Shown here: piece by piece, positions 1 through 64,000 of the stretch
How positions within the stretch are numbered: position 1 is the stretch's first letter
How the letters are laid out: the number at the start of each line of letters is the position of its first letter
Origin: a virus
Strand: one strand, 5' to 3'
Virus record (IMG/VR): IMGVR_UViG_3300023174_000156
Span: 1 to 64,000 of that record
DNA: 64,000 bases
The notes under the pieces: generated by a model
Told to the model about the DNA's origin: nothing
What the model saw: only the letters and a program-made list of their open reading frames with translations
Databases searched by the model: none
Made by a program: the position numbers and the translations under genes

Positions 1-885
1 AATAACTTTAATATATTTACTAAAAGAATTGCAATAGGTCAAGGATTTTATTTAGTTGGTATAGATGAATTAATATTGCTTGATCCATCTATACTCACAC
101 AGATTGATGATTTAAATGGTTTAAGACATTACGAAGATAAAAATTCTATTCTACTTCCCACCAAAAATGGCAATAAAGTTAAACTTACTAGTTTATATAA
201 AGATTCAGAATTTTCTAATAGGACTCAAGACACTACAGTTAAACAAGACTTAGAGGTTTATAATTTAAATAATAAATTACAAGAGATTAAAAAAAATATT
301 AACAAGGGCTATGTAAATGTTCGTGTAAACAATGTGGTGTGTAGCGTAGTGTCTGTTGTTAGTTCTCCTTTTGGACACAAGTCAGACTTTCATTTTGTAG
401 ACATTAAAGGCGTAGATGTATTTCATATTTCACACAAGTATGGCAATACGCCAAGGGACTTTCAACAATGGTCTGGAACATCTAAACGATTTCAAAAGTC
501 AATCTTTGAGCATCCAGAAACGCAGGACTTTATTAAAACAATTACATCTATGGGTGGCGAATTACCAAAAGCAACGACGGTTGCAAGAAGAATTAAAGAT
601 GATAAATTAAAACAGATGGCTGTATTTGGAATTGATTTTGGTGCTGTTTCTGGTTTAAATAACGTTACAACGATCATGCAAGGTAACTTGCACTTTAAAA
701 ACATTGGAGATTGTTATATGCTTATTGCGTCTGATAATACAATTAACAATCCAAAAGTTCCAACCGAAAGTTATGAGCCAGTGTTTTTAGGGGTACATAA
801 AAAAGATAGAAGTGATCACGGAATTAAGAATGCCAGGATTACGATTAGTCCAATTGGTGGAAGGACTATTAAGCAGTTTATTTAG
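1..885 (+). CDS. Unknown phage protein, 5' end outside window
   Basis: The reading frame is open to the left edge, so the true start lies outside; the first possible start inside (a TTG at base 76) is probably internal. I do not recognise the family. The product looks soluble, with no signal peptide or membrane segment. A His-rich HISHKYG stretch (encoded at 424-444) is followed by an aromatic YGNTPRDFQQW segment, and the C-terminal part has alternating short hydrophobic strands. The 3' end overlaps the convergent minus-strand glycan gene by 8 nt. A nuclease or other enzyme is possible but unsupported. Confidence 0.7.
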   Translation, partial: NNFNIFTKRIAIGQGFYLVGIDELILLDPSILTQIDDLNGLRHYEDKNSILLPTKNGNKVKLTSLYKDSEFSNRTQDTTVKQDLEVYNLNNKLQEIKKNINKGYVNVRVNNVVCSVVSVVSSPFGHKSDFHFVDIKGVDVFHISHKYGNTPRDFQQWSGTSKRFQKSIFEHPETQDFIKTITSMGGELPKATTVARRIKDDKLKQMAVFGIDFGAVSGLNNVTTIMQGNLHFKNIGDCYMLIASDNTINNPKVPTESYEPVFLGVHKKDRSDHGIKNARITISPIGGRTIKQFI

Positions 886-1573
886 TTAGTTCGTGTCTGC
901 TTGGTTCTAAAAATAAATTACTTAAAATTTTAGTTTGTATGCCTGCAAATGCTTGATCTTCTGTAGACAAGAATATAGATTGCTCCGTAATCTCATTTGA
1001 CCTAGCCAAATGCCTTCTGTTTGTATAAACCTTTACATCCTGCATCTGTGAGCCACCAACCTCAAATATATTGCCATACATAGATCTCCATAGACAACTT
1101 GGATATTTCTTTATAATGGTAAGTAGTTTGTCTCTTTCCATTGGCATTGGAGTATGTAGTTCATAGTCTAGTGGTTGTTCAATTCCCCGCTCATTTAGGC
1201 GGGTGTTAGTTTGAATTAACTTTTTAATATACAAAGATGATCCAGTAATTTTTATATATTTATCTATCTTACCTGACAATAGACCTCCGTGAGAATAGTC
1301 AATCTTATCTATTTTTTTGATTATAAAAAAGTCATCATTCATTAATATAAAATTATTAGATATTTGTTCTGTCTTACATAAAGTTGTTAGGTTATTTAAG
1401 GCATTTGTATATTTGTTATGATTTTGTTCAACTGGCACGTAGTTGCCTTCATACCAGTTTGGCTTGCCACCAACCAACCAAACCTTTGCATCTGGAAAAC
1501 TATGAAGGACAGATCTAATAGAGTATCTTAACTCTTCATTTTCTCCAGAACGGCAGATATAAACAAAATCCAT
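878..1573 (-). CDS. Stealth-like / glycosyltransferase-like protein
   Basis: The N-terminal pattern (MDFVYICRSGENEELRYSIRSV in essence) and the central FILMNDDFF motif resemble the conserved regions of Stealth-type sugar-phosphate transferases and related nucleotide-sugar enzymes, where an Asp-Asp pair binds metal and donor. The product (231 aa) is shorter than typical Stealth proteins and has no membrane segment. It is the only minus-strand gene of the glycan cassette and is divergently transcribed from the next gene. A GGGGAG ribosome site precedes ATG, and a TATACT box with upstream TG lies at 1595-1603. Donor and acceptor cannot be read from sequence. Confidence 0.6.
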   Translation of the reverse strand: MDFVYICRSGENEELRYSIRSVLHSFPDAKVWLVGGKPNWYEGNYVPVEQNHNKYTNALNNLTTLCKTEQISNNFILMNDDFFIIKKIDKIDYSHGGLLSGKIDKYIKITGSSLYIKKLIQTNTRLNERGIEQPLDYELHTPMPMERDKLLTIIKKYPSCLWRSMYGNIFEVGGSQMQDVKVYTNRRHLARSNEITEQSIFLSTEDQAFAGIQTKILSNLFLEPSRHELTK

Positions 1574-1594
1574 TAACTCCCCTAGTTTATTACA

Positions 1595-1617
1595 AGTATA
1601 TCAGAATCTGGTATACT
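1595..1617. promoter_or_regulatory. Back-to-back divergent extended -10 promoters
   Basis: A TATACT box preceded by TGN is present on the plus strand (1612-1617, TG at 1609-1610) and a mirror-image copy is on the minus strand (1595-1600, TG at 1602-1603). The two form an imperfect palindrome. They fit divergent transcription of the Stealth-like gene and the glycan operon, so RNA polymerase probably cannot occupy both at once. Confidence 0.55.
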
Positions 1618-1638
1618 GATATAAACAGAGGGGTAGTC

Positions 1639-2598
1639 TTGGCTAACATAGTATTTCTTGGCAACTTTGAAGTGCCTTATAGTAGTGAGAATCATCATGC
1701 TAAGTCTTTAGAATCTCTTGGGCATACCGTGCAAAAATTGCAAGAAAAAAAAGCAGGCAGCACAGAAATATTAAACGCAGCATTAAACTCTAATCTATTC
1801 ATATGGGTACATACACATAGATGGCAAACTCCAGGATCTAGGTCTATGACTGATGTGCTAAAAGAATTAAAGGCTGCTAACATACCAACTATGACCTATC
1901 ATTTAGATTTGTGGTTTGGCATTGAGCGTGAAAAAGATTTAAAGGGTGATGATTTTTATACAAGCATAGGTCATTTTTTTGCTACAGACAAGTTGATGTG
2001 TGATTGGTTTAATGAAAACACACAGGTTAAAGGACACTTCTTGCCTGCTGGCGTATATGATAAAGAGTGTTATATCCATGAAGACTATGATCCACATAAT
2101 TTTGAAAACGATATTATCTTTGTTGGTAGCAGAGGATATCATCCTGAACATAAATACCGTCCACAACTAATAGATTTCTTGCGAAAAACATACGGTAAAA
2201 GATTTCTACATGTTGGTGGCGATGGAGACACTGGCACAGTTCGTGGAGATGCGCTTAATCGTATCTATGCAAAAAGCAAGGTAGCAATAGGTGATAGTCT
2301 TAACATAAACTTTAATTATCCATATTACACAAGTGACAGATTGTTTGAAAGCACTGGTCGTGGCGGCTTTACTATCTACCCTCGTATTAAAGGTCTTGAA
2401 GAATACTTTAAAGATGAAAATGAAATTGTATTTTATGAACACGGAAATCTTGAAGATCTAAAAAATAAGATAGATAAGTATTTGTTAGACGGGGTATCAA
2501 GAGAATCAATCAGACTAAACGGACATGAAAGAACTAAAAAAGAACATACATACGTCCATAGATGGGCAAACATACTAGAAGCCCTAAACATAAAATGA
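1639..2598 (+). CDS. GT-B glycosyltransferase, CgeB/YkvP-like
   Basis: The 319-residue protein starts with a Rossmann strand (NIVFLGNF). Its second half has the FVGSRGYHPEHKYRP and GRGGFTIYPRIKGLEEYF segments typical of the CgeB-like 'glycosyltransferase family 1' domain, where late Gly and acidic residues bind the nucleotide sugar. The start is a TTG with an AGAGGGG ribosome site; no in-frame ATG fits as well. It is the first gene of an eight-gene operon and shares an ATGA stop/start with the epimerase gene. It probably transfers a sugar to a virion or host-surface glycan. Confidence 0.8.
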   Translation: MANIVFLGNFEVPYSSENHHAKSLESLGHTVQKLQEKKAGSTEILNAALNSNLFIWVHTHRWQTPGSRSMTDVLKELKAANIPTMTYHLDLWFGIEREKDLKGDDFYTSIGHFFATDKLMCDWFNENTQVKGHFLPAGVYDKECYIHEDYDPHNFENDIIFVGSRGYHPEHKYRPQLIDFLRKTYGKRFLHVGGDGDTGTVRGDALNRIYAKSKVAIGDSLNINFNYPYYTSDRLFESTGRGGFTIYPRIKGLEEYFKDENEIVFYEHGNLEDLKNKIDKYLLDGVSRESIRLNGHERTKKEHTYVHRWANILEALNIK

Positions 2599-3479
2599 AA
2601 TATTTGGTTACAGGTGGTGCTGGCTTCATTGGATCAAACCTTGTTGATAGGTTAATTAGTCTTGGTCATGATGTTGTTTGTATTGATGATGAGTCTGCAG
2701 AATGCCATGAACAGTTCTATTGGAATGATAAAGCACAAAACTATAAATATGATATCTGTGACTATGACTTAATTGCACCACTCTTTAGTGGCGTTGACTG
2801 CGTGTTTCACGTTGCATCTGATGCAAGAATACAACCAGCAATATTAAATCCTAAAAAATCTATTCAATCAAATGCATTAGGAACAGCCAATGTTCTTGAA
2901 CTTTGTAGGATAAACAAAGTGGATAGGCTAATTTATTCAAGCACATCCTCTGCTTATGGTAAAAAAGCAATTCTTCCAAACCAAGAAATACAGCCCTCTG
3001 ATCCATTAACACCATATTCTGCTGCTAAAGTTTTTGGTGAAAACCTTGCAAAGGTTTATTATAATCTTTACGGATTAAAAACAATATCTCTTAGATATTT
3101 TAATGTTTATGGAGATAGACAACCATTAAAAGGTCAATATGCGCCAGTAATAGGATTATTTTTAAAACAATACCATGAAAGAAAACCTTTAACGGTAGTT
3201 GGAGATGGATCTCAACGCAGAGATTTTACTCACATATCAGACGTAATACAAGCAAACATTCTTGCATCTGAAGTTAAAAATGGGTTTGGTGAGGTATATA
3301 ACATTGGATATGGAAGTAACTACGCTATATTAGATATTGCCAATATGATATCAAATGATGTTAAATTTATACCGTCAAGAATTGGCGAGGTGCAGGAAAC
3401 TCTTGCATCTAATATAAAGTTTAAAGATTTAACTGGTTGGGAACCAAAAATTTCATTAAAAGATTGGATACAGCAATGA
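2595..3479 (+). CDS. NAD-dependent sugar epimerase/dehydratase (extended SDR)
   Basis: The GGAGFIGSNL glycine-rich NAD motif lies at residues 7-16. YSSTSSAYG carries the catalytic Ser/Thr, and PYSAAK holds the Tyr-x3-Lys pair. Length (294 aa) is normal for UDP-glucose 4-epimerase or dTDP-glucose dehydratase relatives. I choose the ATG of the ATGA overlap with the previous stop rather than an upstream in-frame ATG inside the preceding gene. It probably makes the nucleotide sugar used by the neighbouring transferases; the exact substrate is not evident. Confidence 0.88.
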   Translation: MKYLVTGGAGFIGSNLVDRLISLGHDVVCIDDESAECHEQFYWNDKAQNYKYDICDYDLIAPLFSGVDCVFHVASDARIQPAILNPKKSIQSNALGTANVLELCRINKVDRLIYSSTSSAYGKKAILPNQEIQPSDPLTPYSAAKVFGENLAKVYYNLYGLKTISLRYFNVYGDRQPLKGQYAPVIGLFLKQYHERKPLTVVGDGSQRRDFTHISDVIQANILASEVKNGFGEVYNIGYGSNYAILDIANMISNDVKFIPSRIGEVQETLASNIKFKDLTGWEPKISLKDWIQQ

Positions 3480-3985
3480 AAATTAATTTTGGATGTGGAA
3501 GCATACAGCCTGCTGACTGGATAAACATAGATATTGATCCTGAGTATAAAACGGAGCACAAAAATTTACACTTAATTCCAGACAATTCCTGTGATATTTT
3601 AGTTTCTCATGCAACAATTTGTGCAATACCATATCATGAAATTAAGGAAGCCTTACTAGAATTTAATCGTGTCTTAAAGCCTGGTGGTGTGGTTAGAATT
3701 AGTTTGCCAGATATTGTTTCTGGATTTGATGCATATAAAAATAATAATATTAACTTTTTTCCTAACTCTGAAGACAATATAGACAGACGTTTTTCTTCTT
3801 GGCTAACTTGGTACTCAACATCAGTATCTTTATTAACACATAAAGCATTAGAGTATAAGTTACATGATAGTGGATTTAAAAATATAACAAAAGTAAACTA
3901 TAAAGAAAGTGCACTATCAAACAACAAAATTTATGAACTTGACACACGGGAACATGAATTTTATTTTATGGAGGCAATAAAATGA
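3476..3985 (+). CDS. SAM-dependent methyltransferase (Methyltransf_11-like)
   Basis: MKINFGCGS at the N-terminus is the Gly-rich motif I for SAM binding (NFGCG). The NIDIDPEY acidic segment is motif II, and LLEFNRVLKPGGVVRISLPD matches the motif III/post-motif of the UbiE/Methyltransf_11 class. At 169 aa it is a minimal class I fold. The start is set by ATGA coupling to the epimerase gene. In this operon it may methylate a sugar. Confidence 0.8.
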   Translation: MKINFGCGSIQPADWINIDIDPEYKTEHKNLHLIPDNSCDILVSHATICAIPYHEIKEALLEFNRVLKPGGVVRISLPDIVSGFDAYKNNNINFFPNSEDNIDRRFSSWLTWYSTSVSLLTHKALEYKLHDSGFKNITKVNYKESALSNNKIYELDTREHEFYFMEAIK

Positions 3986-4689
3986 CAGAAATGGTTAAAG
4001 CAGTTTTAAATGGAGAGTTTGAAATGATATTGCCTAAACATCGTGCAGATAGACCAGACTGGTACCAGCCACATGGTTGGGAAAAATTAAGACTAAAATC
4101 AATGCATGAAAATATTGGTAGTGGAGATGTTGTTTATTATGTAGGTGCAGAAGAAGGAGAGTTTCCAGCACTATGTCAAATGTGGGGAGCAGAGGTAGTT
4201 TTATTTGAACCGAACCCAAAAGTATGGTCACACTTTCCATTGCTTTGGAGTGCTAATAATTTAGAAAAACCAATTGCTTGCATACCTGGATTTGCATCAG
4301 ACAAAGATAATAAACTTGCACGTATTTATTGTAATGAGTTTCCACCAGAAGTTAATAATGTTATTGAAACAGCACATGGGTTTAAAGAATTATATCTTGA
4401 GGGTGATACCTACGGTCAAATTACTATAGATTCTTGTGTATATAATCATAGCATTAAACCACCCACCGCCATTTCTTTGGACGTAGAAGGTAGTGAATGG
4501 AAGGTCCTAAAAGGGGCTGAGAGGGTGCTTAGAGAGCATAAACCTAAGATTTGGTTATCTGGACACCCTGAATTTATGTTGCAGCAATGGAACGAGGCTC
4601 TGCATGACCTTAGACAATGGATAAAGGGATTAGGATATAAAGAAACTCTTTTAGATTATCAGCATGAGGTACATTTGTTTTATGAATAA
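3982..4689 (+). CDS. FkbM-family methyltransferase
   Basis: VVYYVGAEEGEFPALC is the FkbM form of the SAM-binding motif, followed by the acidic EVVLFEPNP strand end. The late ISLDVEGSEWKVLKGAERVL segment, with Asp/Glu then Lys-Gly-Ala, is the most diagnostic FkbM signature. FkbM enzymes usually O-methylate sugars or polyketides. The start ATG overlaps the previous stop (ATGA) and its 3' end overlaps the deacetylase by 8 nt. Confidence 0.85.
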   Translation: MTEMVKAVLNGEFEMILPKHRADRPDWYQPHGWEKLRLKSMHENIGSGDVVYYVGAEEGEFPALCQMWGAEVVLFEPNPKVWSHFPLLWSANNLEKPIACIPGFASDKDNKLARIYCNEFPPEVNNVIETAHGFKELYLEGDTYGQITIDSCVYNHSIKPPTAISLDVEGSEWKVLKGAERVLREHKPKIWLSGHPEFMLQQWNEALHDLRQWIKGLGYKETLLDYQHEVHLFYE

Positions 4690-5299
4690 TTTAATATTTT
4701 GTGCACATGTAGATGATGCAATTTTTTCATTAGGTGATTATATTATTGATAGTAATGATAGTTTTACAATTGCAACTGCCTTTGCTGGCATACCAACAGA
4801 TCCTTCTGGGTATAAAAAACACACTATATTAAGACAAGAACATAATGAAGCCTGCTCAATGATAAATGTTAAAGTGATTAATGGAGATTTACTAGACGAT
4901 GTTTATGGAAAACAAAACGAAAATGATTTAATAGATTGGATAAAGTCTATAATTGTAAACTTTGATAACATCTATATTCCTCTTGGACTTCATCACCCAG
5001 ATCACATTTTTTTATCAAACACCTTGCTTAACTTAATAAAATATTTTAATAAAACATACTTTCTTTATGCTGAGTTGCCATATAGATTTTCATATCCAGA
5101 GTCATACAAAATAAGATTAAAACAGGTTGAATTAAATAATAATTTAGAAAATATTAACACTAACTTTACAAAAAACAAAATGAATATAATAAAACAATAT
5201 AATTCGCAGATAGCCTATGTAAATAATACATCAATCATAGATGAAGAATTAGTTAAAAATCTTATTACAGAAGAAAAGGTATGGAAGGTTTTAACATGA
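4682..5299 (+). CDS. PIG-L/LmbE-type deacetylase
   Basis: The N-terminal AHVDDAIFSLG replaces the usual (P/A)HPDD zinc motif, with His and Asp-Asp retained and Pro changed to Val. The second metal motif, HHPDH, is intact. The family removes N-acetyl groups from GlcNAc-containing glycolipids or from precursors such as mycothiol intermediates. At 205 aa it has the family's normal length. The start chosen is the internal ATG that overlaps the end of the FkbM gene; an earlier ATG in frame lies inside that gene. Confidence 0.82.
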   Translation: MNNLIFCAHVDDAIFSLGDYIIDSNDSFTIATAFAGIPTDPSGYKKHTILRQEHNEACSMINVKVINGDLLDDVYGKQNENDLIDWIKSIIVNFDNIYIPLGLHHPDHIFLSNTLLNLIKYFNKTYFLYAELPYRFSYPESYKIRLKQVELNNNLENINTNFTKNKMNIIKQYNSQIAYVNNTSIIDEELVKNLITEEKVWKVLT

Positions 5300-6144
5300 T
5301 TAGCGCATATCTTTACTCAGTTAAACAAGAAGACTGTGCTGCTGATAAATGGGATTACGGTTTATTAAAAGAATTTTTTAATAAAAACAATATTAAACCA
5401 GACAGGGTAACAACTTTACCCAGTATGGATAGAGCCTTTGTTGTTATTCCTGGACCACAAAACGTAGGCTTTGAAGATCAAATATCTGAAGAGTTAAATA
5501 AGATAAATAGGGTAGTTTTATTTATTACTGGGGATGAAAGTGCTACGTTTAATGTTGATAAAATAAAACATAATAATATTGAAATTTGGATTCAGTACCC
5601 GCACAGAAGGCATTCGCAATACAATAAGTTAGCACTAGGTGTGCCACAACACCTATCAAACAATTTGCCAGAATACCAAGATAAGTCATATGATGTATTT
5701 TTTTCAGGGCAAATAACACATCAGAGAAGGCGAGAACTTGCAACCGTCATGCCTGACATACCAAACTCTTTTTATAATCCAACCAATGGCTTTGCAGAAG
5801 GTTTAAATCCAAAATCATATTATAATAAAATGTTTTTATCAAAAATTGTTCCTTGTCCAAGCGGGGCTGAAGTAATAGACTCTTTTAGATTTTATGAAGC
5901 AATAGAAATGCTTTGTTTACCTTTGGGAGATAAATTAGATTCAAAAATGCAAAACACAGACTTTTTTAATTTTTTATTTGAAAATAATCATAAAATAAAA
6001 ACTTTTGAAAATTGGCGACGCCTGCCTGATTTGTTGCCTGAATTATTAAATAACTATACATTTGAAATGCATCAAATTGTTTGTTGGTGGATTAAATATA
6101 AAAGAGATTTATTTATTGAATTAATGAGGCAAGTAAATGCATAA
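5296..6144 (+). CDS. Exostosin-like glycosyltransferase
   Basis: The 282-residue protein carries YDVFFSGQITHQRR, KIVPCPSGAEVIDSFRFYEAIEMLCLPLG and nearby aromatic segments. These correspond to the nucleotide-sugar-binding half of exostosin/GT47-like proteins, in which the Cys-Pro-x-Gly, Ser/Phe-Arg-x-x-Glu and Pro-Leu positions are conserved. ATGA coupling to the deacetylase sets the start. The donor sugar is unknown. Confidence 0.7.
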   Translation: MISAYLYSVKQEDCAADKWDYGLLKEFFNKNNIKPDRVTTLPSMDRAFVVIPGPQNVGFEDQISEELNKINRVVLFITGDESATFNVDKIKHNNIEIWIQYPHRRHSQYNKLALGVPQHLSNNLPEYQDKSYDVFFSGQITHQRRRELATVMPDIPNSFYNPTNGFAEGLNPKSYYNKMFLSKIVPCPSGAEVIDSFRFYEAIEMLCLPLGDKLDSKMQNTDFFNFLFENNHKIKTFENWRRLPDLLPELLNNYTFEMHQIVCWWIKYKRDLFIELMRQVNA

Positions 6145-6898
6145 AAGAGATATAACAATTGTTATGGCTACATCTGTAATTCTCGATCATCCAAATACAA
6201 CAATGATAGAACAAACTATTAGTGATATTCGTGTTCACTTTCCAAATAATGAAATTATCATGCAAATAGATGGTCTTAGAGAAGAGCAGCAAGACCGTAA
6301 AAAAGATTACGATGAATATAAGAGTCGCATTTTGTGGAAATGTTTACATGAAGATAAAAACATACTACCATTTATATTTAAAGAACACAGCCATCAAACC
6401 AACATGATGCGTCAAACAATTAATGAAATTAAAACACCCCTATTACTTTATGTTGAAGGTGATGCTCCTTTAACTCCAGATACACCAATAGACTGGGATA
6501 AATGTTTAGATATGTTTGAATACAATAAAGCAAATACCATTCGTTTTCATTTTGAAGCACATATACCAAAAGAACATGAACATCTTATGTTTGGCTTAGA
6601 AGATGGCTTTATGAAAACTACACAATGGAGTCAACGACCACATCTAAGTAGAAAAAAATACTATAAAGATATTGTACTTCCAAGATGTAGGGATAAATTT
6701 TTTATAGAAGATACATTTCATGGAGCAATTCAAGATGACATATCTCCATATGACGTGTTTGATCAAGGAAATTGGGAAACACATAAACTTTGGATTTATC
6801 ATCCAGAAGGAAATATTAAACGTTCTTATCACTTAGATGGTCGCCAAGGCGGAAGAAAGTACACTTCCGATGATGATGTTTGGGGGTATAAAGAATGA
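6137..6898 (+). CDS. GT-A-like glycosyltransferase
   Basis: The protein begins with DITIVMATSVI, and a LLLYVEGDAPLTP segment fits the DxD-type metal site of family-2-like transferases (here EGD). It is 253 aa with no membrane segment, so it is probably cytoplasmic. It overlaps the exostosin-like gene by 8 nt and the last glycosyltransferase by 4 nt. Family assignment is by fold pattern rather than a strong signature. Confidence 0.6.
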   Translation: MHKRDITIVMATSVILDHPNTTMIEQTISDIRVHFPNNEIIMQIDGLREEQQDRKKDYDEYKSRILWKCLHEDKNILPFIFKEHSHQTNMMRQTINEIKTPLLLYVEGDAPLTPDTPIDWDKCLDMFEYNKANTIRFHFEAHIPKEHEHLMFGLEDGFMKTTQWSQRPHLSRKKYYKDIVLPRCRDKFFIEDTFHGAIQDDISPYDVFDQGNWETHKLWIYHPEGNIKRSYHLDGRQGGRKYTSDDDVWGYKE

Positions 6899-7932
6899 AA
6901 CTAGGAATTATAGCAAGATGTGACAATACTGGTCTTGGTAATCAGACTAAAGAGTTAGTAAAAATGTTAAATCCTGATAAAATTTTACTTATTGATTCAT
7001 ATTCTTTTAATAACAATAAACAATACCCGCAATGGTATGACGGATATAACGTAATAAAAACAATAAAGGGTATGCCTAGAACAAATGAGGTTCTTTCTTT
7101 TTTAGATGGTATTGATGTTGTTATAAGTTGTGAAACATTTTATCATTTAGATTTTATTGATATGGCAAGAAAGAGAAATATAAAAACAATATTACAATAT
7201 AACTATGAACTATTTGGAAATTTAGTTCATCCAGAATGGTTACTCCCAGATATATTATTGTCACCAAGTAGTTGGAATATAGATATTGTTGAAAAAAAAT
7301 TTGAATCAAAGTGCAAGGTATATCACCTACCACCACCAACAGATACATCATTATTTAATGCTGCAAGAGAAAATAACCTATCAAAAACCCATAAACGAAT
7401 ACTTCATATTGCTGGTAAAAAAGCAGCCAAAGATAGGAATGGAACTAATACTGTAGTAGAAATGCTTAAACATTCTAGTGCAGATTATGAACTTGTAATA
7501 GCAACACAAACCCCTCTAGACTTTCTAAACAAAGATAGCCGTTTAAAAATAAACAAAGATAACGTTAGAAATAGAGAAGATTTATACAACGGCTATGATG
7601 CCATGGTTCTTCCTAGGCGTTATGCTGGTCTTTGTTTACCTATGAATGAGGCTTTAATTTCTGGTCTACCCGTTTTTATGACAGATATATCTCCAAATAA
7701 TCAAATACTTCCAAGTGATTGGCTAATACATTCAAATAAAATTGGTGAATTTAAAACTAAATCAATGGTAGATATATATGAGGCTGACGCAATAAAATTA
7801 AGTAACACAATAGATAATTATATTAACAATGATAAAATAAATAAATATAAAAACATTGCAATAGAAATTGGATTTAATAATTTTTCAGTTGAAAACTTAA
7901 AAGATAAGTGGTTAAAGGTTATTAATGAATAA
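6895..7932 (+). CDS. GT4-like glycosyltransferase (GT-B fold)
   Basis: LGIIARCDNTGLGNQTKEL is a GT-B N-terminal domain start. The C-terminal half has ILHIAGKKAAKDRNGT and VLPRRYAGLCLPMNEALISGLPVFMTD, matching the donor-binding helix of GT4 enzymes (E-x7-E-like Glu, then Gly-Leu-Pro-Val). It is 345 aa. It is the last gene of the plus-strand glycan operon and ends about 50 nt before the convergent minus-strand unit. Confidence 0.82.
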   Translation: MKLGIIARCDNTGLGNQTKELVKMLNPDKILLIDSYSFNNNKQYPQWYDGYNVIKTIKGMPRTNEVLSFLDGIDVVISCETFYHLDFIDMARKRNIKTILQYNYELFGNLVHPEWLLPDILLSPSSWNIDIVEKKFESKCKVYHLPPPTDTSLFNAARENNLSKTHKRILHIAGKKAAKDRNGTNTVVEMLKHSSADYELVIATQTPLDFLNKDSRLKINKDNVRNREDLYNGYDAMVLPRRYAGLCLPMNEALISGLPVFMTDISPNNQILPSDWLIHSNKIGEFKTKSMVDIYEADAIKLSNTIDNYINNDKINKYKNIAIEIGFNNFSVENLKDKWLKVINE

Positions 7933-7939
7933 ACAGAAA

Positions 7940-7963
7940 AGCCAGCCTATCTCTAGACTGGCT
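7940..7963 (-). terminator. Intrinsic terminator of the leftward transcription unit
   Basis: AGCCAG and CTGGCT form a 6-bp stem, extended by CTA/TAG around one mismatch. On the minus strand the hairpin is followed by TTTTCTGTTT, so it mainly stops leftward transcription coming from the phage core. Plus-strand readthrough has no U tract. Confidence 0.65.
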
Positions 7964-7980
7964 ATCTGATAGAAGATTGA

Positions 7981-8247
7981 TTACTTCTTAGCAGCAGCCT
8001 TTTTTGCTGGTGCCTTTGCAGACTTAAGAGCCTTTGCAACTTCAGCAGCATCAGGTAAAATACCAAATGCTTTGTCGTTTGGATTAAGTGCTCTCAATGC
8101 GACGGGTGCTACAGCAGCAACTAGTGCAGCCCATAGATCCTTTGGATCTGTTACGCCAGCCATGTATAGTGCAAGACCTGATGCAAGTACTGAGCGACCA
8201 TATGATGCCAGCATTGCCTTTGTCTTATTGTTTAGTAAGTTATTCAT
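7981..8247 (-). CDS. Small membrane-associated protein, possible holin
   Basis: The 88-aa product has a hydrophobic, Ala-rich central segment (VLASGLALYMAGV, then LWAALVAAVAPVAL) followed by a Lys/Ala-rich basic tail. This resembles small phage proteins often annotated as holins. An AGGAGGA ribosome site precedes the chosen ATG, so the longer upstream open frame is discarded. It follows a XapX-like membrane peptide gene, which supports a membrane role; the lytic function is inferred. Confidence 0.55.
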   Translation of the reverse strand: MNNLLNNKTKAMLASYGRSVLASGLALYMAGVTDPKDLWAALVAAVAPVALRALNPNDKAFGILPDAAEVAKALKSAKAPAKKAAAKK

Positions 8248-8255
8248 TATTCCTC

Positions 8256-8414
8256 CTAGGATATAATTTGTGTTAGTATTGTAAAACCAATCCACAGCCC
8301 AATAATTCCTGCGACTCCCGCAAAAACTGGTGGTGCTGGTACTGGTAATTTGAATGCAGCAAACACAACACCGCACCCAAAACCTGTTAATACTGAAAGC
8401 AGTATGTCTCTCAT
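8256..8414 (-). CDS. XapX-domain membrane microprotein
   Basis: The 52-aa product reads MRDILLSVLTGFGCGVVFAA, then KLPVPAPPVFAGVAGIIGLW. This is the XapX (DUF1427) pattern: two hydrophobic helices joined by a Pro-rich K-(L/I)-P-x-P-x-P-P turn. It overlaps the preceding gene by ATGA, so it is translationally coupled. XapX function is not established in bacteria; in a phage it could be a holin or antiholin, or alter membrane permeability. Confidence 0.75.
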   Translation of the reverse strand: MRDILLSVLTGFGCGVVFAAFKLPVPAPPVFAGVAGIIGLWIGFTILTQIIS

Positions 8415-8839
8415 GTATTTTTTATTTCTGATTCATTTGGCAAAAACTTTTTTAAATCTTTATATGCAGCAGATATTTTTTTCATACCAATATTTAAAGG
8501 ATTACCTTCTTGTATGGAACTAAAATCATCAAAGTAACTAATAGTTGGATCCACCTCTTCAACAAATTTTGTTAAACCCTTTTGGACATCTTCAATATAT
8601 GTAAAAGCCCAATCACGAGAATCTGACAAAAACTTAATAAAATTTTCTCTGTGTATATCATTATCTGTCAACTCTTGATTTGACTTAGTAGACTCAGCCT
8701 GTTGATTAAGTTTAAAATTTTCTAAAAATAATTGAGCGGAAGTTAAACTAAGTTTTCTTAACTTAGATAATACTGCTAAGTATGATATGGCAAAAGATAC
8801 AGACAGGAATATAAAAAATATCAACAAACCAGTTCTCAT
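8411..8839 (-). CDS. Membrane-anchored protein of unknown function
   Basis: One N-terminal hydrophobic helix (LLIFFIFLSVSFAISYLAVL, residues 5-24) is followed by a mostly helical, charged domain of about 115 residues. There is no lipobox. Position between a DNA repair enzyme and membrane peptides suggests a possible envelope role. The family is not recognised. Confidence 0.6.
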   Translation of the reverse strand: MRTGLLIFFIFLSVSFAISYLAVLSKLRKLSLTSAQLFLENFKLNQQAESTKSNQELTDNDIHRENFIKFLSDSRDWAFTYIEDVQKGLTKFVEEVDPTISYFDDFSSIQEGNPLNIGMKKISAAYKDLKKFLPNESEIKNT

Positions 8840-9333
8840 GATGCTACCCCCAATAAACTTTTTTCAACATGTGTTGCCCAATAATATAAACATTTATCAC
8901 AACAAGGTCTATTATACTCGTTCTTAGTGTCCATGTAAAACTCAGCATAGTAGATAGGATCTTTACGATATAAGTTAACCCTATGAGTGATATTTACACG
9001 GTTTATATGGGAAGGCTTGTTCCAGACTGGTTTATTAGTACCCCAAATCTGCCCACAAACAGCCTCTAGAGCCTCTATATTGGCTTCGTTCTTGTCTGTC
9101 CTAATACCCCTTACCTTAGCCTCTGCAATCATGACCTTAGCATAGTTACGTAATGACCATTCAGCATTTTTCCACATCAATACCGCTGGATGATTTCGCC
9201 AAGCCCCTGAAGGAGATTTACCAGACAAAACTTTAAGTATCTGATAGGCTTCTAATATCTGTTTATTTAATCTTTTATTATCTAATATTTCTGCACACTG
9301 ATCATAATCTTTGTAGGGTAGAAAGGTTTGCAT
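8836..9333 (-). CDS. DenV-like pyrimidine-dimer DNA glycosylase
   Basis: MQTFLPYKDYDQCAEILDNKRLNKQILEAYQIL and the downstream WRNHPAVLMWKN segment are the hallmark of the T4 endonuclease V/Pyr_excise superfamily, including the LDNKRLxKQ helix. C-terminal HRVNLYRKDPIYYAEF matches the conserved R-K-D-P-x-x-Y motif. A CCDKCLYYW segment near the end adds two or three Cys. The predicted role is base excision of UV-induced dimers, useful in sunlit surface water. It overlaps the next gene by ATGA. Confidence 0.8.
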   Translation of the reverse strand: MQTFLPYKDYDQCAEILDNKRLNKQILEAYQILKVLSGKSPSGAWRNHPAVLMWKNAEWSLRNYAKVMIAEAKVRGIRTDKNEANIEALEAVCGQIWGTNKPVWNKPSHINRVNITHRVNLYRKDPIYYAEFYMDTKNEYNRPCCDKCLYYWATHVEKSLLGVAS

Positions 9334-9563
9334 TATTTAATAGCCTCTCTAGTAATCATAACTATTGCTCCGTTATCCTCTAAAGCCTTTTTTACTCTTA
9401 CCATATATTCTATCGCTTGTCGCTTCTCTGTGTCAAATAGACGCATAAACATAGCCTCATTAGCCTTAACTGTAATAAAATGTTCATTGTCAATAATGTC
9501 TACCTTGAAATTTTTAGGGGCTGGTATTGAATGAAAAGCCATCTTCATTTTATCTGTATACAT
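9333..9563 (-). CDS. Small unknown protein
   Basis: The chosen ATG sits in a TAATG overlap with the WhiB stop, giving 76 aa; a start 27 nt upstream (85 aa) is also possible. The product has a mixed alpha/beta pattern with no Cys pairs, signal or membrane helix. The family is not recognised. It is translationally coupled between WhiB and the dimer glycosylase. Confidence 0.55.
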   Translation of the reverse strand: MYTDKMKMAFHSIPAPKNFKVDIIDNEHFITVKANEAMFMRLFDTEKRQAIEYMVRVKKALEDNGAIVMITREAIK

Positions 9564-9847
9564 TATTTTTCCATTGTTAGAGATTGCCAAGTAGTTGACC
9601 AGTCTTGCTTGGTTTTATGATTGTTAAATTCTTTTGAAACTTCTCCGCCTTCTAAATACACACCACCCCAAACTCCCCATTCTTTACCAGATATACCAAC
9701 AGCAAAACATGTTTTGGCTACTGGACACATCTGACACATAGAGTCAACAACTCCACGGCTTGATGGATTGTCTTCATACTTATCAAAATATATGTTAGTG
9801 TCAAGACCTAAACATATTGCATCGTCTTTCCATAAATGCTGCTTCAT
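9563..9847 (-). CDS. WhiB-family iron-sulfur transcription regulator
   Basis: Four Cys with WhiB spacing are present: C12, then C38-x2-C41-x5-C47, followed by the GVWGG turn (residues 58-62). WhiB proteins bind a [4Fe-4S] cluster and the sigma factor and are restricted to Actinobacteria and their phages. At 94 aa it is a standard compact form. A start 33 nt upstream is in frame, but the chosen ATG follows the previous stop and has a GAG ribosome site. It may redirect host transcription or block superinfection, as shown for a mycobacteriophage WhiB. Confidence 0.88.
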   Translation of the reverse strand: MKQHLWKDDAICLGLDTNIYFDKYEDNPSSRGVVDSMCQMCPVAKTCFAVGISGKEWGVWGGVYLEGGEVSKEFNNHKTKQDWSTTWQSLTMEK

Positions 9848-9849
9848 TT

Positions 9850-10059
9850 TTAATCTCGATACTTGTTTGGAATATCCCAACCATTACGACCAGGTGAATA
9901 AATTTTATGTACATACCACTTATCTTTTACTCTAATGCCTGTTGGAGATGTCTTTGCAATGTCTGATTCTTTTAAATCAATAATATCCCAACCATTCCAA
10001 ATTAAATTTTTATTCTTGGAAACAATTTTTTCCATTGTATTTAAACTTCTAATTAACAT
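9850..10059 (-). CDS. Small unknown protein
   Basis: The 69-aa protein has two similar NGWDI segments (WNGWDIIDL and RNGWDIPNKY). AGGGGG precedes the ATG with good spacing. No Cys, no membrane segment. The repeated NGWDI motif hints at internal duplication of a short beta hairpin. Function unknown. Confidence 0.55.
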   Translation of the reverse strand: MLIRSLNTMEKIVSKNKNLIWNGWDIIDLKESDIAKTSPTGIRVKDKWYVHKIYSPGRNGWDIPNKYRD

Positions 10060-10068
10060 AAATACCCC

Positions 10069-10431
10069 CTAGTATTTAAATATACCAATTTCTACATTTT
10101 TTAGTTGTGCTTCTGAAACTAACTTAGATATTTTTTCATTTGGCTTGCTCAAAAATGCAAAATAATTTATTTGATCTAAATTTTCTTTCATCCAAAGCGG
10201 AGCAACTTTATAAAACTTTATCTTTTTTCCTCTTGCTTTCATTCCTTTTTCTGACACATTAGAAAATTCTGAAACAAAAGAGTTTACTTTTGCGGGACCA
10301 GCAGAATAAATAATAAACTCATTATCTTCCTGATTCATATTTGACATGGCAACACCCATAGAGCGAATAAAAACTCCATAGTCATTGAACTCATTGGTTC
10401 CCTGAACTGCCACGATCATTTCTTTTCCCAT
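10069..10431 (-). CDS. Unknown protein, possible SLOG-like Rossmannoid fold
   Basis: The 120-aa sequence alternates strands and helices: MIVAVQGT, then an FIRSMGVAM helix, FIIYSAGPAKVN, and a KIKFYKVAP strand. This is reminiscent of YspA/DUF2493 or SLOG nucleotide-binding proteins, but the classic GSR motif is not clear. It overlaps the upstream gene by 41 nt in another frame. The fold call is an inference. Confidence 0.55.
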   Translation of the reverse strand: MGKEMIVAVQGTNEFNDYGVFIRSMGVAMSNMNQEDNEFIIYSAGPAKVNSFVSEFSNVSEKGMKARGKKIKFYKVAPLWMKENLDQINYFAFLSKPNEKISKLVSEAQLKNVEIGIFKY

Positions 10432-10807
10432 CCCTTAAACTATCCAGTATGAATAGCATTTTATCTAAATCTACTTTTGACAAACTATCTATGTCTACTG
10501 GCTTTGCGGTATTTTTTTGTACTTCCCCGTCAATAGCCTCTGCAACATAAAATTTATTGTCAGATACCCAGTAAGCCTGATTACCTAAAACAATAACTTT
10601 AATCATACCCTTTTGTTTGTGTTTTGTCAACTGGGTAAAATTATTATTATTTGCTAAAGAAATTGAAAAAAAATGTTTTAACAGTCTGTGTACGTCGCTT
10701 TGACGAGACAAAGTTGTTGAAATTTTCTTTTTTTCAGGTTTCTTTCTTTTATTAATTATAATCCAAATAACACCTAATGTCAAGAATATTGCTATTAATT
10801 CTTGCAT
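10391..10807 (-). CDS. Membrane-anchored unknown protein
   Basis: An N-terminal transmembrane helix (residues 2-18, AIFLTLGVIWIII) is followed by a strongly basic KRKKPEKKK stretch, so the C-terminal 115 residues are predicted cytoplasmic. The soluble part contains a beta-hairpin (MIKVIVLGNQAYWVSDNKFY) and an acidic helix. No family recognised. Confidence 0.55.
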   Translation of the reverse strand: MQELIAIFLTLGVIWIIINKRKKPEKKKISTTLSRQSDVHRLLKHFFSISLANNNNFTQLTKHKQKGMIKVIVLGNQAYWVSDNKFYVAEAIDGEVQKNTAKPVDIDSLSKVDLDKMLFILDSLRDGKRNDRGSSGNQ

Positions 10808-10819
10808 TATCGTAATATT

Positions 10820-10996
10820 CTATTTTTTACTTGCAGTAGACTTGTTGTTTGTCTGTACTTCTACAGCAGTATCATAGAGTGCAGTAATCCTATTTAACTT
10901 TATCTGCATTTGCAATAAATTAAATTCAAGATCTGCACTTTTTTGTTTATAAAAAATAACTAATTGCTTTATTTCTTCTAGACTTAAATCCTCCAC
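10820..10996 (-). CDS. 58-aa helical microprotein
   Basis: This short GTG-start gene encodes a helical product (LSLEEIKQLVIFYKQKSADL, then LLQMQIKLNRITALY) with a hydrophilic tail, probably a short coiled coil. AGGGG lies about 7 nt upstream. It fills the gap between its neighbours. Conserved function unknown. Confidence 0.6.
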   Translation of the reverse strand: MEDLSLEEIKQLVIFYKQKSADLEFNLLQMQIKLNRITALYDTAVEVQTNNKSTASKK

Positions 10997-10998
10997 TT

Positions 10999-11370
10999 TT
11001 ACCCCTTTCTGAAACTAAATGGACTTCCGTTCCAAACCTTTTCAACTTGTTTCTTTTCTCTTTCAACAATGGCACGACTCCATGCAAATCCTGCATCTCC
11101 ACCCCATGCATCCCACATAATTCTTCCATTAGAAGGAAACTCTGGACCATCATAAAAACCTTTGCCCTTTTTATCTACTTCATGACGTGAAAAAAAAGAA
11201 TACATACGTTTAACAGTACTCAAAGACATTGCTCTACCAGCAACGATATCTGTTGCTCTTCCCCAGCCCACTGGAGTTCCAGCACCTGTTGCCTTACCAT
11301 CTTCTTTCCATTTTAGGGCACGACGAGCAGCAGCCTTCATGCCAGCATTTGGTGTATATGTATCAGCCAT
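10999..11370 (-). CDS. Phage protein with R-A-x-D-I / R-H-E-V-D motif domain
   Basis: The 123-aa protein starts MADTYTPNAGM (an earlier in-frame ATG lies inside the previous gene). It has AARRALKWKEDG, GWGRATDIVAG, MYSFFSRHEVDKKG and IMWDAWGGDAGFAW. The same motif series is found, from memory, in many phage proteins and sometimes at the end of prohead protease/capsid fusions. Function is not established. It follows two basic microproteins. Confidence 0.65.
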   Translation of the reverse strand: MADTYTPNAGMKAAARRALKWKEDGKATGAGTPVGWGRATDIVAGRAMSLSTVKRMYSFFSRHEVDKKGKGFYDGPEFPSNGRIMWDAWGGDAGFAWSRAIVEREKKQVEKVWNGSPFSFRKG

Positions 11371-11473
11371 TTTTTTTACTCTTCTTTTCTTGCTTTGCGG
11401 CACGCTTTTCTTTAAGAGTCATTTTTGGCTCCTTTTTTTTATTAGCATTGCCTTTTTGTTCTTTATTAGCCAT
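11363..11473 (-). CDS. 36-aa lysine-rich microprotein
   Basis: A very basic peptide (about one third Lys) starts MANKEQKGNANKKKEPKM and continues into MTLKEKRAAKQ. GGTGG precedes the start. Its 3' end overlaps the next gene by 8 nt and its 5' end overlaps the preceding microgene by 8 nt, so the three are translationally coupled. Short Lys-rich phage peptides of this kind may bind nucleic acid; that role is inferred. Confidence 0.55.
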   Translation of the reverse strand: MANKEQKGNANKKKEPKMTLKEKRAAKQEKKSKKNG

Positions 11474-11624
11474 TTGCTACCACCCTTTTTTGTTTTATTT
11501 TATACGGACCTAAATCTGCTTTAATACTGCCGTCTTTTCTGAGACGAACAATCCGACCATCTTTAATTTGCATTGGATTAAATCCATGATTTTTAAAATA
11601 AGATCCTGAAGATTTTTTAGACAT
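11466..11624 (-). CDS. 52-aa basic microprotein
   Basis: The product begins MSKKSSGSYFKNHGFNPMQI and continues with KDGRIVRLRKDGSIK, a short beta-rich basic peptide. Its ATG is in a TAATG overlap with the preceding gene's stop. Function unknown; the dense overlap with both neighbours supports that it is real. Confidence 0.55.
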   Translation of the reverse strand: MSKKSSGSYFKNHGFNPMQIKDGRIVRLRKDGSIKADLGPYKIKQKRVVANG

Positions 11625-12574
11625 TATTTTATAAAATTCTTTGGATCTAACAAACCATCATTCCAGATAGTTTTAGTTACTGTTTTTTCTGATTTATAAG
11701 TTCCACCACGACGTTTGTATTCTTGAACTACCCAAGAGTTAGCAACTGCAGATGGATATACATCAAATTTATCTTTTGCTTCTTGAATAATACGTGCATA
11801 CAATCTAGCATTTGCTGGCTCACTACCTCCACTACGTGGTTTAATAAATTCATCGTAGTTTGGTTTTTTTGCTTTATCTATTTCATTTGACTTACTTACT
11901 GGAACACAATTAGGGACCATGCGTCCATCTTTTTCTTTCATACCCTGTTGTTCATAACCAACCCAACATGCTTTTGTCATGTTATCCCATTTATCTTCAT
12001 CTTCATTTTCTGAATGATATGACTTACCCATTTGCACATCATACATATTTTGCATATCTGATTGCTCTGGCATTGATGGAATACCAGAACCATTAGATCC
12101 TACTTCCATAACCATTTCAACAGATACTGACAGTGATTCAATTTTAACAACTTCAGACATGCGATGATAAACAACATAGGCTTCTTCTTCCCATGCTCCA
12201 TTTTCTTCTTCATATAATCTTATAATAATTGGTTTATCATCTTCAGCATATTCTAATGCATACTCTGATCCTTCAAGTCCAAGCATTCCTGGATTTGTCA
12301 TTACATATTCAACACGACCAACTTTTAATTCGTCATCATGCGTGAACATAACAAAATCACCTTCTGCAACCATTGACTTTTCTACTGATGTAATTGATTT
12401 ACTAGCAGTGCTTGCCCAGATAGCACGAGCCTGTGCTTGTGCTTTAGCCTTTGTAGGATGACATCCATGAACTGTTCCATCAGCACTAACTGTTGGATAT
12501 CCATCACATCCATAACTACCTTTTGCACCTGCACGATAACCACCTGCTGGCTTTCCGCCTCCGCCTACTGGCAT
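11624..12574 (-). CDS. Multidomain phage protein (DUF5872-like C-terminal domain)
   Basis: Three regions are visible in 316 aa: an N-terminal Gly-rich segment with C..C (YGCDGYPTVSADGTVHGCHP); a beta-barrel-like stretch around residues 70-150 (EGDFVMFTHDDELKVGRV) resembling domains attached to some phage maturation proteins; and CWVGYEQQGMKEKDGRMVPNCVP followed by PRSGGSEPANARLYARIIQE, which resembles DUF5872. AGGAGG and an extended -10 box precede it, so it starts a transcription unit. Biochemical role unknown. Confidence 0.65.
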   Translation of the reverse strand: MPVGGGGKPAGGYRAGAKGSYGCDGYPTVSADGTVHGCHPTKAKAQAQARAIWASTASKSITSVEKSMVAEGDFVMFTHDDELKVGRVEYVMTNPGMLGLEGSEYALEYAEDDKPIIIRLYEEENGAWEEEAYVVYHRMSEVVKIESLSVSVEMVMEVGSNGSGIPSMPEQSDMQNMYDVQMGKSYHSENEDEDKWDNMTKACWVGYEQQGMKEKDGRMVPNCVPVSKSNEIDKAKKPNYDEFIKPRSGGSEPANARLYARIIQEAKDKFDVYPSAVANSWVVQEYKRRGGTYKSEKTVTKTIWNDGLLDPKNFIK

Positions 12575-12600
12575 AGCAAACCTCCTAAGTTTATATATAG

Positions 12601-12609
12601 ATTATATCA
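12601..12609 (-). promoter_or_regulatory. Extended -10 promoter for the multidomain protein gene
   Basis: TGATATAAT on the minus strand; the TG falls in the upstream gene's stop codon. The predicted start of transcription lies about 20 nt before the ATG, leaving room for the AGGAGG site. Confidence 0.5.
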
Positions 12610-12939
12610 GGTTTTAGGATTTAAAAGCCTTATAATTTCAAAAAGGTTCCATCTATCTTTTTTAGATAATGCCTCTACTGCTGTTTTATCAAAAGACTTT
12701 TCAGCAAGCGTAATTATTGGGTCTGGAGCAAGAAGATCTATATTTAAAAACCCTTTTTCCCATAATTTCATTACGCAAGAGTTGACCTCAGTCATATGTT
12801 CATGATATAGATCTGGCATGATATTTTTAATCTCAGGGGTAAAAGAATATAATAATTCACCAGTTTCTTGGTCAATCCCAACAGTTTCTAAACCACCCTC
12901 AAGGATAAGTTTTTCAATCATCTTATCATCTTCATTCAT
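12607..12939 (-). CDS. Conserved-looking unknown protein
   Basis: The 110-aa acidic, helical protein (IEKLILEGGLETVGIDQETG near the start) lacks Cys pairs, signal and membrane helices. It overlaps the thioredoxin gene by 8 nt, which suggests coupled expression. Not recognised. Confidence 0.6.
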   Translation of the reverse strand: MNEDDKMIEKLILEGGLETVGIDQETGELLYSFTPEIKNIMPDLYHEHMTEVNSCVMKLWEKGFLNIDLLAPDPIITLAEKSFDKTAVEALSKKDRWNLFEIIRLLNPKT

Positions 12940-13189
12940 TGCCTATAAACTCCAACAAAGATTGTTTGGTTTGTGCTCCTATTAAACGGTTAATCTCATT
13001 ACCGTTTTCAAATAAAACAAATGTTGGAACAGATTTAAGTTCAAAAGACTTAGCCATTTCTTTTTCTATATCAACATCAATCATTTGAAACATTCCAGGA
13101 GCATACTCTCTGTTTAATTCTTCAACAATAGGCTTTACTTTTTTGCATGGTTGACACCAATCTGCAGTAAAGTAAAGTATTGTTTTCAT
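12932..13189 (-). CDS. Thioredoxin
   Basis: ADWCQPCKK holds the redox CxxC (C12, C15) with Gln-Pro in place of the usual Gly-Pro. VPTFVLF supplies the cis-Pro loop, and the 85-aa length fits a minimal thioredoxin fold. It may supply electrons to a host or phage reductase or modulate a phage enzyme; no ribonucleotide reductase gene is in this window. It overlaps the nuclease gene by 4 nt. Confidence 0.9.
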   Translation of the reverse strand: MKTILYFTADWCQPCKKVKPIVEELNREYAPGMFQMIDVDIEKEMAKSFELKSVPTFVLFENGNEINRLIGAQTKQSLLEFIGNE

Positions 13190-13593
13190 TTGCCAGACTT
13201 TATTCTAGCCTTTTTGAGAGCCTCAAAATCTTTAATTTTTGTTTCGCCAAGGTATCCCCAAGCATAACCATCATTAATCATTTTATTATTAATTGATTCA
13301 GACTCACCGTTGATGTAAACCCAACCAAGAATACGTCCATACTTTTCAGATGAATCCATTTTTTCTGTACGAATAACTACAGACTTTGCATCTTTAAGTT
13401 GTTTCTTTAGATATTCTTTAGCCTCAATGCCCAAAGCCTTTTCAGCCTTATCAGTTGTACGTGATTCTGGAGTATCAATGCCAGCCAAACGAACACGGGA
13501 TGCAAATAAAATATCAAACCCTAAATCAATAATTACATCAATGGTGTCTCCATCAACCACGTTTTTTACTTCTTTTACAAAATACTCATACAT
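13186..13593 (-). CDS. Staphylococcal nuclease-like endonuclease (SNase)
   Basis: VVDGDTIDVIIDLG and RVRLAGIDTPES carry the Ca-binding Asp and catalytic Arg/Glu of the SNase fold; KYGRILGWVYING supplies the later Arg/Gly signature. It is 135 aa with no signal peptide, so it would act inside the cell, for example on host DNA or RNA. It is coupled by overlap to thioredoxin and the DUF7455 gene. Confidence 0.88.
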   Translation of the reverse strand: MYEYFVKEVKNVVDGDTIDVIIDLGFDILFASRVRLAGIDTPESRTTDKAEKALGIEAKEYLKKQLKDAKSVVIRTEKMDSSEKYGRILGWVYINGESESINNKMINDGYAWGYLGETKIKDFEALKKARIKSGK

Positions 13594-13865
13594 TATATTG
13601 CTCCAATCGCTTTGTTTTCTGTTAGTTTTTCACGTTCATCAACAACCTCTAACATAAAAGACATCATTTTTTTATATGATTCTGGATTATTCATGATCTT
13701 ATCATAGTGATGACTGCAAAACATTAACTCTCCAGAGGCACCTTTTACTCTAACCAATGCTTGTGCTAGACATTTATCACAACGATCTTTGGCATTTAAA
13801 ATCCATTGTTTTGGTTTTATACTTGGATGATCTTTAATCGCACTGTTCATAGTCTTATTATACAT
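13593..13865 (-). CDS. DUF7455-like zinc-binding protein
   Basis: DRCDKCLAQALVRVKGASGELMFCSHHYDKI matches the actinobacterial DUF7455 pattern (DRCDxCxAQA, then a Gly-Glu-Leu-x-Phe-Cys-x-His-His). Two Cys of the first pair plus Cys/His of the second probably bind zinc. The start directly abuts the FmdB stop (TAG ATG). It supports an actinobacterial host. Function unknown. Confidence 0.78.
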   Translation of the reverse strand: MYNKTMNSAIKDHPSIKPKQWILNAKDRCDKCLAQALVRVKGASGELMFCSHHYDKIMNNPESYKKMMSFMLEVVDEREKLTENKAIGAI

Positions 13866-14039
13866 CTACTTTCTGTTGTCAGTTGAATAAAATCCACTAC
13901 CGTTAAAAATTGCAGCAGGAGCACTCCAAAGCCTTTGCATTGATTGATTACAACAAATTGGATATCTTTCTTCATTTATTGCTTTTTCAAACTCAATTTG
14001 TCCAGAACAAATAGAACATTTATAATCATATCTTGGCAT
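13866..14039 (-). CDS. FmdB-type zinc ribbon protein
   Basis: The 57-aa product starts MPRYDYKCSICSGQIEFEKA and has a second cysteine site, YPICCNQSM, then LWSAPAAIFNGSGFY. This matches the FmdB/CxxC_CxxC_SSSS zinc ribbon with the aromatic GxGFY end. AGGAG sits 9 nt upstream. FmdB-like genes are common in actinophages; the role is possibly regulatory. Confidence 0.82.
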   Translation of the reverse strand: MPRYDYKCSICSGQIEFEKAINEERYPICCNQSMQRLWSAPAAIFNGSGFYSTDNRK

Positions 14040-14067
14040 TTAAGTACTCCTTTCTTTTAAAAAATGG

Positions 14068-14090
14068 TGAGCAGTTTATGGACATGCTCA
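14068..14090 (-). terminator. Hairpin after the Hsp20 gene, terminator or attenuator
   Basis: TGAGCA and TGCTCA form a perfect 6-bp stem with an 11-nt loop. On the minus strand it is followed by ACCATTTTTT. It could end the hsp20 transcript. A TATAAT box at 14103-14108 lies just upstream, so it could instead attenuate a short transcript entering fmdB. Confidence 0.5.
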
Positions 14091-14117
14091 GGTCTTATAT
14101 ATATTATACAGCGTTAG

Positions 14118-14549
14118 TTACTTTTTTGCAACTTTGATTGCAATTTCTTTTGGCTTTTTATCCTCTGGAATAATGCGATCAATGTCAATATGTAACATAC
14201 CATCTTTCATTTCAGCACCAGTTACTTCCATATATTCACCAAGTGCAAAGGTACGAGTAAACTTTCTACCAGCAATGCCCTTATGAACAACTTCTGCATC
14301 TGTAACTTCTACAAGTTCTCCTTTGACAATTAATGTTCCATTATCTACTGATACATTAATATCATCTTTAGAGAATCCAGCAACCGCTAAAGATAGTTTA
14401 TACTTATCTTCATTTAATTTAATAATGTCATATGGCGGATATGCCTGACGAGTTGCTAGATTATGTACTGTATTAAAACGGTCCAACTCTCTGTTGAAAC
14501 CAATAAAAAATGGATCTTTAAAAAGATCCAATGCAAATGAACTTACCAT
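14118..14549 (-). CDS. Small heat shock protein (Hsp20)
   Basis: The alpha-crystallin domain spans about residues 38-135: YDIIKLNEDKYKLSLAVAGF, then DDINVSVDNGTLIVKGEL, with the final GMLHIDI strand. The N-terminal SFALDLFKDPFFIGFNREL is typical of IbpA-like proteins. It is 143 aa. Its own promoter-like region has a TATAAT box and an inverted repeat. In phages Hsp20 may assist virion protein folding; a client is not evident. Confidence 0.93.
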   Translation of the reverse strand: MVSSFALDLFKDPFFIGFNRELDRFNTVHNLATRQAYPPYDIIKLNEDKYKLSLAVAGFSKDDINVSVDNGTLIVKGELVEVTDAEVVHKGIAGRKFTRTFALGEYMEVTGAEMKDGMLHIDIDRIIPEDKKPKEIAIKVAKK

Positions 14550-14579
14550 GTTATATTCTCCTTTTCAGCGAGTTTCATT

Positions 14580-14618
14580 TTTGTACCCCCATTTGGCAGG
14601 TACAAACCAATTATACCA
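14580..14618 (-). promoter_or_regulatory. hsp20 promoter with inverted-repeat operator or 5' UTR hairpin
   Basis: On the minus strand, TGGTATAAT (14610-14618) is an extended -10 box. Just downstream, TTTGTACC (14580-14587 on plus) pairs with GGTACAAA (14599-14606), an 8-bp perfect inverted repeat with an 11-nt spacer that overlaps the predicted transcription start. It could be a repressor site or an mRNA 5' hairpin. It does not match the CIRCE or HAIR heat-shock operators. Confidence 0.55.
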
Positions 14619-14625
14619 CTTATTG

Positions 14626-14697
14626 AGCCTCTTGTAGGATTTGAACCTACGACAACCCGCTTACAAGGCGGGTACTCTACCACTGAGTTAAAGAGGC
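14626..14697 (-). tRNA. tRNA-Thr (TGT anticodon)
   Basis: The minus strand folds with acceptor GCCTCTT/AAGAGGC, a D arm (CTCAGTGGTAGAG), anticodon stem CCCGC/GCGGG with loop CTTGTAA (anticodon TGT), and T loop GTTCAAATC. The 3' CCA is not encoded. It reads Thr ACA codons favoured in AT-rich genes. Confidence 0.92.
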
Positions 14698-14699
14698 AG

Positions 14700-14771
14700 T
14701 ACCCCCAAGGAGAATTGAACTCCTGTTACCACCGTGAAAGGGTGGTGTCATAACCACTAGACCATGAGGGC
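14700..14771 (-). tRNA. tRNA-Glu (TTC anticodon)
   Basis: Acceptor GCCCTCA pairs with TGGGGGT (including a G-U end pair, as in bacterial tRNA-Glu). The anticodon arm is CCACC-CTTTCAC-GGTGG, giving TTC, and the T arm AGGAG/CTCCT encloses TTCAATT. CCA is not encoded. It is two bases from the Thr tRNA. Confidence 0.92.
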
Positions 14772-14775
14772 GTGG

Positions 14776-14848
14776 AGCAGAAAACGGGACTCGAACCCGC
14801 AACATCTACCTTGGCAAGGTAGTACTCTACCAATTGAGTTATTTCTGC
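14776..14848 (-). tRNA. tRNA-Gly (GCC anticodon)
   Basis: Acceptor GCAGAAA/TTTCTGC, D arm with AATTGGTA, anticodon arm CTACC-TTGCCAA-GGTAG (anticodon GCC), and T arm CGGGTTCGAGTCCCG are all intact. CCA is not encoded. It lies just downstream of the HNH gene. Confidence 0.93.
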
Positions 14849-14854
14849 ATATTA

Positions 14855-15259
14855 TTATTTTTTGTAATTATTTTGATTTCTTTGATAACTTCTTATTCTA
14901 TGACAATTAGCACAAACAATCTCACATTTTTCTAATTCTTTCATACCTTTTTTCCAAGAATAATTTGTTACCACATCAGCAACGTTTCCTATTTTTTCAA
15001 ATCCTGGAATATGGTCAAAGTCTAACATGTAGTGAGGATATTTTTCTCCACAATCTACACAGCCAGACTTTTCTTTTATATTCCAAAGTTGTCTTTTTAG
15101 TTTTGTTCTGCTTCTTATTGATCTTTCTTTTGTTTTTTCTTTTTGTCCAGGACCAACGTGATAAGCAATAGTTCCTTTAGAACACCCCAATTCATCTTTA
15201 ATTTGTTTATAAGTATACCCATTTTCTCTTAATTTAATAATATCTTCTTTTATTCCCAT
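14855..15259 (-). CDS. HNH homing-type endonuclease with N-terminal HTH
   Basis: An N-terminal helix-turn-helix (LRENGYTYKQIKDELGCSKG) is followed by a basic linker and an HNH core: GCVDCGEKYPHYMLDFDHIPG, then CEIVCANCHRIRSYQR. Two CxxC pairs bind zinc and the D-H-I and C-H-R positions form the His-metal site. It is 134 aa. It lies beside a tRNA cluster, a favoured homing site. TGATATAAT ends 6 nt before the ATG and there is no ribosome site, suggesting a leaderless mRNA. Confidence 0.88.
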   Translation of the reverse strand: MGIKEDIIKLRENGYTYKQIKDELGCSKGTIAYHVGPGQKEKTKERSIRSRTKLKRQLWNIKEKSGCVDCGEKYPHYMLDFDHIPGFEKIGNVADVVTNYSWKKGMKELEKCEIVCANCHRIRSYQRNQNNYKK

Positions 15260-15265
15260 AGTTCA

Positions 15266-15274
15266 ATTATATCA
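15266..15274 (-). promoter_or_regulatory. Leaderless promoter of the HNH gene
   Basis: TGATATAAT on the minus strand with 6 nt to the ATG places the transcription start at or next to the start codon. Confidence 0.5.
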
Positions 15275-15309
15275 TATGTTTCGCTCTAATATTTGAACTA
15301 AAACTTATG

Positions 15310-15355
15310 ACTTAGGCATTAACAGTTTCTTGCTCTGCCAACTGAGTTACAACCC
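15310..15355 (-). pseudogene. Degenerate tRNA-Asn-like remnant
   Basis: The minus strand reads like the 5' half of tRNA-Asn: a GGGTTGT acceptor strand, a D arm (ACTCAGTTGGCAGAG) and an anticodon loop CTGTTAA (GTT). The anticodon stem has mismatches, the T arm that follows does not pair, and no complementary acceptor strand is present. It lies just upstream of the HNH gene, so the gene's arrival may have broken a former tRNA. Confidence 0.45.
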
Positions 15356-15363
15356 AAACCTTA

Positions 15364-16401
15364 TCACGCAAACAAAAGATTAATTTGTCTTGTAATTCTA
15401 CCAAGTTTACTTAACAAAGAACTATATAAGTTATCTGATAAATATCTTTTAACTAATGCTAATACTCTACTTTCTAAAGTAGTAACTTCACTTGTGCTGC
15501 TAGATCTTAATTGAGCAGTTGAAGTATCACTAGTTGAAGTAGTTGCAGTTGAAGTATCAGTAGTTGCAGTGGTTGTATCGGTTATAGTACATTGACTAAT
15601 ACAAGCACCTGAGCCAGTATCCCAAGTTCTACCACTTGAATCTGTTGCTATTCCATTTTGAATAGTAGTTGTAACAGTTCCAGAATCATTTTTAATTGCA
15701 AATTGATTTTGACTATAAGTTACATTTTGACCATGCCAACCAGCAACATTTCCATCTGGTGATGCATTTGTTTGTGAAATAATACGACTTCCTACTGGAC
15801 ACCCCATATACTCAGATGTCATAGTCTTGTCATTACCTGCAAAGTAAGAACCACCAACAATAACCCCACACACATATCCAGTAGGATGTACTACTGCATA
15901 CCCATTTAATTGATCTGTTGTTGAAGCACTATTGTTTGTTGTTGATGATGAAGTTGATGATGTATTTGTTGATACCGTTCTAGTTTCAACAATTGGCGTA
16001 GGCGTTGGCGTAGGCGTAGGCGTTGGCGTAGGCGTAGGCGTTGGCGTAGGCGTTGGCGTAGGCGTAGGCGTTGGCGTAGGCGTAGGTGCTGGAGGAGGAG
16101 TTGGCTTTGGATCACAAATAGTATTTGTAGATGCTGACCAATTAGGACTTGCAACTGTTCCTAAATTTTTTCTTACATAACTAAATGAACAATAGGCAGT
16201 TGGTCCGTTAGGAACTCCATAATCATGTAGTCCTCTTACAGTTACATTAATTTCAGTTCCAGGATCGGAACACGGTAGTTGACCAAAAGTATTAACTCCT
16301 GCAACATTATAAGTACCGCTAGCACAAACCTCTGCATGTGCAGGAGATTGGATTAATGTTAAACCCAATACAGTTACAATTCCCACCACTATTTTTTTCA
16401 T
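15364..16401 (-). CDS. Secreted protein with Pro-Thr repeat stalk
   Basis: A signal peptide (KKIVVGIVTVLGLTLIQ, cleaved after SPAHA-E) leads into a Cys-containing domain of about 80 residues. A stalk of roughly 30 Thr-Pro residues follows, then Ser/Thr-rich linkers around a second domain with Cys pairs (GYVCGVIVGGSYF, then SGACISQCTI). No LPXTG or membrane anchor is seen; the C-terminus is a basic helix. The likely site is the cell surface or released outside. A possible decoy, adhesin or virion-associated protein. Confidence 0.7.
   Translation of the reverse strand: MKKIVVGIVTVLGLTLIQSPAHAEVCASGTYNVAGVNTFGQLPCSDPGTEINVTVRGLHDYGVPNGPTAYCSFSYVRKNLGTVASPNWSASTNTICDPKPTPPPAPTPTPTPTPTPTPTPTPTPTPTPTPTPTPTPIVETRTVSTNTSSTSSSTTNNSASTTDQLNGYAVVHPTGYVCGVIVGGSYFAGNDKTMTSEYMGCPVGSRIISQTNASPDGNVAGWHGQNVTYSQNQFAIKNDSGTVTTTIQNGIATDSSGRTWDTGSGACISQCTITDTTTATTDTSTATTSTSDTSTAQLRSSSTSEVTTLESRVLALVKRYLSDNLYSSLLSKLGRITRQINLLFA
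15995..16084. repeat. 15 tandem 6-bp units encoding Pro-Thr
   Basis: Fifteen consecutive ggcgtA/ggcgtT units occur in the order A-T-A-A-T-A-A-T-A-T-A-A-T-A-A, followed by a degenerate unit. On the minus strand every Thr is ACG and every Pro is CCT or CCA. The uniform codons and local GC richness suggest recent expansion by slippage. Unit gain or loss keeps the frame. Confidence 0.92.
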
Positions 16402-16414
16402 TTTACCCCTTTTA

Positions 16415-16633
16415 TTAGTTGTCTTTTATTTTAATTACTACTTGACAAGGGTCTCCACCCTCTTCCCATTCTTGGGCTTCTTCATCACTCATATAAGGAT
16501 CTCCCTCATGAGTGTTACAGAACGGTTCTGTTACCCATCCCCGCTCAATTCCATTAGTTAGCCAAATCTCAAACTCATCAAGATTTGATGACTCTTCTTG
16601 TAGATCTTTTAATATATCGTCAAAGTTTGCCAT
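16415..16633 (-). CDS. Small acidic unknown protein
   Basis: The 72-aa protein is strongly acidic, with FCNTHEGDPYMSDEEAQEWEEGGDPC and a C-terminal beta strand. The first segment (MANFDDILKDLQEE) is helical. TATAAT ends 6 nt before the ATG and no ribosome site is present, fitting a leaderless transcript. The two Cys and one His could bind a metal. Not recognised. Confidence 0.65.
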   Translation of the reverse strand: MANFDDILKDLQEESSNLDEFEIWLTNGIERGWVTEPFCNTHEGDPYMSDEEAQEWEEGGDPCQVVIKIKDN

Positions 16634-16639
16634 ATATAA

Positions 16640-16645
16640 ATTATA
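16640..16645 (-). promoter_or_regulatory. Leaderless promoter (TATAAT)
   Basis: TATAAT on the minus strand, 6 nt before the ATG of the acidic protein gene; no Shine-Dalgarno sequence can fit between. Confidence 0.5.
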
Positions 16646-16648
16646 CTC

Positions 16649-17173
16649 TTAAATGCTTACCACGTCAACTGGACCCATGCAGGTTGGACTAAATTTAATA
16701 GCAGCATTTACTGCACCTGTAACACGCTTCCTAGGATCTTTAGATTTTTCTGTTGCATTTAAATATCCATAGGCGTATTCAGCACCAGAACCCATAGCAA
16801 GGTAGTCAAGATTATATTTAGATAAAGACATATCTACAGCACTGTGTTCATATATTTGCCCTCTAACACAAACAATTAAACCTAAATCACCTTCTTTAGT
16901 AGTATCAACCCACCAGTCATTATAAAAATTTCTAAGTTGTTTAATAAACTTAGTTTGCATAAACTTATCTGTGTCTTTAATGTCTGGTACATAAGGATTA
17001 AAATTATAGCGAATACGTTCACCATCTAATGCGCCAGCATATCCTATTAGGTATGGACCAAGTTTCCAAACCTTTGGTGCTGTTAGTGCTAATATTGTTC
17101 CATCATCAGAAGCACCACGATCACCAGCCATATATACTTTGCCTTCATGACGAACTACAGCCAAGACTGTCAT
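16649..17173 (-). CDS. Proteasome/HslV-like Ntn hydrolase
   Basis: After removal of the initiator Met, Thr1 would be followed by VLAVVRHEGKVYMAGDRGAS. Asp17 and Lys33 fall exactly at the catalytic positions of proteasome beta subunits and HslV. The later AMGSGAEYAYGYLNATEKS segment matches the conserved Gly-Ser-Gly-x2-(Y/A) turn and helix. At 174 aa it is HslV-sized, and no propeptide precedes Thr. It may be a self-assembling protease or an N-terminal amidase of related fold; its target and any ATPase partner are unknown. Confidence 0.8.
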   Translation of the reverse strand: MTVLAVVRHEGKVYMAGDRGASDDGTILALTAPKVWKLGPYLIGYAGALDGERIRYNFNPYVPDIKDTDKFMQTKFIKQLRNFYNDWWVDTTKEGDLGLIVCVRGQIYEHSAVDMSLSKYNLDYLAMGSGAEYAYGYLNATEKSKDPRKRVTGAVNAAIKFSPTCMGPVDVVSI

Positions 17174-17201
17174 ATAAGAATCCCCTCAGAGTATACATTT
17201 A

Positions 17202-17210
17202 AGTATACCA
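17202..17210 (-). promoter_or_regulatory. Extended -10 promoter of the Ntn hydrolase gene
   Basis: TGGTATACT on the minus strand, with a short leader containing GAGGGGA as ribosome site before the ATG. Confidence 0.5.
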
Positions 17211-17236
17211 AACCCTTTTTACTTAGTCAAAGACCT

Positions 17237-17812
17237 TTATTTGATAATTTGACCACATGCTGAGCATGTTTTAGGCTTACCAGCAGGTTTTTTAGCAGTA
17301 TTTACAGGGGTAGAACCAAATTTAGGTCTACCAAACCCTACAATAGAAACCAGAATGCCTTTTTTATTTTTCTTAAAGGCACGAAGTTTTTTACAAACCT
17401 CTCCACCATTGCGTTGGCTACCTTTAGGATCTCCTGATGTATTTCCTTCTATACACCATACAGTACCGTCGCCATTATCAGCAACAACAATACCTACATG
17501 AGAAATTCTATCTACCCCGTCAGATGGGAAATCAAAATATGCAATATCTCCTGGATCTGGATCTGCTAGATCTCCATCAATCCAATTTCCTGCTTTTTTA
17601 AATGCTTGTGCTCCGCCTGGAGTATAAACAGTATTAGGAATCTTTACTCCTGCTTCATTTGCACACCAGTTAACAAATGAACCGCACCAAGGTTGAAAAT
17701 CTGCTTTGGTAAATTTACCATACTTAGTTTCGTTATCTTTAGGACCTTCAATAGTTCCTACTTCTGCAGTAGCAACTTCAATAAGACGCTCTGCTGTACC
17801 TTGATCTGCCAT
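17237..17812 (-). CDS. CHAP-domain endolysin
   Basis: QPWCGSFVNWC provides the catalytic Cys (C43) and RISHVGIVV the catalytic His of the CHAP (NlpC/P60-like) amidase/endopeptidase. WCIEGNTSGD supplies the third polar residue. A Lys-rich linker leads to a C-terminal TCSACGQIIK, a possible half zinc site or wall-binding tail. It lacks a signal peptide, so it would need a holin, and the upstream coupled gene encodes a candidate. It probably cleaves peptidoglycan at lysis. Confidence 0.88.
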   Translation of the reverse strand: MADQGTAERLIEVATAEVGTIEGPKDNETKYGKFTKADFQPWCGSFVNWCANEAGVKIPNTVYTPGGAQAFKKAGNWIDGDLADPDPGDIAYFDFPSDGVDRISHVGIVVADNGDGTVWCIEGNTSGDPKGSQRNGGEVCKKLRAFKKNKKGILVSIVGFGRPKFGSTPVNTAKKPAGKPKTCSACGQIIK

Positions 17813-18219
17813 TATTTTACCCAGTCTGTATCTACTGGTTGTTCTTCTGGCATTGCTCCGTCTGGTTTAGCAAGTCTACGTGCTTTAGCATCGTCAATCT
17901 CTGCTTCTAATTTTTTATCTGCCATTGTATTTTTAGCATCAACTTCTTTATTTGCAATTTGTGCTGCCATTATATCTTTAGCACCAGATTGTCCAATTAA
18001 TAATCCTGCTAATGTTCCTGTAATAAATGTTGCAACACTGCCAAGCACGTTAAAAAACATTTTATCGTTCTCTGATTGTCCACCAATTGGTTGTGTTACA
18101 AATAATAAACCATATAAAATTCCTAGAGATGTACACAATAGAATTGTTCCAAGTGTAATTCCTAAGATAAACTTTAATCTTGCATCTAACTCTTGAGGAG
18201 TTAATCTTTCTTTAGCCAT
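17812..18219 (-). CDS. Probable holin (two membrane helices)
   Basis: Two hydrophobic helices (FILGITLGTILLCTSLGILYG and FFNVLGSVATFITGTLAGLLI) are separated by a short loop. The C-terminal tail is a charged coiled-coil-like helix. Its stop overlaps the endolysin start by one base. The size (135 aa), topology and position fit a class II holin; function is inferred from context. Confidence 0.7.
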   Translation of the reverse strand: MAKERLTPQELDARLKFILGITLGTILLCTSLGILYGLLFVTQPIGGQSENDKMFFNVLGSVATFITGTLAGLLIGQSGAKDIMAAQIANKEVDAKNTMADKKLEAEIDDAKARRLAKPDGAMPEEQPVDTDWVK

Positions 18220-18418
18220 TTGTTATTCCCCCTGTTTTTGGTTGTGATATTAAGTCTTCTGGACATGCTCCGTTAGCAGTACAAATTGGCGGTTTGCATT
18301 CTGCTGCTTCCCAGTTTGCTGGGTCTTGGCATGGATATCTATAATGACCATCATACCCACAGCCAGATAACCCTAATGCTAGGGTAGTTGATAGTAGGAG
18401 TATGCGTAATTTTGACAT
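18212..18418 (-). CDS. Lipoprotein
   Basis: A lipobox LSGC follows the hydrophobic signal (LRILLLSTTLALGLSGC), so Cys20 would be lipidated and the 48-residue mature part anchored outside the membrane. The mature segment has GYDGHYRYPCQDPANW and two more Cys pairs, possibly disulfides. It overlaps the holin gene. TGATATAAT ends 6 nt before the ATG, fitting a leaderless transcript. A role in lysis or superinfection exclusion is possible. Confidence 0.82.
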   Translation of the reverse strand: MSKLRILLLSTTLALGLSGCGYDGHYRYPCQDPANWEAAECKPPICTANGACPEDLISQPKTGGITNG

Positions 18419-18424
18419 ACTCCC

Positions 18425-18433
18425 ATTATATCA
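18425..18433 (-). promoter_or_regulatory. Leaderless promoter of the lipoprotein-holin-endolysin unit
   Basis: TGATATAAT followed by GGGAGT and then ATG; GGGAG is too close to the ATG to act as a ribosome site. Confidence 0.5.
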
Positions 18434-18439
18434 AACTTA

Positions 18440-18613
18440 TTAATCTTCTTTACGAATCCCTATGGTTGCAAACCATATGGCTACTGATAATAGAGTTACA
18501 TACCCTACTACCGTCTTTGCGCTGCCCTCTAAAACCACCCATGCTACAAAGAAGCCCAGGAATGTAAAGTTCTCATTTAGGGCTGCCATACCCCATTGTT
18601 TTAACTTTTTCAT
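18440..18613 (-). CDS. Small two-helix membrane protein
   Basis: The 57-aa protein has two hydrophobic segments (FTFLGFFVAWVVLEGS and VGYVTLLSVAIWFATIGI) and short charged ends. The ATG chosen follows AAGGAGAT and the stop of the large exported protein gene; a longer open frame upstream would overlap that gene. It may be a second holin or antiholin. Confidence 0.65.
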   Translation of the reverse strand: MKKLKQWGMAALNENFTFLGFFVAWVVLEGSAKTVVGYVTLLSVAIWFATIGIRKED

Positions 18614-18614
18614 T

Positions 18615-21221
18615 TTATCTCCTTCTTCTAGGTGCAGTAGCAATAATTACTTGACCAGCAATAATTGTTACTACTACAATATCTTCTGCTTTTTCACGTT
18701 CTGGAATAGACATATCAGCACCTATATTAAGTAGGGCTTTGCCTAATTCACATTTTTGCTCTTCTGTTAAACCTTCAATTGCTTCATCTGGATTAAAACA
18801 TCCAGCAATTGCTGCTGCTAATGCTGCTGGACTTTCTAATACAAGCAATGCTGAAGCCACTTCTGCAGTAATAACCACAGGATTACCATTTAAATCTTCT
18901 CTTACTTCTACTGGTATTGCTGGTGGAAGATCTCTATATTCAAGTCCCGCTGCTTTTATGGCTGATGCTTCAACTGGAGCGCCTTCGGCTGAAGTTACTA
19001 ATACATCTGCAACTAAATCTTTTTCTGCTAAAGTAAACTTGCCATCTTCAGCCAATGTTTCTGATAAATTAACAACCTCTGCAGTTGTTATTTTTCCATC
19101 TGCTAATAACATTTCTGTAATAAACTCTGCTTCTGCCTCTGTTAATCCGCCTTCCGATAATGTAGATGAAACCTCAGCAGCAATTTCTTCAGATACTTCT
19201 CCACCATTAGCAATTGCCTCTAAAACTTCTGCAACCTCAGAAGCATCTAAACCACTATCTGAAACTAAATTACTAACTATGTCTTGCAATTCTTCTACGG
19301 ATAAGGTATCATTATCTTGTGCAATTTCTTCAAAAGAATCCTGACTTTCTTCAAGAATATTTTCTAGTTCATCGTTGGATGAAGATTCATCAGATTCAGG
19401 TGTATCCGTTTCGGGAGATTCAGTTTCTTCGGAAGGCACTTCTTCGGCAGGGATATCTTCCACAGGAGTTTCCTCTACAGGAATCTCTTCTGTTTCTGTA
19501 CTCTCCTCTTCAGTTGGAATGGTCTCGTCTGGTAAAGTTTGTTCAGGCGCATAAATAAAAACTGGCTCTGGGGCTGGGGCTATAATAACTTCTTCTGGTG
19601 CGGGTATAGAAATAACAACCTCTGTATACTCACTTACAGGTCCAGACCAGTTAGCAATTCTAATAGTATAAGTAGCACCTTCTGTCAAACCAGTTAACTC
19701 AATAGACTCTGGAGCACCATCTGTATTATATGTACCACCTTCATATGGATTTTCTGCATTTGGATCATTTGTAACAACTTGATAAAACCAAGTATTTGCT
19801 GTGTACCCTGTTGGTAATTCAGGAGCAATAATTACTGTTGTGCCCTCAACTACTGGTTCTGCAAGTATTGGAGCGGGAGTTGGAATATTATTATTAATAG
19901 CACTTGTTAATGTTGTAGCCTTAGTATTTAATGTTGACTGCAGAGATGTTTTTGTTGATGTTGCTGTATTTAGTGCATTAGTTAATGAAGTTGTATTAAT
20001 AGCATTTATTGCTGATGTATTTGTAGTATTTTGAGAAACTACTGGTGTTAAACTTTGATTTAGTTGTGCAATAGTAGCATTTGCTGCATCAACAGCAGCC
20101 TGCACAGAAGAAGTGTTAGGGTCTACATACGGAGTAAATGATTGACCTTGACTTATTTGTCCAGCAAATCCAGAACTAGGGTTTGTATCTGTTATTGGAA
20201 TAATTGTTCCGTTAGTAGTTTCCCTATAATTAAATCTTGCTTGTTGTGGTATTGGACCTATAGCACTAACACTGGCTATCCATGCACCATCTGTTGGATT
20301 AACATCAGCATTAAATCTTATTTGAACCATTTGAGTGGAAGCATCTTGTTGTGGATATGGACGAACATCCCAAGCAATATCTAAACTTGTTCCAGTTGTT
20401 GCATAGGTAATTCCTGTTCCAGTACTCCAAGTTGTCCAGTCCCAGCCAGCAATAGAAACTGATGGGGCATTTGGTGTCTGGTAATAAATCCATCCTTGAT
20501 CTACTCCAAATGTTATTGTTGCATTTGATCCAACATATACGTTACTATATAGAGTTCCGCCCATTAATAAATTAAATGGAAGATTCATTCTTATTCCAGC
20601 ATCATCTACTCCAGCCAATACGTTGGTGCTAGTTCCAATAGTTGCTTGTAAATTATTAACTGCTGTTTGAGCATTATCAATTGCAATATTGGCTTGAGTT
20701 AATTCGGTTTGTGCGGTGGCTTGTGCTGTTGTTGCTGCTGTTTTTGCTGCAACTACTTCAGATATTTGAACCTGTGCAGTTGATGTATCAATATTGTTTA
20801 TAGAGGTTTGGGCTGTAACAATAGTATCTTTAGCATCTTGAACTACCTGCGAACTTTGGTCTACTGGTGTAACAGATAAGTTTATAGCATTAATAGTGGC
20901 TGTTGCCGTATCTACTAAGGCTACATTTGTTTGTGCTACTGAGACTGTTGCAGTTAGTGTTTCTACCGCTGCCTGAGCCTCTATTCTTTCAGCAACTGCT
21001 ACTGCTATAGTGGCTGTAGCAGTATCTGTGGCTGCAATAGCCTGTTGAACCTCTGTAGTAGCCGTTGCAAGGGCTGTATTAACTGCCTGTTGGGCAGGGC
21101 TAACAACAATTTGTTCTTGATTTTCTGTAGCATGAGCACGATCAGGAGACATAATTCCAAAAATTGTTAAGCATAGTCCCACCCCAAAGGCTAATATTAG
21201 TCTTCGTTTGAGATTATTCAA
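18615..21221 (-). CDS. Large exported Ala/Thr-rich surface protein (868 aa)
   Basis: A signal-anchor-like N-terminus (RRLILAFGVGLCLTIFG, then SPDRAHA) is followed in order by an Ala/Thr/Val-rich helical repeat region (about 40-200), a lectin-like or beta domain (about 205-350) with several Trp, a second helical stretch, a fibronectin-III-like domain (about 455-540), a very acidic Pro/Glu/Thr/Ser linker, and helical repeats (TAEVVNLSETLAEDGKFTLA). The end, IVVVTIIAGQVIIATAPRRRR, is a hydrophobic helix plus Arg tail, like a membrane stop without an LPXTG. The start is TTG with AGGAGA upstream. Likely displayed on the host surface or virion. Confidence 0.7.
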   Translation of the reverse strand: MNNLKRRLILAFGVGLCLTIFGIMSPDRAHATENQEQIVVSPAQQAVNTALATATTEVQQAIAATDTATATIAVAVAERIEAQAAVETLTATVSVAQTNVALVDTATATINAINLSVTPVDQSSQVVQDAKDTIVTAQTSINNIDTSTAQVQISEVVAAKTAATTAQATAQTELTQANIAIDNAQTAVNNLQATIGTSTNVLAGVDDAGIRMNLPFNLLMGGTLYSNVYVGSNATITFGVDQGWIYYQTPNAPSVSIAGWDWTTWSTGTGITYATTGTSLDIAWDVRPYPQQDASTQMVQIRFNADVNPTDGAWIASVSAIGPIPQQARFNYRETTNGTIIPITDTNPSSGFAGQISQGQSFTPYVDPNTSSVQAAVDAANATIAQLNQSLTPVVSQNTTNTSAINAINTTSLTNALNTATSTKTSLQSTLNTKATTLTSAINNNIPTPAPILAEPVVEGTTVIIAPELPTGYTANTWFYQVVTNDPNAENPYEGGTYNTDGAPESIELTGLTEGATYTIRIANWSGPVSEYTEVVISIPAPEEVIIAPAPEPVFIYAPEQTLPDETIPTEEESTETEEIPVEETPVEDIPAEEVPSEETESPETDTPESDESSSNDELENILEESQDSFEEIAQDNDTLSVEELQDIVSNLVSDSGLDASEVAEVLEAIANGGEVSEEIAAEVSSTLSEGGLTEAEAEFITEMLLADGKITTAEVVNLSETLAEDGKFTLAEKDLVADVLVTSAEGAPVEASAIKAAGLEYRDLPPAIPVEVREDLNGNPVVITAEVASALLVLESPAALAAAIAGCFNPDEAIEGLTEEQKCELGKALLNIGADMSIPEREKAEDIVVVTIIAGQVIIATAPRRRR

Positions 21222-21257
21222 TTGAGTGGTGGTCTCCTATGTGTAATTATATTAGTA

Positions 21258-21266
21258 ATTATACCA
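21258..21266 (-). promoter_or_regulatory. Extended -10 promoter for the 868-aa protein gene
   Basis: TGGTATAAT on the minus strand just downstream of the S-layer-like gene's terminator; about 30 nt of leader with AGGAGA. Confidence 0.55.
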
Positions 21267-21284
21267 TTTTTATTCAATAAAAAA

Positions 21285-21308
21285 GAGGGTAGAAATTAAT
21301 CTACCCTC
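21285..21308 (-). terminator. Terminator after the surface-layer-like gene
   Basis: GAGGGTAG and CTACCCTC form a perfect 8-bp stem with an 8-nt loop, followed on the minus strand by TTTTTTATT. A strong intrinsic terminator that isolates the highly expressed-looking surface protein gene. Confidence 0.85.
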
Positions 21309-21326
21309 AATTTTTATAAGGAGTTG

Positions 21327-22925
21327 TTAAGCCTTAACCTTTTTCTGAATCTTTAATACAAGATTAGTTAAGGTTGTGATTAATGTTTTAAGTTGTGCAA
21401 CGGTTACAGCCAATGCAGCGACAGCAGCAAGTGCTTGTGATGCTGAATCGGTTACTGTTGCAGTTGCAGACACTTTTACTTGACCTGCTGCTGGTAAAGA
21501 AGTTCCACCAGTTGCGCTGACAGTAACTGCACCTGCAGATAATGGCATGTAAACTTTGTAAGTTTTTACGCCATTTGCGTCAGTTGTAATAGATGTTGCA
21601 GTAATTGTGTCGCTTGATCCACCAAAGGAATAACTTGTAGTAATTCCTGTAGAGGCAAGTAGGTTAGCATATGTCTTTCCAGACAATACTGCACCTGTTG
21701 CATCAACTGGTGAAAGAGTAATTGTGGCTTGCTCTCCTGCTACGTAGTTTGCTTTATCAAAAGCCAACTTAATAGAAGCAACTGCAGCCTCTACACGCAC
21801 AGTTACTGTGTCTGCAGAAATTGTTCCACTTTTTACTACTACACCTGCTGAACCAGTTTTAACACCAGCCAAAGAGAACAATGCTTCACCATTAGAGATA
21901 GAAGCAATTGTTGCTGAATTGCTGATTACTGCTAAGTCTGCTGATGTTGCTGTTAATGTTCCTGCTCCTACAACTACGCCAGCAGCATCGTATGCTACGG
22001 CAGAAATTGCGTCTGCATTAGAACCTAAAGCAATTGTTGGCTTCTTTACAGTTGTAACAACTTTAGCAATATCGCCATAAAATGTTACTTTTTCTGTTGC
22101 CAAGATTACGCCAGATGCTGAGGTAAGTGTAATTGCTCCTACTCCAGATGTTCCATCAGCAAATACACCAATGTAACTTCCTGCAGGAATAACCAATGAT
22201 CTACCAAGACCAGAAATGGTTGCATGGTTTGTACCATGTCCTAACATACCTGCACCTGAAACAGTTGCTGTAATTGATTCTGAAGCAGAACCATTGGTAG
22301 CATTTTTTTGAGTTAATACAATAACTGCTGCAGCATCAGAAGACACAGCCTTTGAAGCATATACAGTTGCATCTGTTGTTGCTGAAATTGTTTCACCAGC
22401 ATTTAAAATAGATGTTGTATAAGCAGTTGATGCTTTAAGATCTGGAGCAGTAACGGTTACTGTCCATGTAAGAGCAGCAGATGTAACTGAGCCAGATGCG
22501 CTAGTTAATGTAGGAATAAATCTAACTACGTATGTTCCAGCAACGCTAGGCACGTAAAGTGATGCTGTCAATTTTGCAGTAACATAACCAGTAGTGTTAG
22601 TTGCTGGTGAAATTGATGCTGTTTTTGTATCTGATGATAACGCCACTGTTGCACTAGATGTTTCTGTAACAGCAAACTGTGGAACGCTAGCAGTAGATGG
22701 GGAAGACAACACTGCAGATATTACCGAAACGGTATCTCCAATTGATGTTCCCAAAAATGATACTGACACAACTGCTGTTGCAGTCTCGCCAGGATTGATT
22801 GTATCTGCTACTGCATCAATGCTAACAACGTCAGCATATACTGTAGCCTGTGTCGGAAGTGCCGACATCACGCCAAGCGTCAAGGCTGCAGCCAAGACTG
22901 TGGCAAGTTTCTTAAATGAATTCAT
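21327..22925 (-). CDS. Surface-layer-like secreted protein
   Basis: A signal peptide (FKKLATVLAAALTLGVMSAL, cleaved near PTQA) is followed by about 460 residues of beta-rich, Ala/Thr/Ser/Val-rich immunoglobulin-like repeats. A short helical tail (AALAVTVAQL then LTNLVLKIQKKVKA) ends the protein. From memory, this tail resembles the C-terminal anchor of acI actinobacterial surface proteins. With a single Met-poor, beta-rich body and a strong terminator it looks like a host S-layer-type gene captured by phage. Possible roles are cell coat substitution, superinfection exclusion or virion decoration. Confidence 0.72.
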   Translation of the reverse strand: MNSFKKLATVLAAALTLGVMSALPTQATVYADVVSIDAVADTINPGETATAVVSVSFLGTSIGDTVSVISAVLSSPSTASVPQFAVTETSSATVALSSDTKTASISPATNTTGYVTAKLTASLYVPSVAGTYVVRFIPTLTSASGSVTSAALTWTVTVTAPDLKASTAYTTSILNAGETISATTDATVYASKAVSSDAAAVIVLTQKNATNGSASESITATVSGAGMLGHGTNHATISGLGRSLVIPAGSYIGVFADGTSGVGAITLTSASGVILATEKVTFYGDIAKVVTTVKKPTIALGSNADAISAVAYDAAGVVVGAGTLTATSADLAVISNSATIASISNGEALFSLAGVKTGSAGVVVKSGTISADTVTVRVEAAVASIKLAFDKANYVAGEQATITLSPVDATGAVLSGKTYANLLASTGITTSYSFGGSSDTITATSITTDANGVKTYKVYMPLSAGAVTVSATGGTSLPAAGQVKVSATATVTDSASQALAAVAALAVTVAQLKTLITTLTNLVLKIQKKVKA

Positions 22926-22941
22926 TCTTCTCCTTATTAGT

Positions 22942-24726
22942 TTATATTAAGTTTAGTTTATCAAGAAAATCCTTAACATCGTTAGGCATTTCTCGATTAT
23001 CTAATTCTACCATACGTTGCTGCTTTTCTGCAAGTCGTGTTGCAGAACTCCATGTATGGACATCTATCTCTGTATTATTAGTCTTTGGCGTATGTGAAAT
23101 TGCTGAGAATACCGCTCCACAAACAGCATCAGCCAAATCTTTAGATTTTTTACGTGGATGATCTACCCTATTACCTTTCATTATTTTTAATTCTGACATT
23201 TCTTCTAATAATAATGGAATCATTGGCATTGCAACACGCTCTTCATAAATCATCATTGCTAAATCTTCATAGTGTTTTTTAGCAACTGAGACCGTCTCTG
23301 TTCTAATTCCAACAGCCTGTAACTCATTTTGAATATCAAAAGATTGCCAACGATCAAAAGACACCATACCAATATTAAGACCTTCTCTACGCAAATTAAT
23401 AATCCATTGTTTTACTTCTGATAAATTTACTGGTCCCTCTGCCCTTGGCTCCCACCAAGCAACGGCATCAACAACAACAATAGGGGCTACCTGCTCATAG
23501 TCTTTAATAACTTGAATATTAACCCACTTATCAACATGAGCAATAGCAACAGCACACTTGTCATGTTTTTGTGCAAGGTCAGCATGAATGTAATATATTT
23601 TTTCTGGATCAGGCTTAAAGGTTTCATCAAACCTTCTAAAAGAATCTATAGGATTTCTTGTATTCATACATTTTTCTAACTTATCTTTTTGTTTAAAAAA
23701 CGCATCTGATGCATATGTAGGTACACAAGCAAAACGCATCATGGCATCTCCTAAATCTGTATAGAATGCTAATTTAAAATCATCTATTTTGCGAGTAGGA
23801 TTTACTTCCCATGTTGGTCTTTTAAGTGCTAAAATTTTGGGAACTTTATATGAAATAATATTATCTTCTTCCCAACTAATTTCAAATTGATTGTTTATAT
23901 CGTTATGTGGTAGATCTTCATTCATAATAAAAATATGTTTCTTTTCTATTGTTTCTTTTTCTGCAATTACATCTTCATATCTTTTAGAAATAAAGTCTCC
24001 TTGATACCGTGGGAAAGAAAGTAAAACTACCTTTCCTAAATCTGGAAAACGAGAATCTACAGATCCACGAAACGCTTTATAAATATTTTCTGCAGTTTTA
24101 CCTTGTTCATTGCCAGTGCCAACCTCAGATGCAAAACCAGAAATCTCATCAAGCACTGCAAGTAATAAGTTTAAACCCTCATGAGATTCTCTTTCAGAGT
24201 GACCTGAATAAACTGTAATTGATTTATCAAACTCTACAGAATCTGCCTTAGCATTATACTTACCAGCAAACCATGGTGATTTTTCAATCTTTGTTTTAAA
24301 ACCTTTAAAGAAAACATTTTTTGCTTGTTGTGCATTAATAGCAACGTTAATTAAATCTATTGCATCTCCACTTGGTTTTCCAAAATATCTTGCAGGATCT
24401 TTGAGACATAATAACTTATAAACAATATAAGCACAAGCAACAGTAGAGGTAAAATCTTTACCAGATCCCTTGCCCAACTGTAAAATAATCTCATTTTTAG
24501 TATATTTATCATAATACCTTGCCCCTTCTACAGATCCATACAATTCTTGTAAATCTTCTCTTTTATATATTTGACTCATTGCCTCTACAATGTCATATTG
24601 AATAGATGATAAGGGTGGTTGTCCTAAATAATCAGAAGACTCAACAAATGTTTTTGCGTCTACTGGTTTTTCTTCAAATTGATTTTCTTTTAATACCTCA
24701 AGAAAATCATTGAACATCGTGGACAA
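22942..24726 (-). CDS. terL: Terminase large subunit
   Basis: Walker A LGKGSGKD (about residues 83-90) and Walker B LLLAVLDE (about 188-195) form the packaging ATPase. The C-terminal nuclease has YYIHADLAQK, VSFDRW and KDLADAV, giving the RNase H-like acidic triad. It is 594 aa and overlaps the small subunit gene by 20 nt. It is placed far from the portal gene, downstream of replication genes. Confidence 0.92.
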   Translation of the reverse strand: MSTMFNDFLEVLKENQFEEKPVDAKTFVESSDYLGQPPLSSIQYDIVEAMSQIYKREDLQELYGSVEGARYYDKYTKNEIILQLGKGSGKDFTSTVACAYIVYKLLCLKDPARYFGKPSGDAIDLINVAINAQQAKNVFFKGFKTKIEKSPWFAGKYNAKADSVEFDKSITVYSGHSERESHEGLNLLLAVLDEISGFASEVGTGNEQGKTAENIYKAFRGSVDSRFPDLGKVVLLSFPRYQGDFISKRYEDVIAEKETIEKKHIFIMNEDLPHNDINNQFEISWEEDNIISYKVPKILALKRPTWEVNPTRKIDDFKLAFYTDLGDAMMRFACVPTYASDAFFKQKDKLEKCMNTRNPIDSFRRFDETFKPDPEKIYYIHADLAQKHDKCAVAIAHVDKWVNIQVIKDYEQVAPIVVVDAVAWWEPRAEGPVNLSEVKQWIINLRREGLNIGMVSFDRWQSFDIQNELQAVGIRTETVSVAKKHYEDLAMMIYEERVAMPMIPLLLEEMSELKIMKGNRVDHPRKKSKDLADAVCGAVFSAISHTPKTNNTEIDVHTWSSATRLAEKQQRMVELDNREMPNDVKDFLDKLNLI

Positions 24727-25243
24727 TTGTAATCACTTCTCCTTCTTTGGCAATCTGAGAAAGACGTTGCATAATTAAATCACGCACCTCTGGATGCGTA
24801 GAAGCAATCTCTCTAAGTATTTCAACCAGTACTTCTTGCCTTCTTTCAATCTGGATCATTTCTTCTGCAAGTTCTTTATTTTCTAACAATCCAGCCTTTT
24901 GTAACATTTCAATTCTAGATTTTTCAATATCCATGACTAGTTTAATTGCTTGAGTTTTTGCACTAAGATTATTTGTCATTGATGCCTCATCAATAACCTC
25001 ATAAGATTTTGTAATTAATTTACTATAGTGTGCATCTGCACCAGCAAGTGCCTCTTTAGCACGAGCACGAATAGCATCATTAGCAGATGCCATAACTTTC
25101 CACTCATTAATTAATGCAACAACACGAGTTCTTGGCATATCTAAATCTTTAGAAATTTTTGTAGGATCTTGACCTTTAAGATATTCTGCAACAACTTTAT
25201 TTACTTCATCAAGATGGTTTACTAAGTCTGCCTCAGTTGACAT
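24707..25243 (-). CDS. terS: Terminase small subunit
   Basis: An N-terminal helix-turn-helix (VVAEYLKGQDPTKISKDLDM, then PRTRVVALI) and a long central coiled coil are typical of TerS. It overlaps terL directly. It would recognise the packaging start site. Confidence 0.75.
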   Translation of the reverse strand: MSTEADLVNHLDEVNKVVAEYLKGQDPTKISKDLDMPRTRVVALINEWKVMASANDAIRARAKEALAGADAHYSKLITKSYEVIDEASMTNNLSAKTQAIKLVMDIEKSRIEMLQKAGLLENKELAEEMIQIERRQEVLVEILREIASTHPEVRDLIMQRLSQIAKEGEVITIVHDVQ

Positions 25244-25478
25244 TATACTTACCTTCTAATCTATTAATTTCATCTTTAATATAAAATATTGCTTTTTCTA
25301 AATCTTGTATTGTTTTTGCTTCGTCTTTTAATCCTGCTCTCCACAAGTATTTAAAAGCATTTCCTATGTTAAAATTTCGGTGTCTTGTAATTTGTATACA
25401 CTCTATTCCACTTGGATCAGTTGTGTAGTGCAGCGGATGATTAACTTGATCAACCGTAATATTTAAATTATTACTCAT
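25233..25478 (-). CDS. DUF3310 (T7 gp1.7-like) protein
   Basis: VNHPLHYTTDPSGIECIQITRH and FNIGNAFKYLWRAGLKDEAK, then DLEKAIFYIKDEI, match DUF3310, related to the T7 gene 1.7 nucleotide kinase. The start is in an ATGA overlap with the upstream HTH gene; a longer frame is rejected. It is 81 aa. A role in nucleotide metabolism is likely but unproven for this family member. Confidence 0.85.
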   Translation of the reverse strand: MSNNLNITVDQVNHPLHYTTDPSGIECIQITRHRNFNIGNAFKYLWRAGLKDEAKTIQDLEKAIFYIKDEINRLEGKYNVN

Positions 25479-25630
25479 CGTTTTGATTTCCTTAATCCAA
25501 ATTTTGCAAGGTATACATAGATTGTTTCTACGCTTGCCCCACATTCTTTAGCAATTTCTTCTGGAGATTTTTTGTCCATAAGATATCTCTTACGAAGCCA
25601 AACCTCTGACTTATACAGTTTACCACTCAT
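25475..25630 (-). CDS. 51-aa helix-turn-helix microprotein
   Basis: The product contains VWLRKRYLMDKKSPEEIAKE followed by CGASVETIYVYLAKFGLRK, a sigma-region-4/homeodomain-like HTH with a basic end. It could be a small DNA-binding regulator. It is coupled to DUF3310 by ATGA. Confidence 0.65.
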   Translation of the reverse strand: MSGKLYKSEVWLRKRYLMDKKSPEEIAKECGASVETIYVYLAKFGLRKSKR

Positions 25631-25634
25631 AGGA

Positions 25635-26282
25635 TTATTTGTCAACCTCTACTTGATTAATATCATAGTAATAGTTATCTGAATCTTCAGTTATCCACTT
25701 AGAGGCATCTTCTACATCCCATTTTCTAGTATTGATAAGTCTATTAATCACAGGCTTTCCAGGTTTAGTAGTAAATGATGGCTCTAATAAAAATACCCTG
25801 TTGTTTGGCTGTATAGCAAAGTTGCCATCATCTCTTTGTATAACGTGACCGCATTTATGCTGCCCTGGATTTTCTGAGTATCCATCATCAAGTCTATTAG
25901 AATCAGGATTGTGCCAATCAAGAGTAAACAAATACTTGCCAGATATTTTTTTCTTTGTCCTGTCCATATAAGTCATACGCATGTTTGCAAGGTTTGCAAA
26001 TTTAGTTGTAGTAACAAAAGGACTAAATGAATTCCATAAAACAAGATTATGAATATCTTCTTCTGGTACATCTGGCTTAGTACAAAAAGCATTAATAGGC
26101 ATTCTCCACCAAATACCGCCATCTTCCATTAAAAAATGAAACAATGGACTACGGTTTTGAACACTGGCTACACCAAAAATTACACAAGGAAAATATTGAT
26201 CATGACTATCTATTTGATCTCTTAAAAAATTACCACGAACATAACATTCAATTGGTGGTATATTTGCATTTAACTCTGGCAT
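25635..26282 (-). CDS. Conserved phage protein of unknown function
   Basis: Its 215 aa read like a family I recall from many marine and freshwater phages: LNANIPPIECYVRGNFLRDQ, HDQYFPCVIFGVASVQNRSP, then GKYLFTLDWHNPDSN, GQHKCGHVIQRDDGNFAIQP and NNRVFLLEPSFT. It is beta-rich and has conserved Cys/His (KCGHVI). No function known to me. It sits between terminase and recombination genes. Confidence 0.72.
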   Translation of the reverse strand: MPELNANIPPIECYVRGNFLRDQIDSHDQYFPCVIFGVASVQNRSPLFHFLMEDGGIWWRMPINAFCTKPDVPEEDIHNLVLWNSFSPFVTTTKFANLANMRMTYMDRTKKKISGKYLFTLDWHNPDSNRLDDGYSENPGQHKCGHVIQRDDGNFAIQPNNRVFLLEPSFTTKPGKPVINRLINTRKWDVEDASKWITEDSDNYYYDINQVEVDK

Positions 26283-26284
26283 TA

Positions 26285-26455
26285 TTAATTATTCCTTTTT
26301 ATAGTAGTAAGTTTATCCCAAAATCCACCAGGATTTCCTTGATAAATTTGTCCAGTTTCACGATCTATCAATAGCCATTTTTCTGGAGATAATGTTTTTA
26401 CAATTAAAGAAATTTCAGTTTCTTCTTCATTAAAAGTAAAACTATTCCTATTCAT
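26285..26455 (-). CDS. 56-aa unknown microprotein
   Basis: The product contains EKWLLIDRETGQIYQGNPGG, a beta hairpin with a Trp-rich end (GFWDKL). It overlaps the RuvC-like gene's stop region by 8 nt. Coupled translation supports a real gene; function unknown. Confidence 0.6.
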   Translation of the reverse strand: MNRNSFTFNEEETEISLIVKTLSPEKWLLIDRETGQIYQGNPGGFWDKLTTIKRNN

Positions 26456-27029
26456 TATATCCTATTGCCTTATCCCAATTATTAATAGCCCAGTGACCGA
26501 TACCACAAGCGTCAGCAACGTCATTATCGTTAATATTTTTATCATAGATGATTTCAATTAATTTCACAGTCCTTTCTTTTCTAAACTGCCTTTCAAAAGA
26601 TTTATACCAAGAGTCTGACTTGCCAGGATTTTTAGACCTAATTAGTATTTGTTCTTCTTTTGTTAATTTTTTATTACCTAAATAATTTTGCCAGGTAATT
26701 GGAGAAACTTTTCCTACTATCTTAATACCACACATTGCAGCAGCACCAAGTAATGCACCTTGAACTAACGCTAAGTCGGCAGCAGTTTTTGGGCTGTTCA
26801 TAAATACTGTATGTTCAATTATAATTGCATCTGTTTTCATTACCGTTTCAAAATATGCTTTAGTTTTTCTTGCTGCATCTCCTACTTTTAAATATATGTC
26901 TTCACCTTCAAAATTTATTTTGCCAATTTCTTGAAGATTTTTATTATCAAACACTGCATAAGCAAGACTATTAGTGCTAGCATCAATAGCACAAATTCTT
27001 ATTGGTTGGTTAGTCTTGTTCATAATCAA
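26448..27029 (-). CDS. RuvC-like Holliday junction resolvase
   Basis: ICAIDASTNS gives the first Asp (residue 16), AIIIEHTVF the Glu, and NDNDVADACGIG the last acidic pair of the RNase H-like RuvC fold. It is 193 aa. The start is uncertain by two codons (ATG-ATT-ATG). It lies in the recombination cluster with a Cas4-like nuclease and RecA. Confidence 0.82.
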   Translation of the reverse strand: MIMNKTNQPIRICAIDASTNSLAYAVFDNKNLQEIGKINFEGEDIYLKVGDAARKTKAYFETVMKTDAIIIEHTVFMNSPKTAADLALVQGALLGAAAMCGIKIVGKVSPITWQNYLGNKKLTKEEQILIRSKNPGKSDSWYKSFERQFRKERTVKLIEIIYDKNINDNDVADACGIGHWAINNWDKAIGYNE

Positions 27030-27300
27030 AAAATCCTTTTATTTCTTTCAACATTTTATCTACTTCTTTTTTACTTACATTGCAGTTAGAACAAAAGCCA
27101 GAATCATTATATATGGATAGTTGTTGTCCGCAACCACCAAAACATTTTCTAACTTTACCAATTCTTTTTTGCCTACGAGTTAAATAGTATCTTTCTACAA
27201 TCTTATCTTTTGTTGCAGATGCTCGACATTCAGCACTGCAATAAATTTGATAAGTTACTTTAGGTGTAAAGCCTTTGTTACACTTTTCACAAAGTTTCAC
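27010..27300 (-). CDS. Zinc-ribbon protein
   Basis: CEKCNKGF, YCSAECRAS, CFGGCGQQ and FCSNC give four Cys pairs, enough for two zinc sites. A GTG start with GAGGGG upstream is chosen because the longer frame lies inside the Cas4-like gene. Basic linker RRQKRIGKVRK suggests nucleic acid binding. It overlaps RuvC by 20 nt. Confidence 0.65.
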   Translation of the reverse strand: MKLCEKCNKGFTPKVTYQIYCSAECRASATKDKIVERYYLTRRQKRIGKVRKCFGGCGQQLSIYNDSGFCSNCNVSKKEVDKMLKEIKGFFDYEQD

Positions 27301-28135
27301 TAAGCCCCTCAAGAGGTTTAATTTTAAGAACCCCTGTTTCTGCCTCTGCACAGGCTTTTTGAATAGGGCAACCCTTGCAGATTTTAGAGTTAGACCTATA
27401 TGTTTTAACTGGGATTTCTCTATCTGTCCAAGCCTTGCGGACCTGCCTCATCCAGTCAAATGCGTAATCAATCCATTTACGATATTCATCATTAACTTGT
27501 ACTGGAAGCGTTAGTAATTCATGATTGTTTTTATTTTCATAAATTAAAACACCTTTATCTTTCTTTAATATTTTCATATACATTAATAATTGCATTAGGT
27601 GCCCACCTTTAGGCTTCCTATTTGCTTTTTTATATTCAAATCCATCATTTGGCATTGTTTTAATTTCAGCAACAATAGACTGTCCATTAAAGTCAAGCAT
27701 TGCATCACCATAACCAAAGATTGGTGGATCATCTACTTTAACTGTAAATTCTAATGCAGGATGTTTTTGTTTGCCATACTTTCGTTCTGCTGTTTCAAAT
27801 TCCATACTCTTATCAAGAATGCCAGCATTAATCATTGCATCTTGAATTCTGTCATGGCTTAAACTTCCACTGTTTCTATTTGCTACACCAAAAGGACTTG
27901 CATCATCATAAAATACTTGACCATCAAATGCAAGATACCAAAAACGAGCACACTCTCCAGACCCCCAAGCCAAACCTGATGGTGAAAAAGAATATTTTTT
28001 AGTAAATTTTGGTTTAATGTCAGCAACATATCCTTGCTGAATAGCCTCTACCAAACCTTGAGTATAGTCAATATCTCCGTTATGTATTGGTTCATCTTGC
28101 TTAATCATAATCTGTTTTAATAAGTTTTTAGTCAT
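27287..28135 (-). CDS. Cas4/RecB-like PD-(D/E)xK nuclease
   Basis: IFGYGDAMLDF and SIVAEIKTM carry the Asp and Glu-x-Lys of the nuclease core. A Cys near ECARFWYLAF and a terminal CKGCPIQKAC cluster fit the Fe-S cluster of Cas4-like enzymes. It is 282 aa. AGGGA precedes the ATG and an extended -10 box lies upstream, so it heads a unit with RuvC and terminase. It probably resects DNA ends for recombination; no CRISPR is nearby. Confidence 0.82.
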   Translation of the reverse strand: MTKNLLKQIMIKQDEPIHNGDIDYTQGLVEAIQQGYVADIKPKFTKKYSFSPSGLAWGSGECARFWYLAFDGQVFYDDASPFGVANRNSGSLSHDRIQDAMINAGILDKSMEFETAERKYGKQKHPALEFTVKVDDPPIFGYGDAMLDFNGQSIVAEIKTMPNDGFEYKKANRKPKGGHLMQLLMYMKILKKDKGVLIYENKNNHELLTLPVQVNDEYRKWIDYAFDWMRQVRKAWTDREIPVKTYRSNSKICKGCPIQKACAEAETGVLKIKPLEGLSETL

Positions 28136-28155
28136 TTTTATCCCTTGTTTATATA

Positions 28156-28164
28156 AGTATACCA
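28156..28164 (-). promoter_or_regulatory. Extended -10 promoter of the nuclease/RuvC/terminase unit
   Basis: TGGTATACT on the minus strand, directly after the upstream gene, with about 14 nt of predicted leader including AGGGA. Confidence 0.5.
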
Positions 28165-28166
28165 GG

Positions 28167-28484
28167 TTAGCGGATTATGTATTTAAGTGCTGATACCAAG
28201 TCATTAATTGATTCTGCTGCCGTGAAATATATATTTTTCTTTGCCCTGTCACTTTTATCTACGTTAGCCATCCAAGTTGCTCTAAATGACATCTTTGCTG
28301 CTATTGCCTGAAGTCTTACAATTTCCACGGTAGCAACATTAAGTGGAACATCTGGCTTAATGATTAACTTAGCAATCATTGTTAAAGCCATTGTTAGTTC
28401 TTCATCCTTCATGTAGTCAGCAATTTCAGTTAAACCATTGACCATATCTATTGTCGTTCCTGTTGGCTGAACCTGTTGTGTCAC
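28167..28484 (-). CDS. Unknown helical protein
   Basis: A GTG start with GGGAGA upstream gives 105 aa. It is helical and amphipathic: TEIADYMKDEELTMALTMIA, then VATVEIVRLQAIAAKM. No Cys or signal. Possibly a DNA-metabolism accessory given its place between RecA and Cas4-like genes. Not recognised. Confidence 0.6.
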   Translation of the reverse strand: MTQQVQPTGTTIDMVNGLTEIADYMKDEELTMALTMIAKLIIKPDVPLNVATVEIVRLQAIAAKMSFRATWMANVDKSDRAKKNIYFTAAESINDLVSALKYIIR

Positions 28485-28485
28485 C

Positions 28486-28776
28486 CTATTCTCCCTTTGT
28501 TAGTTGTTCTAAAAGATCCATTTCAATTATAGCAAGTCTTACTTTTGTATTGCCTTCACCCAAAATAACAATTATTGCAGGAGATTTATCAATTCCTGAT
28601 TTAATAGAATCAGTAACAGCCTTAGCCCACACATCTTTGTTTAAAGTAAAAGATTTGCTAACCTCTTTAAAATCAACAATAAAGTTTCTCCATGTGGCAT
28701 CTCCCTTTTTATTGTTACGACCTGAGTTCTTGTGTTGTTTGGCACCAATTCTTTTAGACTCACTTCTTTCACTCAT
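28486..28776 (-). CDS. Small protein, possible PD-(D/E)xK-like nuclease
   Basis: RIGAKQHKNSGRNNKKGDAT followed by NFIVDFKEVSKSF resembles the start of small resolvase/VRR-like nuclease folds (basic N-terminus, GDA, then Asp-Phe-Lys-Glu). The C-terminus, SPAIIVILGEG then KVRLAIIEM, supplies two more strands. It is 96 aa. The nuclease call is inference; the alternative is a DNA-binding protein. Confidence 0.5.
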   Translation of the reverse strand: MSERSESKRIGAKQHKNSGRNNKKGDATWRNFIVDFKEVSKSFTLNKDVWAKAVTDSIKSGIDKSPAIIVILGEGNTKVRLAIIEMDLLEQLTKGE

Positions 28777-28951
28777 TTATAAAATCCTTTTTCTTTCTTT
28801 TAGGTGGTATTAATCCAACTTTTGATATATGTTTTTTAGAACACATCCAAGTTGCATCTCCAGTTTCTCTCCAATACCTTAAAGATAAAACCTCTTCTTG
28901 ACAGGTTTTGCATGGAAACTTTCCTGGATAAACTGTAAATTCTTTAGACAT
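28769..28951 (-). CDS. 60-aa zinc-ribbon protein
   Basis: FPCKTCQEEV and ATWMCSKKHISKV give Cys-x2-Cys and Cys/His zinc ligands, with a Lys-rich C-terminus. It overlaps RecA-like and the following gene by 8 nt each. Function unknown, possibly nucleic acid binding. Confidence 0.6.
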   Translation of the reverse strand: MSKEFTVYPGKFPCKTCQEEVLSLRYWRETGDATWMCSKKHISKVGLIPPKRKKKDFINE

Positions 28952-29957
28952 TACTCAACTTATTTTTTAATTGTTGTTGTAAATCTAAATCTTCCTTTAT
29001 CCTATTAACTATTCCATCTCTTCCCTGAACCTTTGTGCCATCATCTAATTGATACCAAGCACCAGTTCTATTTAATAAACCAACAGACTCTGCTGTATCA
29101 ACAAGATCTCCAATAGCATCAATGCCAATGTTATCTCCACGGAAATAAAAATCGTATTCTCCTGATTGAAATCCTGGAGATGTTTTAGAAAATTGTAGTT
29201 CCCAACGAATCTTTCTTCCTATCTTTTCTTCAATTAACTTATCTCCAATTTTTATCTTACCTTTTATTGCCTGATTGTCAGACTCTGAAGAAAATAATTT
29301 AACAATACAAGAAGAATAAAACTTAGTAGCCTGTCCGCCAGAAGGTTGTTGACTGGTATACATAGCACTAATATTATTTCTTGATTGAGAAATAAGAACA
29401 AGCAATGTAGGTTTTACTTTGTTGTTAGCGTAGTTAAGCATTTTCCAAGCATTGCTAAAGTCTCTTGACTCTGCCCCAATTTGTTTGGTATTTTCAAGAG
29501 CCTTCATTTCATCTGTATCTTTTTCAAAATAGATTGCGGGTAGCATAGAAGTAATAGAATCAACTACAATCAAATCAACTCCAGCATTCATAAGACCAAC
29601 GCCAACATCTACCATATCGCTAATAGTTCTTGCTTGTGAGTAGATTAATTTAGTGGGATCTACTCCTAACTGCCGTGCCCAATCTTCAGAGTAAGACATC
29701 TCAGAATCAATCCATGCACAAACCTTGCCCTCTTTTTGTGCTAAAGCAATCATTTGTAAACACATTGATGATTTTGCTGAAGACTTGCTTCCCCAAATTA
29801 ATACCTGTCTGCCATATGGCAAGCCTCCACCTAGTGCACGATTTAATCCAAAACTTGGAGTTGGCTGATACTCAAATGTAACACCCTCACCTGTACCTAA
29901 ACGCTTACGTATTCTTGGGTCTAACTGTGATAATACGTCCTCTATACTAACTGACAT
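28944..29957 (-). CDS. RecA/UvsX-like recombinase
   Basis: Walker A is GSKSSAKSS (about residues 56-64), with Ser-Ser-Ala in place of the usual Glu-Ser-Gly. LIVVDSITSMLP is Walker B. LVLISQSRNN provides the conserved Gln for ATP sensing, and the TKFYSSCIVKL strand follows. It is 337 aa. It would pair homologous strands in phage DNA replication and repair. It overlaps the polymerase gene. Confidence 0.87.
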   Translation of the reverse strand: MSVSIEDVLSQLDPRIRKRLGTGEGVTFEYQPTPSFGLNRALGGGLPYGRQVLIWGSKSSAKSSMCLQMIALAQKEGKVCAWIDSEMSYSEDWARQLGVDPTKLIYSQARTISDMVDVGVGLMNAGVDLIVVDSITSMLPAIYFEKDTDEMKALENTKQIGAESRDFSNAWKMLNYANNKVKPTLLVLISQSRNNISAMYTSQQPSGGQATKFYSSCIVKLFSSESDNQAIKGKIKIGDKLIEEKIGRKIRWELQFSKTSPGFQSGEYDFYFRGDNIGIDAIGDLVDTAESVGLLNRTGAWYQLDDGTKVQGRDGIVNRIKEDLDLQQQLKNKLSNV

Positions 29958-32900
29958 TTACATCCTCCATTATAACTGTTCCATCTTTAGTTTTACCGAA
30001 ACTAAACTTATATGCTTTGCCTTCTTCTATGTGCATGTATGCTTTTGGAAATGCTGTTGGAAATACAGTAACAGAATGCAAATCTCTTGAAGTATCTGCT
30101 AATGTAAGTGAAGCCATTTTCTTACCAGTTTTCGTCATTCTTGGTTTAAATGAAACAACAAACATTTCTTGTTCTGTATATGGTAATTGTTTATAACCTA
30201 AAAACTTTACAAGAGCGTTTGAAGATCCTTTTATTTCATCAACAGGAACTGCAGAAACAATCCTGTTGTCATTAGCAAGAACCAAGTAAGTACGACCCGT
30301 CTCAATAGTTGTTCCTTCTTCATCAAATATACCAACAGACCCAGTTTTGTCCAAAATTTCAACTCGTGACCATCCTTTTCCTCGTTTGATTGCTTTAGCC
30401 ATTCCTAATAAAATAAAAGAACCCTTTTCTTCAAAGTCACAAACATCTTGAATAAAAGCATAATAGTGTGAAGGTATAGTTATGTTAAACTCTGGAAGAT
30501 TTAAATATTCATAAATGTTTTCTTTAATCTCTGTATCATTTCTAGGATTATCTGAAAAAGTTGCTGCACCTACTAAACGCATTGCTGCTAATGCACGACT
30601 ATTCACCCCATTACCTTTTGTAAATGTAAACTCTTCAAGTTCTTTATAAGACTTAAATGGTCTTGCTGCAATATATTTGTTTGCAATGTTATTGGATATA
30701 TACTTAATACTAGTTAGTCCAAACCTAATTCCTTTACCTTCAATTTTAAAATCTAAATCAGAGTCATTAATATGTGGAAGTTTAATTGATATTCCCATAC
30801 GTTTTGCTTCAATTAAATACTCTGTGCGCCCGTCTTTATCTTTCTCATTTTTAAGAAGAGCAAACATAAACTCAAGAGGATAATAATATTTTAACCACGC
30901 CGTCCAATACGAGAGAGTAGAGTAAGCAACTGCGTGGCTCTTGTTAAACGAGTACCCCGCATGCGCTTCGAAATCATGCCATAAATCACGAGCCTGATTA
31001 GGAGCAATATAGGCAGAAGCACCAGCAATAAAACGCTCTTTATAAGTATCGAACTCTTTGGCGTCTTTCTTTTTTCCAATGATTTTTCTAACTTTATCTG
31101 CTTCAGACATGGACATTTGTCCAAGGTGTACGCATGCTTGCATAACCTGCTCTTGGTAAAGAATGCAACCATATGTGTCCTCCGTATAAGGCTTTAAGAT
31201 CTGATGTAAATATGATACAGCCTGTTTTCCATGTTTACGAGCAACATAATCTTTACCAATAGTATTCATGGCTCCTGGACGAACAAGGGCATTTGATGCT
31301 GCAAGTTCGTTAAAGTTTTTTACTCCCATCTTAACTAATAAGTTTGTATATGGTGTTGCTTCACATTGAAATACGCCTTTTGTATACCCGTCTGAAAGCA
31401 TTTCATAAACTTTTGGATCTGATAAATCTAAAGATAATAAGTCTATTTCTTTGTAATGATTTTCTTTTATCATTGCAACTGCATCTTGAATAACACTTAA
31501 TGTTTTTAAACCAAGCGCATCAATCTTAATAAGACCAATCTTTTCAGCCTCTTCCATGTCAACGCCAACCACAGGTATGCGATCATCGGATCCAGGAGAA
31601 GAACGAGTTTCCAATGGCGCAAACCTAAAGATTGGATCCTTACTAGTAACCACACCAGCAGCATGAATGCCAGTACCTCTAATACGACCTCGTAATTGTT
31701 CGCCATAAATTTCTACCTCTGGATATTTCTCTCTAAACCATTCTGTGGTTTTTGATCTACAAAACTCGTCCCAAGTATCAACTAGTTTTAAAACTTTATT
31801 AACATCTGTTAATGGAATATCTAATATTCTTGCAACATCTCTTACGACACCTTTATCTTTAAATTCTAAAAAGGTTGCAATAGAAGCAACATGTCTATAC
31901 TGTCTAACTAAATAATCTTTTACTTCATCACGACGTGTATCCTGAATGTCTGTATCAATATCAGGGAAGTCATTACGATCTGGATTAATAAAACGAAAAA
32001 ATAACAAACCATGTTGTATTGGATCAATTGTTGTGATACCAAGTAGATAACAAACTAAAGAACCAGCAGATGATCCACGACCTGGACCAACAAGAATTCC
32101 TTCTTTCTTTGCCCAGTTAATCATATTACTTACTACAAGAAAGTATGGTGCAAATTTTTTATTACGAATAATTTCTAACTCTTCATTAAGTCTTTGCTCA
32201 TATATATCATTGCCAAGCCAATTGCTATTAAGTCTATACTTTTCAAGACCTGCAAATGCTAAGTTTGCCAATTCTTGATCTGGATTTTTATACTGAACTG
32301 GAAGAAGATTTAAACCATCTTGAATATTATAATCTTCTATTGTGTTTGCTAATAGTATTGTGTTTGAATAAATATCTTCTCTGTCAATACCTTGTTTTTC
32401 CATAGCAGCCTTTATTTCTTTGTATGATAAAAGATGTATGTCAAACTTATTAAAGGTAATTTGTCTGTCTTCTCCGTAAAGATAGTCAAGTCTTTCCATC
32501 ATATCTTTTTTCTTTTTAGATTTTTCATATGAAGATTCTTTGTTTATCTTTGCGTGTGTATTTAAAAGTAGTTTAAACTCTTGTATTTCTCTTTGAGAAG
32601 TATCTGAGTGATGACAATCTGGCGTTACAACAGCCTTTATATTAAACTCATCTGCAAGTTCAAGTAAAGATTTATTTATTTCGGGGGTATTGTGTGGCAT
32701 TACCTCAACATAGTAGTCACTACCAAAATTATCTTTAAACCATTTTATATGTTTTTTAGCAATAGCAAATTCTTGTTCTTCTAATGCTTTAACTAAAACA
32801 CTGCTTGGACAAGCAGATGTTACGATTATGCCTTCTTTATATTTTTGTAATATTGCAAAATCAAATCTTGGTTTTTTAAAAAACCCATCTGTCCATGCAA

Positions 32901-33234
32901 TTTCACTAATTTTGTTAAGATTTTCTAAACCTTTTTGGTTCTTGGCTAGAAGGATAATGTGGTTATAGACAAGATCTTGTTGACCTTCTCTTTCAGACTT
33001 ATCTCTTTTATCAGATATGTCTGCACACATGTATCCTTCTAAACCAAGGATAGGCTTTACATTATTTGCTTTTGCAATACGGTGCAGTTCCCTATGCCCA
33101 GATAAAGTACCGTGGTCAGTGATGGCAATTGCTGGCATCCCTAACTCAACTGCACGGTTCACGTATTCTTCTGGAGTAGCAACACCATCAAATAACGAAT
33201 AGTGTGTATGTAAATGTAAGCCTACGTAATTCAT
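29947..33234 (-). CDS. dnaE: DNA polymerase III alpha subunit (DnaE type)
   Basis: An N-terminal PHP domain (HLHTHYSLFDG, AITDHGTLSG, then CHHSD) keeps most of the metal-binding His. The C-family polymerase core has GPGRGSSAGSLVCYLLGI and the catalytic FPDIDTDI around residue 420. LIKIDALGLKTLS supplies the third Asp. The tail contains an OB-like segment (KMASLTLADTSRD). At 1095 aa it is close to cellular DnaE size. It overlaps recA by 11 nt and follows the SSB gene by 1 nt. Confidence 0.93.
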   Translation of the reverse strand: MNYVGLHLHTHYSLFDGVATPEEYVNRAVELGMPAIAITDHGTLSGHRELHRIAKANNVKPILGLEGYMCADISDKRDKSEREGQQDLVYNHIILLAKNQKGLENLNKISEIAWTDGFFKKPRFDFAILQKYKEGIIVTSACPSSVLVKALEEQEFAIAKKHIKWFKDNFGSDYYVEVMPHNTPEINKSLLELADEFNIKAVVTPDCHHSDTSQREIQEFKLLLNTHAKINKESSYEKSKKKKDMMERLDYLYGEDRQITFNKFDIHLLSYKEIKAAMEKQGIDREDIYSNTILLANTIEDYNIQDGLNLLPVQYKNPDQELANLAFAGLEKYRLNSNWLGNDIYEQRLNEELEIIRNKKFAPYFLVVSNMINWAKKEGILVGPGRGSSAGSLVCYLLGITTIDPIQHGLLFFRFINPDRNDFPDIDTDIQDTRRDEVKDYLVRQYRHVASIATFLEFKDKGVVRDVARILDIPLTDVNKVLKLVDTWDEFCRSKTTEWFREKYPEVEIYGEQLRGRIRGTGIHAAGVVTSKDPIFRFAPLETRSSPGSDDRIPVVGVDMEEAEKIGLIKIDALGLKTLSVIQDAVAMIKENHYKEIDLLSLDLSDPKVYEMLSDGYTKGVFQCEATPYTNLLVKMGVKNFNELAASNALVRPGAMNTIGKDYVARKHGKQAVSYLHQILKPYTEDTYGCILYQEQVMQACVHLGQMSMSEADKVRKIIGKKKDAKEFDTYKERFIAGASAYIAPNQARDLWHDFEAHAGYSFNKSHAVAYSTLSYWTAWLKYYYPLEFMFALLKNEKDKDGRTEYLIEAKRMGISIKLPHINDSDLDFKIEGKGIRFGLTSIKYISNNIANKYIAARPFKSYKELEEFTFTKGNGVNSRALAAMRLVGAATFSDNPRNDTEIKENIYEYLNLPEFNITIPSHYYAFIQDVCDFEEKGSFILLGMAKAIKRGKGWSRVEILDKTGSVGIFDEEGTTIETGRTYLVLANDNRIVSAVPVDEIKGSSNALVKFLGYKQLPYTEQEMFVVSFKPRMTKTGKKMASLTLADTSRDLHSVTVFPTAFPKAYMHIEEGKAYKFSFGKTKDGTVIMEDVNVS

Positions 33235-33235
33235 C

Positions 33236-33892
33236 TTACCAATCTACGTTGGTTGCAGATGAAGTTGTTGGACCGTCAAAGCCTAAGTAAAACGCTTCTT
33301 GTTCAGCATAAGGAATTTTCTTTAATGCTAACTCAAGAGGATAAGGCTTGTATGCTGACCAGTCAAATGGCTCTGTGTCTGGTGCACTTGGAATAGTTGT
33401 GTAACTTGTTTCAGTACCCTGACCGTTACGCTTTACTTTCCAAACCACATTTGAGATACTGCCAGTTTCTAAGGCGTACTCACGAATTGTATTAAATGCT
33501 GATTGCTTGCTAACACCCATTGACCAAATAGCCACATAAGGTGGTTCAATGCCATCGTCAACTAGAACATTGCAATAGAAGCGAAGACGTGCTCTCCAGC
33601 CAGCCTTTGGATCTTTGCGGTGCATCTCTTCTGCCCAGTCACGACCTTCTGACTCCATTGTATCTACAGCCTTGCGCTTATAGTCTTTTGGATTTGTATG
33701 TTCTTTGACAACTAAAGCAAGACCACGATCTGCATTATAGTTTGCAGAGTCTTCATCTAGTTCTTCAACAAAACGTATTTTTGCTGATTGACCATCGGCA
33801 AGTTTTAACCATCTTACCTTTGGTGAGTTTTCATCATATTTTGGTTTGTCGAGCAGGGCATTTATATTTTTGAGTCCCTTTACTACGCTCAT
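33236..33892 (-). CDS. Probable single-stranded DNA-binding protein
   Basis: KVRWLKLADGQSAKIRFVEE, GWRARLRFYCNVLVDDGIEPPY and VAIWSMGVSKQS resemble the OB-like SSBs found beside phage polymerases, including the aromatic surface. It is 218 aa. There is no strongly acidic tail, unlike T7 gp2.5. The position between primase and DnaE supports a replisome role; function is inferred from context. Confidence 0.6.
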   Translation of the reverse strand: MSVVKGLKNINALLDKPKYDENSPKVRWLKLADGQSAKIRFVEELDEDSANYNADRGLALVVKEHTNPKDYKRKAVDTMESEGRDWAEEMHRKDPKAGWRARLRFYCNVLVDDGIEPPYVAIWSMGVSKQSAFNTIREYALETGSISNVVWKVKRNGQGTETSYTTIPSAPDTEPFDWSAYKPYPLELALKKIPYAEQEAFYLGFDGPTTSSATNVDW

Positions 33893-33916
33893 ATTTTTCT
33901 CCTTCGATTTGTTATT

Positions 33917-34840
33917 TTAGTTTAACATAGATGATATAGATTTGTCAAATTGAAACTCAAGGCTCCTAATTGCATCATCATCCATATCGCCTATATCTTT
34001 ATATTTTTTATCTATATTTACTACGCTGACTAATGAGCCAAGTTTTTCAATTAACTTATCTCTCATTATTGCGCCAGCCTCATCATTGTCTGCAACAAGT
34101 ACAACATTATTGAAGTACTTTTCTAATAACTTAATCTGCGATGCAGATACGTTAGCGCCCAGAGTTGCAACTGCTGGGAATCCTACTTGATCTAGCCTTA
34201 TAGCATCAAAAGATGATTCAACTACATATACTAAACTGGATGCCTTAATTCTGTGTAAATTAAATAACAATTTACCTTTTGGAAGTCCTGGAGTATTTTT
34301 AAACTCTTTGCCTTCAATAGATCTACCAACAAAGCCAAGAGTCATTCCATCTGGAGAATGAACTGGTATTGTGACCATATCTTGTTTTTCTGAATATCCT
34401 AAAGCAAACTTTTTTACTGATTCTTCTGTTATAAGTCTATTAAAGTAGTATCTCATTGCTCTTGGAGATTCTAGCGCTTGATTGTTTAATCTTTTAATTA
34501 ATACTTCATCATATTGAACAAAGTCTGGTGGAGCATACATTGTTTTATTAATTACATTCTCAATGTTTGTTTCTGTTTGCTTACTTTTTATATATCGTGC
34601 TGCTTCAAAATAAGTTCTGCCAGTTACAAACATAACAAATTCTTCAAGATTTTTTGTGGTTTGACAACCAAAGCAAAAGAACAAACCGCTATCTTTTGCA
34701 ACTTCTGCAGCAGGGGTTCTTGTGTTATTGTGATATGGACAATAAATAATAAAGTCATTTCCAAACTCTGCCTCTACATCAATGCCAGCACCACTTAGAA
34801 CTCTTTGTATTTGTTCTTTGCTATAAATATTATTTACCAT
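33917..34840 (-). CDS. DnaG-type primase
   Basis: A CHC2 zinc finger (C34, H37, C56, C59 with the chosen start) is followed by a Toprim domain: LVYVVESSFDAIRL with its Glu, and VVLVADNDEAG with the Asp-x-Asp. It is 307 aa, shorter than cellular DnaG. The helicase-binding C-terminal domain is not obvious. The start ATG lies at the overlap with the helicase gene; a 12-codon longer frame is less likely. Confidence 0.9.
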   Translation of the reverse strand: MVNNIYSKEQIQRVLSGAGIDVEAEFGNDFIIYCPYHNNTRTPAAEVAKDSGLFFCFGCQTTKNLEEFVMFVTGRTYFEAARYIKSKQTETNIENVINKTMYAPPDFVQYDEVLIKRLNNQALESPRAMRYYFNRLITEESVKKFALGYSEKQDMVTIPVHSPDGMTLGFVGRSIEGKEFKNTPGLPKGKLLFNLHRIKASSLVYVVESSFDAIRLDQVGFPAVATLGANVSASQIKLLEKYFNNVVLVADNDEAGAIMRDKLIEKLGSLVSVVNIDKKYKDIGDMDDDAIRSLEFQFDKSISSMLN

Positions 34841-36053
34841 CTTCGTAATCCTTATATCTATAATAGCCTTTATCAAAATCTACTTGTACTAAAAAGTCAC
34901 CCATAAAACCATTTCTATTTTTTCTAAATACACATTCAATAATATCACTATTGGTAGCACGACCTAATGCCATTACCCAGTCAGCATCATAGGCAATTTG
35001 TCTTGACCATGCTGTTTGACCAAGTGTTGGGGCACTGCTTAAATCTTTTACGTCGTCAGGGGTAGCAGATGAAATAGCAATAATAGGAACCTCTTCACTA
35101 ATAGCCATTAGTTTAAGTTCTCTTGAAAGGTTTTTCATACGTACCGTTTCATTATCAGATTTTTGGTTTGGAGACATAAGTTGTAAGTAGTCAACAATAA
35201 CAAAGTCTGGCTTATATTGATCAATCTTTCCACGAACTACGGATGGATTTACTTCTCCACCATTATCGTTTGAGATAATATGAAACTCTGGTTTACCTGC
35301 TATTTTATTAGCATGCCAATTTTTTAACATATCAAGTTCTACTTCACCATTACTTAATTTACGGTGAGACCAAAGACCTTCACCCATAATTGCAAATACA
35401 CGATTACGAACTTCTGTCTCAGACATTTCGAGTGATATGACTAATGGAGACTTGCCTTGCTTCCATGCTTGTACTGCAAAGTAAAGAGCAAGCCAAGATT
35501 TGCCAATGCCTGGATATGCTAAGAACACACCAAGTTGTCCTGGCATAATTCCAGAAGGTAGGTAATTGTCAAATCCTGGCAAACCTGTTTTAATTCCAAC
35601 TTGACCAGTTAATTTTTGTTGTTGAATCTTTTCAAAATATGCAACGGCAGAGTCAAGATCTGTAGCATCAATGTCACGTATAGCAGAAGTATTTTTCTTT
35701 AACTCAGATGTTTTTGTAATAAGCCCGTTGAGTGCTTCTGTACCGTTGCCAACCTGTACCTCACCTGCTGCAGATCTTAAAATATCCTTAAGGCTATCAT
35801 TTAAATATTCTGTTTGTAACTCTTCAAGATGGTGTTTAGTAGCCCCAACACCTTCTATTGGCTGAAAATCTCTAAATTTTTCTATTACTAAAGACGCTGG
35901 TGGAATAGATCCATTATTATCAAAATATAAACGAATAAAATTCCATACATCATTATGGGTTCTAAGAAGATTTTCTACATTGGCTTGTAACAATACATGC
36001 ATTTGTTTATCTTGTAATACTGCTGAAATAACTTTTGCTTCTGTATTATTCAC
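34830..36053 (-). CDS. DnaB-like replicative helicase
   Basis: AYPGIGKSW (about residues 184-192) is Walker A. FVIVDYLQLMSPNQ (about 289-302) is Walker B followed by the conserved Gln. TKTSELKKNT and the N-terminal 110 residues form a helical domain as in DnaB. It is 407 aa. It overlaps the primase gene, matching coupled replisome expression. Confidence 0.91.
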   Translation of the reverse strand: MNNTEAKVISAVLQDKQMHVLLQANVENLLRTHNDVWNFIRLYFDNNGSIPPASLVIEKFRDFQPIEGVGATKHHLEELQTEYLNDSLKDILRSAAGEVQVGNGTEALNGLITKTSELKKNTSAIRDIDATDLDSAVAYFEKIQQQKLTGQVGIKTGLPGFDNYLPSGIMPGQLGVFLAYPGIGKSWLALYFAVQAWKQGKSPLVISLEMSETEVRNRVFAIMGEGLWSHRKLSNGEVELDMLKNWHANKIAGKPEFHIISNDNGGEVNPSVVRGKIDQYKPDFVIVDYLQLMSPNQKSDNETVRMKNLSRELKLMAISEEVPIIAISSATPDDVKDLSSAPTLGQTAWSRQIAYDADWVMALGRATNSDIIECVFRKNRNGFMGDFLVQVDFDKGYYRYKDYEDGK

Positions 36054-36354
36054 TTAACCACCTTCTTGCTAATTTTCTACGCTCTGTTCGTTCTTTAATA
36101 TCTTGTTCTATATCTAGTTTACCATTAAGAATTTTTTCTGCATTATAAGCAAAATAATTCCAACTTGGCTCTTGTGCAATACTAAAATAATATTCAAGTA
36201 AATCATAGCAACCAGAAATACCATAAGACTCTATAAGGGAGTCAGCAGACCATTGCTCTACGTTTAAATTTAAAGATGGCTTTTGCTCGTATTTTGCTGT
36301 GTGCAATTTACTATACCTACTAAGCAAAGCCATACGGTCTTTGCGGTCAGCCAT
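36046..36354 (-). CDS. Small protein, possible helicase loader
   Basis: The helical 102-aa protein has YSKLHTAKYEQKPSLNLNVE, LLEYYFSIAQEPSWNYFAYN and RRKLARRW. It overlaps the helicase gene by 8 nt. Being small, helical and directly upstream of DnaB-like suggests a loader or helicase partner, but no sequence family is recognised. Confidence 0.5.
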   Translation of the reverse strand: MADRKDRMALLSRYSKLHTAKYEQKPSLNLNVEQWSADSLIESYGISGCYDLLEYYFSIAQEPSWNYFAYNAEKILNGKLDIEQDIKERTERRKLARRWLSE

Positions 36355-36566
36355 TAATTATCGCTGTCAGCCTCTAGTTGTGCCTCTTTGATTTTTTCTG
36401 TTAATTTGTCTTCAACAAATTTATACACTCTATCAAAGGCTTGATCATCATCTTCGTTATTACGTTTTGAATCAACCACCCCAAGATCAATTCTTAATGA
36501 TTGGAAATTACCCAAATTAAGAGTATATCCCAGCGTTACTGATACCTTTGTATTTTCGTTTTCCAT
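36354..36566 (-). CDS. Small unknown protein
   Basis: An ATG with GGTGGGG upstream gives 70 aa; an in-frame longer form lies in the preceding gene. It reads as beta-strands (VSVTLGYTLNLGNFQSLRID) then a helix (FVEDKLTEKIKEAQLEA). It has no Cys. Possibly a host-takeover protein; unknown. Confidence 0.55.
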   Translation of the reverse strand: MENENTKVSVTLGYTLNLGNFQSLRIDLGVVDSKRNNEDDDQAFDRVYKFVEDKLTEKIKEAQLEADSDN

Positions 36567-36585
36567 TACCCCACCTTTTCTTGTT

Positions 36586-37128
36586 TTAAATATTTTCCGA
36601 CCAGATCGGAATATACCTTCCATCATCTGTTCTTGTATATGTAAGTATACCTTTTCCCATTCGCCGTGTCAACTCTTGGTTAGTTGGCGTCATATTATTT
36701 GTTACTAGTCCATCTTTTCTTGGTTGCCCCATATGTATAGATGCCAGTATATCACGAATTGCCTGCACCGTGCTTTCTGAGTAATAAGATCTTATCTGCC
36801 AACCCCTTTCGCCATTTAATCTTGACCCTACTGGTGGAGGAATAATTCCCTTTTTCATTAATGTTGGCATATATTTTCTATGACGATTAATTAACTTAGC
36901 AGTCTCAGCAACAGTATAAGCCTTTTCTCTATTTTTTCTAAAATCAGTACGCAGGCAAGTTTCAATTCTGTCTTTGGTAATATTATATACTGATACCAAT
37001 CCAGTAGATCTAGAACTATGATAGAGTCTTACTAGGTCTCCGTTAAGAAACCATATTTTTTTACTTCCCTTTATTACAGAATCGTTATTGTAAATTTCGC
37101 TCTCAATAATTCCTTTTCCAGTAACCAT
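36586..37128 (-). CDS. Putative DNA-binding protein, excisionase-like HTH
   Basis: AYTVAETAKLINRHRKYMPT and LMKKGIIPPPVG form a MerR/excisionase-type winged HTH in the middle. The N-terminal third has basic and aromatic residues (LVRLYHSSR). The C-terminus (TNNMTPTNQELTRRMGKG) is less structured. It is 180 aa. It overlaps the zinc ribbon gene by 54 nt. May regulate phage transcription or DNA replication. Confidence 0.6.
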   Translation of the reverse strand: MVTGKGIIESEIYNNDSVIKGSKKIWFLNGDLVRLYHSSRSTGLVSVYNITKDRIETCLRTDFRKNREKAYTVAETAKLINRHRKYMPTLMKKGIIPPPVGSRLNGERGWQIRSYYSESTVQAIRDILASIHMGQPRKDGLVTNNMTPTNQELTRRMGKGILTYTRTDDGRYIPIWSENI

Positions 37129-37265
37129 TTACCCTCTCCGCTTTCCATGGGTGGGTGAAAAAATTTTCTAGTTCCACATCGAACGCAATACGTTTCTATA
37201 TGTTGAATGCTTGTATATTGTCTGTCAACAAACAATCGCCCACCACATTTTTTACAAAAAAGCAT
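37074..37265 (-). CDS. 63-aa zinc-ribbon protein
   Basis: FCKKCGGRLF and ETYCVRCGTRKFFHPP give two Cys-x2-Cys pairs in a rubredoxin-like zinc ribbon. The last 20 residues overlap the next gene. It probably binds nucleic acid or protein. No specific function. Confidence 0.6.
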   Translation of the reverse strand: MLFCKKCGGRLFVDRQYTSIQHIETYCVRCGTRKFFHPPMESGEGKWLLEKELLRAKFTITIL

Positions 37266-37274
37266 AATTAACTT

Positions 37275-37718
37275 TTAATTTGGAATACCAACGGCAATTA
37301 GATTTACAGCAAGAGATAGGTTTCCAGATGCTCCAAACCTTACAAACCCATCAACCTTAGACGTAGTTGGTTTTTGTAAAACAACTGTAACGTTTTGACC
37401 AGCCTCTGTGTTTCCAATGTTTAATGCTGTTGCTGTAACTATTGGTGGGAATTTAAAATCATTTTGGAATGAGTAGGTAAATGCTCTTTCGTTACCCGCA
37501 CTTACAATACTGTTTGTAAAAATCTCTACATATCCACCAACAACTCTTGCGTTTGATGTTTTTATAGTTTCTTTAATTGATGGACCATTATCAATGCTTG
37601 TAAAGTTATATGCTGCAGAAGAAACCTCTGTAGATAAATCATTAATAGTTTTAGCCAACTCATAGATATATGTAACATCTAGTGGTTGCCCACGTTCTGG
37701 TAGCGGTATTTTTGCCAT
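37275..37718 (-). CDS. Small virion protein, H-type-lectin-like
   Basis: The last half alternates strands: RAFTYSFQNDFKFPPIVTAT, then QNVTVVLQKPTTSKVDGFVR, which resembles the small beta domain of phage tail and fibre proteins. It is 147 aa with no signal. AGGAGGA and an extended -10 box at 37734-37742 precede it, so it also has its own promoter. Confidence 0.6.
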   Translation of the reverse strand: MAKIPLPERGQPLDVTYIYELAKTINDLSTEVSSAAYNFTSIDNGPSIKETIKTSNARVVGGYVEIFTNSIVSAGNERAFTYSFQNDFKFPPIVTATALNIGNTEAGQNVTVVLQKPTTSKVDGFVRFGASGNLSLAVNLIAVGIPN

Positions 37719-37733
37719 TGTTCCTCCTATTTA

Positions 37734-37742
37734 ATTATACCA
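37734..37742 (-). promoter_or_regulatory. Extended -10 promoter before the small virion gene
   Basis: TGGTATAAT on the minus strand at the end of the upstream tail gene, with a leader of about 10 nt containing AGGAGGA. Confidence 0.5.
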
Positions 37743-38157
37743 AAGAAACTATACTTGATTCAAATATAGTCAATTCAGCATTTCTTACTTTGTTAATACC
37801 TTCAACCTGTATGGCTACTCTAACATTTGTTGTGCCAGTATTAATAAAACTATATGTATGGATTGGAGAAGTTCCATGATATGCATAACTTCCTCCATCA
37901 AACTTTACAAATATATCATATTTTGGTCTAGTGTTTTCATCTCCCCAAATAACTGTAGAGGCATTGCCATTAACAATTAATCTACCACTAACTACCTCTA
38001 TATCTGGAGCAGTTGCTGAAAATATTGGAGACCAATGAGAATATCTGTTTTTATCATCAGAAATAATCCTATATCTCATTGAGTATTCATTATTATCTCC
38101 TACAGGTGGTAGTTGATTTTTAGGAATAATTAATTTTTTAATACCTGCGTCAGCCAT
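37735..38157 (-). CDS. Tail/fibre-associated protein, beta-rich
   Basis: The 140-aa protein includes YRIISDDKNRYSHWSPIFSA, typical of fibronectin-like tail domains, and PKYDIFVKFDGGSYAYH. No signal or membrane helix. Placement after the tail tip genes supports a virion role. Not specifically recognised. Confidence 0.6.
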   Translation of the reverse strand: MADAGIKKLIIPKNQLPPVGDNNEYSMRYRIISDDKNRYSHWSPIFSATAPDIEVVSGRLIVNGNASTVIWGDENTRPKYDIFVKFDGGSYAYHGTSPIHTYSFINTGTTNVRVAIQVEGINKVRNAELTIFESSIVSLV

Positions 38158-39311
38158 TAAGAAACACCGACTGTAAATCTAAACTCTATATAATTACTAG
38201 TATTAGGAGATTTTATAATTGTTTCTGCATTATCGTTTTTAACAATTGAATATCCAGTTAGACCATAAAGTGGATTAAGAGTTTGAGTATTTTCTAATCT
38301 CAATGCATCTAAAGCAATGTAGTAGTCTGCTGATGGATTGCCACCATCTATAACAGAAGCATAAATCTTAACAACCGTTACAGCATCCCAAGTAAAGTTT
38401 GCAGTTGTATAAAGTTCTTGTAATTCTTTAGATACAACAAAATATCTATTAGTTTCAAAATCTTGACCTGATTCTGTATTACCAGAATTCACATGATTTA
38501 TTTCTGCTTCAAACCTTGCAAACTCTCCAGAGCCAGCATCTGTTGATGAAAAATCTACTAAAACTCTAATCGTGTCTGGAATTGCAGAAGAACTTCCATT
38601 TTTACTTACTAAGGAAAACGCTAATCTTAATTCATCTTTAGGGGAGTTTCTGCTAAAATCAACTTGTGGTCCAGTTAAATGTATATGATTTGATCCTGAC
38701 TCAATTACAAAATGATCTGCTGATGGACCACTTTCTTCACTAATTGTTAGATCAGCATCATCTCCTTGAATTAAAATAATGTTATTTAAAAATCTACATC
38801 TTTCATATCTGCTTGCACGAGATGTTTTAAAGAATATTGCATTATCAGCATTTGTTTGAAAAACTGTATCTGCAACTGCAATAATATTATCATCTTCTGG
38901 ATCATCTAATGGTGCTGTAAAAGTATCAATTGCTGTTGCTGCAGAAACGGTATGGTGTTGCCAATTTTCTCCAGCAGTAAAAGCAAATACAGTCTTACTG
39001 TCATACGCTCCAGCAGATGGGTTAGAGCCAGCAGAATACAAACCAACTTCTGATATTTCATATCTTTCTTCTGTTGGTAGTTCTGCAGTTAAAACAATTT
39101 TATCAATACCGTTTTCTTTTACAAACCCTCTTGAAGAAATGGGAACACGAAACATTTCAAAATCAAGATTTTGTTTAGTAGAAAAATCACCTTGGACATC
39201 TGCGGTATCTAAAGGCGTTGGACCACACCCTATAGCAATATATGAGGCATAGGCTGGAGCCTGACCAAGCAGGTATTTACCAATAATGGATTTTCCAGCA
39301 TTAGTTATCAT
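38157..39311 (-). CDS. Tail fibre-like structural protein
   Basis: The N-terminal region has AYASYIAIGCGPTPLDTADV, RYEISEVGLYSAG and ITNAGKSIIGKYLLGQ, as in phage tail fibre N-terminal domains that contact the baseplate. The central and C-terminal parts are beta-rich with LHLTGPQ-like repeats. It is 384 aa. It overlaps the upstream virion gene by 4 nt. Confidence 0.68.
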   Translation of the reverse strand: MITNAGKSIIGKYLLGQAPAYASYIAIGCGPTPLDTADVQGDFSTKQNLDFEMFRVPISSRGFVKENGIDKIVLTAELPTEERYEISEVGLYSAGSNPSAGAYDSKTVFAFTAGENWQHHTVSAATAIDTFTAPLDDPEDDNIIAVADTVFQTNADNAIFFKTSRASRYERCRFLNNIILIQGDDADLTISEESGPSADHFVIESGSNHIHLTGPQVDFSRNSPKDELRLAFSLVSKNGSSSAIPDTIRVLVDFSSTDAGSGEFARFEAEINHVNSGNTESGQDFETNRYFVVSKELQELYTTANFTWDAVTVVKIYASVIDGGNPSADYYIALDALRLENTQTLNPLYGLTGYSIVKNDNAETIIKSPNTSNYIEFRFTVGVS

Positions 39312-39817
39312 GATTCATTCCCGTCAAATTGTATACTATATATTGTACCACCCGTGCTTAATTGGACCTCAAGTTGCTCGTCATTATTTAAACCAATAGC
39401 CTCTATCACTAAGTTTCCAGAGTCATCAACATAAACGTTTGTACCATCTAAACCATTTCCAATATTTGGAGTTTTTTGATTAAAACTAATAGAAAATCCA
39501 GAAAAATATTTATCTGAGGTTTTTTGTAATCCTAAAATATTGTTTGGGTTGTATGACTGTTGTATTGATCTAATATTTTTTATTGGCTGATAGGATATAT
39601 TTTGACCATTAATAGTATCATTTCTTGCTATATTTATTAATTCTTGCCCACCAATATTTTCAAATATTAAATCAGCCATTTGCTCTGTTGGCACTGAGTC
39701 ATCATCAAATAAAACAATATCTGGTGTAGCAGTTTTAATTAAATTTGCATTAGAAGATGCAAGCATTTGATTTATGCTTAATGGTGTATTTGGCGTAGGT
39801 GATAGACTATTTGACAT
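39308..39817 (-). CDS. Virion structural protein
   Basis: The chosen ATG follows the large tail gene by 1 nt; a longer frame reaches into that gene. It is 169 aa. It has a helical start (NQMLASSNANLIKTA) and a beta-rich C-terminus (GTNVYVDDSGNLVIEAIG). Probably a tail-tip or fibre component; not recognised. Confidence 0.55.
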   Translation of the reverse strand: MSNSLSPTPNTPLSINQMLASSNANLIKTATPDIVLFDDDSVPTEQMADLIFENIGGQELINIARNDTINGQNISYQPIKNIRSIQQSYNPNNILGLQKTSDKYFSGFSISFNQKTPNIGNGLDGTNVYVDDSGNLVIEAIGLNNDEQLEVQLSTGGTIYSIQFDGNES

Positions 39818-39818
39818 T

Positions 39819-42800
39819 TTATACCTCACTCAAATAAACGGTCATATCTGGACCATTAGCAGTTCTTGAATATTCTATATTATATACTACAAACCTATCA
39901 TTTTCAGTAGATATTAAATCTATGTTATCAGAATTTTTATAATTAATATTTACAATATCCCCCAATTGAAGAGTTGGAATAGCAAATAGTTTTAAACCTA
40001 CAGATTTTTTAGGTGTCATAACTTTATTAATAATCCAACCCATCAATGCTTCAGCATCATCTTGGGTTTGTATGTATGGAGTATCTATTGAAAATTCATT
40101 TTTTCCATAAATTAATCTACTTAATTTAATTTGATCGTATTTATCTTTTTCAACTAACGGAGAATAGGTTAATGAATTACCTTGGAATGGTGGATCTGAA
40201 AGATTGCCACGTTTTTTAAAATATTCATCAACAGACAATTCATGAGTAGTATCTTGTGTAAATGCAATTCCTTGAATTCTTAAATAATTTCCAGTTGTTT
40301 CATCTAGGTTAATTGCAGAATCTGTTGAGTTAAAAATTAAAAATTCTGCTCCATAAGAGTCTGCATAGAATCCAGACGTAGTATAACTTTTAATTCTATT
40401 AAATGTTGGTGATAATTGAGCATAGAGTGCTGGATATGCACGGTCATATTTAATATTAAAATATGCACACTCTCTCATAATTGATCCAAACTCTTCAAAA
40501 TACATATTATATTTTGGTGGTTGTTGTGCGCTAATGCCAGATAAATAAGTTGATTGAACAATTCCGCTCATTGCATATTTTCTAAATGATTCATTAATAC
40601 TAACTTCTTTATCTCCAAATGCAGAAGATAAGGTTTCTCCTGGTAGAACATTAGAATTTTGAGAATAGTTTTCTGATAAAGCATAGATATTTTCAAACAT
40701 ACATCTTGAAGATCCACGGGTAAATAAAGCCATATTATTATAAATTGGGAGTGGGTCTGTATCATCTACAACCTGAACTATCTGATTATTAATATATAGA
40801 AAAAATCTTCTAGTGCTTCCTATATCTTGGTATTCTACTGATAAATCGTATACTGTTGAATTTTCTTCTCCAGATACTCTGTATTGACCTGCAAATTTTC
40901 CATCGTCTACTAGAATTTTACTAAGACCGCCCCATAGTTTTACTGGAATTGCGTTAGTAGAAGAACTTTCTTTTTTAATTTTATAAAATATTATATTATT
41001 AATTGATATATCAGATTGATTATTTTTATCTAAATTTAAATATGACTCTACATTGTTTTCTGTTAAAGCAACAATTTCAAAATAGTAGCCATTGTTTGTT
41101 TCTGGATTTAACATAACTGCTAAACCTCCAGACCCACCACCAATGCTTATACTTTGGTTTGGCTGAACTCCGCTAATTTGATAATATGGCATGCTTCCAA
41201 TTGGTGTTTGACTTCTAGTTTCACTATTTTCAACTTTACCAACTATCCTTATTCTTGTTCCAAAGTGTTTATATGCACTATTTAAATTTTTGTATACATA
41301 GGAAACAAAATCAATTGGTGTTTCTGTGCTTTTAAAGGATGGTCCATTCATAACTAAAGCAGAAGATTGAATTGTTCCAGACTGAGTTGACTTTAAACTA
41401 TTTACTTCTGTTTCTGTAAAATAACTTGTAGCCATATAATTTTTAATAATACTATTTCTAGATGTTTGTCTTGCCAAAACATTATTTACTCCTGCTGCGC
41501 CAGTTGTAGTTGAGGGTAGTGTAGGGTTGATTTCTGTTGTAAACAAGTATCCTGACTCCATGTTACATCCACGAACATTATCATTATTAGACCAATAAGA
41601 ATTTATTCCAGCAAAATGTGGCGCAACTTGTGTACCAAATTGACCACGACCATGCTCATAAACTGCCCCTGGCTGTAATCTTGCTATAGAACCAATTGAT
41701 TCGTAGTATGGTGTTGAAAAAATACGAATTAATCCAGTTGGATATATTTTTCCATTAAATGGAAGTGATGCAAAATATTTTTGATATTCTTGATTATTTG
41801 AAATCCAAACATTTCCAGTTCCTGTAATATTAAACTGTGCTGCATCATATCTAATTATTTCACCATTAGAATATAAATACCCTTGATATCTTGTTAGCCA
41901 ATATACGTTTTCTCCAATATCAATAATGTTATTTGTTACTACTCCACCAACTACTTTTGGCAGTTCGCTAGATAGATCAGAGTTTAATGGCATTGCCCCT
42001 AAAACATAATTACTTTGTTTTGATGCTAATTCGTTTACTGTTTTTGTTGAAGTGGTTCCAGAAGCCTCCCACAGCAATACTGGTTTGTATATCCAAGTTT
42101 TATCTTTATCAATCATTGATGATTGTTTAATTGATCCATAGGATCTTTGAATATACCTAGTCGTATAACTTATCTTTCCATCATTAAATATTTTTTTATC
42201 TTCACTGCTTGCAGAAATAATGTTTGGTATGTTTGATGTTGTTTGATTTTCAATAATTCCAGATACAGATTGATTATTGTTTCCAAGTAACTCTATATCA
42301 ATGCTACGCATTTCTTCTGTTGGCATTAAATAGTCTTTACTCATTACTATAAAATTATTATACTCATCAAAAAACATTGCTGTTTGTGTTGATATTGCAA
42401 GTTGATTTAATACTTCTGCAACATTTTGATCAGGGGCAATAAAAAAGTAAGGTATAACTGGATCATTCTCATTATCAACTCTTTTAAAAGAATAATTAGT
42501 AAATCCAATATAATCTAATAATAGTGATATAGCATAACTTAATGAAACCTCTGTAACCAACATTCTTGGAGCAGGCATTGATTCTAAAAAGAAATAAAAA
42601 TCTCTTAGTTCTAAAGATAGTGTTCCACCAGTTACATCAGACTGTGGCATTCCTTCTGAGTATAATGTTTTTATTGGTACAGAATAATCTGATCCATCTA
42701 CATTTAAAATTTGTTCATAAAAATTAAATTTAATATTTTTTCTTAAATAATCTTTAATAATACTATTTATATTATTAGGATTAAAGGCTTGTTCTGCATC

Positions 42801-44135
42801 AAATATAGAAATAGAACCAGTGGAGGCTAATAGTTGACCAACTGGCAAAGATGTGTTACCAATATCAGAAAGAGATTTCTTTACTTGATACTCAATAACA
42901 TCATTAGATATGTCTACAACAAGTCTTGGAGACATCTCAATTAAATCAAATGTAGACTCATTTTTATTCATTAACTCTACAACAATTCTAATTCCACGAA
43001 GATACTCAAACTCTCTATATCTAGATTCTGTGGTTACTGGATCAGAAAATGGCACTGGGGATACAAGATCTTTAGCAAAATTGGTTTGTGAATTAACTGA
43101 TTCAGAACCAAGACTCCAACCATACTGTGGAATAAAAGTTTCATAATCAGATGTGATGTCATTCCAAACAAAAAATGTACCAATACTGGATTGATTTTCT
43201 ATAACTAGGTAAGCATATCCATTTATTGACTGTTCTGGTAAAAGCGTTTCTGATGAATAGGTTTCTGCAAATACAAAATTTTCTTTAAAAGTATCTGGAA
43301 TAATTAGTCCATACTCTAATTCTACATATCCATCTGGCTGAATTATTTGAGTTCCATCTGACCTTGTTGAATTTTCATTAAATGAATAGGCATCTACCCA
43401 ATTATTATTTTTTAAGTATTGTATTTTCCATCTTTTTGGCGTTGTTTTATTAGTATTTCCATAAAGTGGGTCTGGGTTCGTTGATGAAAAATTAGTAAAA
43501 TTTGTTAAGTCTACTGTTCCAACATTGGTTTGCATTTTAACTACAAGCCTATTGGCTGGAACATCTTCTTTATATACTACAAATGGAACTGCATCATCTA
43601 TGTAAAATAAACCATTTAATATATTTCTTGCAATTCCACGCTCTACGCTATCTTCTTTTCTGTATGAGTTCCAATATTTAAATTGATCATATCTAGAAGA
43701 CATGTAGTATCTTGGTCTTTGTGCTAAAAATGCTCCAGAATTTGCAAGGTATTGCTTATTGTTATAAAAAAATAAAGGTTTGTTAATTCCTGATCTTGGT
43801 CTAAATGGTTTTAAGCAATCTTCTAATGAATACAATAACTTTCGTTTTTGTTCTATAGATGTAAATTGTTGAGGCAAATCTTGATTATCTACCCCGCCAT
43901 CTATAGATATTTCAGAGTCTGTTGCGTCCGTATAATAGTCGCCTTCATCCAATTGATCAAAAGATGATGGAAGGGTTTGATATTTTGCCTCTGAACCAAT
44001 TGGTCTGTATCTGTAATTGCCAACATAAAAAATGTTATCTGGCATATTCATATTCCATTCAGCCAAGACTAGGGATCTTGTTTGAATTGTTGCAGATGTT
44101 TCAAAGTGGGTCTTTAATGCTTCACTAACAAACAC
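39819..44135 (-). CDS. Large tail-tip/tail-associated protein (1438 aa)
   Basis: The N-terminus (SATIQTRSLVLAEWNMNMPD) and the middle domains with CMFENIYALS and concanavalin-like strands (RRFFLYINNQIVQVVDD) suggest a mosaic of a baseplate hub/Dit-type domain plus ligand-binding domains. Its position directly after the Dit-like gene is that of a minor tail protein or tail spike. The C-terminal part (MGWIINKVMTPKKSVGLKLF) resembles the tail-hub insertion-type ending. A specific enzyme activity is not visible. Confidence 0.72.
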   Translation of the reverse strand: MFVSEALKTHFETSATIQTRSLVLAEWNMNMPDNIFYVGNYRYRPIGSEAKYQTLPSSFDQLDEGDYYTDATDSEISIDGGVDNQDLPQQFTSIEQKRKLLYSLEDCLKPFRPRSGINKPLFFYNNKQYLANSGAFLAQRPRYYMSSRYDQFKYWNSYRKEDSVERGIARNILNGLFYIDDAVPFVVYKEDVPANRLVVKMQTNVGTVDLTNFTNFSSTNPDPLYGNTNKTTPKRWKIQYLKNNNWVDAYSFNENSTRSDGTQIIQPDGYVELEYGLIIPDTFKENFVFAETYSSETLLPEQSINGYAYLVIENQSSIGTFFVWNDITSDYETFIPQYGWSLGSESVNSQTNFAKDLVSPVPFSDPVTTESRYREFEYLRGIRIVVELMNKNESTFDLIEMSPRLVVDISNDVIEYQVKKSLSDIGNTSLPVGQLLASTGSISIFDAEQAFNPNNINSIIKDYLRKNIKFNFYEQILNVDGSDYSVPIKTLYSEGMPQSDVTGGTLSLELRDFYFFLESMPAPRMLVTEVSLSYAISLLLDYIGFTNYSFKRVDNENDPVIPYFFIAPDQNVAEVLNQLAISTQTAMFFDEYNNFIVMSKDYLMPTEEMRSIDIELLGNNNQSVSGIIENQTTSNIPNIISASSEDKKIFNDGKISYTTRYIQRSYGSIKQSSMIDKDKTWIYKPVLLWEASGTTSTKTVNELASKQSNYVLGAMPLNSDLSSELPKVVGGVVTNNIIDIGENVYWLTRYQGYLYSNGEIIRYDAAQFNITGTGNVWISNNQEYQKYFASLPFNGKIYPTGLIRIFSTPYYESIGSIARLQPGAVYEHGRGQFGTQVAPHFAGINSYWSNNDNVRGCNMESGYLFTTEINPTLPSTTTGAAGVNNVLARQTSRNSIIKNYMATSYFTETEVNSLKSTQSGTIQSSALVMNGPSFKSTETPIDFVSYVYKNLNSAYKHFGTRIRIVGKVENSETRSQTPIGSMPYYQISGVQPNQSISIGGGSGGLAVMLNPETNNGYYFEIVALTENNVESYLNLDKNNQSDISINNIIFYKIKKESSSTNAIPVKLWGGLSKILVDDGKFAGQYRVSGEENSTVYDLSVEYQDIGSTRRFFLYINNQIVQVVDDTDPLPIYNNMALFTRGSSRCMFENIYALSENYSQNSNVLPGETLSSAFGDKEVSINESFRKYAMSGIVQSTYLSGISAQQPPKYNMYFEEFGSIMRECAYFNIKYDRAYPALYAQLSPTFNRIKSYTTSGFYADSYGAEFLIFNSTDSAINLDETTGNYLRIQGIAFTQDTTHELSVDEYFKKRGNLSDPPFQGNSLTYSPLVEKDKYDQIKLSRLIYGKNEFSIDTPYIQTQDDAEALMGWIINKVMTPKKSVGLKLFAIPTLQLGDIVNINYKNSDNIDLISTENDRFVVYNIEYSRTANGPDMTVYLSEV

Positions 44136-44136
44136 T

Positions 44137-44766
44137 TTAGACCTCTTCCAGCATTACCGATATATTCCAAAGATCATGATTGCTTCCGCCCCGTTTTACA
44201 ACTGAATAATTAAAATCAGAAAAATAAACCTGAATTATTTGATTGTATTTTCCTAAATTATTAAATGCTGCATCATTATCTCCAAAATTTTTGTATTTAT
44301 CATATGCTAAAAACATCCAGAATGGACCTTGATGATTTTCATACCAATCTAATATTTCTACGCCACCTGCGCCACCATCTGATGTAAATTCATTTGTTGT
44401 TCCTTTACTTGATGATATGCCAGTTGCATTAAAATCTGCCAACTCAGAATATGCACGGGAAGGTAGATTATTCCAAGAAACACTCATCGTAAGTTTATCT
44501 GCAATATGATAGGACCTCATACGACCATTAATTGTTCTTTCACGTTTTTCTATTCTTTCTGAATTAAATGACATTTCTGACCTATTATGATCTGATAAAA
44601 TTAAAAATTGATTAATGCCACCTGTGGTAAGGTTTGAAACTGCCCCTATTTCTTGTCCTGTGGGGACATAAAGACCGTCAACAAGAGTTCCAGCATTCTC
44701 TGACCAAAGAATTCCCTGTGGTCTCTGATAGCGCTTTCTGCCTGAAACGTATGCTGCGGTTGCCAT
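44137..44766 (-). CDS. Distal tail/minor tail protein
   Basis: The 209-aa protein has KRYQRPQGILWSEN, IEKRERTINGRMRSY and DKLTMSVSWNNLPSRAY, a beta-rich pattern like distal tail (Dit) or minor tail proteins. It lies immediately after tape measure (shared ATG/stop region) and before the large tail protein, the standard Dit place. Confidence 0.7.
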   Translation of the reverse strand: MATAAYVSGRKRYQRPQGILWSENAGTLVDGLYVPTGQEIGAVSNLTTGGINQFLILSDHNRSEMSFNSERIEKRERTINGRMRSYHIADKLTMSVSWNNLPSRAYSELADFNATGISSSKGTTNEFTSDGGAGGVEILDWYENHQGPFWMFLAYDKYKNFGDNDAAFNNLGKYNQIIQVYFSDFNYSVVKRGGSNHDLWNISVMLEEV

Positions 44767-47700
44767 TATGCCCCTCTTTGAGTCTTAATTCTTTGGTTAT
44801 CAATTTGTCTAATTTGTGTCATAACAGTTCTTGCAATGTCATCTGGATTAGACTCAGATTTAACGTTAACATTTAGACTATAATTATACACTGAAGAACT
44901 ACCATATGAGCCATCATTTACTTTATTAAGATTATTTACTCCAAATGAGTCAACAGCATTTTTACGAACAACAAATTCTCCAGGTGTAAGCATTGCTGGA
45001 ATTGTGTCGGTACCTTTAGAGTATCCTCCAGAAACATAATATTTAGGAACCATACCACCAGAAGCCATCCCAAACATTCCCTTTAGCATACCTGCTGCTC
45101 TTGGACTAAGACCCTGACTTGTTATTGCCTGATCTGCAAAATACTGTTCTGCCTGTCCTGCAGATATAAATTTACTTGCAATTATTTCTGGAGACATAGA
45201 TTCAACTTTTTTTGTAATACTTGATGCTATAGCGTCTACCTGTGCTGCTGGCACAACTTGTGATGAACTAGTAGTTATGCTTGTAATCTTTTTTGCTAAT
45301 GGAGTAGAAAATGCTTTTGCTGCTGCTGCTGCAACTTCGTCTAAAGCCCTTCTTAATGCATCAGCATCTCCTAGTGCACCCTTTAAAACATTTCTTAAAA
45401 ATGAATCACTTTTAATATCAATGTTTTCATTTTGTGCAAGATCTAAAGCCTTAATAGATTCATTAATTTGTGATTTTGTTAAACCTAAATATGTAATTTC
45501 TTCTTTTCTTTTTTCAATTGTTTTTTCTAAAGCAGACTTCATTTCATTTTGAGTATTAATATTTTTTTGAATTGCATCTTTTTGAAGGTTTAACGGATCT
45601 AATTGATCTCTTTGAATTTTGGCAATATCAAGTTGTAGTTTTTTATTTTCTTTTTCTAATTTATTTCTACCAAGTAATGCAATTCTTGAATCTCTAGATG
45701 TTGATAAAGAATTTGTCATACTTTCATTAATAAATGCTGATTGTCTTGCTCTTGCTTCTTGTGCAATTACTGCAGCAGCAGAAATATCTCCACGAGTAAG
45801 AGCATCGGCAAGAGTTAATCTTTCTTTTTCAGATGCGGCAATTTCTTCATTAATATCTCTTACTTTTCCTAATGCCTCAATCTGCAAGTTGTACTGCTCA
45901 TTAATTTGATCTTCTTTAATTGCTATTTGATCAATTAAATATGAATTAGATTTAATTTTTGTTTCAATTGGTGTAACTGAAGTTTCTGTGATTAAATCAA
46001 GTTGTTTATTTACATTTTTTAATAGTTCTTCTTGTCTTTCTATTTCATCATTATATGCTTTAATTTTTGGTGCATTTTGCATATCAATAAGTTGTTCTTG
46101 AAGGTTAATATAATCTTGTGCCTGTTTTAGCACATCTAGTTGTGTTTTTGTTTTTTTATCTTCTGTCTTATTTAAATCCTGATATGTTTTATTTAATCCT
46201 TTATTTAAAGATTCTTGTAATTTAGTTGCATTAGCAATTGCTTTAGCAACATCTGATCTAACTGCTGCTGCTCTAATTTGAGCATCAACATCTTTAGGAT
46301 CATCTGCGGCAATCCTTAAAGCACCCAACGCTGCCATAGATACTGCGGCTCCAACTGCTGCTGCCTGTAAAAGTAAAATTTTATCTTTAACATCATTAAT
46401 TTTAATAGCATTTTTTGCAAGTTCTGAATCCATTTGATTTAATGCAGCGTTTAATAATAATGTTTGCTGTGTTGCATTTGGAATCTGAGTTATTAGGGTA
46501 TCCATTGTTTTAGCAAATGAATTATTAAACTCTTCTCCAGTTATTATTCCATTTTTAAACATTCCAGACAATCCGTTAAAGAAAGTTTTAAGTAATGTTC
46601 CTGAATTTTTCAACTCTGCTTCTATTTTTTTGCCAGGAACTATCGATGATACCCATCTTCCAGAGTCATTTAATACCATTTTCTTTTCAAGATTTTCACT
46701 AATAAATTTAGGTAAGGCTGCTAGTTTTCTAGTAATTTCATTTTGTAGATCTGTATTTAATACGTTAACATCTATATTTTTAAAGTCAACCTTTAAACTT
46801 GTTTTACCAGCCTCTTCTTGAATTGCTCTAAGAATTAAAGAAACTTGATCTTTTGTAAATCCTTTTCCAAGTAGTTCTTGACCTTTTACTTTTAATGCAG
46901 TAATTGCATCATTATTTGATAATTTAGAAACAGCCTCTATTGTAGATGCAAATTCTTTAAATGTATCTGATGCTTTAAATTTGTCAAGTGCTTCTCTTGT
47001 ATTTTTATCAACAGTTAGTTGTGGCTTAGTAGTTTCTAGTCCAGTCTTTGTAGGAATAACTCCAAAATAATCACCTAAACTTTGAATTTGTTCTTTTGTA
47101 TTTTTTATAGCATCGCCAAATGCTTCTAATTGTTTTCTTTCTCTTTCTCTTGCCGCATTAACTAATTTAATAATTCCAATACCAGCAGTCAGTGCTAACC
47201 CAACTCCACCAAAAGCAAACTTAAATTTACCTATAAAACTAAGTAAACTCTTTGGAAGTATTTGTAAAATACTAGAAAATGCAAATGCCACTCCACTAAT
47301 TTTGAATATAACCTCTGATAATTTTCCTAAGTTTCCACCTGCCATTGATGCAATACCCGCAAGTGATGTTAAAGCAAAAGTGCTGCCCATTATTTTACTA
47401 TTTAAATTTCCTAGTTTTTGAGCAGAGGCAGTTAATAGTTGTGATTGTCTTTGTTGCTGAAGATTTATAAGGTTTTCTCTATTTACCCTTGCTTTTGAAA
47501 CTGTTTCTGATAAAGATATTTGTGGACCAGATGGTTTTTTAGGTTGAGCACTTGTTGTACCTGGAAGAAATAATCCAGATGATGTTTGAACCATATTTGA
47601 TCCAAGTTTTTGTCCCACTCTTTGTGCATCATCTACGTATTCTTGTGCTCCAATAACAAAGCCTCTTGCAATATCTGCACCAACTTTTGCAGTTTCTTTT

Positions 47701-50624
47701 GATGGCGATGCAACTTTTGCTTGATTCATTACACCTTTTGTAATATCTTTTGTAATGGCTTTTGTTATTTTTTCTCCAACATCACCAAGATACGGAGACA
47801 TTTTTTTTGTTAACTCTTCTGCACTTGCAGTAATAGATGTTGTAATATGAGACATTGTTGCAACTTCCCACTCATTTAACATTGGATTTAATGTTTGGAA
47901 TGACCTAACAGTTTTTCCTTTGCTTTGAGATAGTCGTTCTGTTTGTTTAAACATTTCTGAATTTTTTTCCGCAGCAAATTTTTGTGCTGCAGTTCTTGTT
48001 CCTCTGTATGATCCTGCAAAGGTTGTTCTTCCAATTCCGCCTAAAGATCCAGATCCTACACCTACTGGACCCACCGTTCTAATTTGATTAATAGCATTTT
48101 CAAGTGCAACATCAATATCTTTTCCAGCAACCTGTATTCCCTTTGCTGCTTCACGAAGTGCTGGTACAACTATTTCTTCAAGATCTGCATCTTTGATAAA
48201 TTCTATTCCAGATTGATTTAATGCATCTGTTGCTGTTTGTGCAAAAAGATCTGCTATCGTAGACCATTCTTGTTTAAATTTAGGACTATTAAGACCAACC
48301 TTAATTTCTCTTGCAATAACAGCAACTAATGGAGCCATTGATGACCCACCTGCTTGACCTAAATATCTAGAAACATCTCCAGTTGCAACGCCTTTTCCAC
48401 CTAATTGCCCCATAAGTGTATTAATAGATTCTGGCAAAAACATTGTTGCATTTTTAAATCCCTTACCAAGTTCGTATCCAGGAATATTATTTGCAATCAT
48501 TCCTTGAATTAAAGGAGCATACTTCTTTGCCATATCTGTTGGAATAACTGCTTCTCCTGGAGATAGCATTGCTGGAACAACATCTCCTGCACCCTTTGGT
48601 CCTGGTACTGAAACAATACCACTTGCTAATTTTTTACCGCCTCTTGGTGGCAGCATCATTCCAGGATTATTAAACATAAAGTTCTGACCTGCTCTTGCAG
48701 CACCTTGATATGCAATAATTAATTTATTAAGTGCTTCTGCTTCAGCAGTAAATTGTTGTGTTAGTCTTGCATGTGACTGGTCTAATGAGTGTGCGGCGGC
48801 GGCTGCTTCTAGTTGTTCAGTATTTAGATATTGTGTTTGTTGCCCTAAAATCTCTGATTGACCACTTAGCCTTAAATATCCATGCCTTAATATCATTGCA
48901 CCTTTAACTGCGTTAGCAAGTAAGTTAGCAAGTAGACCAAATGTCATTAAGAATATAGGTCCAACAGCCCCAATACCAACAGTTAAGATAGTTATAACAC
49001 GCTTAGTACTATCTGATAAGTTTCCAAATTTTTCTAATAATCCACCAACAAATTCTACAATTGGAGTTGCTGCTTCTAGAAATGCTTTTCCAACTGGGAT
49101 AAGTGCAACCTTAAGATCTTCAACACTCTTTTTAAATTTATTCATTGCAGAGTCTGCAGTCATTCCTAATTCTTTTTCAGATAAAGCAGAAAGTTCTTCT
49201 ACTGATGAATTGGCTAAATCAAGAACACGAGAAGCCTGATTTCCATCTTTTGCTACGTTAGCAAATAATGTTGACAAACGAGCAAACTGAAACTTACCAA
49301 ACATTTGCTCAATTGCTTGTGCCCTATTAAGTGGATCTAATTTATTTAAAGCATTTGCAAACTCAATAACTGTTGTTTTTAAATTGCCTTTATTTTTAGT
49401 AACAATTGCATTTGCATTAATACCAAAACTAGCAAGCATGTCTGATGCTTTTTTAGTTGGATTAATTAATGCTGCAAGACCAGATTTAAGCGCATTTGCA
49501 CCTTCTGATGCATTAATGCCACCCTCTTTCATGGCTGCAATAAAGAATGTTAAATCTTTTACATCTCCACCCAATTGTTGAATAACTGGTGCTACTTTTG
49601 GAATAGCAGTAGTAATATCATCAAGAGATACAACTGTCTGGTTTTCTACTGCGTTTAAAAAGTTAATAGAATCTGCAAGTTTATCAGATGACATTCCAAA
49701 GGCATTTTGTAAAGAAATAGTTGTTTCAAGTGCTTTTTGACTATCAATTTGACCAAGAACAGAAAGACGTGTTGCTTCTGTAGTTTGACGTTGTAAGTCT
49801 AAACCTTGAAAACCCGCTGCTGCTGCTTCTGCAGCCAAACCAACTGTTTGAGAAACAGCAATACCATATTTAGTAAACTGTTTTCCAAGTTCTGTAATAT
49901 TGTCTAAGGCAAGTTTTGTTTCTTCTGTTGGTGTAAATAAGTCTCCATAAACCTTTTTAAATTTAAGGGCTTGCGCTTCCATTTCCATGAATGTTTTTGT
50001 AGCGGCAGATCCAACAATAGATAAAGGTATTGTAAAGCCAACCATAAGTTGGCGACCAGCCCATTGTGTATTTTTACCAAAATTTAATAAATTAGTACTG
50101 CCTTGTTTCATTAATTGATTAAACAATGCTTGTTTTTGTGCTGCTATGGCTGTTCTTGTTCCATAGTCTTGCATATTAAGAGAGGTAGGTCTAATCGCAA
50201 TTGCTTCCATTGCTCCATTAGCATTACGACCCATTTTAATATATTGGGTTTGTAGTGTTTTTACACGTTCTTCGGCTACCTTGCCAATTGTGTCAAATTC
50301 TGTTCTAAAAAGTCTTCCAAATGTTTTTGTAGATGCACCAGCATAGCGGAAGTATTCCCGCATTGAAAACTTATTTTTTTCTAAAGAGTTAGTAAAAGAC
50401 TCTGCGCTTGTTCTTACAGTTCGAAGTTCTGCAGAAAAGGCACCAATTGAATTAATACTACCAATTAGATTTTTCTGCAGAGACTTCTGAGCAATTGCTG
50501 CTGATTCGCTAGACCTAGCGATAGAAGAGTGAAACTGAGATATCTGTCTCTGTAAAGCCTTTAGTTGTGCTAACGCTGCAGACGTATCTATATTTACGCC
50601 AATATTAGCATTAACATCAGCCAT
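44766..50624 (-). CDS. Tape measure protein (1952 aa)
   Basis: The length, long helical stretches, and the internal hydrophobic segments (AVGPIFLMTFGLLANLLANAV) are typical of phage tape measures. The N-terminal half contains the TP901-like core (SQTVGLAAEAAAAGFQGLDL, SSDKLADSINFLNAVENQT). Two similar GMVPKYYVSGG and PGPKGAGDVVPAML segments look like repeated tip-binding motifs. By the usual 0.15 nm per residue, the tail would be unusually long (about 290 nm). Confidence 0.92.
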   Translation of the reverse strand: MADVNANIGVNIDTSAALAQLKALQRQISQFHSSIARSSESAAIAQKSLQKNLIGSINSIGAFSAELRTVRTSAESFTNSLEKNKFSMREYFRYAGASTKTFGRLFRTEFDTIGKVAEERVKTLQTQYIKMGRNANGAMEAIAIRPTSLNMQDYGTRTAIAAQKQALFNQLMKQGSTNLLNFGKNTQWAGRQLMVGFTIPLSIVGSAATKTFMEMEAQALKFKKVYGDLFTPTEETKLALDNITELGKQFTKYGIAVSQTVGLAAEAAAAGFQGLDLQRQTTEATRLSVLGQIDSQKALETTISLQNAFGMSSDKLADSINFLNAVENQTVVSLDDITTAIPKVAPVIQQLGGDVKDLTFFIAAMKEGGINASEGANALKSGLAALINPTKKASDMLASFGINANAIVTKNKGNLKTTVIEFANALNKLDPLNRAQAIEQMFGKFQFARLSTLFANVAKDGNQASRVLDLANSSVEELSALSEKELGMTADSAMNKFKKSVEDLKVALIPVGKAFLEAATPIVEFVGGLLEKFGNLSDSTKRVITILTVGIGAVGPIFLMTFGLLANLLANAVKGAMILRHGYLRLSGQSEILGQQTQYLNTEQLEAAAAAHSLDQSHARLTQQFTAEAEALNKLIIAYQGAARAGQNFMFNNPGMMLPPRGGKKLASGIVSVPGPKGAGDVVPAMLSPGEAVIPTDMAKKYAPLIQGMIANNIPGYELGKGFKNATMFLPESINTLMGQLGGKGVATGDVSRYLGQAGGSSMAPLVAVIAREIKVGLNSPKFKQEWSTIADLFAQTATDALNQSGIEFIKDADLEEIVVPALREAAKGIQVAGKDIDVALENAINQIRTVGPVGVGSGSLGGIGRTTFAGSYRGTRTAAQKFAAEKNSEMFKQTERLSQSKGKTVRSFQTLNPMLNEWEVATMSHITTSITASAEELTKKMSPYLGDVGEKITKAITKDITKGVMNQAKVASPSKETAKVGADIARGFVIGAQEYVDDAQRVGQKLGSNMVQTSSGLFLPGTTSAQPKKPSGPQISLSETVSKARVNRENLINLQQQRQSQLLTASAQKLGNLNSKIMGSTFALTSLAGIASMAGGNLGKLSEVIFKISGVAFAFSSILQILPKSLLSFIGKFKFAFGGVGLALTAGIGIIKLVNAARERERKQLEAFGDAIKNTKEQIQSLGDYFGVIPTKTGLETTKPQLTVDKNTREALDKFKASDTFKEFASTIEAVSKLSNNDAITALKVKGQELLGKGFTKDQVSLILRAIQEEAGKTSLKVDFKNIDVNVLNTDLQNEITRKLAALPKFISENLEKKMVLNDSGRWVSSIVPGKKIEAELKNSGTLLKTFFNGLSGMFKNGIITGEEFNNSFAKTMDTLITQIPNATQQTLLLNAALNQMDSELAKNAIKINDVKDKILLLQAAAVGAAVSMAALGALRIAADDPKDVDAQIRAAAVRSDVAKAIANATKLQESLNKGLNKTYQDLNKTEDKKTKTQLDVLKQAQDYINLQEQLIDMQNAPKIKAYNDEIERQEELLKNVNKQLDLITETSVTPIETKIKSNSYLIDQIAIKEDQINEQYNLQIEALGKVRDINEEIAASEKERLTLADALTRGDISAAAVIAQEARARQSAFINESMTNSLSTSRDSRIALLGRNKLEKENKKLQLDIAKIQRDQLDPLNLQKDAIQKNINTQNEMKSALEKTIEKRKEEITYLGLTKSQINESIKALDLAQNENIDIKSDSFLRNVLKGALGDADALRRALDEVAAAAAKAFSTPLAKKITSITTSSSQVVPAAQVDAIASSITKKVESMSPEIIASKFISAGQAEQYFADQAITSQGLSPRAAGMLKGMFGMASGGMVPKYYVSGGYSKGTDTIPAMLTPGEFVVRKNAVDSFGVNNLNKVNDGSYGSSSVYNYSLNVNVKSESNPDDIARTVMTQIRQIDNQRIKTQRGA

Positions 50625-50649
50625 GTATCACACCTTCTCTAATATATAA

Positions 50650-50973
50650 TTATTCCTGTGTGTTAAGAATGTCGGTAACAGATGACAAGTTAATGCCAGA
50701 TGCCGCTTCAACAATTTTATACACAGTTGGAAGATCAAGTAAATCCTCTAGTTTTTGAATGTCTCCAGATAACTCTGGTTTATATTGCTGCATAGCAATT
50801 TGTACACATTCAACAAGCAGAGTCATTGATTTCTCATTGTCTTCTGCAACCTTAGCCACCCCTTCAAACTTCTTCATAAATGGACGAAGAAGAGAGATTT
50901 TTAACGGGCGAACTGTTATTTTTGTTCCATCGATGAGGGTTACTTGTTCAGCCTCATGCGTAGTTGTCGCCAT
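50650..50973 (-). CDS. Tail assembly chaperone, short (G-like)
   Basis: The 107-aa product starts MATTTHEAEQVTLIDG and has LLVECVQIAMQQYKPE and LPTVYKIVEAASGI. By eye it is roughly 40-45% identical over about 95 residues to the N-terminus of the next tail chaperone. It ends where that domain ends. There are only 25 nt to the tape measure, so it cannot be extended by frameshift. AGGAGG and an extended -10 box precede it. Confidence 0.82.
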   Translation of the reverse strand: MATTTHEAEQVTLIDGTKITVRPLKISLLRPFMKKFEGVAKVAEDNEKSMTLLVECVQIAMQQYKPELSGDIQKLEDLLDLPTVYKIVEAASGINLSSVTDILNTQE

Positions 50974-50996
50974 ATTTCCTCCTATAGGTTATGTCA

Positions 50997-51005
50997 ATTA
51001 TAGCA
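50997..51005 (-). promoter_or_regulatory. Extended -10 promoter of the short chaperone gene
   Basis: TGCTATAAT on the minus strand, with about 15 nt of leader and AGGAGG before the ATG. Confidence 0.5.
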
Positions 51006-51013
51006 TAAGGAGG

Positions 51014-51709
51014 CTATTTTGTTAGGTCTTCGTAATCCAAACCCATACCAATACCAAACCCTGCTTTCTGTGCATTAATACCTTGTAAAGCCAAAACATC
51101 ATTACTGTCATTTGTTTTACCCTTACTAAATACTCTAGCCTTCATATCTTCCCACTCTTTTTGCCCTTTGTCTTTATTTGATTCTTTATCTAAGTCTACC
51201 CCCTGAATTGCAGCCATAAATTTTTTTTCTGTATAGTCTAATTCTCTGCTTACCTCTAAGGTTGCCATAAGTTCTGGCATAGATAAAGATATTTCTAATT
51301 CTTGATAGTCTTTCCATATACCGAGCAAAAAAACCTCAGATTCTAGTTTTGCAAGATCTAAGGTCTCCCAGGTTTGACCGCTGTCTAATGCTTGATCCTT
51401 TACTGTTTCTTCTAATTTTTTATTAATCTTAATCCCAGCAGCAGTATCTAATACTTTATATATTGTAGGCATATCTATATTATCTTCTACATCCTCAACG
51501 CTTTTAGATATTGATGGATAATACTGTTTCATGCATACCCGCACACACTCAACTAATACCGCCATGGCTTCATCATCATTTTTTGTTTTTTTGATTGTTT
51601 CAAAGGTTTGCATAAATTCACGTAAATATTTAATCTTTAATGGTATTATTTCTAATTCTGTACCATCAAATAAATACACCGTTTGAGACTTATATATTGT
51701 AGTTGCCAT
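51014..51709 (-). CDS. Tail assembly chaperone, long (GT-like)
   Basis: The 231-aa product shares its N-terminal domain with the short chaperone (VLVECVRVCMKQYYPS, then MPTIYKVLDTAAGI) and adds a C-terminal domain (DYTEKKFMAAIQGVDL, then EWEDMKARVFSKG). This is the domain order of a lambda GT-type chaperone. Here it is encoded as a separate gene before the short form, not by frameshift. The short leader has no clear ribosome site and TGGTAAAAT lies 9 nt before the ATG. Confidence 0.82.
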   Translation of the reverse strand: MATTIYKSQTVYLFDGTELEIIPLKIKYLREFMQTFETIKKTKNDDEAMAVLVECVRVCMKQYYPSISKSVEDVEDNIDMPTIYKVLDTAAGIKINKKLEETVKDQALDSGQTWETLDLAKLESEVFLLGIWKDYQELEISLSMPELMATLEVSRELDYTEKKFMAAIQGVDLDKESNKDKGQKEWEDMKARVFSKGKTNDSNDVLALQGINAQKAGFGIGMGLDYEDLTK

Positions 51710-51718
51710 ATAAATTCA

Positions 51719-51727
51719 ATTTTACCA
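51719..51727 (-). promoter_or_regulatory. Near-leaderless promoter of the long chaperone
   Basis: TGGTAAAAT on the minus strand with 9 nt to the ATG and no ribosome site; its TG overlaps the U tract that follows the major tail gene terminator. Confidence 0.4.
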
Positions 51728-51738
51728 TAAAACAACAA

Positions 51739-51762
51739 AGCCCACATCCGAAGACATGGGCT
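51739..51762 (-). terminator. UUCG-loop terminator after the major tail gene
   Basis: On the minus strand, AGCCCAUGUC and GAUGUGGGCU form a 10-bp stem (with two G-U pairs) closed by UUCG, then TTGTTGTTTTA. It is a strong hairpin that would let the major tail gene be overexpressed relative to the following chaperones. Confidence 0.85.
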
Positions 51763-51781
51763 ATGTAGAATAGTTAGACTA

Positions 51782-52420
51782 TTAAGACAATAGGTCTCCG
51801 AAGGTACGATCAACGATCTTACCGTATGAGCCTGAAGTGTCTTCTGGTAGCAAACGGAATGAAACTTCAAACATTGAAGCCTCGTCACGCTTTGCTGAAA
51901 CTGTTACGTTTTCAATTGACAAAGCACGGTATGCTGTGTAGACACGCTCCACGAATGGAGAATCTACGCAATCACCTGTACCAGGTCCTACTGCAACAAT
52001 TCCACGCTCTACTGGACATTCACCGATATCTCCTGCAGATAGGTTTAAAGTCCTACCTGTGTGAGTTGCGACGTTTCCAGTTAGTTCGCTATCATTAAAT
52101 GCTAGAGCCAAAAGAAGATTCTCAAGGGTAGCCTCAGCAAAAGCAGTTGCAAGATTTACCTGCATGCCTTGCTTGTAAAGTTTAGCAACGTCAAGAATTT
52201 GGTCAACCTGAACTTCACCAAAGTCTGGTTGGAACTGTAATTCAAGACCGTTCATGGTATAACCTACGTTTGTGTATGCTGCATCATTTGAGAGAGTTTC
52301 TTTGAATGATACCTCAGTACTAAAAGTCTCCAGAGTACCTGGAGTTAGGGTTGTGTCTGCAACGAAAAGTGCTGCAGCACCAACAATAATGTTGGTCGAT
52401 GTTCCACGACTATATGCCAT
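51782..52420 (-). CDS. Major tail protein
   Basis: The 212-aa protein has the tube-like beta pattern (TSTNIIVGAAALFVADTTLT, then ENVTVSAKRDEASMFEVSFR) and is placed before a strong terminator and the tail chaperones. It has no collar-type domain. It is the classic position of a siphovirus tail tube protein. It has its own TGTTATAAT promoter and leader. Confidence 0.85.
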   Translation of the reverse strand: MAYSRGTSTNIIVGAAALFVADTTLTPGTLETFSTEVSFKETLSNDAAYTNVGYTMNGLELQFQPDFGEVQVDQILDVAKLYKQGMQVNLATAFAEATLENLLLALAFNDSELTGNVATHTGRTLNLSAGDIGECPVERGIVAVGPGTGDCVDSPFVERVYTAYRALSIENVTVSAKRDEASMFEVSFRLLPEDTSGSYGKIVDRTFGDLLS

Positions 52421-52482
52421 TTATTCACCTCTTTCCATAGAAATAGATATTAAGTTGTTTGGCGTTTTGTTTCCTCAGATTA

Positions 52483-52491
52483 ATTATAACA
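52483..52491 (-). promoter_or_regulatory. Extended -10 promoter of the major tail gene
   Basis: TGTTATAAT on the minus strand, followed by a leader of about 55 nt with AAGAGGTG before the ATG. Confidence 0.55.
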
Positions 52492-52495
52492 CCAT

Positions 52496-53074
52496 TTATG
52501 TATACCGCTGGGCAAGGCTACCAACGGCTTGGGTGTGATAGTCGTACTCTATTATCAACTTATTTAGACCCAGGGTTCTAGCAGAGGCTAACTCTAGAAT
52601 ATCCCTACTTTCATCTGCTTGATAAACCTTAACATTATGGAAAAATACGTTTTTTGGTATGGGGTCACCATTCTCATCAAGAACATCATTTTGAGATATC
52701 CAAAAATTTAGATCTTGAGCAGCAGAATCTTCTCTGTCAAGACATTCAATAATTACTCTAGTTGTATCAAGTAGTTTAGTAAGATTTGGACTATAGATAA
52801 AATATATTAATTGCTCTCTTTTGTGTCTATAAAATGTTGTTGGTCTAAATCTAATAAGCCTATCAAATATAATAACTGTAGTATCAGGGTTATTTCTAAT
52901 AAACGGAATATCGTTATAAATGCCTTCTACGCTATCTGGTACTTGTGCTGGAAAAAATGGCTGAAATGGCTCTGGTCCATTTGGCATTAATCCAAACTCT
53001 TTAAGTTCACTATTAACAAAAGCATTTACAAAAGTTGGTGGAAAACCAGTTTCATTTAATATATTAGATGCCAT
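52496..53074 (-). CDS. Tail terminator/tail completion protein
   Basis: The 192-aa protein has VIIFDRLIRFRPTTFYRHKR and LLDTTRVIIECLDREDSAAQ. Its position directly before the major tail gene and after connector genes fits a tail terminator. No signal or membrane segment. Confidence 0.65.
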   Translation of the reverse strand: MASNILNETGFPPTFVNAFVNSELKEFGLMPNGPEPFQPFFPAQVPDSVEGIYNDIPFIRNNPDTTVIIFDRLIRFRPTTFYRHKREQLIYFIYSPNLTKLLDTTRVIIECLDREDSAAQDLNFWISQNDVLDENGDPIPKNVFFHNVKVYQADESRDILELASARTLGLNKLIIEYDYHTQAVGSLAQRYT

Positions 53075-53078
53075 AATA

Positions 53079-53756
53079 CTATTCTACACTAACCTTTGCA
53101 TTTATAATCCATTTAAACCCAGTATCAATACCCTTTGATCTGCCAAGCCTTGAACCACTTTTTATATTTTTCTTAAATACTGTTGGTTTTTTAATATAAT
53201 CATAAATTCCGCTAGCACGTAAAAAAGATTGTTTAAAATATCTAGAAATAAATTCATCCATAGTCTTTTCAAAAGAACCTCTAGCCTGACTTCCACCAGG
53301 GTTTGATATTACCACGGGCTTTTTAGTAAATACGGTCTGTCCGCCTTCATTAAAAACAAGCACTGGAGATCTTGTTGGTTTAATTGTAACAGGAATACCC
53401 TCTTCCATAATCTTTGCTTTATTATAAAATGGAACGTTTGAATCTTTTTTTACTGTTCTTGATTGTTTAAAACTAGAGTTAATACTCAACCCTAAATTAC
53501 TAACAGTGTAATTAATGTCAAATAATCTTGCAGATGGGCTTCCAGTTTGATACCACTCATAAACATGTTGTAGTGCTGCAGGATTACCCCTTGCAGAAAC
53601 ATCTACATATCTAGCCATAGACTCTATTGTTGCTGCACCTAAATTTTTTAAAAAAATACTTTTGCCTTTTTGGGCACCATCTAAAAAACCAATTGCATAG
53701 TCAATAATGTTGTTCATCTCTTTATCAAAACTTTTAGTGTTTGTTCTAACTATCAT
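53079..53756 (-). CDS. Head-tail connector, HK97 gp10-like
   Basis: The 225-aa protein has FLDGAQKGKSIFLKNLGAAT and ESMARYVDVSARG, a helical start as in HK97-gp10-like tail-component proteins, then a beta region (VTIKPTRSPVLVFNEG). It overlaps the next gene by one base. The assignment is by order and size. Confidence 0.6.
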   Translation of the reverse strand: MIVRTNTKSFDKEMNNIIDYAIGFLDGAQKGKSIFLKNLGAATIESMARYVDVSARGNPAALQHVYEWYQTGSPSARLFDINYTVSNLGLSINSSFKQSRTVKKDSNVPFYNKAKIMEEGIPVTIKPTRSPVLVFNEGGQTVFTKKPVVISNPGGSQARGSFEKTMDEFISRYFKQSFLRASGIYDYIKKPTVFKKNIKSGSRLGRSKGIDTGFKWIINAKVSVE

Positions 53757-54202
53757 TAGTCGCCTATGGTCTGATTTTCTGTTCTACGTAATAATATTTT
53801 AAAGTATTCTACAGAACCAAACGGACCTGTAAATGGATCTACGGTTGCTACTTCATAGATTGTTCCACGACCAGATCTTGGTCCCGCTGTTTCTCTATAA
53901 ATAACTTCATCACCTGAGTTACGAATATTGGTAACTAAAATGTTATTAATGGCATTATCTGTATTGTTTGAAGATGTTCTTGGATCTAGTCTAGTTCTTG
54001 CTACTAATTTATTTTCATGTTGCAAAAATGCTTCTGGTTTAATTTGTTCAGTTCCCGCTCCGCCAACAGATGTTGCATTTAATATAATTGTTCTATCAAA
54101 AAACCATTGTCTACTTGCTTGTCCATATTGGGTTTGAGTTATAACTGGATAGTATAAGTCTGCCTTCATTGGATATAGAAAGTCTGTTGTACAGTCTTCC
54201 AT
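53756..54202 (-). CDS. Head closure/stopper-like protein
   Basis: The 148-aa beta-rich protein contains KADLYYPVITQTQYGQASRQ, LVARTRLDPRTSS and SVEYFKILLRRT, resembling small head closure proteins (SPP1 gp16 type). It sits between two other connector genes. Not certain. Confidence 0.6.
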   Translation of the reverse strand: MEDCTTDFLYPMKADLYYPVITQTQYGQASRQWFFDRTIILNATSVGGAGTEQIKPEAFLQHENKLVARTRLDPRTSSNNTDNAINNILVTNIRNSGDEVIYRETAGPRSGRGTIYEVATVDPFTGPFGSVEYFKILLRRTENQTIGD

Positions 54203-55188
54203 TATAATACTCCTGGACGGATAATATTCTCTTTATATTTTTCTAAAATTTTATCTACTAGTATATTTCCAGTTCCATCAATTAAACGTTTATCGTATTC
54301 AATTTTAAACTGATCTGTACTATAATTTTTAACATATCTCTTGTAGTAATCTAATCTTCCACATTTGATGTCATCAATGAGCATTAGTGTTGCATCTTGA
54401 ATATCATATGGGACAACCTTGTATCCTGTTTCTGCTAAAACAATATAATCTGCACCTTCTGAAAATGCAACTCCTGGAACAATAGTTTGAGTGTTTCCAC
54501 TATCTTCTGTATCGAATAAACTCATGGAATCAGACACGCCTACAGGTATACGAGAATATCTTCTTTCTGCACGATTTATAGAGTCAACACTTTCAAGTGG
54601 ATCTTTAGTAATTGCTGTTTTATCTTTAGTAATTAAAAATGTATAATCTGTTAATGCTGGTCCATCTTCATTGTCTATATCATATACAAGTTCTGCATTT
54701 TCATATACTTTTAAAAGTTTATGTGTTTTTTTCCAAAGCGGTAGATAGTCATTTCCTTGACCAACTACTTCTAAATAAGTTCTATCATAATAAAATCCAC
54801 CAGTAATGCTATCAATTATTATTCTTGCTAAATTTTCATAACTTTTATATAGTGCTATATCGCTTGCAATTCCTGATGTAGCAAGAGCGATTGGATCTAC
54901 GTATGGTCTTAAAATTTCTAAATTATCTTCTACAACAATATCACCACGAACAAGGTTTGCCCCAGATGATCCGCCATCTTCGTATATTGTTAGTGCATAT
55001 GACTTATCGTATTTAATAAAATTACCATCTAAAGAATAGGTAATCTGTTTACTAGCATTAGACTCTACAGCCTCTTCAATTTCACTCTGCTCTGCAACGT
55101 TCTCAATAACAATTATGTAGTCGGCATTAGCATCTGGAACTGTGTAGGTTACAGAAAGAGGATATGGGGGAAGACGTAATATCTGCAT
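54202..55188 (-). CDS. Head-tail adaptor/structural protein
   Basis: The 328-aa protein begins MQILRLPPYPLSVTYTVPDA and has a helical segment (YKSYENLARIIIDSITGGFY), then beta strands. Larger than classic adaptors but in the adaptor position. It may fuse an Ig-like domain (first 80 residues) to the adaptor. No enzyme motif. Confidence 0.6.
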   Translation of the reverse strand: MQILRLPPYPLSVTYTVPDANADYIIVIENVAEQSEIEEAVESNASKQITYSLDGNFIKYDKSYALTIYEDGGSSGANLVRGDIVVEDNLEILRPYVDPIALATSGIASDIALYKSYENLARIIIDSITGGFYYDRTYLEVVGQGNDYLPLWKKTHKLLKVYENAELVYDIDNEDGPALTDYTFLITKDKTAITKDPLESVDSINRAERRYSRIPVGVSDSMSLFDTEDSGNTQTIVPGVAFSEGADYIVLAETGYKVVPYDIQDATLMLIDDIKCGRLDYYKRYVKNYSTDQFKIEYDKRLIDGTGNILVDKILEKYKENIIRPGVL

Positions 55189-55190
55189 TT

Positions 55191-55544
55191 TTATTTACCG
55201 TAGTATGAGGCTACTTCTTCTGGCGGTGCAATACGTACCAATTTGTGTGTTAGCCACTTTTCCGATGCCTCCTTTGAGACTATGTTATATCCTACCTTTA
55301 AAGCCCCTAAGTTATCCATATGTAGGTTTTTTTGTGAATATAGGGCTACCTTATTTACTAATGTTTTTGCTTTATCTAATTCCTCTACCCGCTCTTCTGT
55401 GTTTACTGGAGGAATCCAACTAGCAAGAATCTCTAATATTTCAAGTTTAGTATTTGCATCAAATAATTCAATATTATTTTTCTTTGCATATGCTTTTAAT
55501 GCCATTACAGTTTTAGTTGATAACTCTTCAATTGTTAAGTTCAT
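55191..55544 (-). CDS. Small structural protein with Rho-N/SAP-like domain
   Basis: ELSTKTVMALKAYAKKNNIE and DANTKLEILEILASWIP resemble a LEM/SAP/Rho-N helix-extended-loop-helix fold. The rest is helical. It is 117 aa. An extended -10 box and AGGAGA ribosome site precede it. The position after the capsid gene suggests a head-completion or DNA-related role. Confidence 0.6.
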   Translation of the reverse strand: MNLTIEELSTKTVMALKAYAKKNNIELFDANTKLEILEILASWIPPVNTEERVEELDKAKTLVNKVALYSQKNLHMDNLGALKVGYNIVSKEASEKWLTHKLVRIAPPEEVASYYGK

Positions 55545-55566
55545 AATTCTCCTATGCTTATTTGTA

Positions 55567-55575
55567 ATTATACCA
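55567..55575 (-). promoter_or_regulatory. Extended -10 promoter of the SAP-like gene
   Basis: TGGTATAAT on the minus strand directly behind the capsid gene's terminator, whose U tract it follows. Confidence 0.5.
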
Positions 55576-55587
55576 GAATAAGAATAA

Positions 55588-55614
55588 GGCGGGTAGTTTT
55601 TTACGCTACCCGCC
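55588..55614 (-). terminator. Terminator after the capsid gene
   Basis: GGCGGGTAG and CTACCCGCC form a 9-bp stem with a 9-nt loop; on the minus strand TTATTCTTATTC follows. It sits 22 nt after the capsid gene, fitting high, separate capsid expression. Confidence 0.75.
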
Positions 55615-55636
55615 CTAATATTTGATCTTTTAGATC

Positions 55637-56788
55637 TTAGGAATCAGCACTATCTGAGTCAACATAAGCGACTGCATCTAGTTCTTCCCATTGGATACCA
55701 AAGCGTACAAATACGGTGTATTCGATGGTGTCTTTCTTTGGCTTGTATTCACGGTTTACAGTGATGTCTCTCTGGAAGCCCCATACACGGTTCTGAGGGA
55801 ATGTCAAATCGACATAACCTGCAGGGTAGTAAGGAACCTCAAGAACGTCTACACCAAGTACACGAGTGGTGCGTGAGTTGCCAAGGGTCTGTGCTCCGCC
55901 ATCAAGGAATTCTTGACGGTTGGCTTGAGTGCTACCAATACGATCAGCGAATGCTGAAGAGATAGCGTCTGCAAGAGTACCATTGTTACGAACAATACCA
56001 GCAAAAGCATCAGTACCTGCGTAGAACTTAAGGTTTGCCTTAAGTGCACGATACTTGCGAGGCATTGCTAATAGCAAGCCTTGCATTACTGATGTTGTGT
56101 AGTTATTGTCTGAAACTGTTGCAGCATATTCGTGAGCAGCATTTCCTACTGTTCCACGAGTTTGCTTTACGAAACCAGCCATGATTGAAAGGAAGGCATC
56201 TGCGCCTGTTCCTAAACCATTGATAGCAAGATCTTCAATATCATTTGCGAAAGCATTGGTCATCAAGCGAACTAGATGATCTTCAAGTGCTCCACCTTCA
56301 ATATTGTCTTCAAGTGCTTCTGTTGATACTTCCCAATCAAGACGAATCTTTTTGGTAGTTAATTCAACCTTTGTAAAAGTTGCGCCGATGTTTGTATAAT
56401 CTGGTGCACCTTGTGCTGCTGCACGGATTACACGCTCTCCAACGTTGACCTTTTCGATCTCCATTGTGTTAGCACGCATTGTAACTCTACGACCATCTTT
56501 AGCGAGAACTGTTGCATCCCACACATAGTCGATGAATCTACGAGCCTGCTCTGGTGCTAGAATACCACCTGCTGCGCCTGTTGGGTTTACTGCGTTTGCT
56601 CCAGATGTTGATCCGAATGCTGCAGTTGCTGTGTTACCAAGTTGTGATCCTACAGACGCTGCTGCAGAATCTAAACCAGTAGCACCACCAACGCCACCAG
56701 AAACGAATCCGCCTTGAGAGTTAATCTCATTGCCTGCTCCGCCTGATCCTGGATAGTTTTTTTCTAGGTCTTTATTTTGTTCCGACAT
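55637..56788 (-). CDS. Major capsid protein (HK97 fold)
   Basis: After a disordered Gly/Ala-rich N-terminus (about 80 residues, perhaps cut by the protease), the capsid body has LAPEQARRFIDYVWDATVLA, KIRLDWEVSTEALEDNIEGG and EDIAINGLGTGAD-like segments. The C-terminal RVWGFQRDITVNREYKPKKD, with conserved aromatic/Arg, is typical. It is 383 aa. Position after the protease and before connectors confirms it. Confidence 0.92.
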   Translation of the reverse strand: MSEQNKDLEKNYPGSGGAGNEINSQGGFVSGGVGGATGLDSAAASVGSQLGNTATAAFGSTSGANAVNPTGAAGGILAPEQARRFIDYVWDATVLAKDGRRVTMRANTMEIEKVNVGERVIRAAAQGAPDYTNIGATFTKVELTTKKIRLDWEVSTEALEDNIEGGALEDHLVRLMTNAFANDIEDLAINGLGTGADAFLSIMAGFVKQTRGTVGNAAHEYAATVSDNNYTTSVMQGLLLAMPRKYRALKANLKFYAGTDAFAGIVRNNGTLADAISSAFADRIGSTQANRQEFLDGGAQTLGNSRTTRVLGVDVLEVPYYPAGYVDLTFPQNRVWGFQRDITVNREYKPKKDTIEYTVFVRFGIQWEELDAVAYVDSDSADS

Positions 56789-56817
56789 TATTTTTCACCT
56801 CCTAGTGATTTTATTGC

Positions 56818-57435
56818 TTATTTAAATAGGTCGGTTGATGTGAGGAAACGACCGCCCCATAGGGATTTCTGAACTTTTGAGGGTTCAAACTGCACGATCT
56901 CGCCTAGATCGCCAGACTTGCGGAAAGCGGTGTCTTGCTCTACAAGATCTACACGCTTACCAAACTCATTGAAAACTCCCTTAACATTGTTTACTTCTGC
57001 AGATACGGTTTTAACCTCACCTGATACATTGTCAAGAGACTTGCTTAATGCAACTACCTGCTCATGAAGAGACTTAACGGTTGATGCTAGATCGCCAAAG
57101 GCATTTGTAAGAGAGTTTTTAATTTCTGCAACTGCCTCAACAATTGCTTCGTTAGATTTTTCAACAATAGTTTCTACTGTTGTTACCTCTCCCTCTTCTG
57201 TTTTTTCAACAGAAGAATCTGCACTACCATCTTCTGATTTAGCAATAGCAAGTTCTTCAACTGCTGGTGCTACCTCATCGACTGCAGCGGTTTCTGTTGC
57301 TTCTGCAACAATTTTTTCTGCTTCTGCAACTATTTCTTCAGTTGCTTCTGCAACAACCTCTGCTGGCTGTGCCTCTGGAGCGACCTGTACTTCTTCAACT
57401 GCAGTTTCAATTACTGCATCTGTTGCTTCAGTCAT
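56818..57435 (-). CDS. Nested in-frame scaffold protein (Nu3-like)
   Basis: Within the protease-scaffold frame, AGGAGG (57444-57449 on plus) is placed 8 nt before an in-frame ATG. Translation there would give a separate 205-aa scaffold starting MTEATDAVIETAVEEVQ, with the same C-terminus. This matches the C/Nu3 arrangement of lambda. The exact C-terminal capsid-binding segment is shared with the fusion. Confidence 0.72.
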   Translation of the reverse strand: MTEATDAVIETAVEEVQVAPEAQPAEVVAEATEEIVAEAEKIVAEATETAAVDEVAPAVEELAIAKSEDGSADSSVEKTEEGEVTTVETIVEKSNEAIVEAVAEIKNSLTNAFGDLASTVKSLHEQVVALSKSLDNVSGEVKTVSAEVNNVKGVFNEFGKRVDLVEQDTAFRKSGDLGEIVQFEPSKVQKSLWGGRFLTSTDLFK

Positions 57436-58194
57436 AGGACTAACCTCCTTTGTAATCTTAATTGTACTAATGCCTTTAGCACTATCAACTAAGAACTTTA
57501 TTGTTTCTGTGTTATTCTTATCGCCTTTTTCAATAAAGCCAATATTTTGCATTGGCTTACCAGATGTAGGGCTTACTTCATTATCAGACTCTGAAACCAT
57601 TACAATACCTGCTTCAGAATCCCAAAATACATTTTCAATTTCTGCCTTTGAAAGATATCCACCAATTACATTTTGACCATTGACCTTTTCAATGGAAACA
57701 ATATTTGCAAACTGGTTTGCTGGATTATCAACCAATGACAACTCGTATAGATCATATTCTTTAATAATTCTAATGCTTTTCTTTAGATCGTCGTTATATG
57801 CATCATCCCAATTTTTAATGTTACCGCCAATTGAAAAACCTTTATAGGTTCCATCTAATACTTTTTCCCATGCATCTTGTGCACCTTTTGAAACATAAGC
57901 AGATACATAAACTCCACTATAAAACTTTTTTGTTGATGGATCAAAATAACGATCTTCTTTAAATGATACTATCTTTCCTACTGCGGATGGTTGGTGCATT
58001 TCTCTTAAGTTGCCCCTGAAATTTTTAAATGCTTCAACGCTAGATTCGGTTGTTACAATATCACCTTGCTTGTCAACATTATCAAGAGTTGCAAAGCCAG
58101 ATACTATTCGGCGTTCTACATCTACCTTGCCAATAGGCATTGATAGACGAACACTGTCGCCATCAGTTTCCCAATGTGCTTTATTTATTAACAT
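56818..58194 (-). CDS. Prohead protease fused to scaffold
   Basis: The first ~180 residues are an HK97-type protease: MHQPSAVGKIV carries the His and YKGFSIGGNIKNW the Ser of the catalytic pair. Residues from about 250 on are a long acidic, Ala/Glu/Val-rich helical scaffold ending in a capsid-binding-like basic tail (KVQKSLWGGRFLTSTDLF). Two start codons four codons apart exist; TGGTATAAT overlaps the first (58206), so the second is favoured. An internal start lies within the gene. Confidence 0.86.
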   Translation of the reverse strand: MLINKAHWETDGDSVRLSMPIGKVDVERRIVSGFATLDNVDKQGDIVTTESSVEAFKNFRGNLREMHQPSAVGKIVSFKEDRYFDPSTKKFYSGVYVSAYVSKGAQDAWEKVLDGTYKGFSIGGNIKNWDDAYNDDLKKSIRIIKEYDLYELSLVDNPANQFANIVSIEKVNGQNVIGGYLSKAEIENVFWDSEAGIVMVSESDNEVSPTSGKPMQNIGFIEKGDKNNTETIKFLVDSAKGISTIKITKEVSPMTEATDAVIETAVEEVQVAPEAQPAEVVAEATEEIVAEAEKIVAEATETAAVDEVAPAVEELAIAKSEDGSADSSVEKTEEGEVTTVETIVEKSNEAIVEAVAEIKNSLTNAFGDLASTVKSLHEQVVALSKSLDNVSGEVKTVSAEVNNVKGVFNEFGKRVDLVEQDTAFRKSGDLGEIVQFEPSKVQKSLWGGRFLTSTDLFK

Positions 58195-58204
58195 ATCGTT
58201 ATCC

Positions 58205-58213
58205 ATTATACCA
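58205..58213 (-). promoter_or_regulatory. Extended -10 promoter at the head protease start
   Basis: TGGTATAAT on the minus strand, overlapping the first possible ATG of the protease and 10 nt before the second, so the mRNA would begin near the second start with almost no leader. Confidence 0.45.
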
Positions 58214-58235
58214 AACTATTTTATGATTATCTCAT

Positions 58236-59831
58236 TTACTGAGATGATCTACCCTCACCCTGTGCATTACGACCAGAGATGGTTGTTGGAGAGTCAGAGT
58301 TGTTATTTGTTCGTTCTGCATCTCTTTGACGACTACCTGCCAAGTTTGCCCTTGAGTCAGTTGCTTGACGTGGAGACATTACAAATGGTTCGTCACCATC
58401 TACTCTTTGTGGAAGGTCTAACTTTTCACGAGCCTCATTTGGAGTCATAACCTGTGTTTTGACATATCGTTCAATAATTTGAGATTGAGCAATTTCGTCT
58501 GTTAAGGTTAACTCATTAAACTTAAGTTCAAGGATATCTGTCTTTTCTCTAATGATTTTATTAACAACCTTTTCAAGGTGCTTTTGTGCTGGACGAGATA
58601 CTTGTTCTTTAAAAGTACGATCTTGTGAAAGGGCAGCCGCAATACCTGAATCTGCTCCACCAAGTTTAGAAATAGGTACTTGATGGGCAATAAGAATATC
58701 ATCTCTATTTTGTTTACGATATTCTTTAAATGATCCATCTTGAATACCATTCTCAATAGGCTCCATCTTAAACTCAACCTTATTGTTTTCTGTATCTCCA
58801 GGAAGCGGGATATAAAGTGTTCTGTGTGACTGAGACTTAAGTCCAGTTTGCAAAAACCTAAACATCTTATCTTCTCCATCAGACGATAGTTTGGCACCCT
58901 TTAAGGTTACAATATATCTTGGAACAGCCTTGTTTTCAAAGTAATCAATATTATATTGTGAAGCAAGTTGATCTCCAATTAGAGATGGCATTGCTGCAAC
59001 AATGTCTGGAATTCCATAAAATGTATTTAATGGTGAGTATTCTTTATAGTGAATAATCTCGTTTGGACGTTTATCATTAGTCATTGGATTTGGATTTTTA
59101 GCACCAAAGTTTCTAAAGTAAACTACTGAGTTTCCAATAATTTGAACAAAACCATCATGTAAACGACGTACACGAACTGTTGTTGCTGGAATATGACCTA
59201 CATATCCAATTTCACCAGTTACTGTTCTTCCTATTTCAAGGAACCCATTACCAGTAGCCTGAACATCTGTATAAAACTTTTCCATTGTTTTTGTAAATGA
59301 ATCGTCATCGTTAAGGTTTTCTAGCCAGTCTTTTAATTCAAGTTTCATTCTTTCAATACGATTACGAGCACGATCAACTGCTGCTTGATCTTCGTTCATT
59401 TCAAACCTTAACATTGTTCTATCTGCAATATCAAAGCGGTAGCCAAGACCAACTACGTTTTCTACCTTAGCGTCAATAGCAGCATGGTTAGCAAATGATG
59501 TGTCATAGAAGTTGGCTAGTTCATACATATTGTATGGAGGAGTAATTACGTCAAATAGTCCATATCCATTTCTATATACCGTGCCAGGATTGATTGCTTT
59601 TGATCCAGCATCTACACCAGATGGTGTTGCATTGGCAGAATCAAGATATTCATTTGTTGCAAAGGTCATTGCCTTTGTTACATTCCGTGCAGTTTTTCTA
59701 CGAAAGTTTTGTTCTAATCCATTAAAATCTTTAAGTTGATCCCAAGACTTATTAAATGGATCTTGTTGTGCAAAAGTATTTTCTTGTTCTGGTTGTGTAT
59801 TTAAACCAACTCTTACGTATTCTTCACTCAT
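58236..59831 (-). CDS. Portal protein
   Basis: HK97-type portal pattern: PPYNMYELANFYDTSFANHA, NVVGLGYRFDI, TGNGFLEIGRTVTGEIGYV and AAMPSLIGDQLASQYNIDYF. The 3' region has AHQVPISKLGGADSG and RTFKEQVSRPAQKHLE. It is 532 aa with a disordered Ser/Asn/Gly C-terminus. An ATG slightly inside the longest frame is chosen because it overlaps the previous gene by 8 nt. Confidence 0.91.
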   Translation of the reverse strand: MSEEYVRVGLNTQPEQENTFAQQDPFNKSWDQLKDFNGLEQNFRRKTARNVTKAMTFATNEYLDSANATPSGVDAGSKAINPGTVYRNGYGLFDVITPPYNMYELANFYDTSFANHAAIDAKVENVVGLGYRFDIADRTMLRFEMNEDQAAVDRARNRIERMKLELKDWLENLNDDDSFTKTMEKFYTDVQATGNGFLEIGRTVTGEIGYVGHIPATTVRVRRLHDGFVQIIGNSVVYFRNFGAKNPNPMTNDKRPNEIIHYKEYSPLNTFYGIPDIVAAMPSLIGDQLASQYNIDYFENKAVPRYIVTLKGAKLSSDGEDKMFRFLQTGLKSQSHRTLYIPLPGDTENNKVEFKMEPIENGIQDGSFKEYRKQNRDDILIAHQVPISKLGGADSGIAAALSQDRTFKEQVSRPAQKHLEKVVNKIIREKTDILELKFNELTLTDEIAQSQIIERYVKTQVMTPNEAREKLDLPQRVDGDEPFVMSPRQATDSRANLAGSRQRDAERTNNNSDSPTTISGRNAQGEGRSSQ

Positions 59832-60195
59832 CGCTACCATACTTATCATAGGTTTGTCGTGCTGCTACCCAAGCACCATGATCATTCATGGAAGGAATTA
59901 AGCCATTCTTCATTCTATCTAACTGTTCAGAATGTTCTTCCTCGCTAATTCTTGTTAGTCCAGGCACGAATACTGCCTTTCCTTCTCCGTCATCGCCATA
60001 GTGTATTGCAACTTTTCTTAATTCTGCAATTTTAGAAATATCTCCACGCTCTGCTGGAATATTTAATATGCTGCCAGTGCCATCAGTAAACCAAGCACCA
60101 TTAGACTTTTTGTACACGTACAAGCCCCAATTATAATCTTTTTCTATTACTTTGCGCCGTACATTGCCAACTTTTTTAAGAATCTCATTATCCAT
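59824..60195 (-). CDS. Small unknown head-module protein
   Basis: The product (123 aa) has WGLYVYKKSNGAWFTDGTGS and IHYGDDGEGKAVFVPGLTRI, a beta-rich region with a helical end. TGGTATACT lies 7 nt before the chosen ATG; the alternative ATG two codons upstream is inside the predicted untranscribed part. Unrecognised. It may be a portal-associated or packaging accessory. Confidence 0.6.
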   Translation of the reverse strand: MDNEILKKVGNVRRKVIEKDYNWGLYVYKKSNGAWFTDGTGSILNIPAERGDISKIAELRKVAIHYGDDGEGKAVFVPGLTRISEEEHSEQLDRMKNGLIPSMNDHGAWVAARQTYDKYGSDE

Positions 60196-60202
60196 AACCA
60201 TC

Positions 60203-60211
60203 AGTATACCA
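60203..60211 (-). promoter_or_regulatory. Leaderless promoter before the small head gene
   Basis: TGGTATACT on the minus strand, 7 nt before an ATG with no ribosome site. Confidence 0.5.
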
Positions 60212-60213
60212 TA

Positions 60214-63200
60214 TTACAGTGCTGAGGCAGTACTTATTGACCAACTAACATCTTGATATATTTTCATTTTGTCTGAGTCTAGACTTAAGCCATTATCATC
60301 ATCAAATACTATTTTATTTGTTCCAAGATAGGTTTTGTATACCTCTGAAGGGTTTACGCCATATAAGTCTGTTGATCCTATTACTAATACCCTATTCCAT
60401 GTAAAATCATTGCTAGAGTAATATCCCCATGTAAAGTTTGTTGCTCCGTCTGTTTTAACCCTTATCCAAGGTCTTGTTATTGTTTTTTGGACTTGCTGTA
60501 AATTATTTGCTTGGTAGAAAGAAACGTTATTGGATAACACTGGACCATTAATATTTATTGAGCCTAAGAATTCGTCAAAGTCAAGGGCAGAGGCAAAGGA
60601 TATGCCTAAAACCCCCCACTCTTTAGATGTTAAGACTGGTTCTCTAACTACAGATCCATTCCAATAATAAACCATATCATCAATTACTTGATTATTTAAA
60701 AGACTTTTTGCAAAAACCCTTGCCCTTAACCCTGTATCGCTATCTGCTGCTATATAGAACTTTATGGTATCTTGCTTATATACAATTTCAAATAACTCTG
60801 TCGGAACTGGTGGAAACTCTGTTTCAGAATATCTAAGCCACATTTGAACAGCACTTACCAAGTATTCTGAAGATAATGTTTGGTTTACTGGCAAAGAAAT
60901 TCCACGACTCTCTAAAGATAATATTTCTCCACGTACCTGAATTCCAGAATCTTTTGTTAAGTATAGGTATGGGGTACTTCCCTTATAAATAGTAAATGGA
61001 TTCTTAGACTTATAATCATAATAAATACCAGAGCGTTTATATGGAAATAGATCAACGCCAAATCTTGTGCCAATAGGGTTAAATGAATTATCATTAAATG
61101 CCTGAGAAGCAATCTCTAACTTACTTAATAAAACTGGTTTATTCAATATTCCACGAACATTAAACTCTAAATGGTAAACAATTGCCAACTCGTTAAAATC
61201 TACAGTTTTTGTTGGATAAATTAGCGCATTGTTAACAACTTCAAATTTTGTTGTTTCCCAATTTGGATGCTCATCAATATCTATAATTGAATCACGGAAA
61301 ACTGGCTCAGTTGTTGTAAAGTTACTATCAAGTAGGTTTGCCCCATCCTGTACATACTGCAAAGTTACATAACTTTTAATTACAGAGTCAGTAGTGTCAT
61401 AGGTATATGTCTTAATAGCCCTTTGTTCTGCATCCTGATAGTTATTCCAACCAGTTAATAACTGATTATCAAAATCATAATATGTTTTTTGTATTGGCTG
61501 AAAATAACTTTGATATAAGTCTGCATATGTCCAAGAAGAAGTAACCTCTTCTTCAACTAATGTTGTAGGGGATGGAGCAGCAATATTAAATTGTAAAAAA
61601 TCTAAATCGTAGAACTGATTTCCAACATCATTGGCTACATATTGACCAAAGTATGACAGTGGAAGATAGTCTTGCCATGATCCAGAAACTCCTATATCTA
61701 AGAAATATGCGCCATAAGACTCTAATGGCAAGAGCGTATAACTTGCTAGGTGCTCAAATAAAGCAATTGCATTTTCTTCTTCTGTGACTCCGCTAACCGA
61801 TAAATCGTCAAATGTTGCAATACCGTCGCTATTAAAATAACTAGATATTAATAGTGAATTTTTTAATGTTGAAAAGCCAACTGAATATGTCCTTCCTAAA
61901 AATGTTCCTGATAAGGATCCATCTCCCGCAACATATAATTTTAAAGAGTTTCTATTCCCAAAAAATGTAGCAACATTTCCCCCATAAGTATCTACTAAAG
62001 AACTTATATTAACGCCTACAGAAAATAATTGATGCGCTTCAATTGCTTCTGAAGTATATATAATTTCGTCTACTCCATTATAATTTAAGACATAAGAAAG
62101 TACATCTTCATCTTGTTGAATTATAAAGTAGTTGTTGTTAATTGAATTATATATCTTAAATAGTGTTTGAGTAGAGTCAAGATTATGATTACTAAATACT
62201 CCATAAAAAGCAGCAATTTGGCTATTTAAAATATTAAAATTTGTAAAGTTAAAGTAACAAGTTTTTGCGTTCCAAGAGTTATTAGGTCTAAAAGTAACAA
62301 ATTTATAGTCATTGGCTGGACCAGACTCTTGGCTTTGGATTGTTTTATTGTCATCGTACAATTCTTTTAAAGTTTTATTTGATAAATATATTTCTGGCAA
62401 AGAATATTCTGGTGTTCTTAATACTTTTGATGTTGTTGTTAGGTTATCAAAAGAACCTTGTTGCCATTCAGCAAAGTCTGGATAAGTATAGTTAGCAGTA
62501 TAGTCTGCAAATGGATAGTCAATAAATGCTGCAGTACCTCCATATGCTGAGTTTATTCCTTCAGGAGATGTAACTCCTTGACCATATACCCATCTTCTTT
62601 TTGCAACATTTATAGGAACTTGATATGAGTATATTGCAATACAGTCAATATCTACTGGATTAATATCTGAATAAGAATAAAATCCTAACCAATCTTGATT
62701 TTTATTTGACCCATCATATTCGTCTGGTAAAATTAAATTGTCTGTTTCTATAACTAAAGAAGCAACTTCTTCACCATTAATAATTAAAGTAGCAGCATTT
62801 CTAATTAGTCTTATCTGAATAAGCATTGGTCTAAACCATTCTCCAACGTAATGAGAAACAAAGTAATCACCAATTACTAAAGTTAAAAATCCGTTATCTG
62901 CATATAAACCATCATTTGATGCAATTGGACCAAAGATTTTTTTAGATGTTGCAGAATCAGAATTTATTCTTAACCAAAACTCAACAGTATATTCTTTATG
63001 CTGACCTACTTTATTTAAAAATCCCTTACCTGGAATAATTAAAGAGGGTTCTCCATTTGGATTTGGACTAAGTGTTGTAACATTTGATGCGCCATATACT
63101 AGTGGAACGCTAGTGTTTTTCGCAAGCAGTCTATTATCTGAAACTATATAATATGCAGCATCTCCAGATAATCCATATGCTGGTGAAGATACAACTTGTG

Positions 63201-63852
63201 TTGAATCTAGTGCAATTGTTGCAGGCATTGAGACTGGTGTAAGACCAAGTGATGAATGGTTAAATTCTTCCGACCATTGACCAACTGTAACTCCATTTAT
63301 ATAGTATAAGTAGTCTGCTGGAACTGATCCACCAGTAGTAGATGTAATTTTTATAACTACTCTAAATTCTGTATTTTCACTAATAATTTCAGATGTTTGA
63401 GAAAGAAAAATCCATTCATTTGTAGAGGTTATAGAATATGTTTTTAGTTTTTGAACTATAGAAGCAGTTGTTGTATCTGTGTATTCAAAACCAATAGAAA
63501 CAGAATCTATATACTGGCTATCAGCATATATGTGGGCACCTACGCAAAAAGTTCCCATGCTGTTATTTAAATCTGAAAAATTTATTAAATCTGGGCTAAT
63601 ACAAACAATATCTCCAGTGCCAGAAGGAGGGACGTCACTTAATAATTTATTAACTTCTATTGTAGGAAAAGGAGCGTTAACATCTGATGTTTCTAAAGAC
63701 GAAGTTCCCCCAGTTACCGTCCAATAATTATCTATATCTTGATAATCTAAGTCTATTAAACTAATATAGTCAATTGCGCCATCTAATGCCCATAGTGCTA
63801 GTGGGTGTTCTGCAAATATTTTTTCTGCATACAAATTTGATGGGGTAGACAT
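60214..63852 (-). CDS. LamG/concanavalin-like adhesin (1212 aa)
   Basis: A LamG-like domain (about residues 250-400) has KEYTVEFWLRINSDSATSKK, IRNAATLIINGEEVASLVIE-like strands and IDCIAIYSYQVPINVAKRRW, typical of laminin-G/pentraxin-like folds. The N-terminal IFAEHPLALWALDG motif is found, from memory, in actinophage minor tail proteins. A second LamG-like region (about 510-660) is likely. There is no signal peptide, so it is probably a virion fibre. Its place ahead of the portal is unusual. TGCTATAAT precedes it. Confidence 0.78.
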   Translation of the reverse strand: MSTPSNLYAEKIFAEHPLALWALDGAIDYISLIDLDYQDIDNYWTVTGGTSSLETSDVNAPFPTIEVNKLLSDVPPSGTGDIVCISPDLINFSDLNNSMGTFCVGAHIYADSQYIDSVSIGFEYTDTTTASIVQKLKTYSITSTNEWIFLSQTSEIISENTEFRVVIKITSTTGGSVPADYLYYINGVTVGQWSEEFNHSSLGLTPVSMPATIALDSTQVVSSPAYGLSGDAAYYIVSDNRLLAKNTSVPLVYGASNVTTLSPNPNGEPSLIIPGKGFLNKVGQHKEYTVEFWLRINSDSATSKKIFGPIASNDGLYADNGFLTLVIGDYFVSHYVGEWFRPMLIQIRLIRNAATLIINGEEVASLVIETDNLILPDEYDGSNKNQDWLGFYSYSDINPVDIDCIAIYSYQVPINVAKRRWVYGQGVTSPEGINSAYGGTAAFIDYPFADYTANYTYPDFAEWQQGSFDNLTTTSKVLRTPEYSLPEIYLSNKTLKELYDDNKTIQSQESGPANDYKFVTFRPNNSWNAKTCYFNFTNFNILNSQIAAFYGVFSNHNLDSTQTLFKIYNSINNNYFIIQQDEDVLSYVLNYNGVDEIIYTSEAIEAHQLFSVGVNISSLVDTYGGNVATFFGNRNSLKLYVAGDGSLSGTFLGRTYSVGFSTLKNSLLISSYFNSDGIATFDDLSVSGVTEEENAIALFEHLASYTLLPLESYGAYFLDIGVSGSWQDYLPLSYFGQYVANDVGNQFYDLDFLQFNIAAPSPTTLVEEEVTSSWTYADLYQSYFQPIQKTYYDFDNQLLTGWNNYQDAEQRAIKTYTYDTTDSVIKSYVTLQYVQDGANLLDSNFTTTEPVFRDSIIDIDEHPNWETTKFEVVNNALIYPTKTVDFNELAIVYHLEFNVRGILNKPVLLSKLEIASQAFNDNSFNPIGTRFGVDLFPYKRSGIYYDYKSKNPFTIYKGSTPYLYLTKDSGIQVRGEILSLESRGISLPVNQTLSSEYLVSAVQMWLRYSETEFPPVPTELFEIVYKQDTIKFYIAADSDTGLRARVFAKSLLNNQVIDDMVYYWNGSVVREPVLTSKEWGVLGISFASALDFDEFLGSININGPVLSNNVSFYQANNLQQVQKTITRPWIRVKTDGATNFTWGYYSSNDFTWNRVLVIGSTDLYGVNPSEVYKTYLGTNKIVFDDDNGLSLDSDKMKIYQDVSWSISTASAL

Positions 63853-63869
63853 ATTTCTCCTATCCCCTT

Positions 63870-63878
63870 ATTATAGCA
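63870..63878 (-). promoter_or_regulatory. Extended -10 promoter of the adhesin gene
   Basis: TGCTATAAT on the minus strand, about 17 nt before the ATG, with AGGAG in the leader. Confidence 0.55.
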
Positions 63879-63887
63879 GGATGGGAA

Positions 63888-64000
63888 CTAATATAATTTA
63901 ATCTCACATGCGTCTGTTGAACAATATTTTTCAGATTCAGCATCAAGATTATCTTTGCCATCGTAAATAGCAGACCAATCAATTTTGCCAATTGTTCCAA
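63888..64000 (-). CDS. C-terminal end of an unknown protein, cut by window edge
   Basis: The open frame reads GTIGKIDWSAIYDGKDNLDA, then ESEKYCSTDACEIKLY and stop, so only the last 36 codons are visible. The final acidic stretch with two Cys and Asp-Trp-Ser-Ala-Ile-Tyr motif has no obvious function. The start is outside. Confidence 0.65.
   Translation of the reverse strand, partial: GTIGKIDWSAIYDGKDNLDAESEKYCSTDACEIKLY

Follow-up and report, generated by a model that had tools for sequence, protein, structure and literature searches.

A conserved phage gene slot for exchangeable homologues of the surface-coat protein of acI-type freshwater actinobacteria

Phages change the surface of infected cells in several ways. 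Superinfection-exclusion lipoproteins and envelope proteins, such as T5 Llp, Ltp of Streptococcus phage TP-J34, and Cor of phi80 and N15, are exported and block a receptor or DNA entry directly, whereas phage glycosyltransferases bring about serotype conversion by changing the sugars that phages see. Surface-layer (S-layer) proteins are a further point of contact: SlpA is a phage receptor in Clostridioides difficile (PMC10100898), and Melnitz, a lytic phage of marine OM43 bacteria, carries a putative S-layer gene (Gene_23) that its authors propose protects from superinfection (PMC9004378). The acI actinobacteria are among the most abundant freshwater bacteria, and cultured isolates such as IMCC25003, IMCC26103 and IMCC19121 have genomes of 1.354, 1.457 and 1.506 Mbp (PMC5301498). 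They lack CRISPR, and their first cultured phages, E7 and F5, are 39 kb and differ in size and description from the virus analyzed here (PMC10202952).

We examined a 64,000-nt stretch (hereafter, the window; positions 1 to 64,000 of the 68,395-base IMG/VR record IMGVR_UViG_3300023174_000156), in which an earlier note, made from sequence alone, had pointed to a captured host-type surface layer gene. The gene compares with the systems above as follows. Exported as we infer, it would work like the superinfection-exclusion proteins by changing receptor access, but it would do so by overlaying or replacing the coat with a homologue of the host's own coat protein; compared with serotype conversion, a protein coat rather than a sugar change would be supplied. 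Melnitz is the only precedent we found for a phage S-layer gene with this proposed role, and no exchange slot or host-locus homology is mentioned in the passage describing it. We found no description of a coat-protein slot of this kind in the open-access literature, a search that did not extend to subscription papers or preprints, and a swappable slot that mirrors host alleles appears to be new.

The slot gene, its predicted product and its surroundings

The record encodes terminase, portal, head protease, DNA polymerase and helicase genes, and its terminase is about 54% identical to those of Streptomyces phages such as Karimac (Stanwilliamsviridae), in which the gene following the terminase is an HNH endonuclease. 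In our window this position is occupied by a 532-aa open reading frame with an ATG start, beginning 16 bases after the terminase stop. The features of the locus are:

21327–22925, minus strand: type-1 slot gene, encoding a 532-aa predicted exported surface protein homologous to the acI-type chromosomal surface protein
22845–22925, minus strand: predicted signal peptide, residues 1–27, with an MNSFKK start of the kind shared by slot proteins of related phages
21471–22835, minus strand: predicted beta-rich Ig-like ectodomain, residues 31–485, about 45% identical to the best host ectodomain
21333–21446, minus strand: predicted C-terminal coiled coil, residues 494–531, a host-type tail ending KIQKKVKA
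21285–21308, minus strand: intrinsic terminator (GAGGGTAGA-TTAATT-TCTACCCTC-TTTTTT), conserved behind type-1 and type-2 slot genes
22930–22935, minus strand: ribosome-binding site AAGGAG
22942–24726, minus strand: terminase large subunit, the fixed upstream neighbor of the slot
18615–21221, minus strand: 868-aa predicted exported protein of unknown function, the downstream neighbor of the slot

The observation made in the earlier note is confirmed, with two additions: the gene lies on the minus strand, which the note had not stated, and the terminator stem, given there as 8 bp, is 9 bp. The product has a signal-peptide-like start by hydropathy (MNSFKKLATVLAAALTLGVMSALPTQA). AlphaFold2 predicts a chain of beta (Ig-like) domains and a single C-terminal helix, residues 494–531 (mean pLDDT 78.5, pTM 0.54); this helix shows a heptad pattern (a = V/I, d = L), contains no cysteine and reads as a coiled coil rather than a membrane helix. 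The terminator is a perfect stem with 5 G-C pairs, a 6-nt loop and T6, located 18 nt past the stop codon, and its fold energy of −19.2 kcal/mol compares with −8.0 ± 2.3 for shuffled sequences (z −4.8). A promoter scan returned no more hits than expected by chance.

Searches for known families gave little. The protein matches no Pfam, NCBIfam or PHROG family, although Big_1 is hit weakly by 11 of 36 relatives, and a sequence search of the PDB found no match. Among the best PDB fold matches are the S-layer proteins SbsB, SbsC and EA1 of Bacillales, likewise chains of Ig-like domains, but all fold matches are generic multi-Ig proteins at TM-scores near 0.2, supporting the class of protein and not its identity. 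No S-layer family model, SLH domain or other curated family matched either the phage or the host protein in Pfam or NCBIfam. By tblastn, none of 50,697 annotated phage records, a collection that may not include Melnitz, has a homolog.

The surroundings contain additional genes. The 868-aa neighbor has no family or annotated-phage match, and its relatives fall into close (70% or more identity) and distant (about 30%) versions that go largely with the tail class of the slot protein; a host origin for it has no real support, with one weak partial hit in 151 genomes. Near the lysis genes lie a 345-aa protein with a signal-peptide-like start and no Pfam or PHROG match (15364–16401, minus strand), a third possible exported protein, and a proteasome/HslV-like peptidase family protein (phrog_1040) next to the endolysin (16649–17173, minus strand). 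Three tRNA genes in a row (Thr, Glu, Gly; 14625–14848, minus strand) are about 80% identical to tRNAs of almost all genomes of the host order and are uninformative as a clue to the host. On the opposite strand, a glycan island (1639–7932, plus strand) encodes glycosyltransferases, a nucleotide-sugar epimerase (phrog_540), methyltransferases including FkbM, and a PIG-L deacetylase. The host surface gene also lies next to glycan genes, but its locus epimerase is only about 31% identical to that of the phage, and a link between the two is a guess.

Homologs on host chromosomes and exchange at the phage locus

We next asked whether the tail belongs to actinobacterial surface proteins, as the earlier note had stated. 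A search with the tail found actinobacterial MAGs, and the pattern KIQKKVKA-stop occurs in 46 of 296 genomes of the order, whereas the reversed-pattern control occurs in none. The full protein finds relatives in 60 of these 296 genomes (E down to 1.6e-60, about 45% identity, spanning query residues 3–504 and 3–532 in several genomes), a lower bound because few candidates were scored per genome. We infer that the order is Ca. Nanopelagicales and that the hosts are acI. The relatives lie mostly in a conserved locus comprising a sigma factor, the surface protein, a Wzy_C (O-antigen ligase family) gene, an NDP-sugar dehydrogenase and an epimerase. Since this arrangement is found on complete chromosomes (single contigs include those of 1,353,947, 1,456,516 and 1,506,415 bp) and the neighborhood is not phage-like, we rejected the possibility that the host homologs represent phage contamination of MAGs. 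A reciprocal search of viral contigs with the host protein found no relative, as that search requires exact short peptides.

The host proteins (for example L083, L091 and L101; L numbers denote the phage and host loci or genomes compared) share with the phage protein full-length homology, a predicted signal peptide, an Ig-like ectodomain and a predicted C-terminal coiled coil with the same KIQKKVKA end. The phage copy is shorter (532 against about 600–690 aa), starts with MNSFKK instead of MST(K/T)T..FKR, and its ectodomain belongs to a separate clade. Its tail is 87% identical to that of host L091, while its ectodomain is 45% identical to its best host match.

To determine what related phages carry at this position, we fetched loci by terminase alone. 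In 70 of 70 with enough sequence, a predicted exported protein with an MNSFK-type start lies right after the terminase, and its ectodomain is one of three types: 33 are type 1 (ours), 16 type 2 and 21 type 3. Where enough sequence was present, the same terminator hairpin was found behind 13 of 26 type-1 and 12 of 12 type-2 genes, and it was found behind 5 of 17 type-3 genes. Near-identical neighbors can flank different types; in L176 the terminase is 96% and the 868-aa protein 78% identical to ours, while the slot is type 2. Type 2 has relatives in four host genomes. In L255 and L256 these occupy exactly the sigma/Wzy_C position that elsewhere holds type 1, in L254 the sigma factor and sugar genes are present but Wzy_C is not, and in L257 the gene is at a contig edge. 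Host and phage slots thus draw on the same two alternatives, and the comparison of L254, L255 and L256 with L258–L269, in which one of two surface-protein types lies next to the same sigma factor, raises the possibility of phage-driven allelic replacement. Type 3 has relatives in two or three host genomes, at another place.

Tails are exchanged independently of ectodomains. Phage L210 and L242 have 94% identical ectodomains but 67% identical tails of different class, and at least 8 changes of tail class are needed on the phage ectodomain tree. Class-matched host tails are 71–87% identical (medians) and other host tails 46–49%, while ectodomains remain at 36–39% in both comparisons. This comparison is partly circular, since classes were defined on the tails, and host tails are well conserved among themselves (78–93%). 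Base composition is a more independent sign, though confounded in part by phage phylogeny: flanks of tail-A phages have 35.0% GC and those of tail-B phages 39.0% (medians), against 39–41% for tail-A host loci and 44–48% for tail-B/C host loci. That hosts with the short tail (39–41% GC) are Nanopelagicus-like and the others Planktophila-like is an inference from genome size and GC only. Tails D and E have no good host match, and the D tail (WNKKNPKAK) was not found in 201 host genomes. Tail modules also cross ectodomain types, as type-3 slot proteins of about 340–410 aa (L203:6134, L213:7806-8873, L215-L239) end in the same WNxKNPKAK tail as some type-1 proteins. Type-2 proteins of L176 (4450-6141) and L200 end in CVKGKxxKKVTxxxPVCPxGYKKK instead of the coiled coil end, which looks like another exchangeable C-terminal module.

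Phylogenetic analysis placed 33 of 34 phage type-1 ectodomains in one clade with its own long stem, whereas the phage sequence L183 groups with host L113. A single phage clade, and with it a single capture of type 1, is rejected by the AU test (p 0.003; a quick tree in which long branches are present), so there were probably at least two captures of type 1, besides type 2. Within the phage clade dN/dS is 0.18, indicating purifying selection, against 0.04 for the terminase and 0.19 for the 868-aa protein. Host ectodomains are very diverse (medians 36–42% within a tail class), as expected of a surface under phage attack.

A proposed role at the surface of the infected cell

Taken together, our preferred explanation, held with moderate confidence, is that the gene is a phage version of the variable surface protein of acI-type actinobacteria, kept in a dedicated exchange slot between the terminase gene and the 868-aa protein gene. 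In this view, the signal peptide sends the protein out of the infected cell, the coiled coil, matching the tail of the host's own protein, lets it join or replace the host coat, and the differing ectodomain gives the cell a different outer face. The likely benefit would be that competing or sister phages no longer adsorb to the infected cell or its debris. Our analysis establishes the homology to the host surface protein, the host-type tail, the exchange of both tails and ectodomains within a slot, the selective constraint and the terminator; Sec export, co-assembly with the host coat through the coiled coil, the altered outer face and any effect on adsorption are inferred, with the export signal and coiled coil resting on sequence and structure prediction only. 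"Same anchor, different face" is the pattern that this mechanism would need.

The interpretation offered in the earlier note is thus partly supported. Its identification of a host-type surface-protein gene with an acI-type tail, in a phage and with its own terminator, holds. Two findings had been named in advance as capable of overturning it, and neither was obtained: host proteins do share the tail, and the absence of homologs from the 50,697 annotated phage records searched means that these are not virion fibers of unrelated phages. That the protein forms a surface layer (a lattice), or that it remodels cells, excludes other phages or hides virions, is not shown, and hiding virions is the least likely of these, because a Sec-exported protein leaves the cytoplasm where virions assemble. 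"Captured" is correct, but the capture is old, given the long stem of the phage clade, and the slot is a standing exchange site rather than a one-off.

Alternative explanations merit consideration. The protein could be exported to the surface or released but serve another purpose, such as keeping the coat intact while the host stops making its own, protecting infected cells from grazers, or acting as a soluble decoy for receptor-binding proteins of other phages. This is possible though unlikely: the anatomy is the same, and a lytic phage that shuts down its host might need to keep the coat, yet simple maintenance does not predict exchange among unrelated ectodomain types between near-identical neighbors, and a decoy does not need a host-matched coiled-coil tail. 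Less likely still is a virion protein whose host-like coiled coil pairs with the host coat protein and helps adsorption. Many phage structural proteins carry Ig-like domains, viral fold matches (again generic) include tail proteins, and the match to the host tail and exchange of tails with host lineage would also suit an adsorption module. However, the predicted signal peptide is kept in all copies, the gene lies next to the terminase and lysis cassette, away from the structural operon at 38–64 kb, and no PHROG or annotated-phage homolog exists among those searched. Finally, although this is a host-type gene in a metagenomic virus record, a functionless passenger acquired by chance or misassembly is contradicted by the 224 viral stretches that encode relatives, the filled slot in 70 of 70 terminase loci, the dN/dS value, a GC3 equal to that of the phage's terminase (18.8 and 18.7) and the separate clade of phage copies.

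A broader reading, which we regard as tentative, is that a whole group of freshwater actinobacterial phages keeps a dedicated, recombining coat-swap cassette that mirrors the alternative alleles of the host's surface locus, with conserved rails (signal start and terminator), an exchangeable outer face and a host-matched coiled-coil anchor. Such a cassette would be a protein-coat counterpart of phage serotype conversion and would point to the host coat protein as a main phage receptor in very abundant freshwater bacteria. To our knowledge the phage receptors of acI actinobacteria have not been described, and acI hosts and some of their phages are now in culture. A phage slot that mirrors the alleles of one host surface locus names a candidate receptor locus and may give a sequence-based link between phage and host lineage through the tail type. 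If the proposed function holds, phages of these bacteria carry swappable copies of the host coat, a little-documented form of competition between phages.
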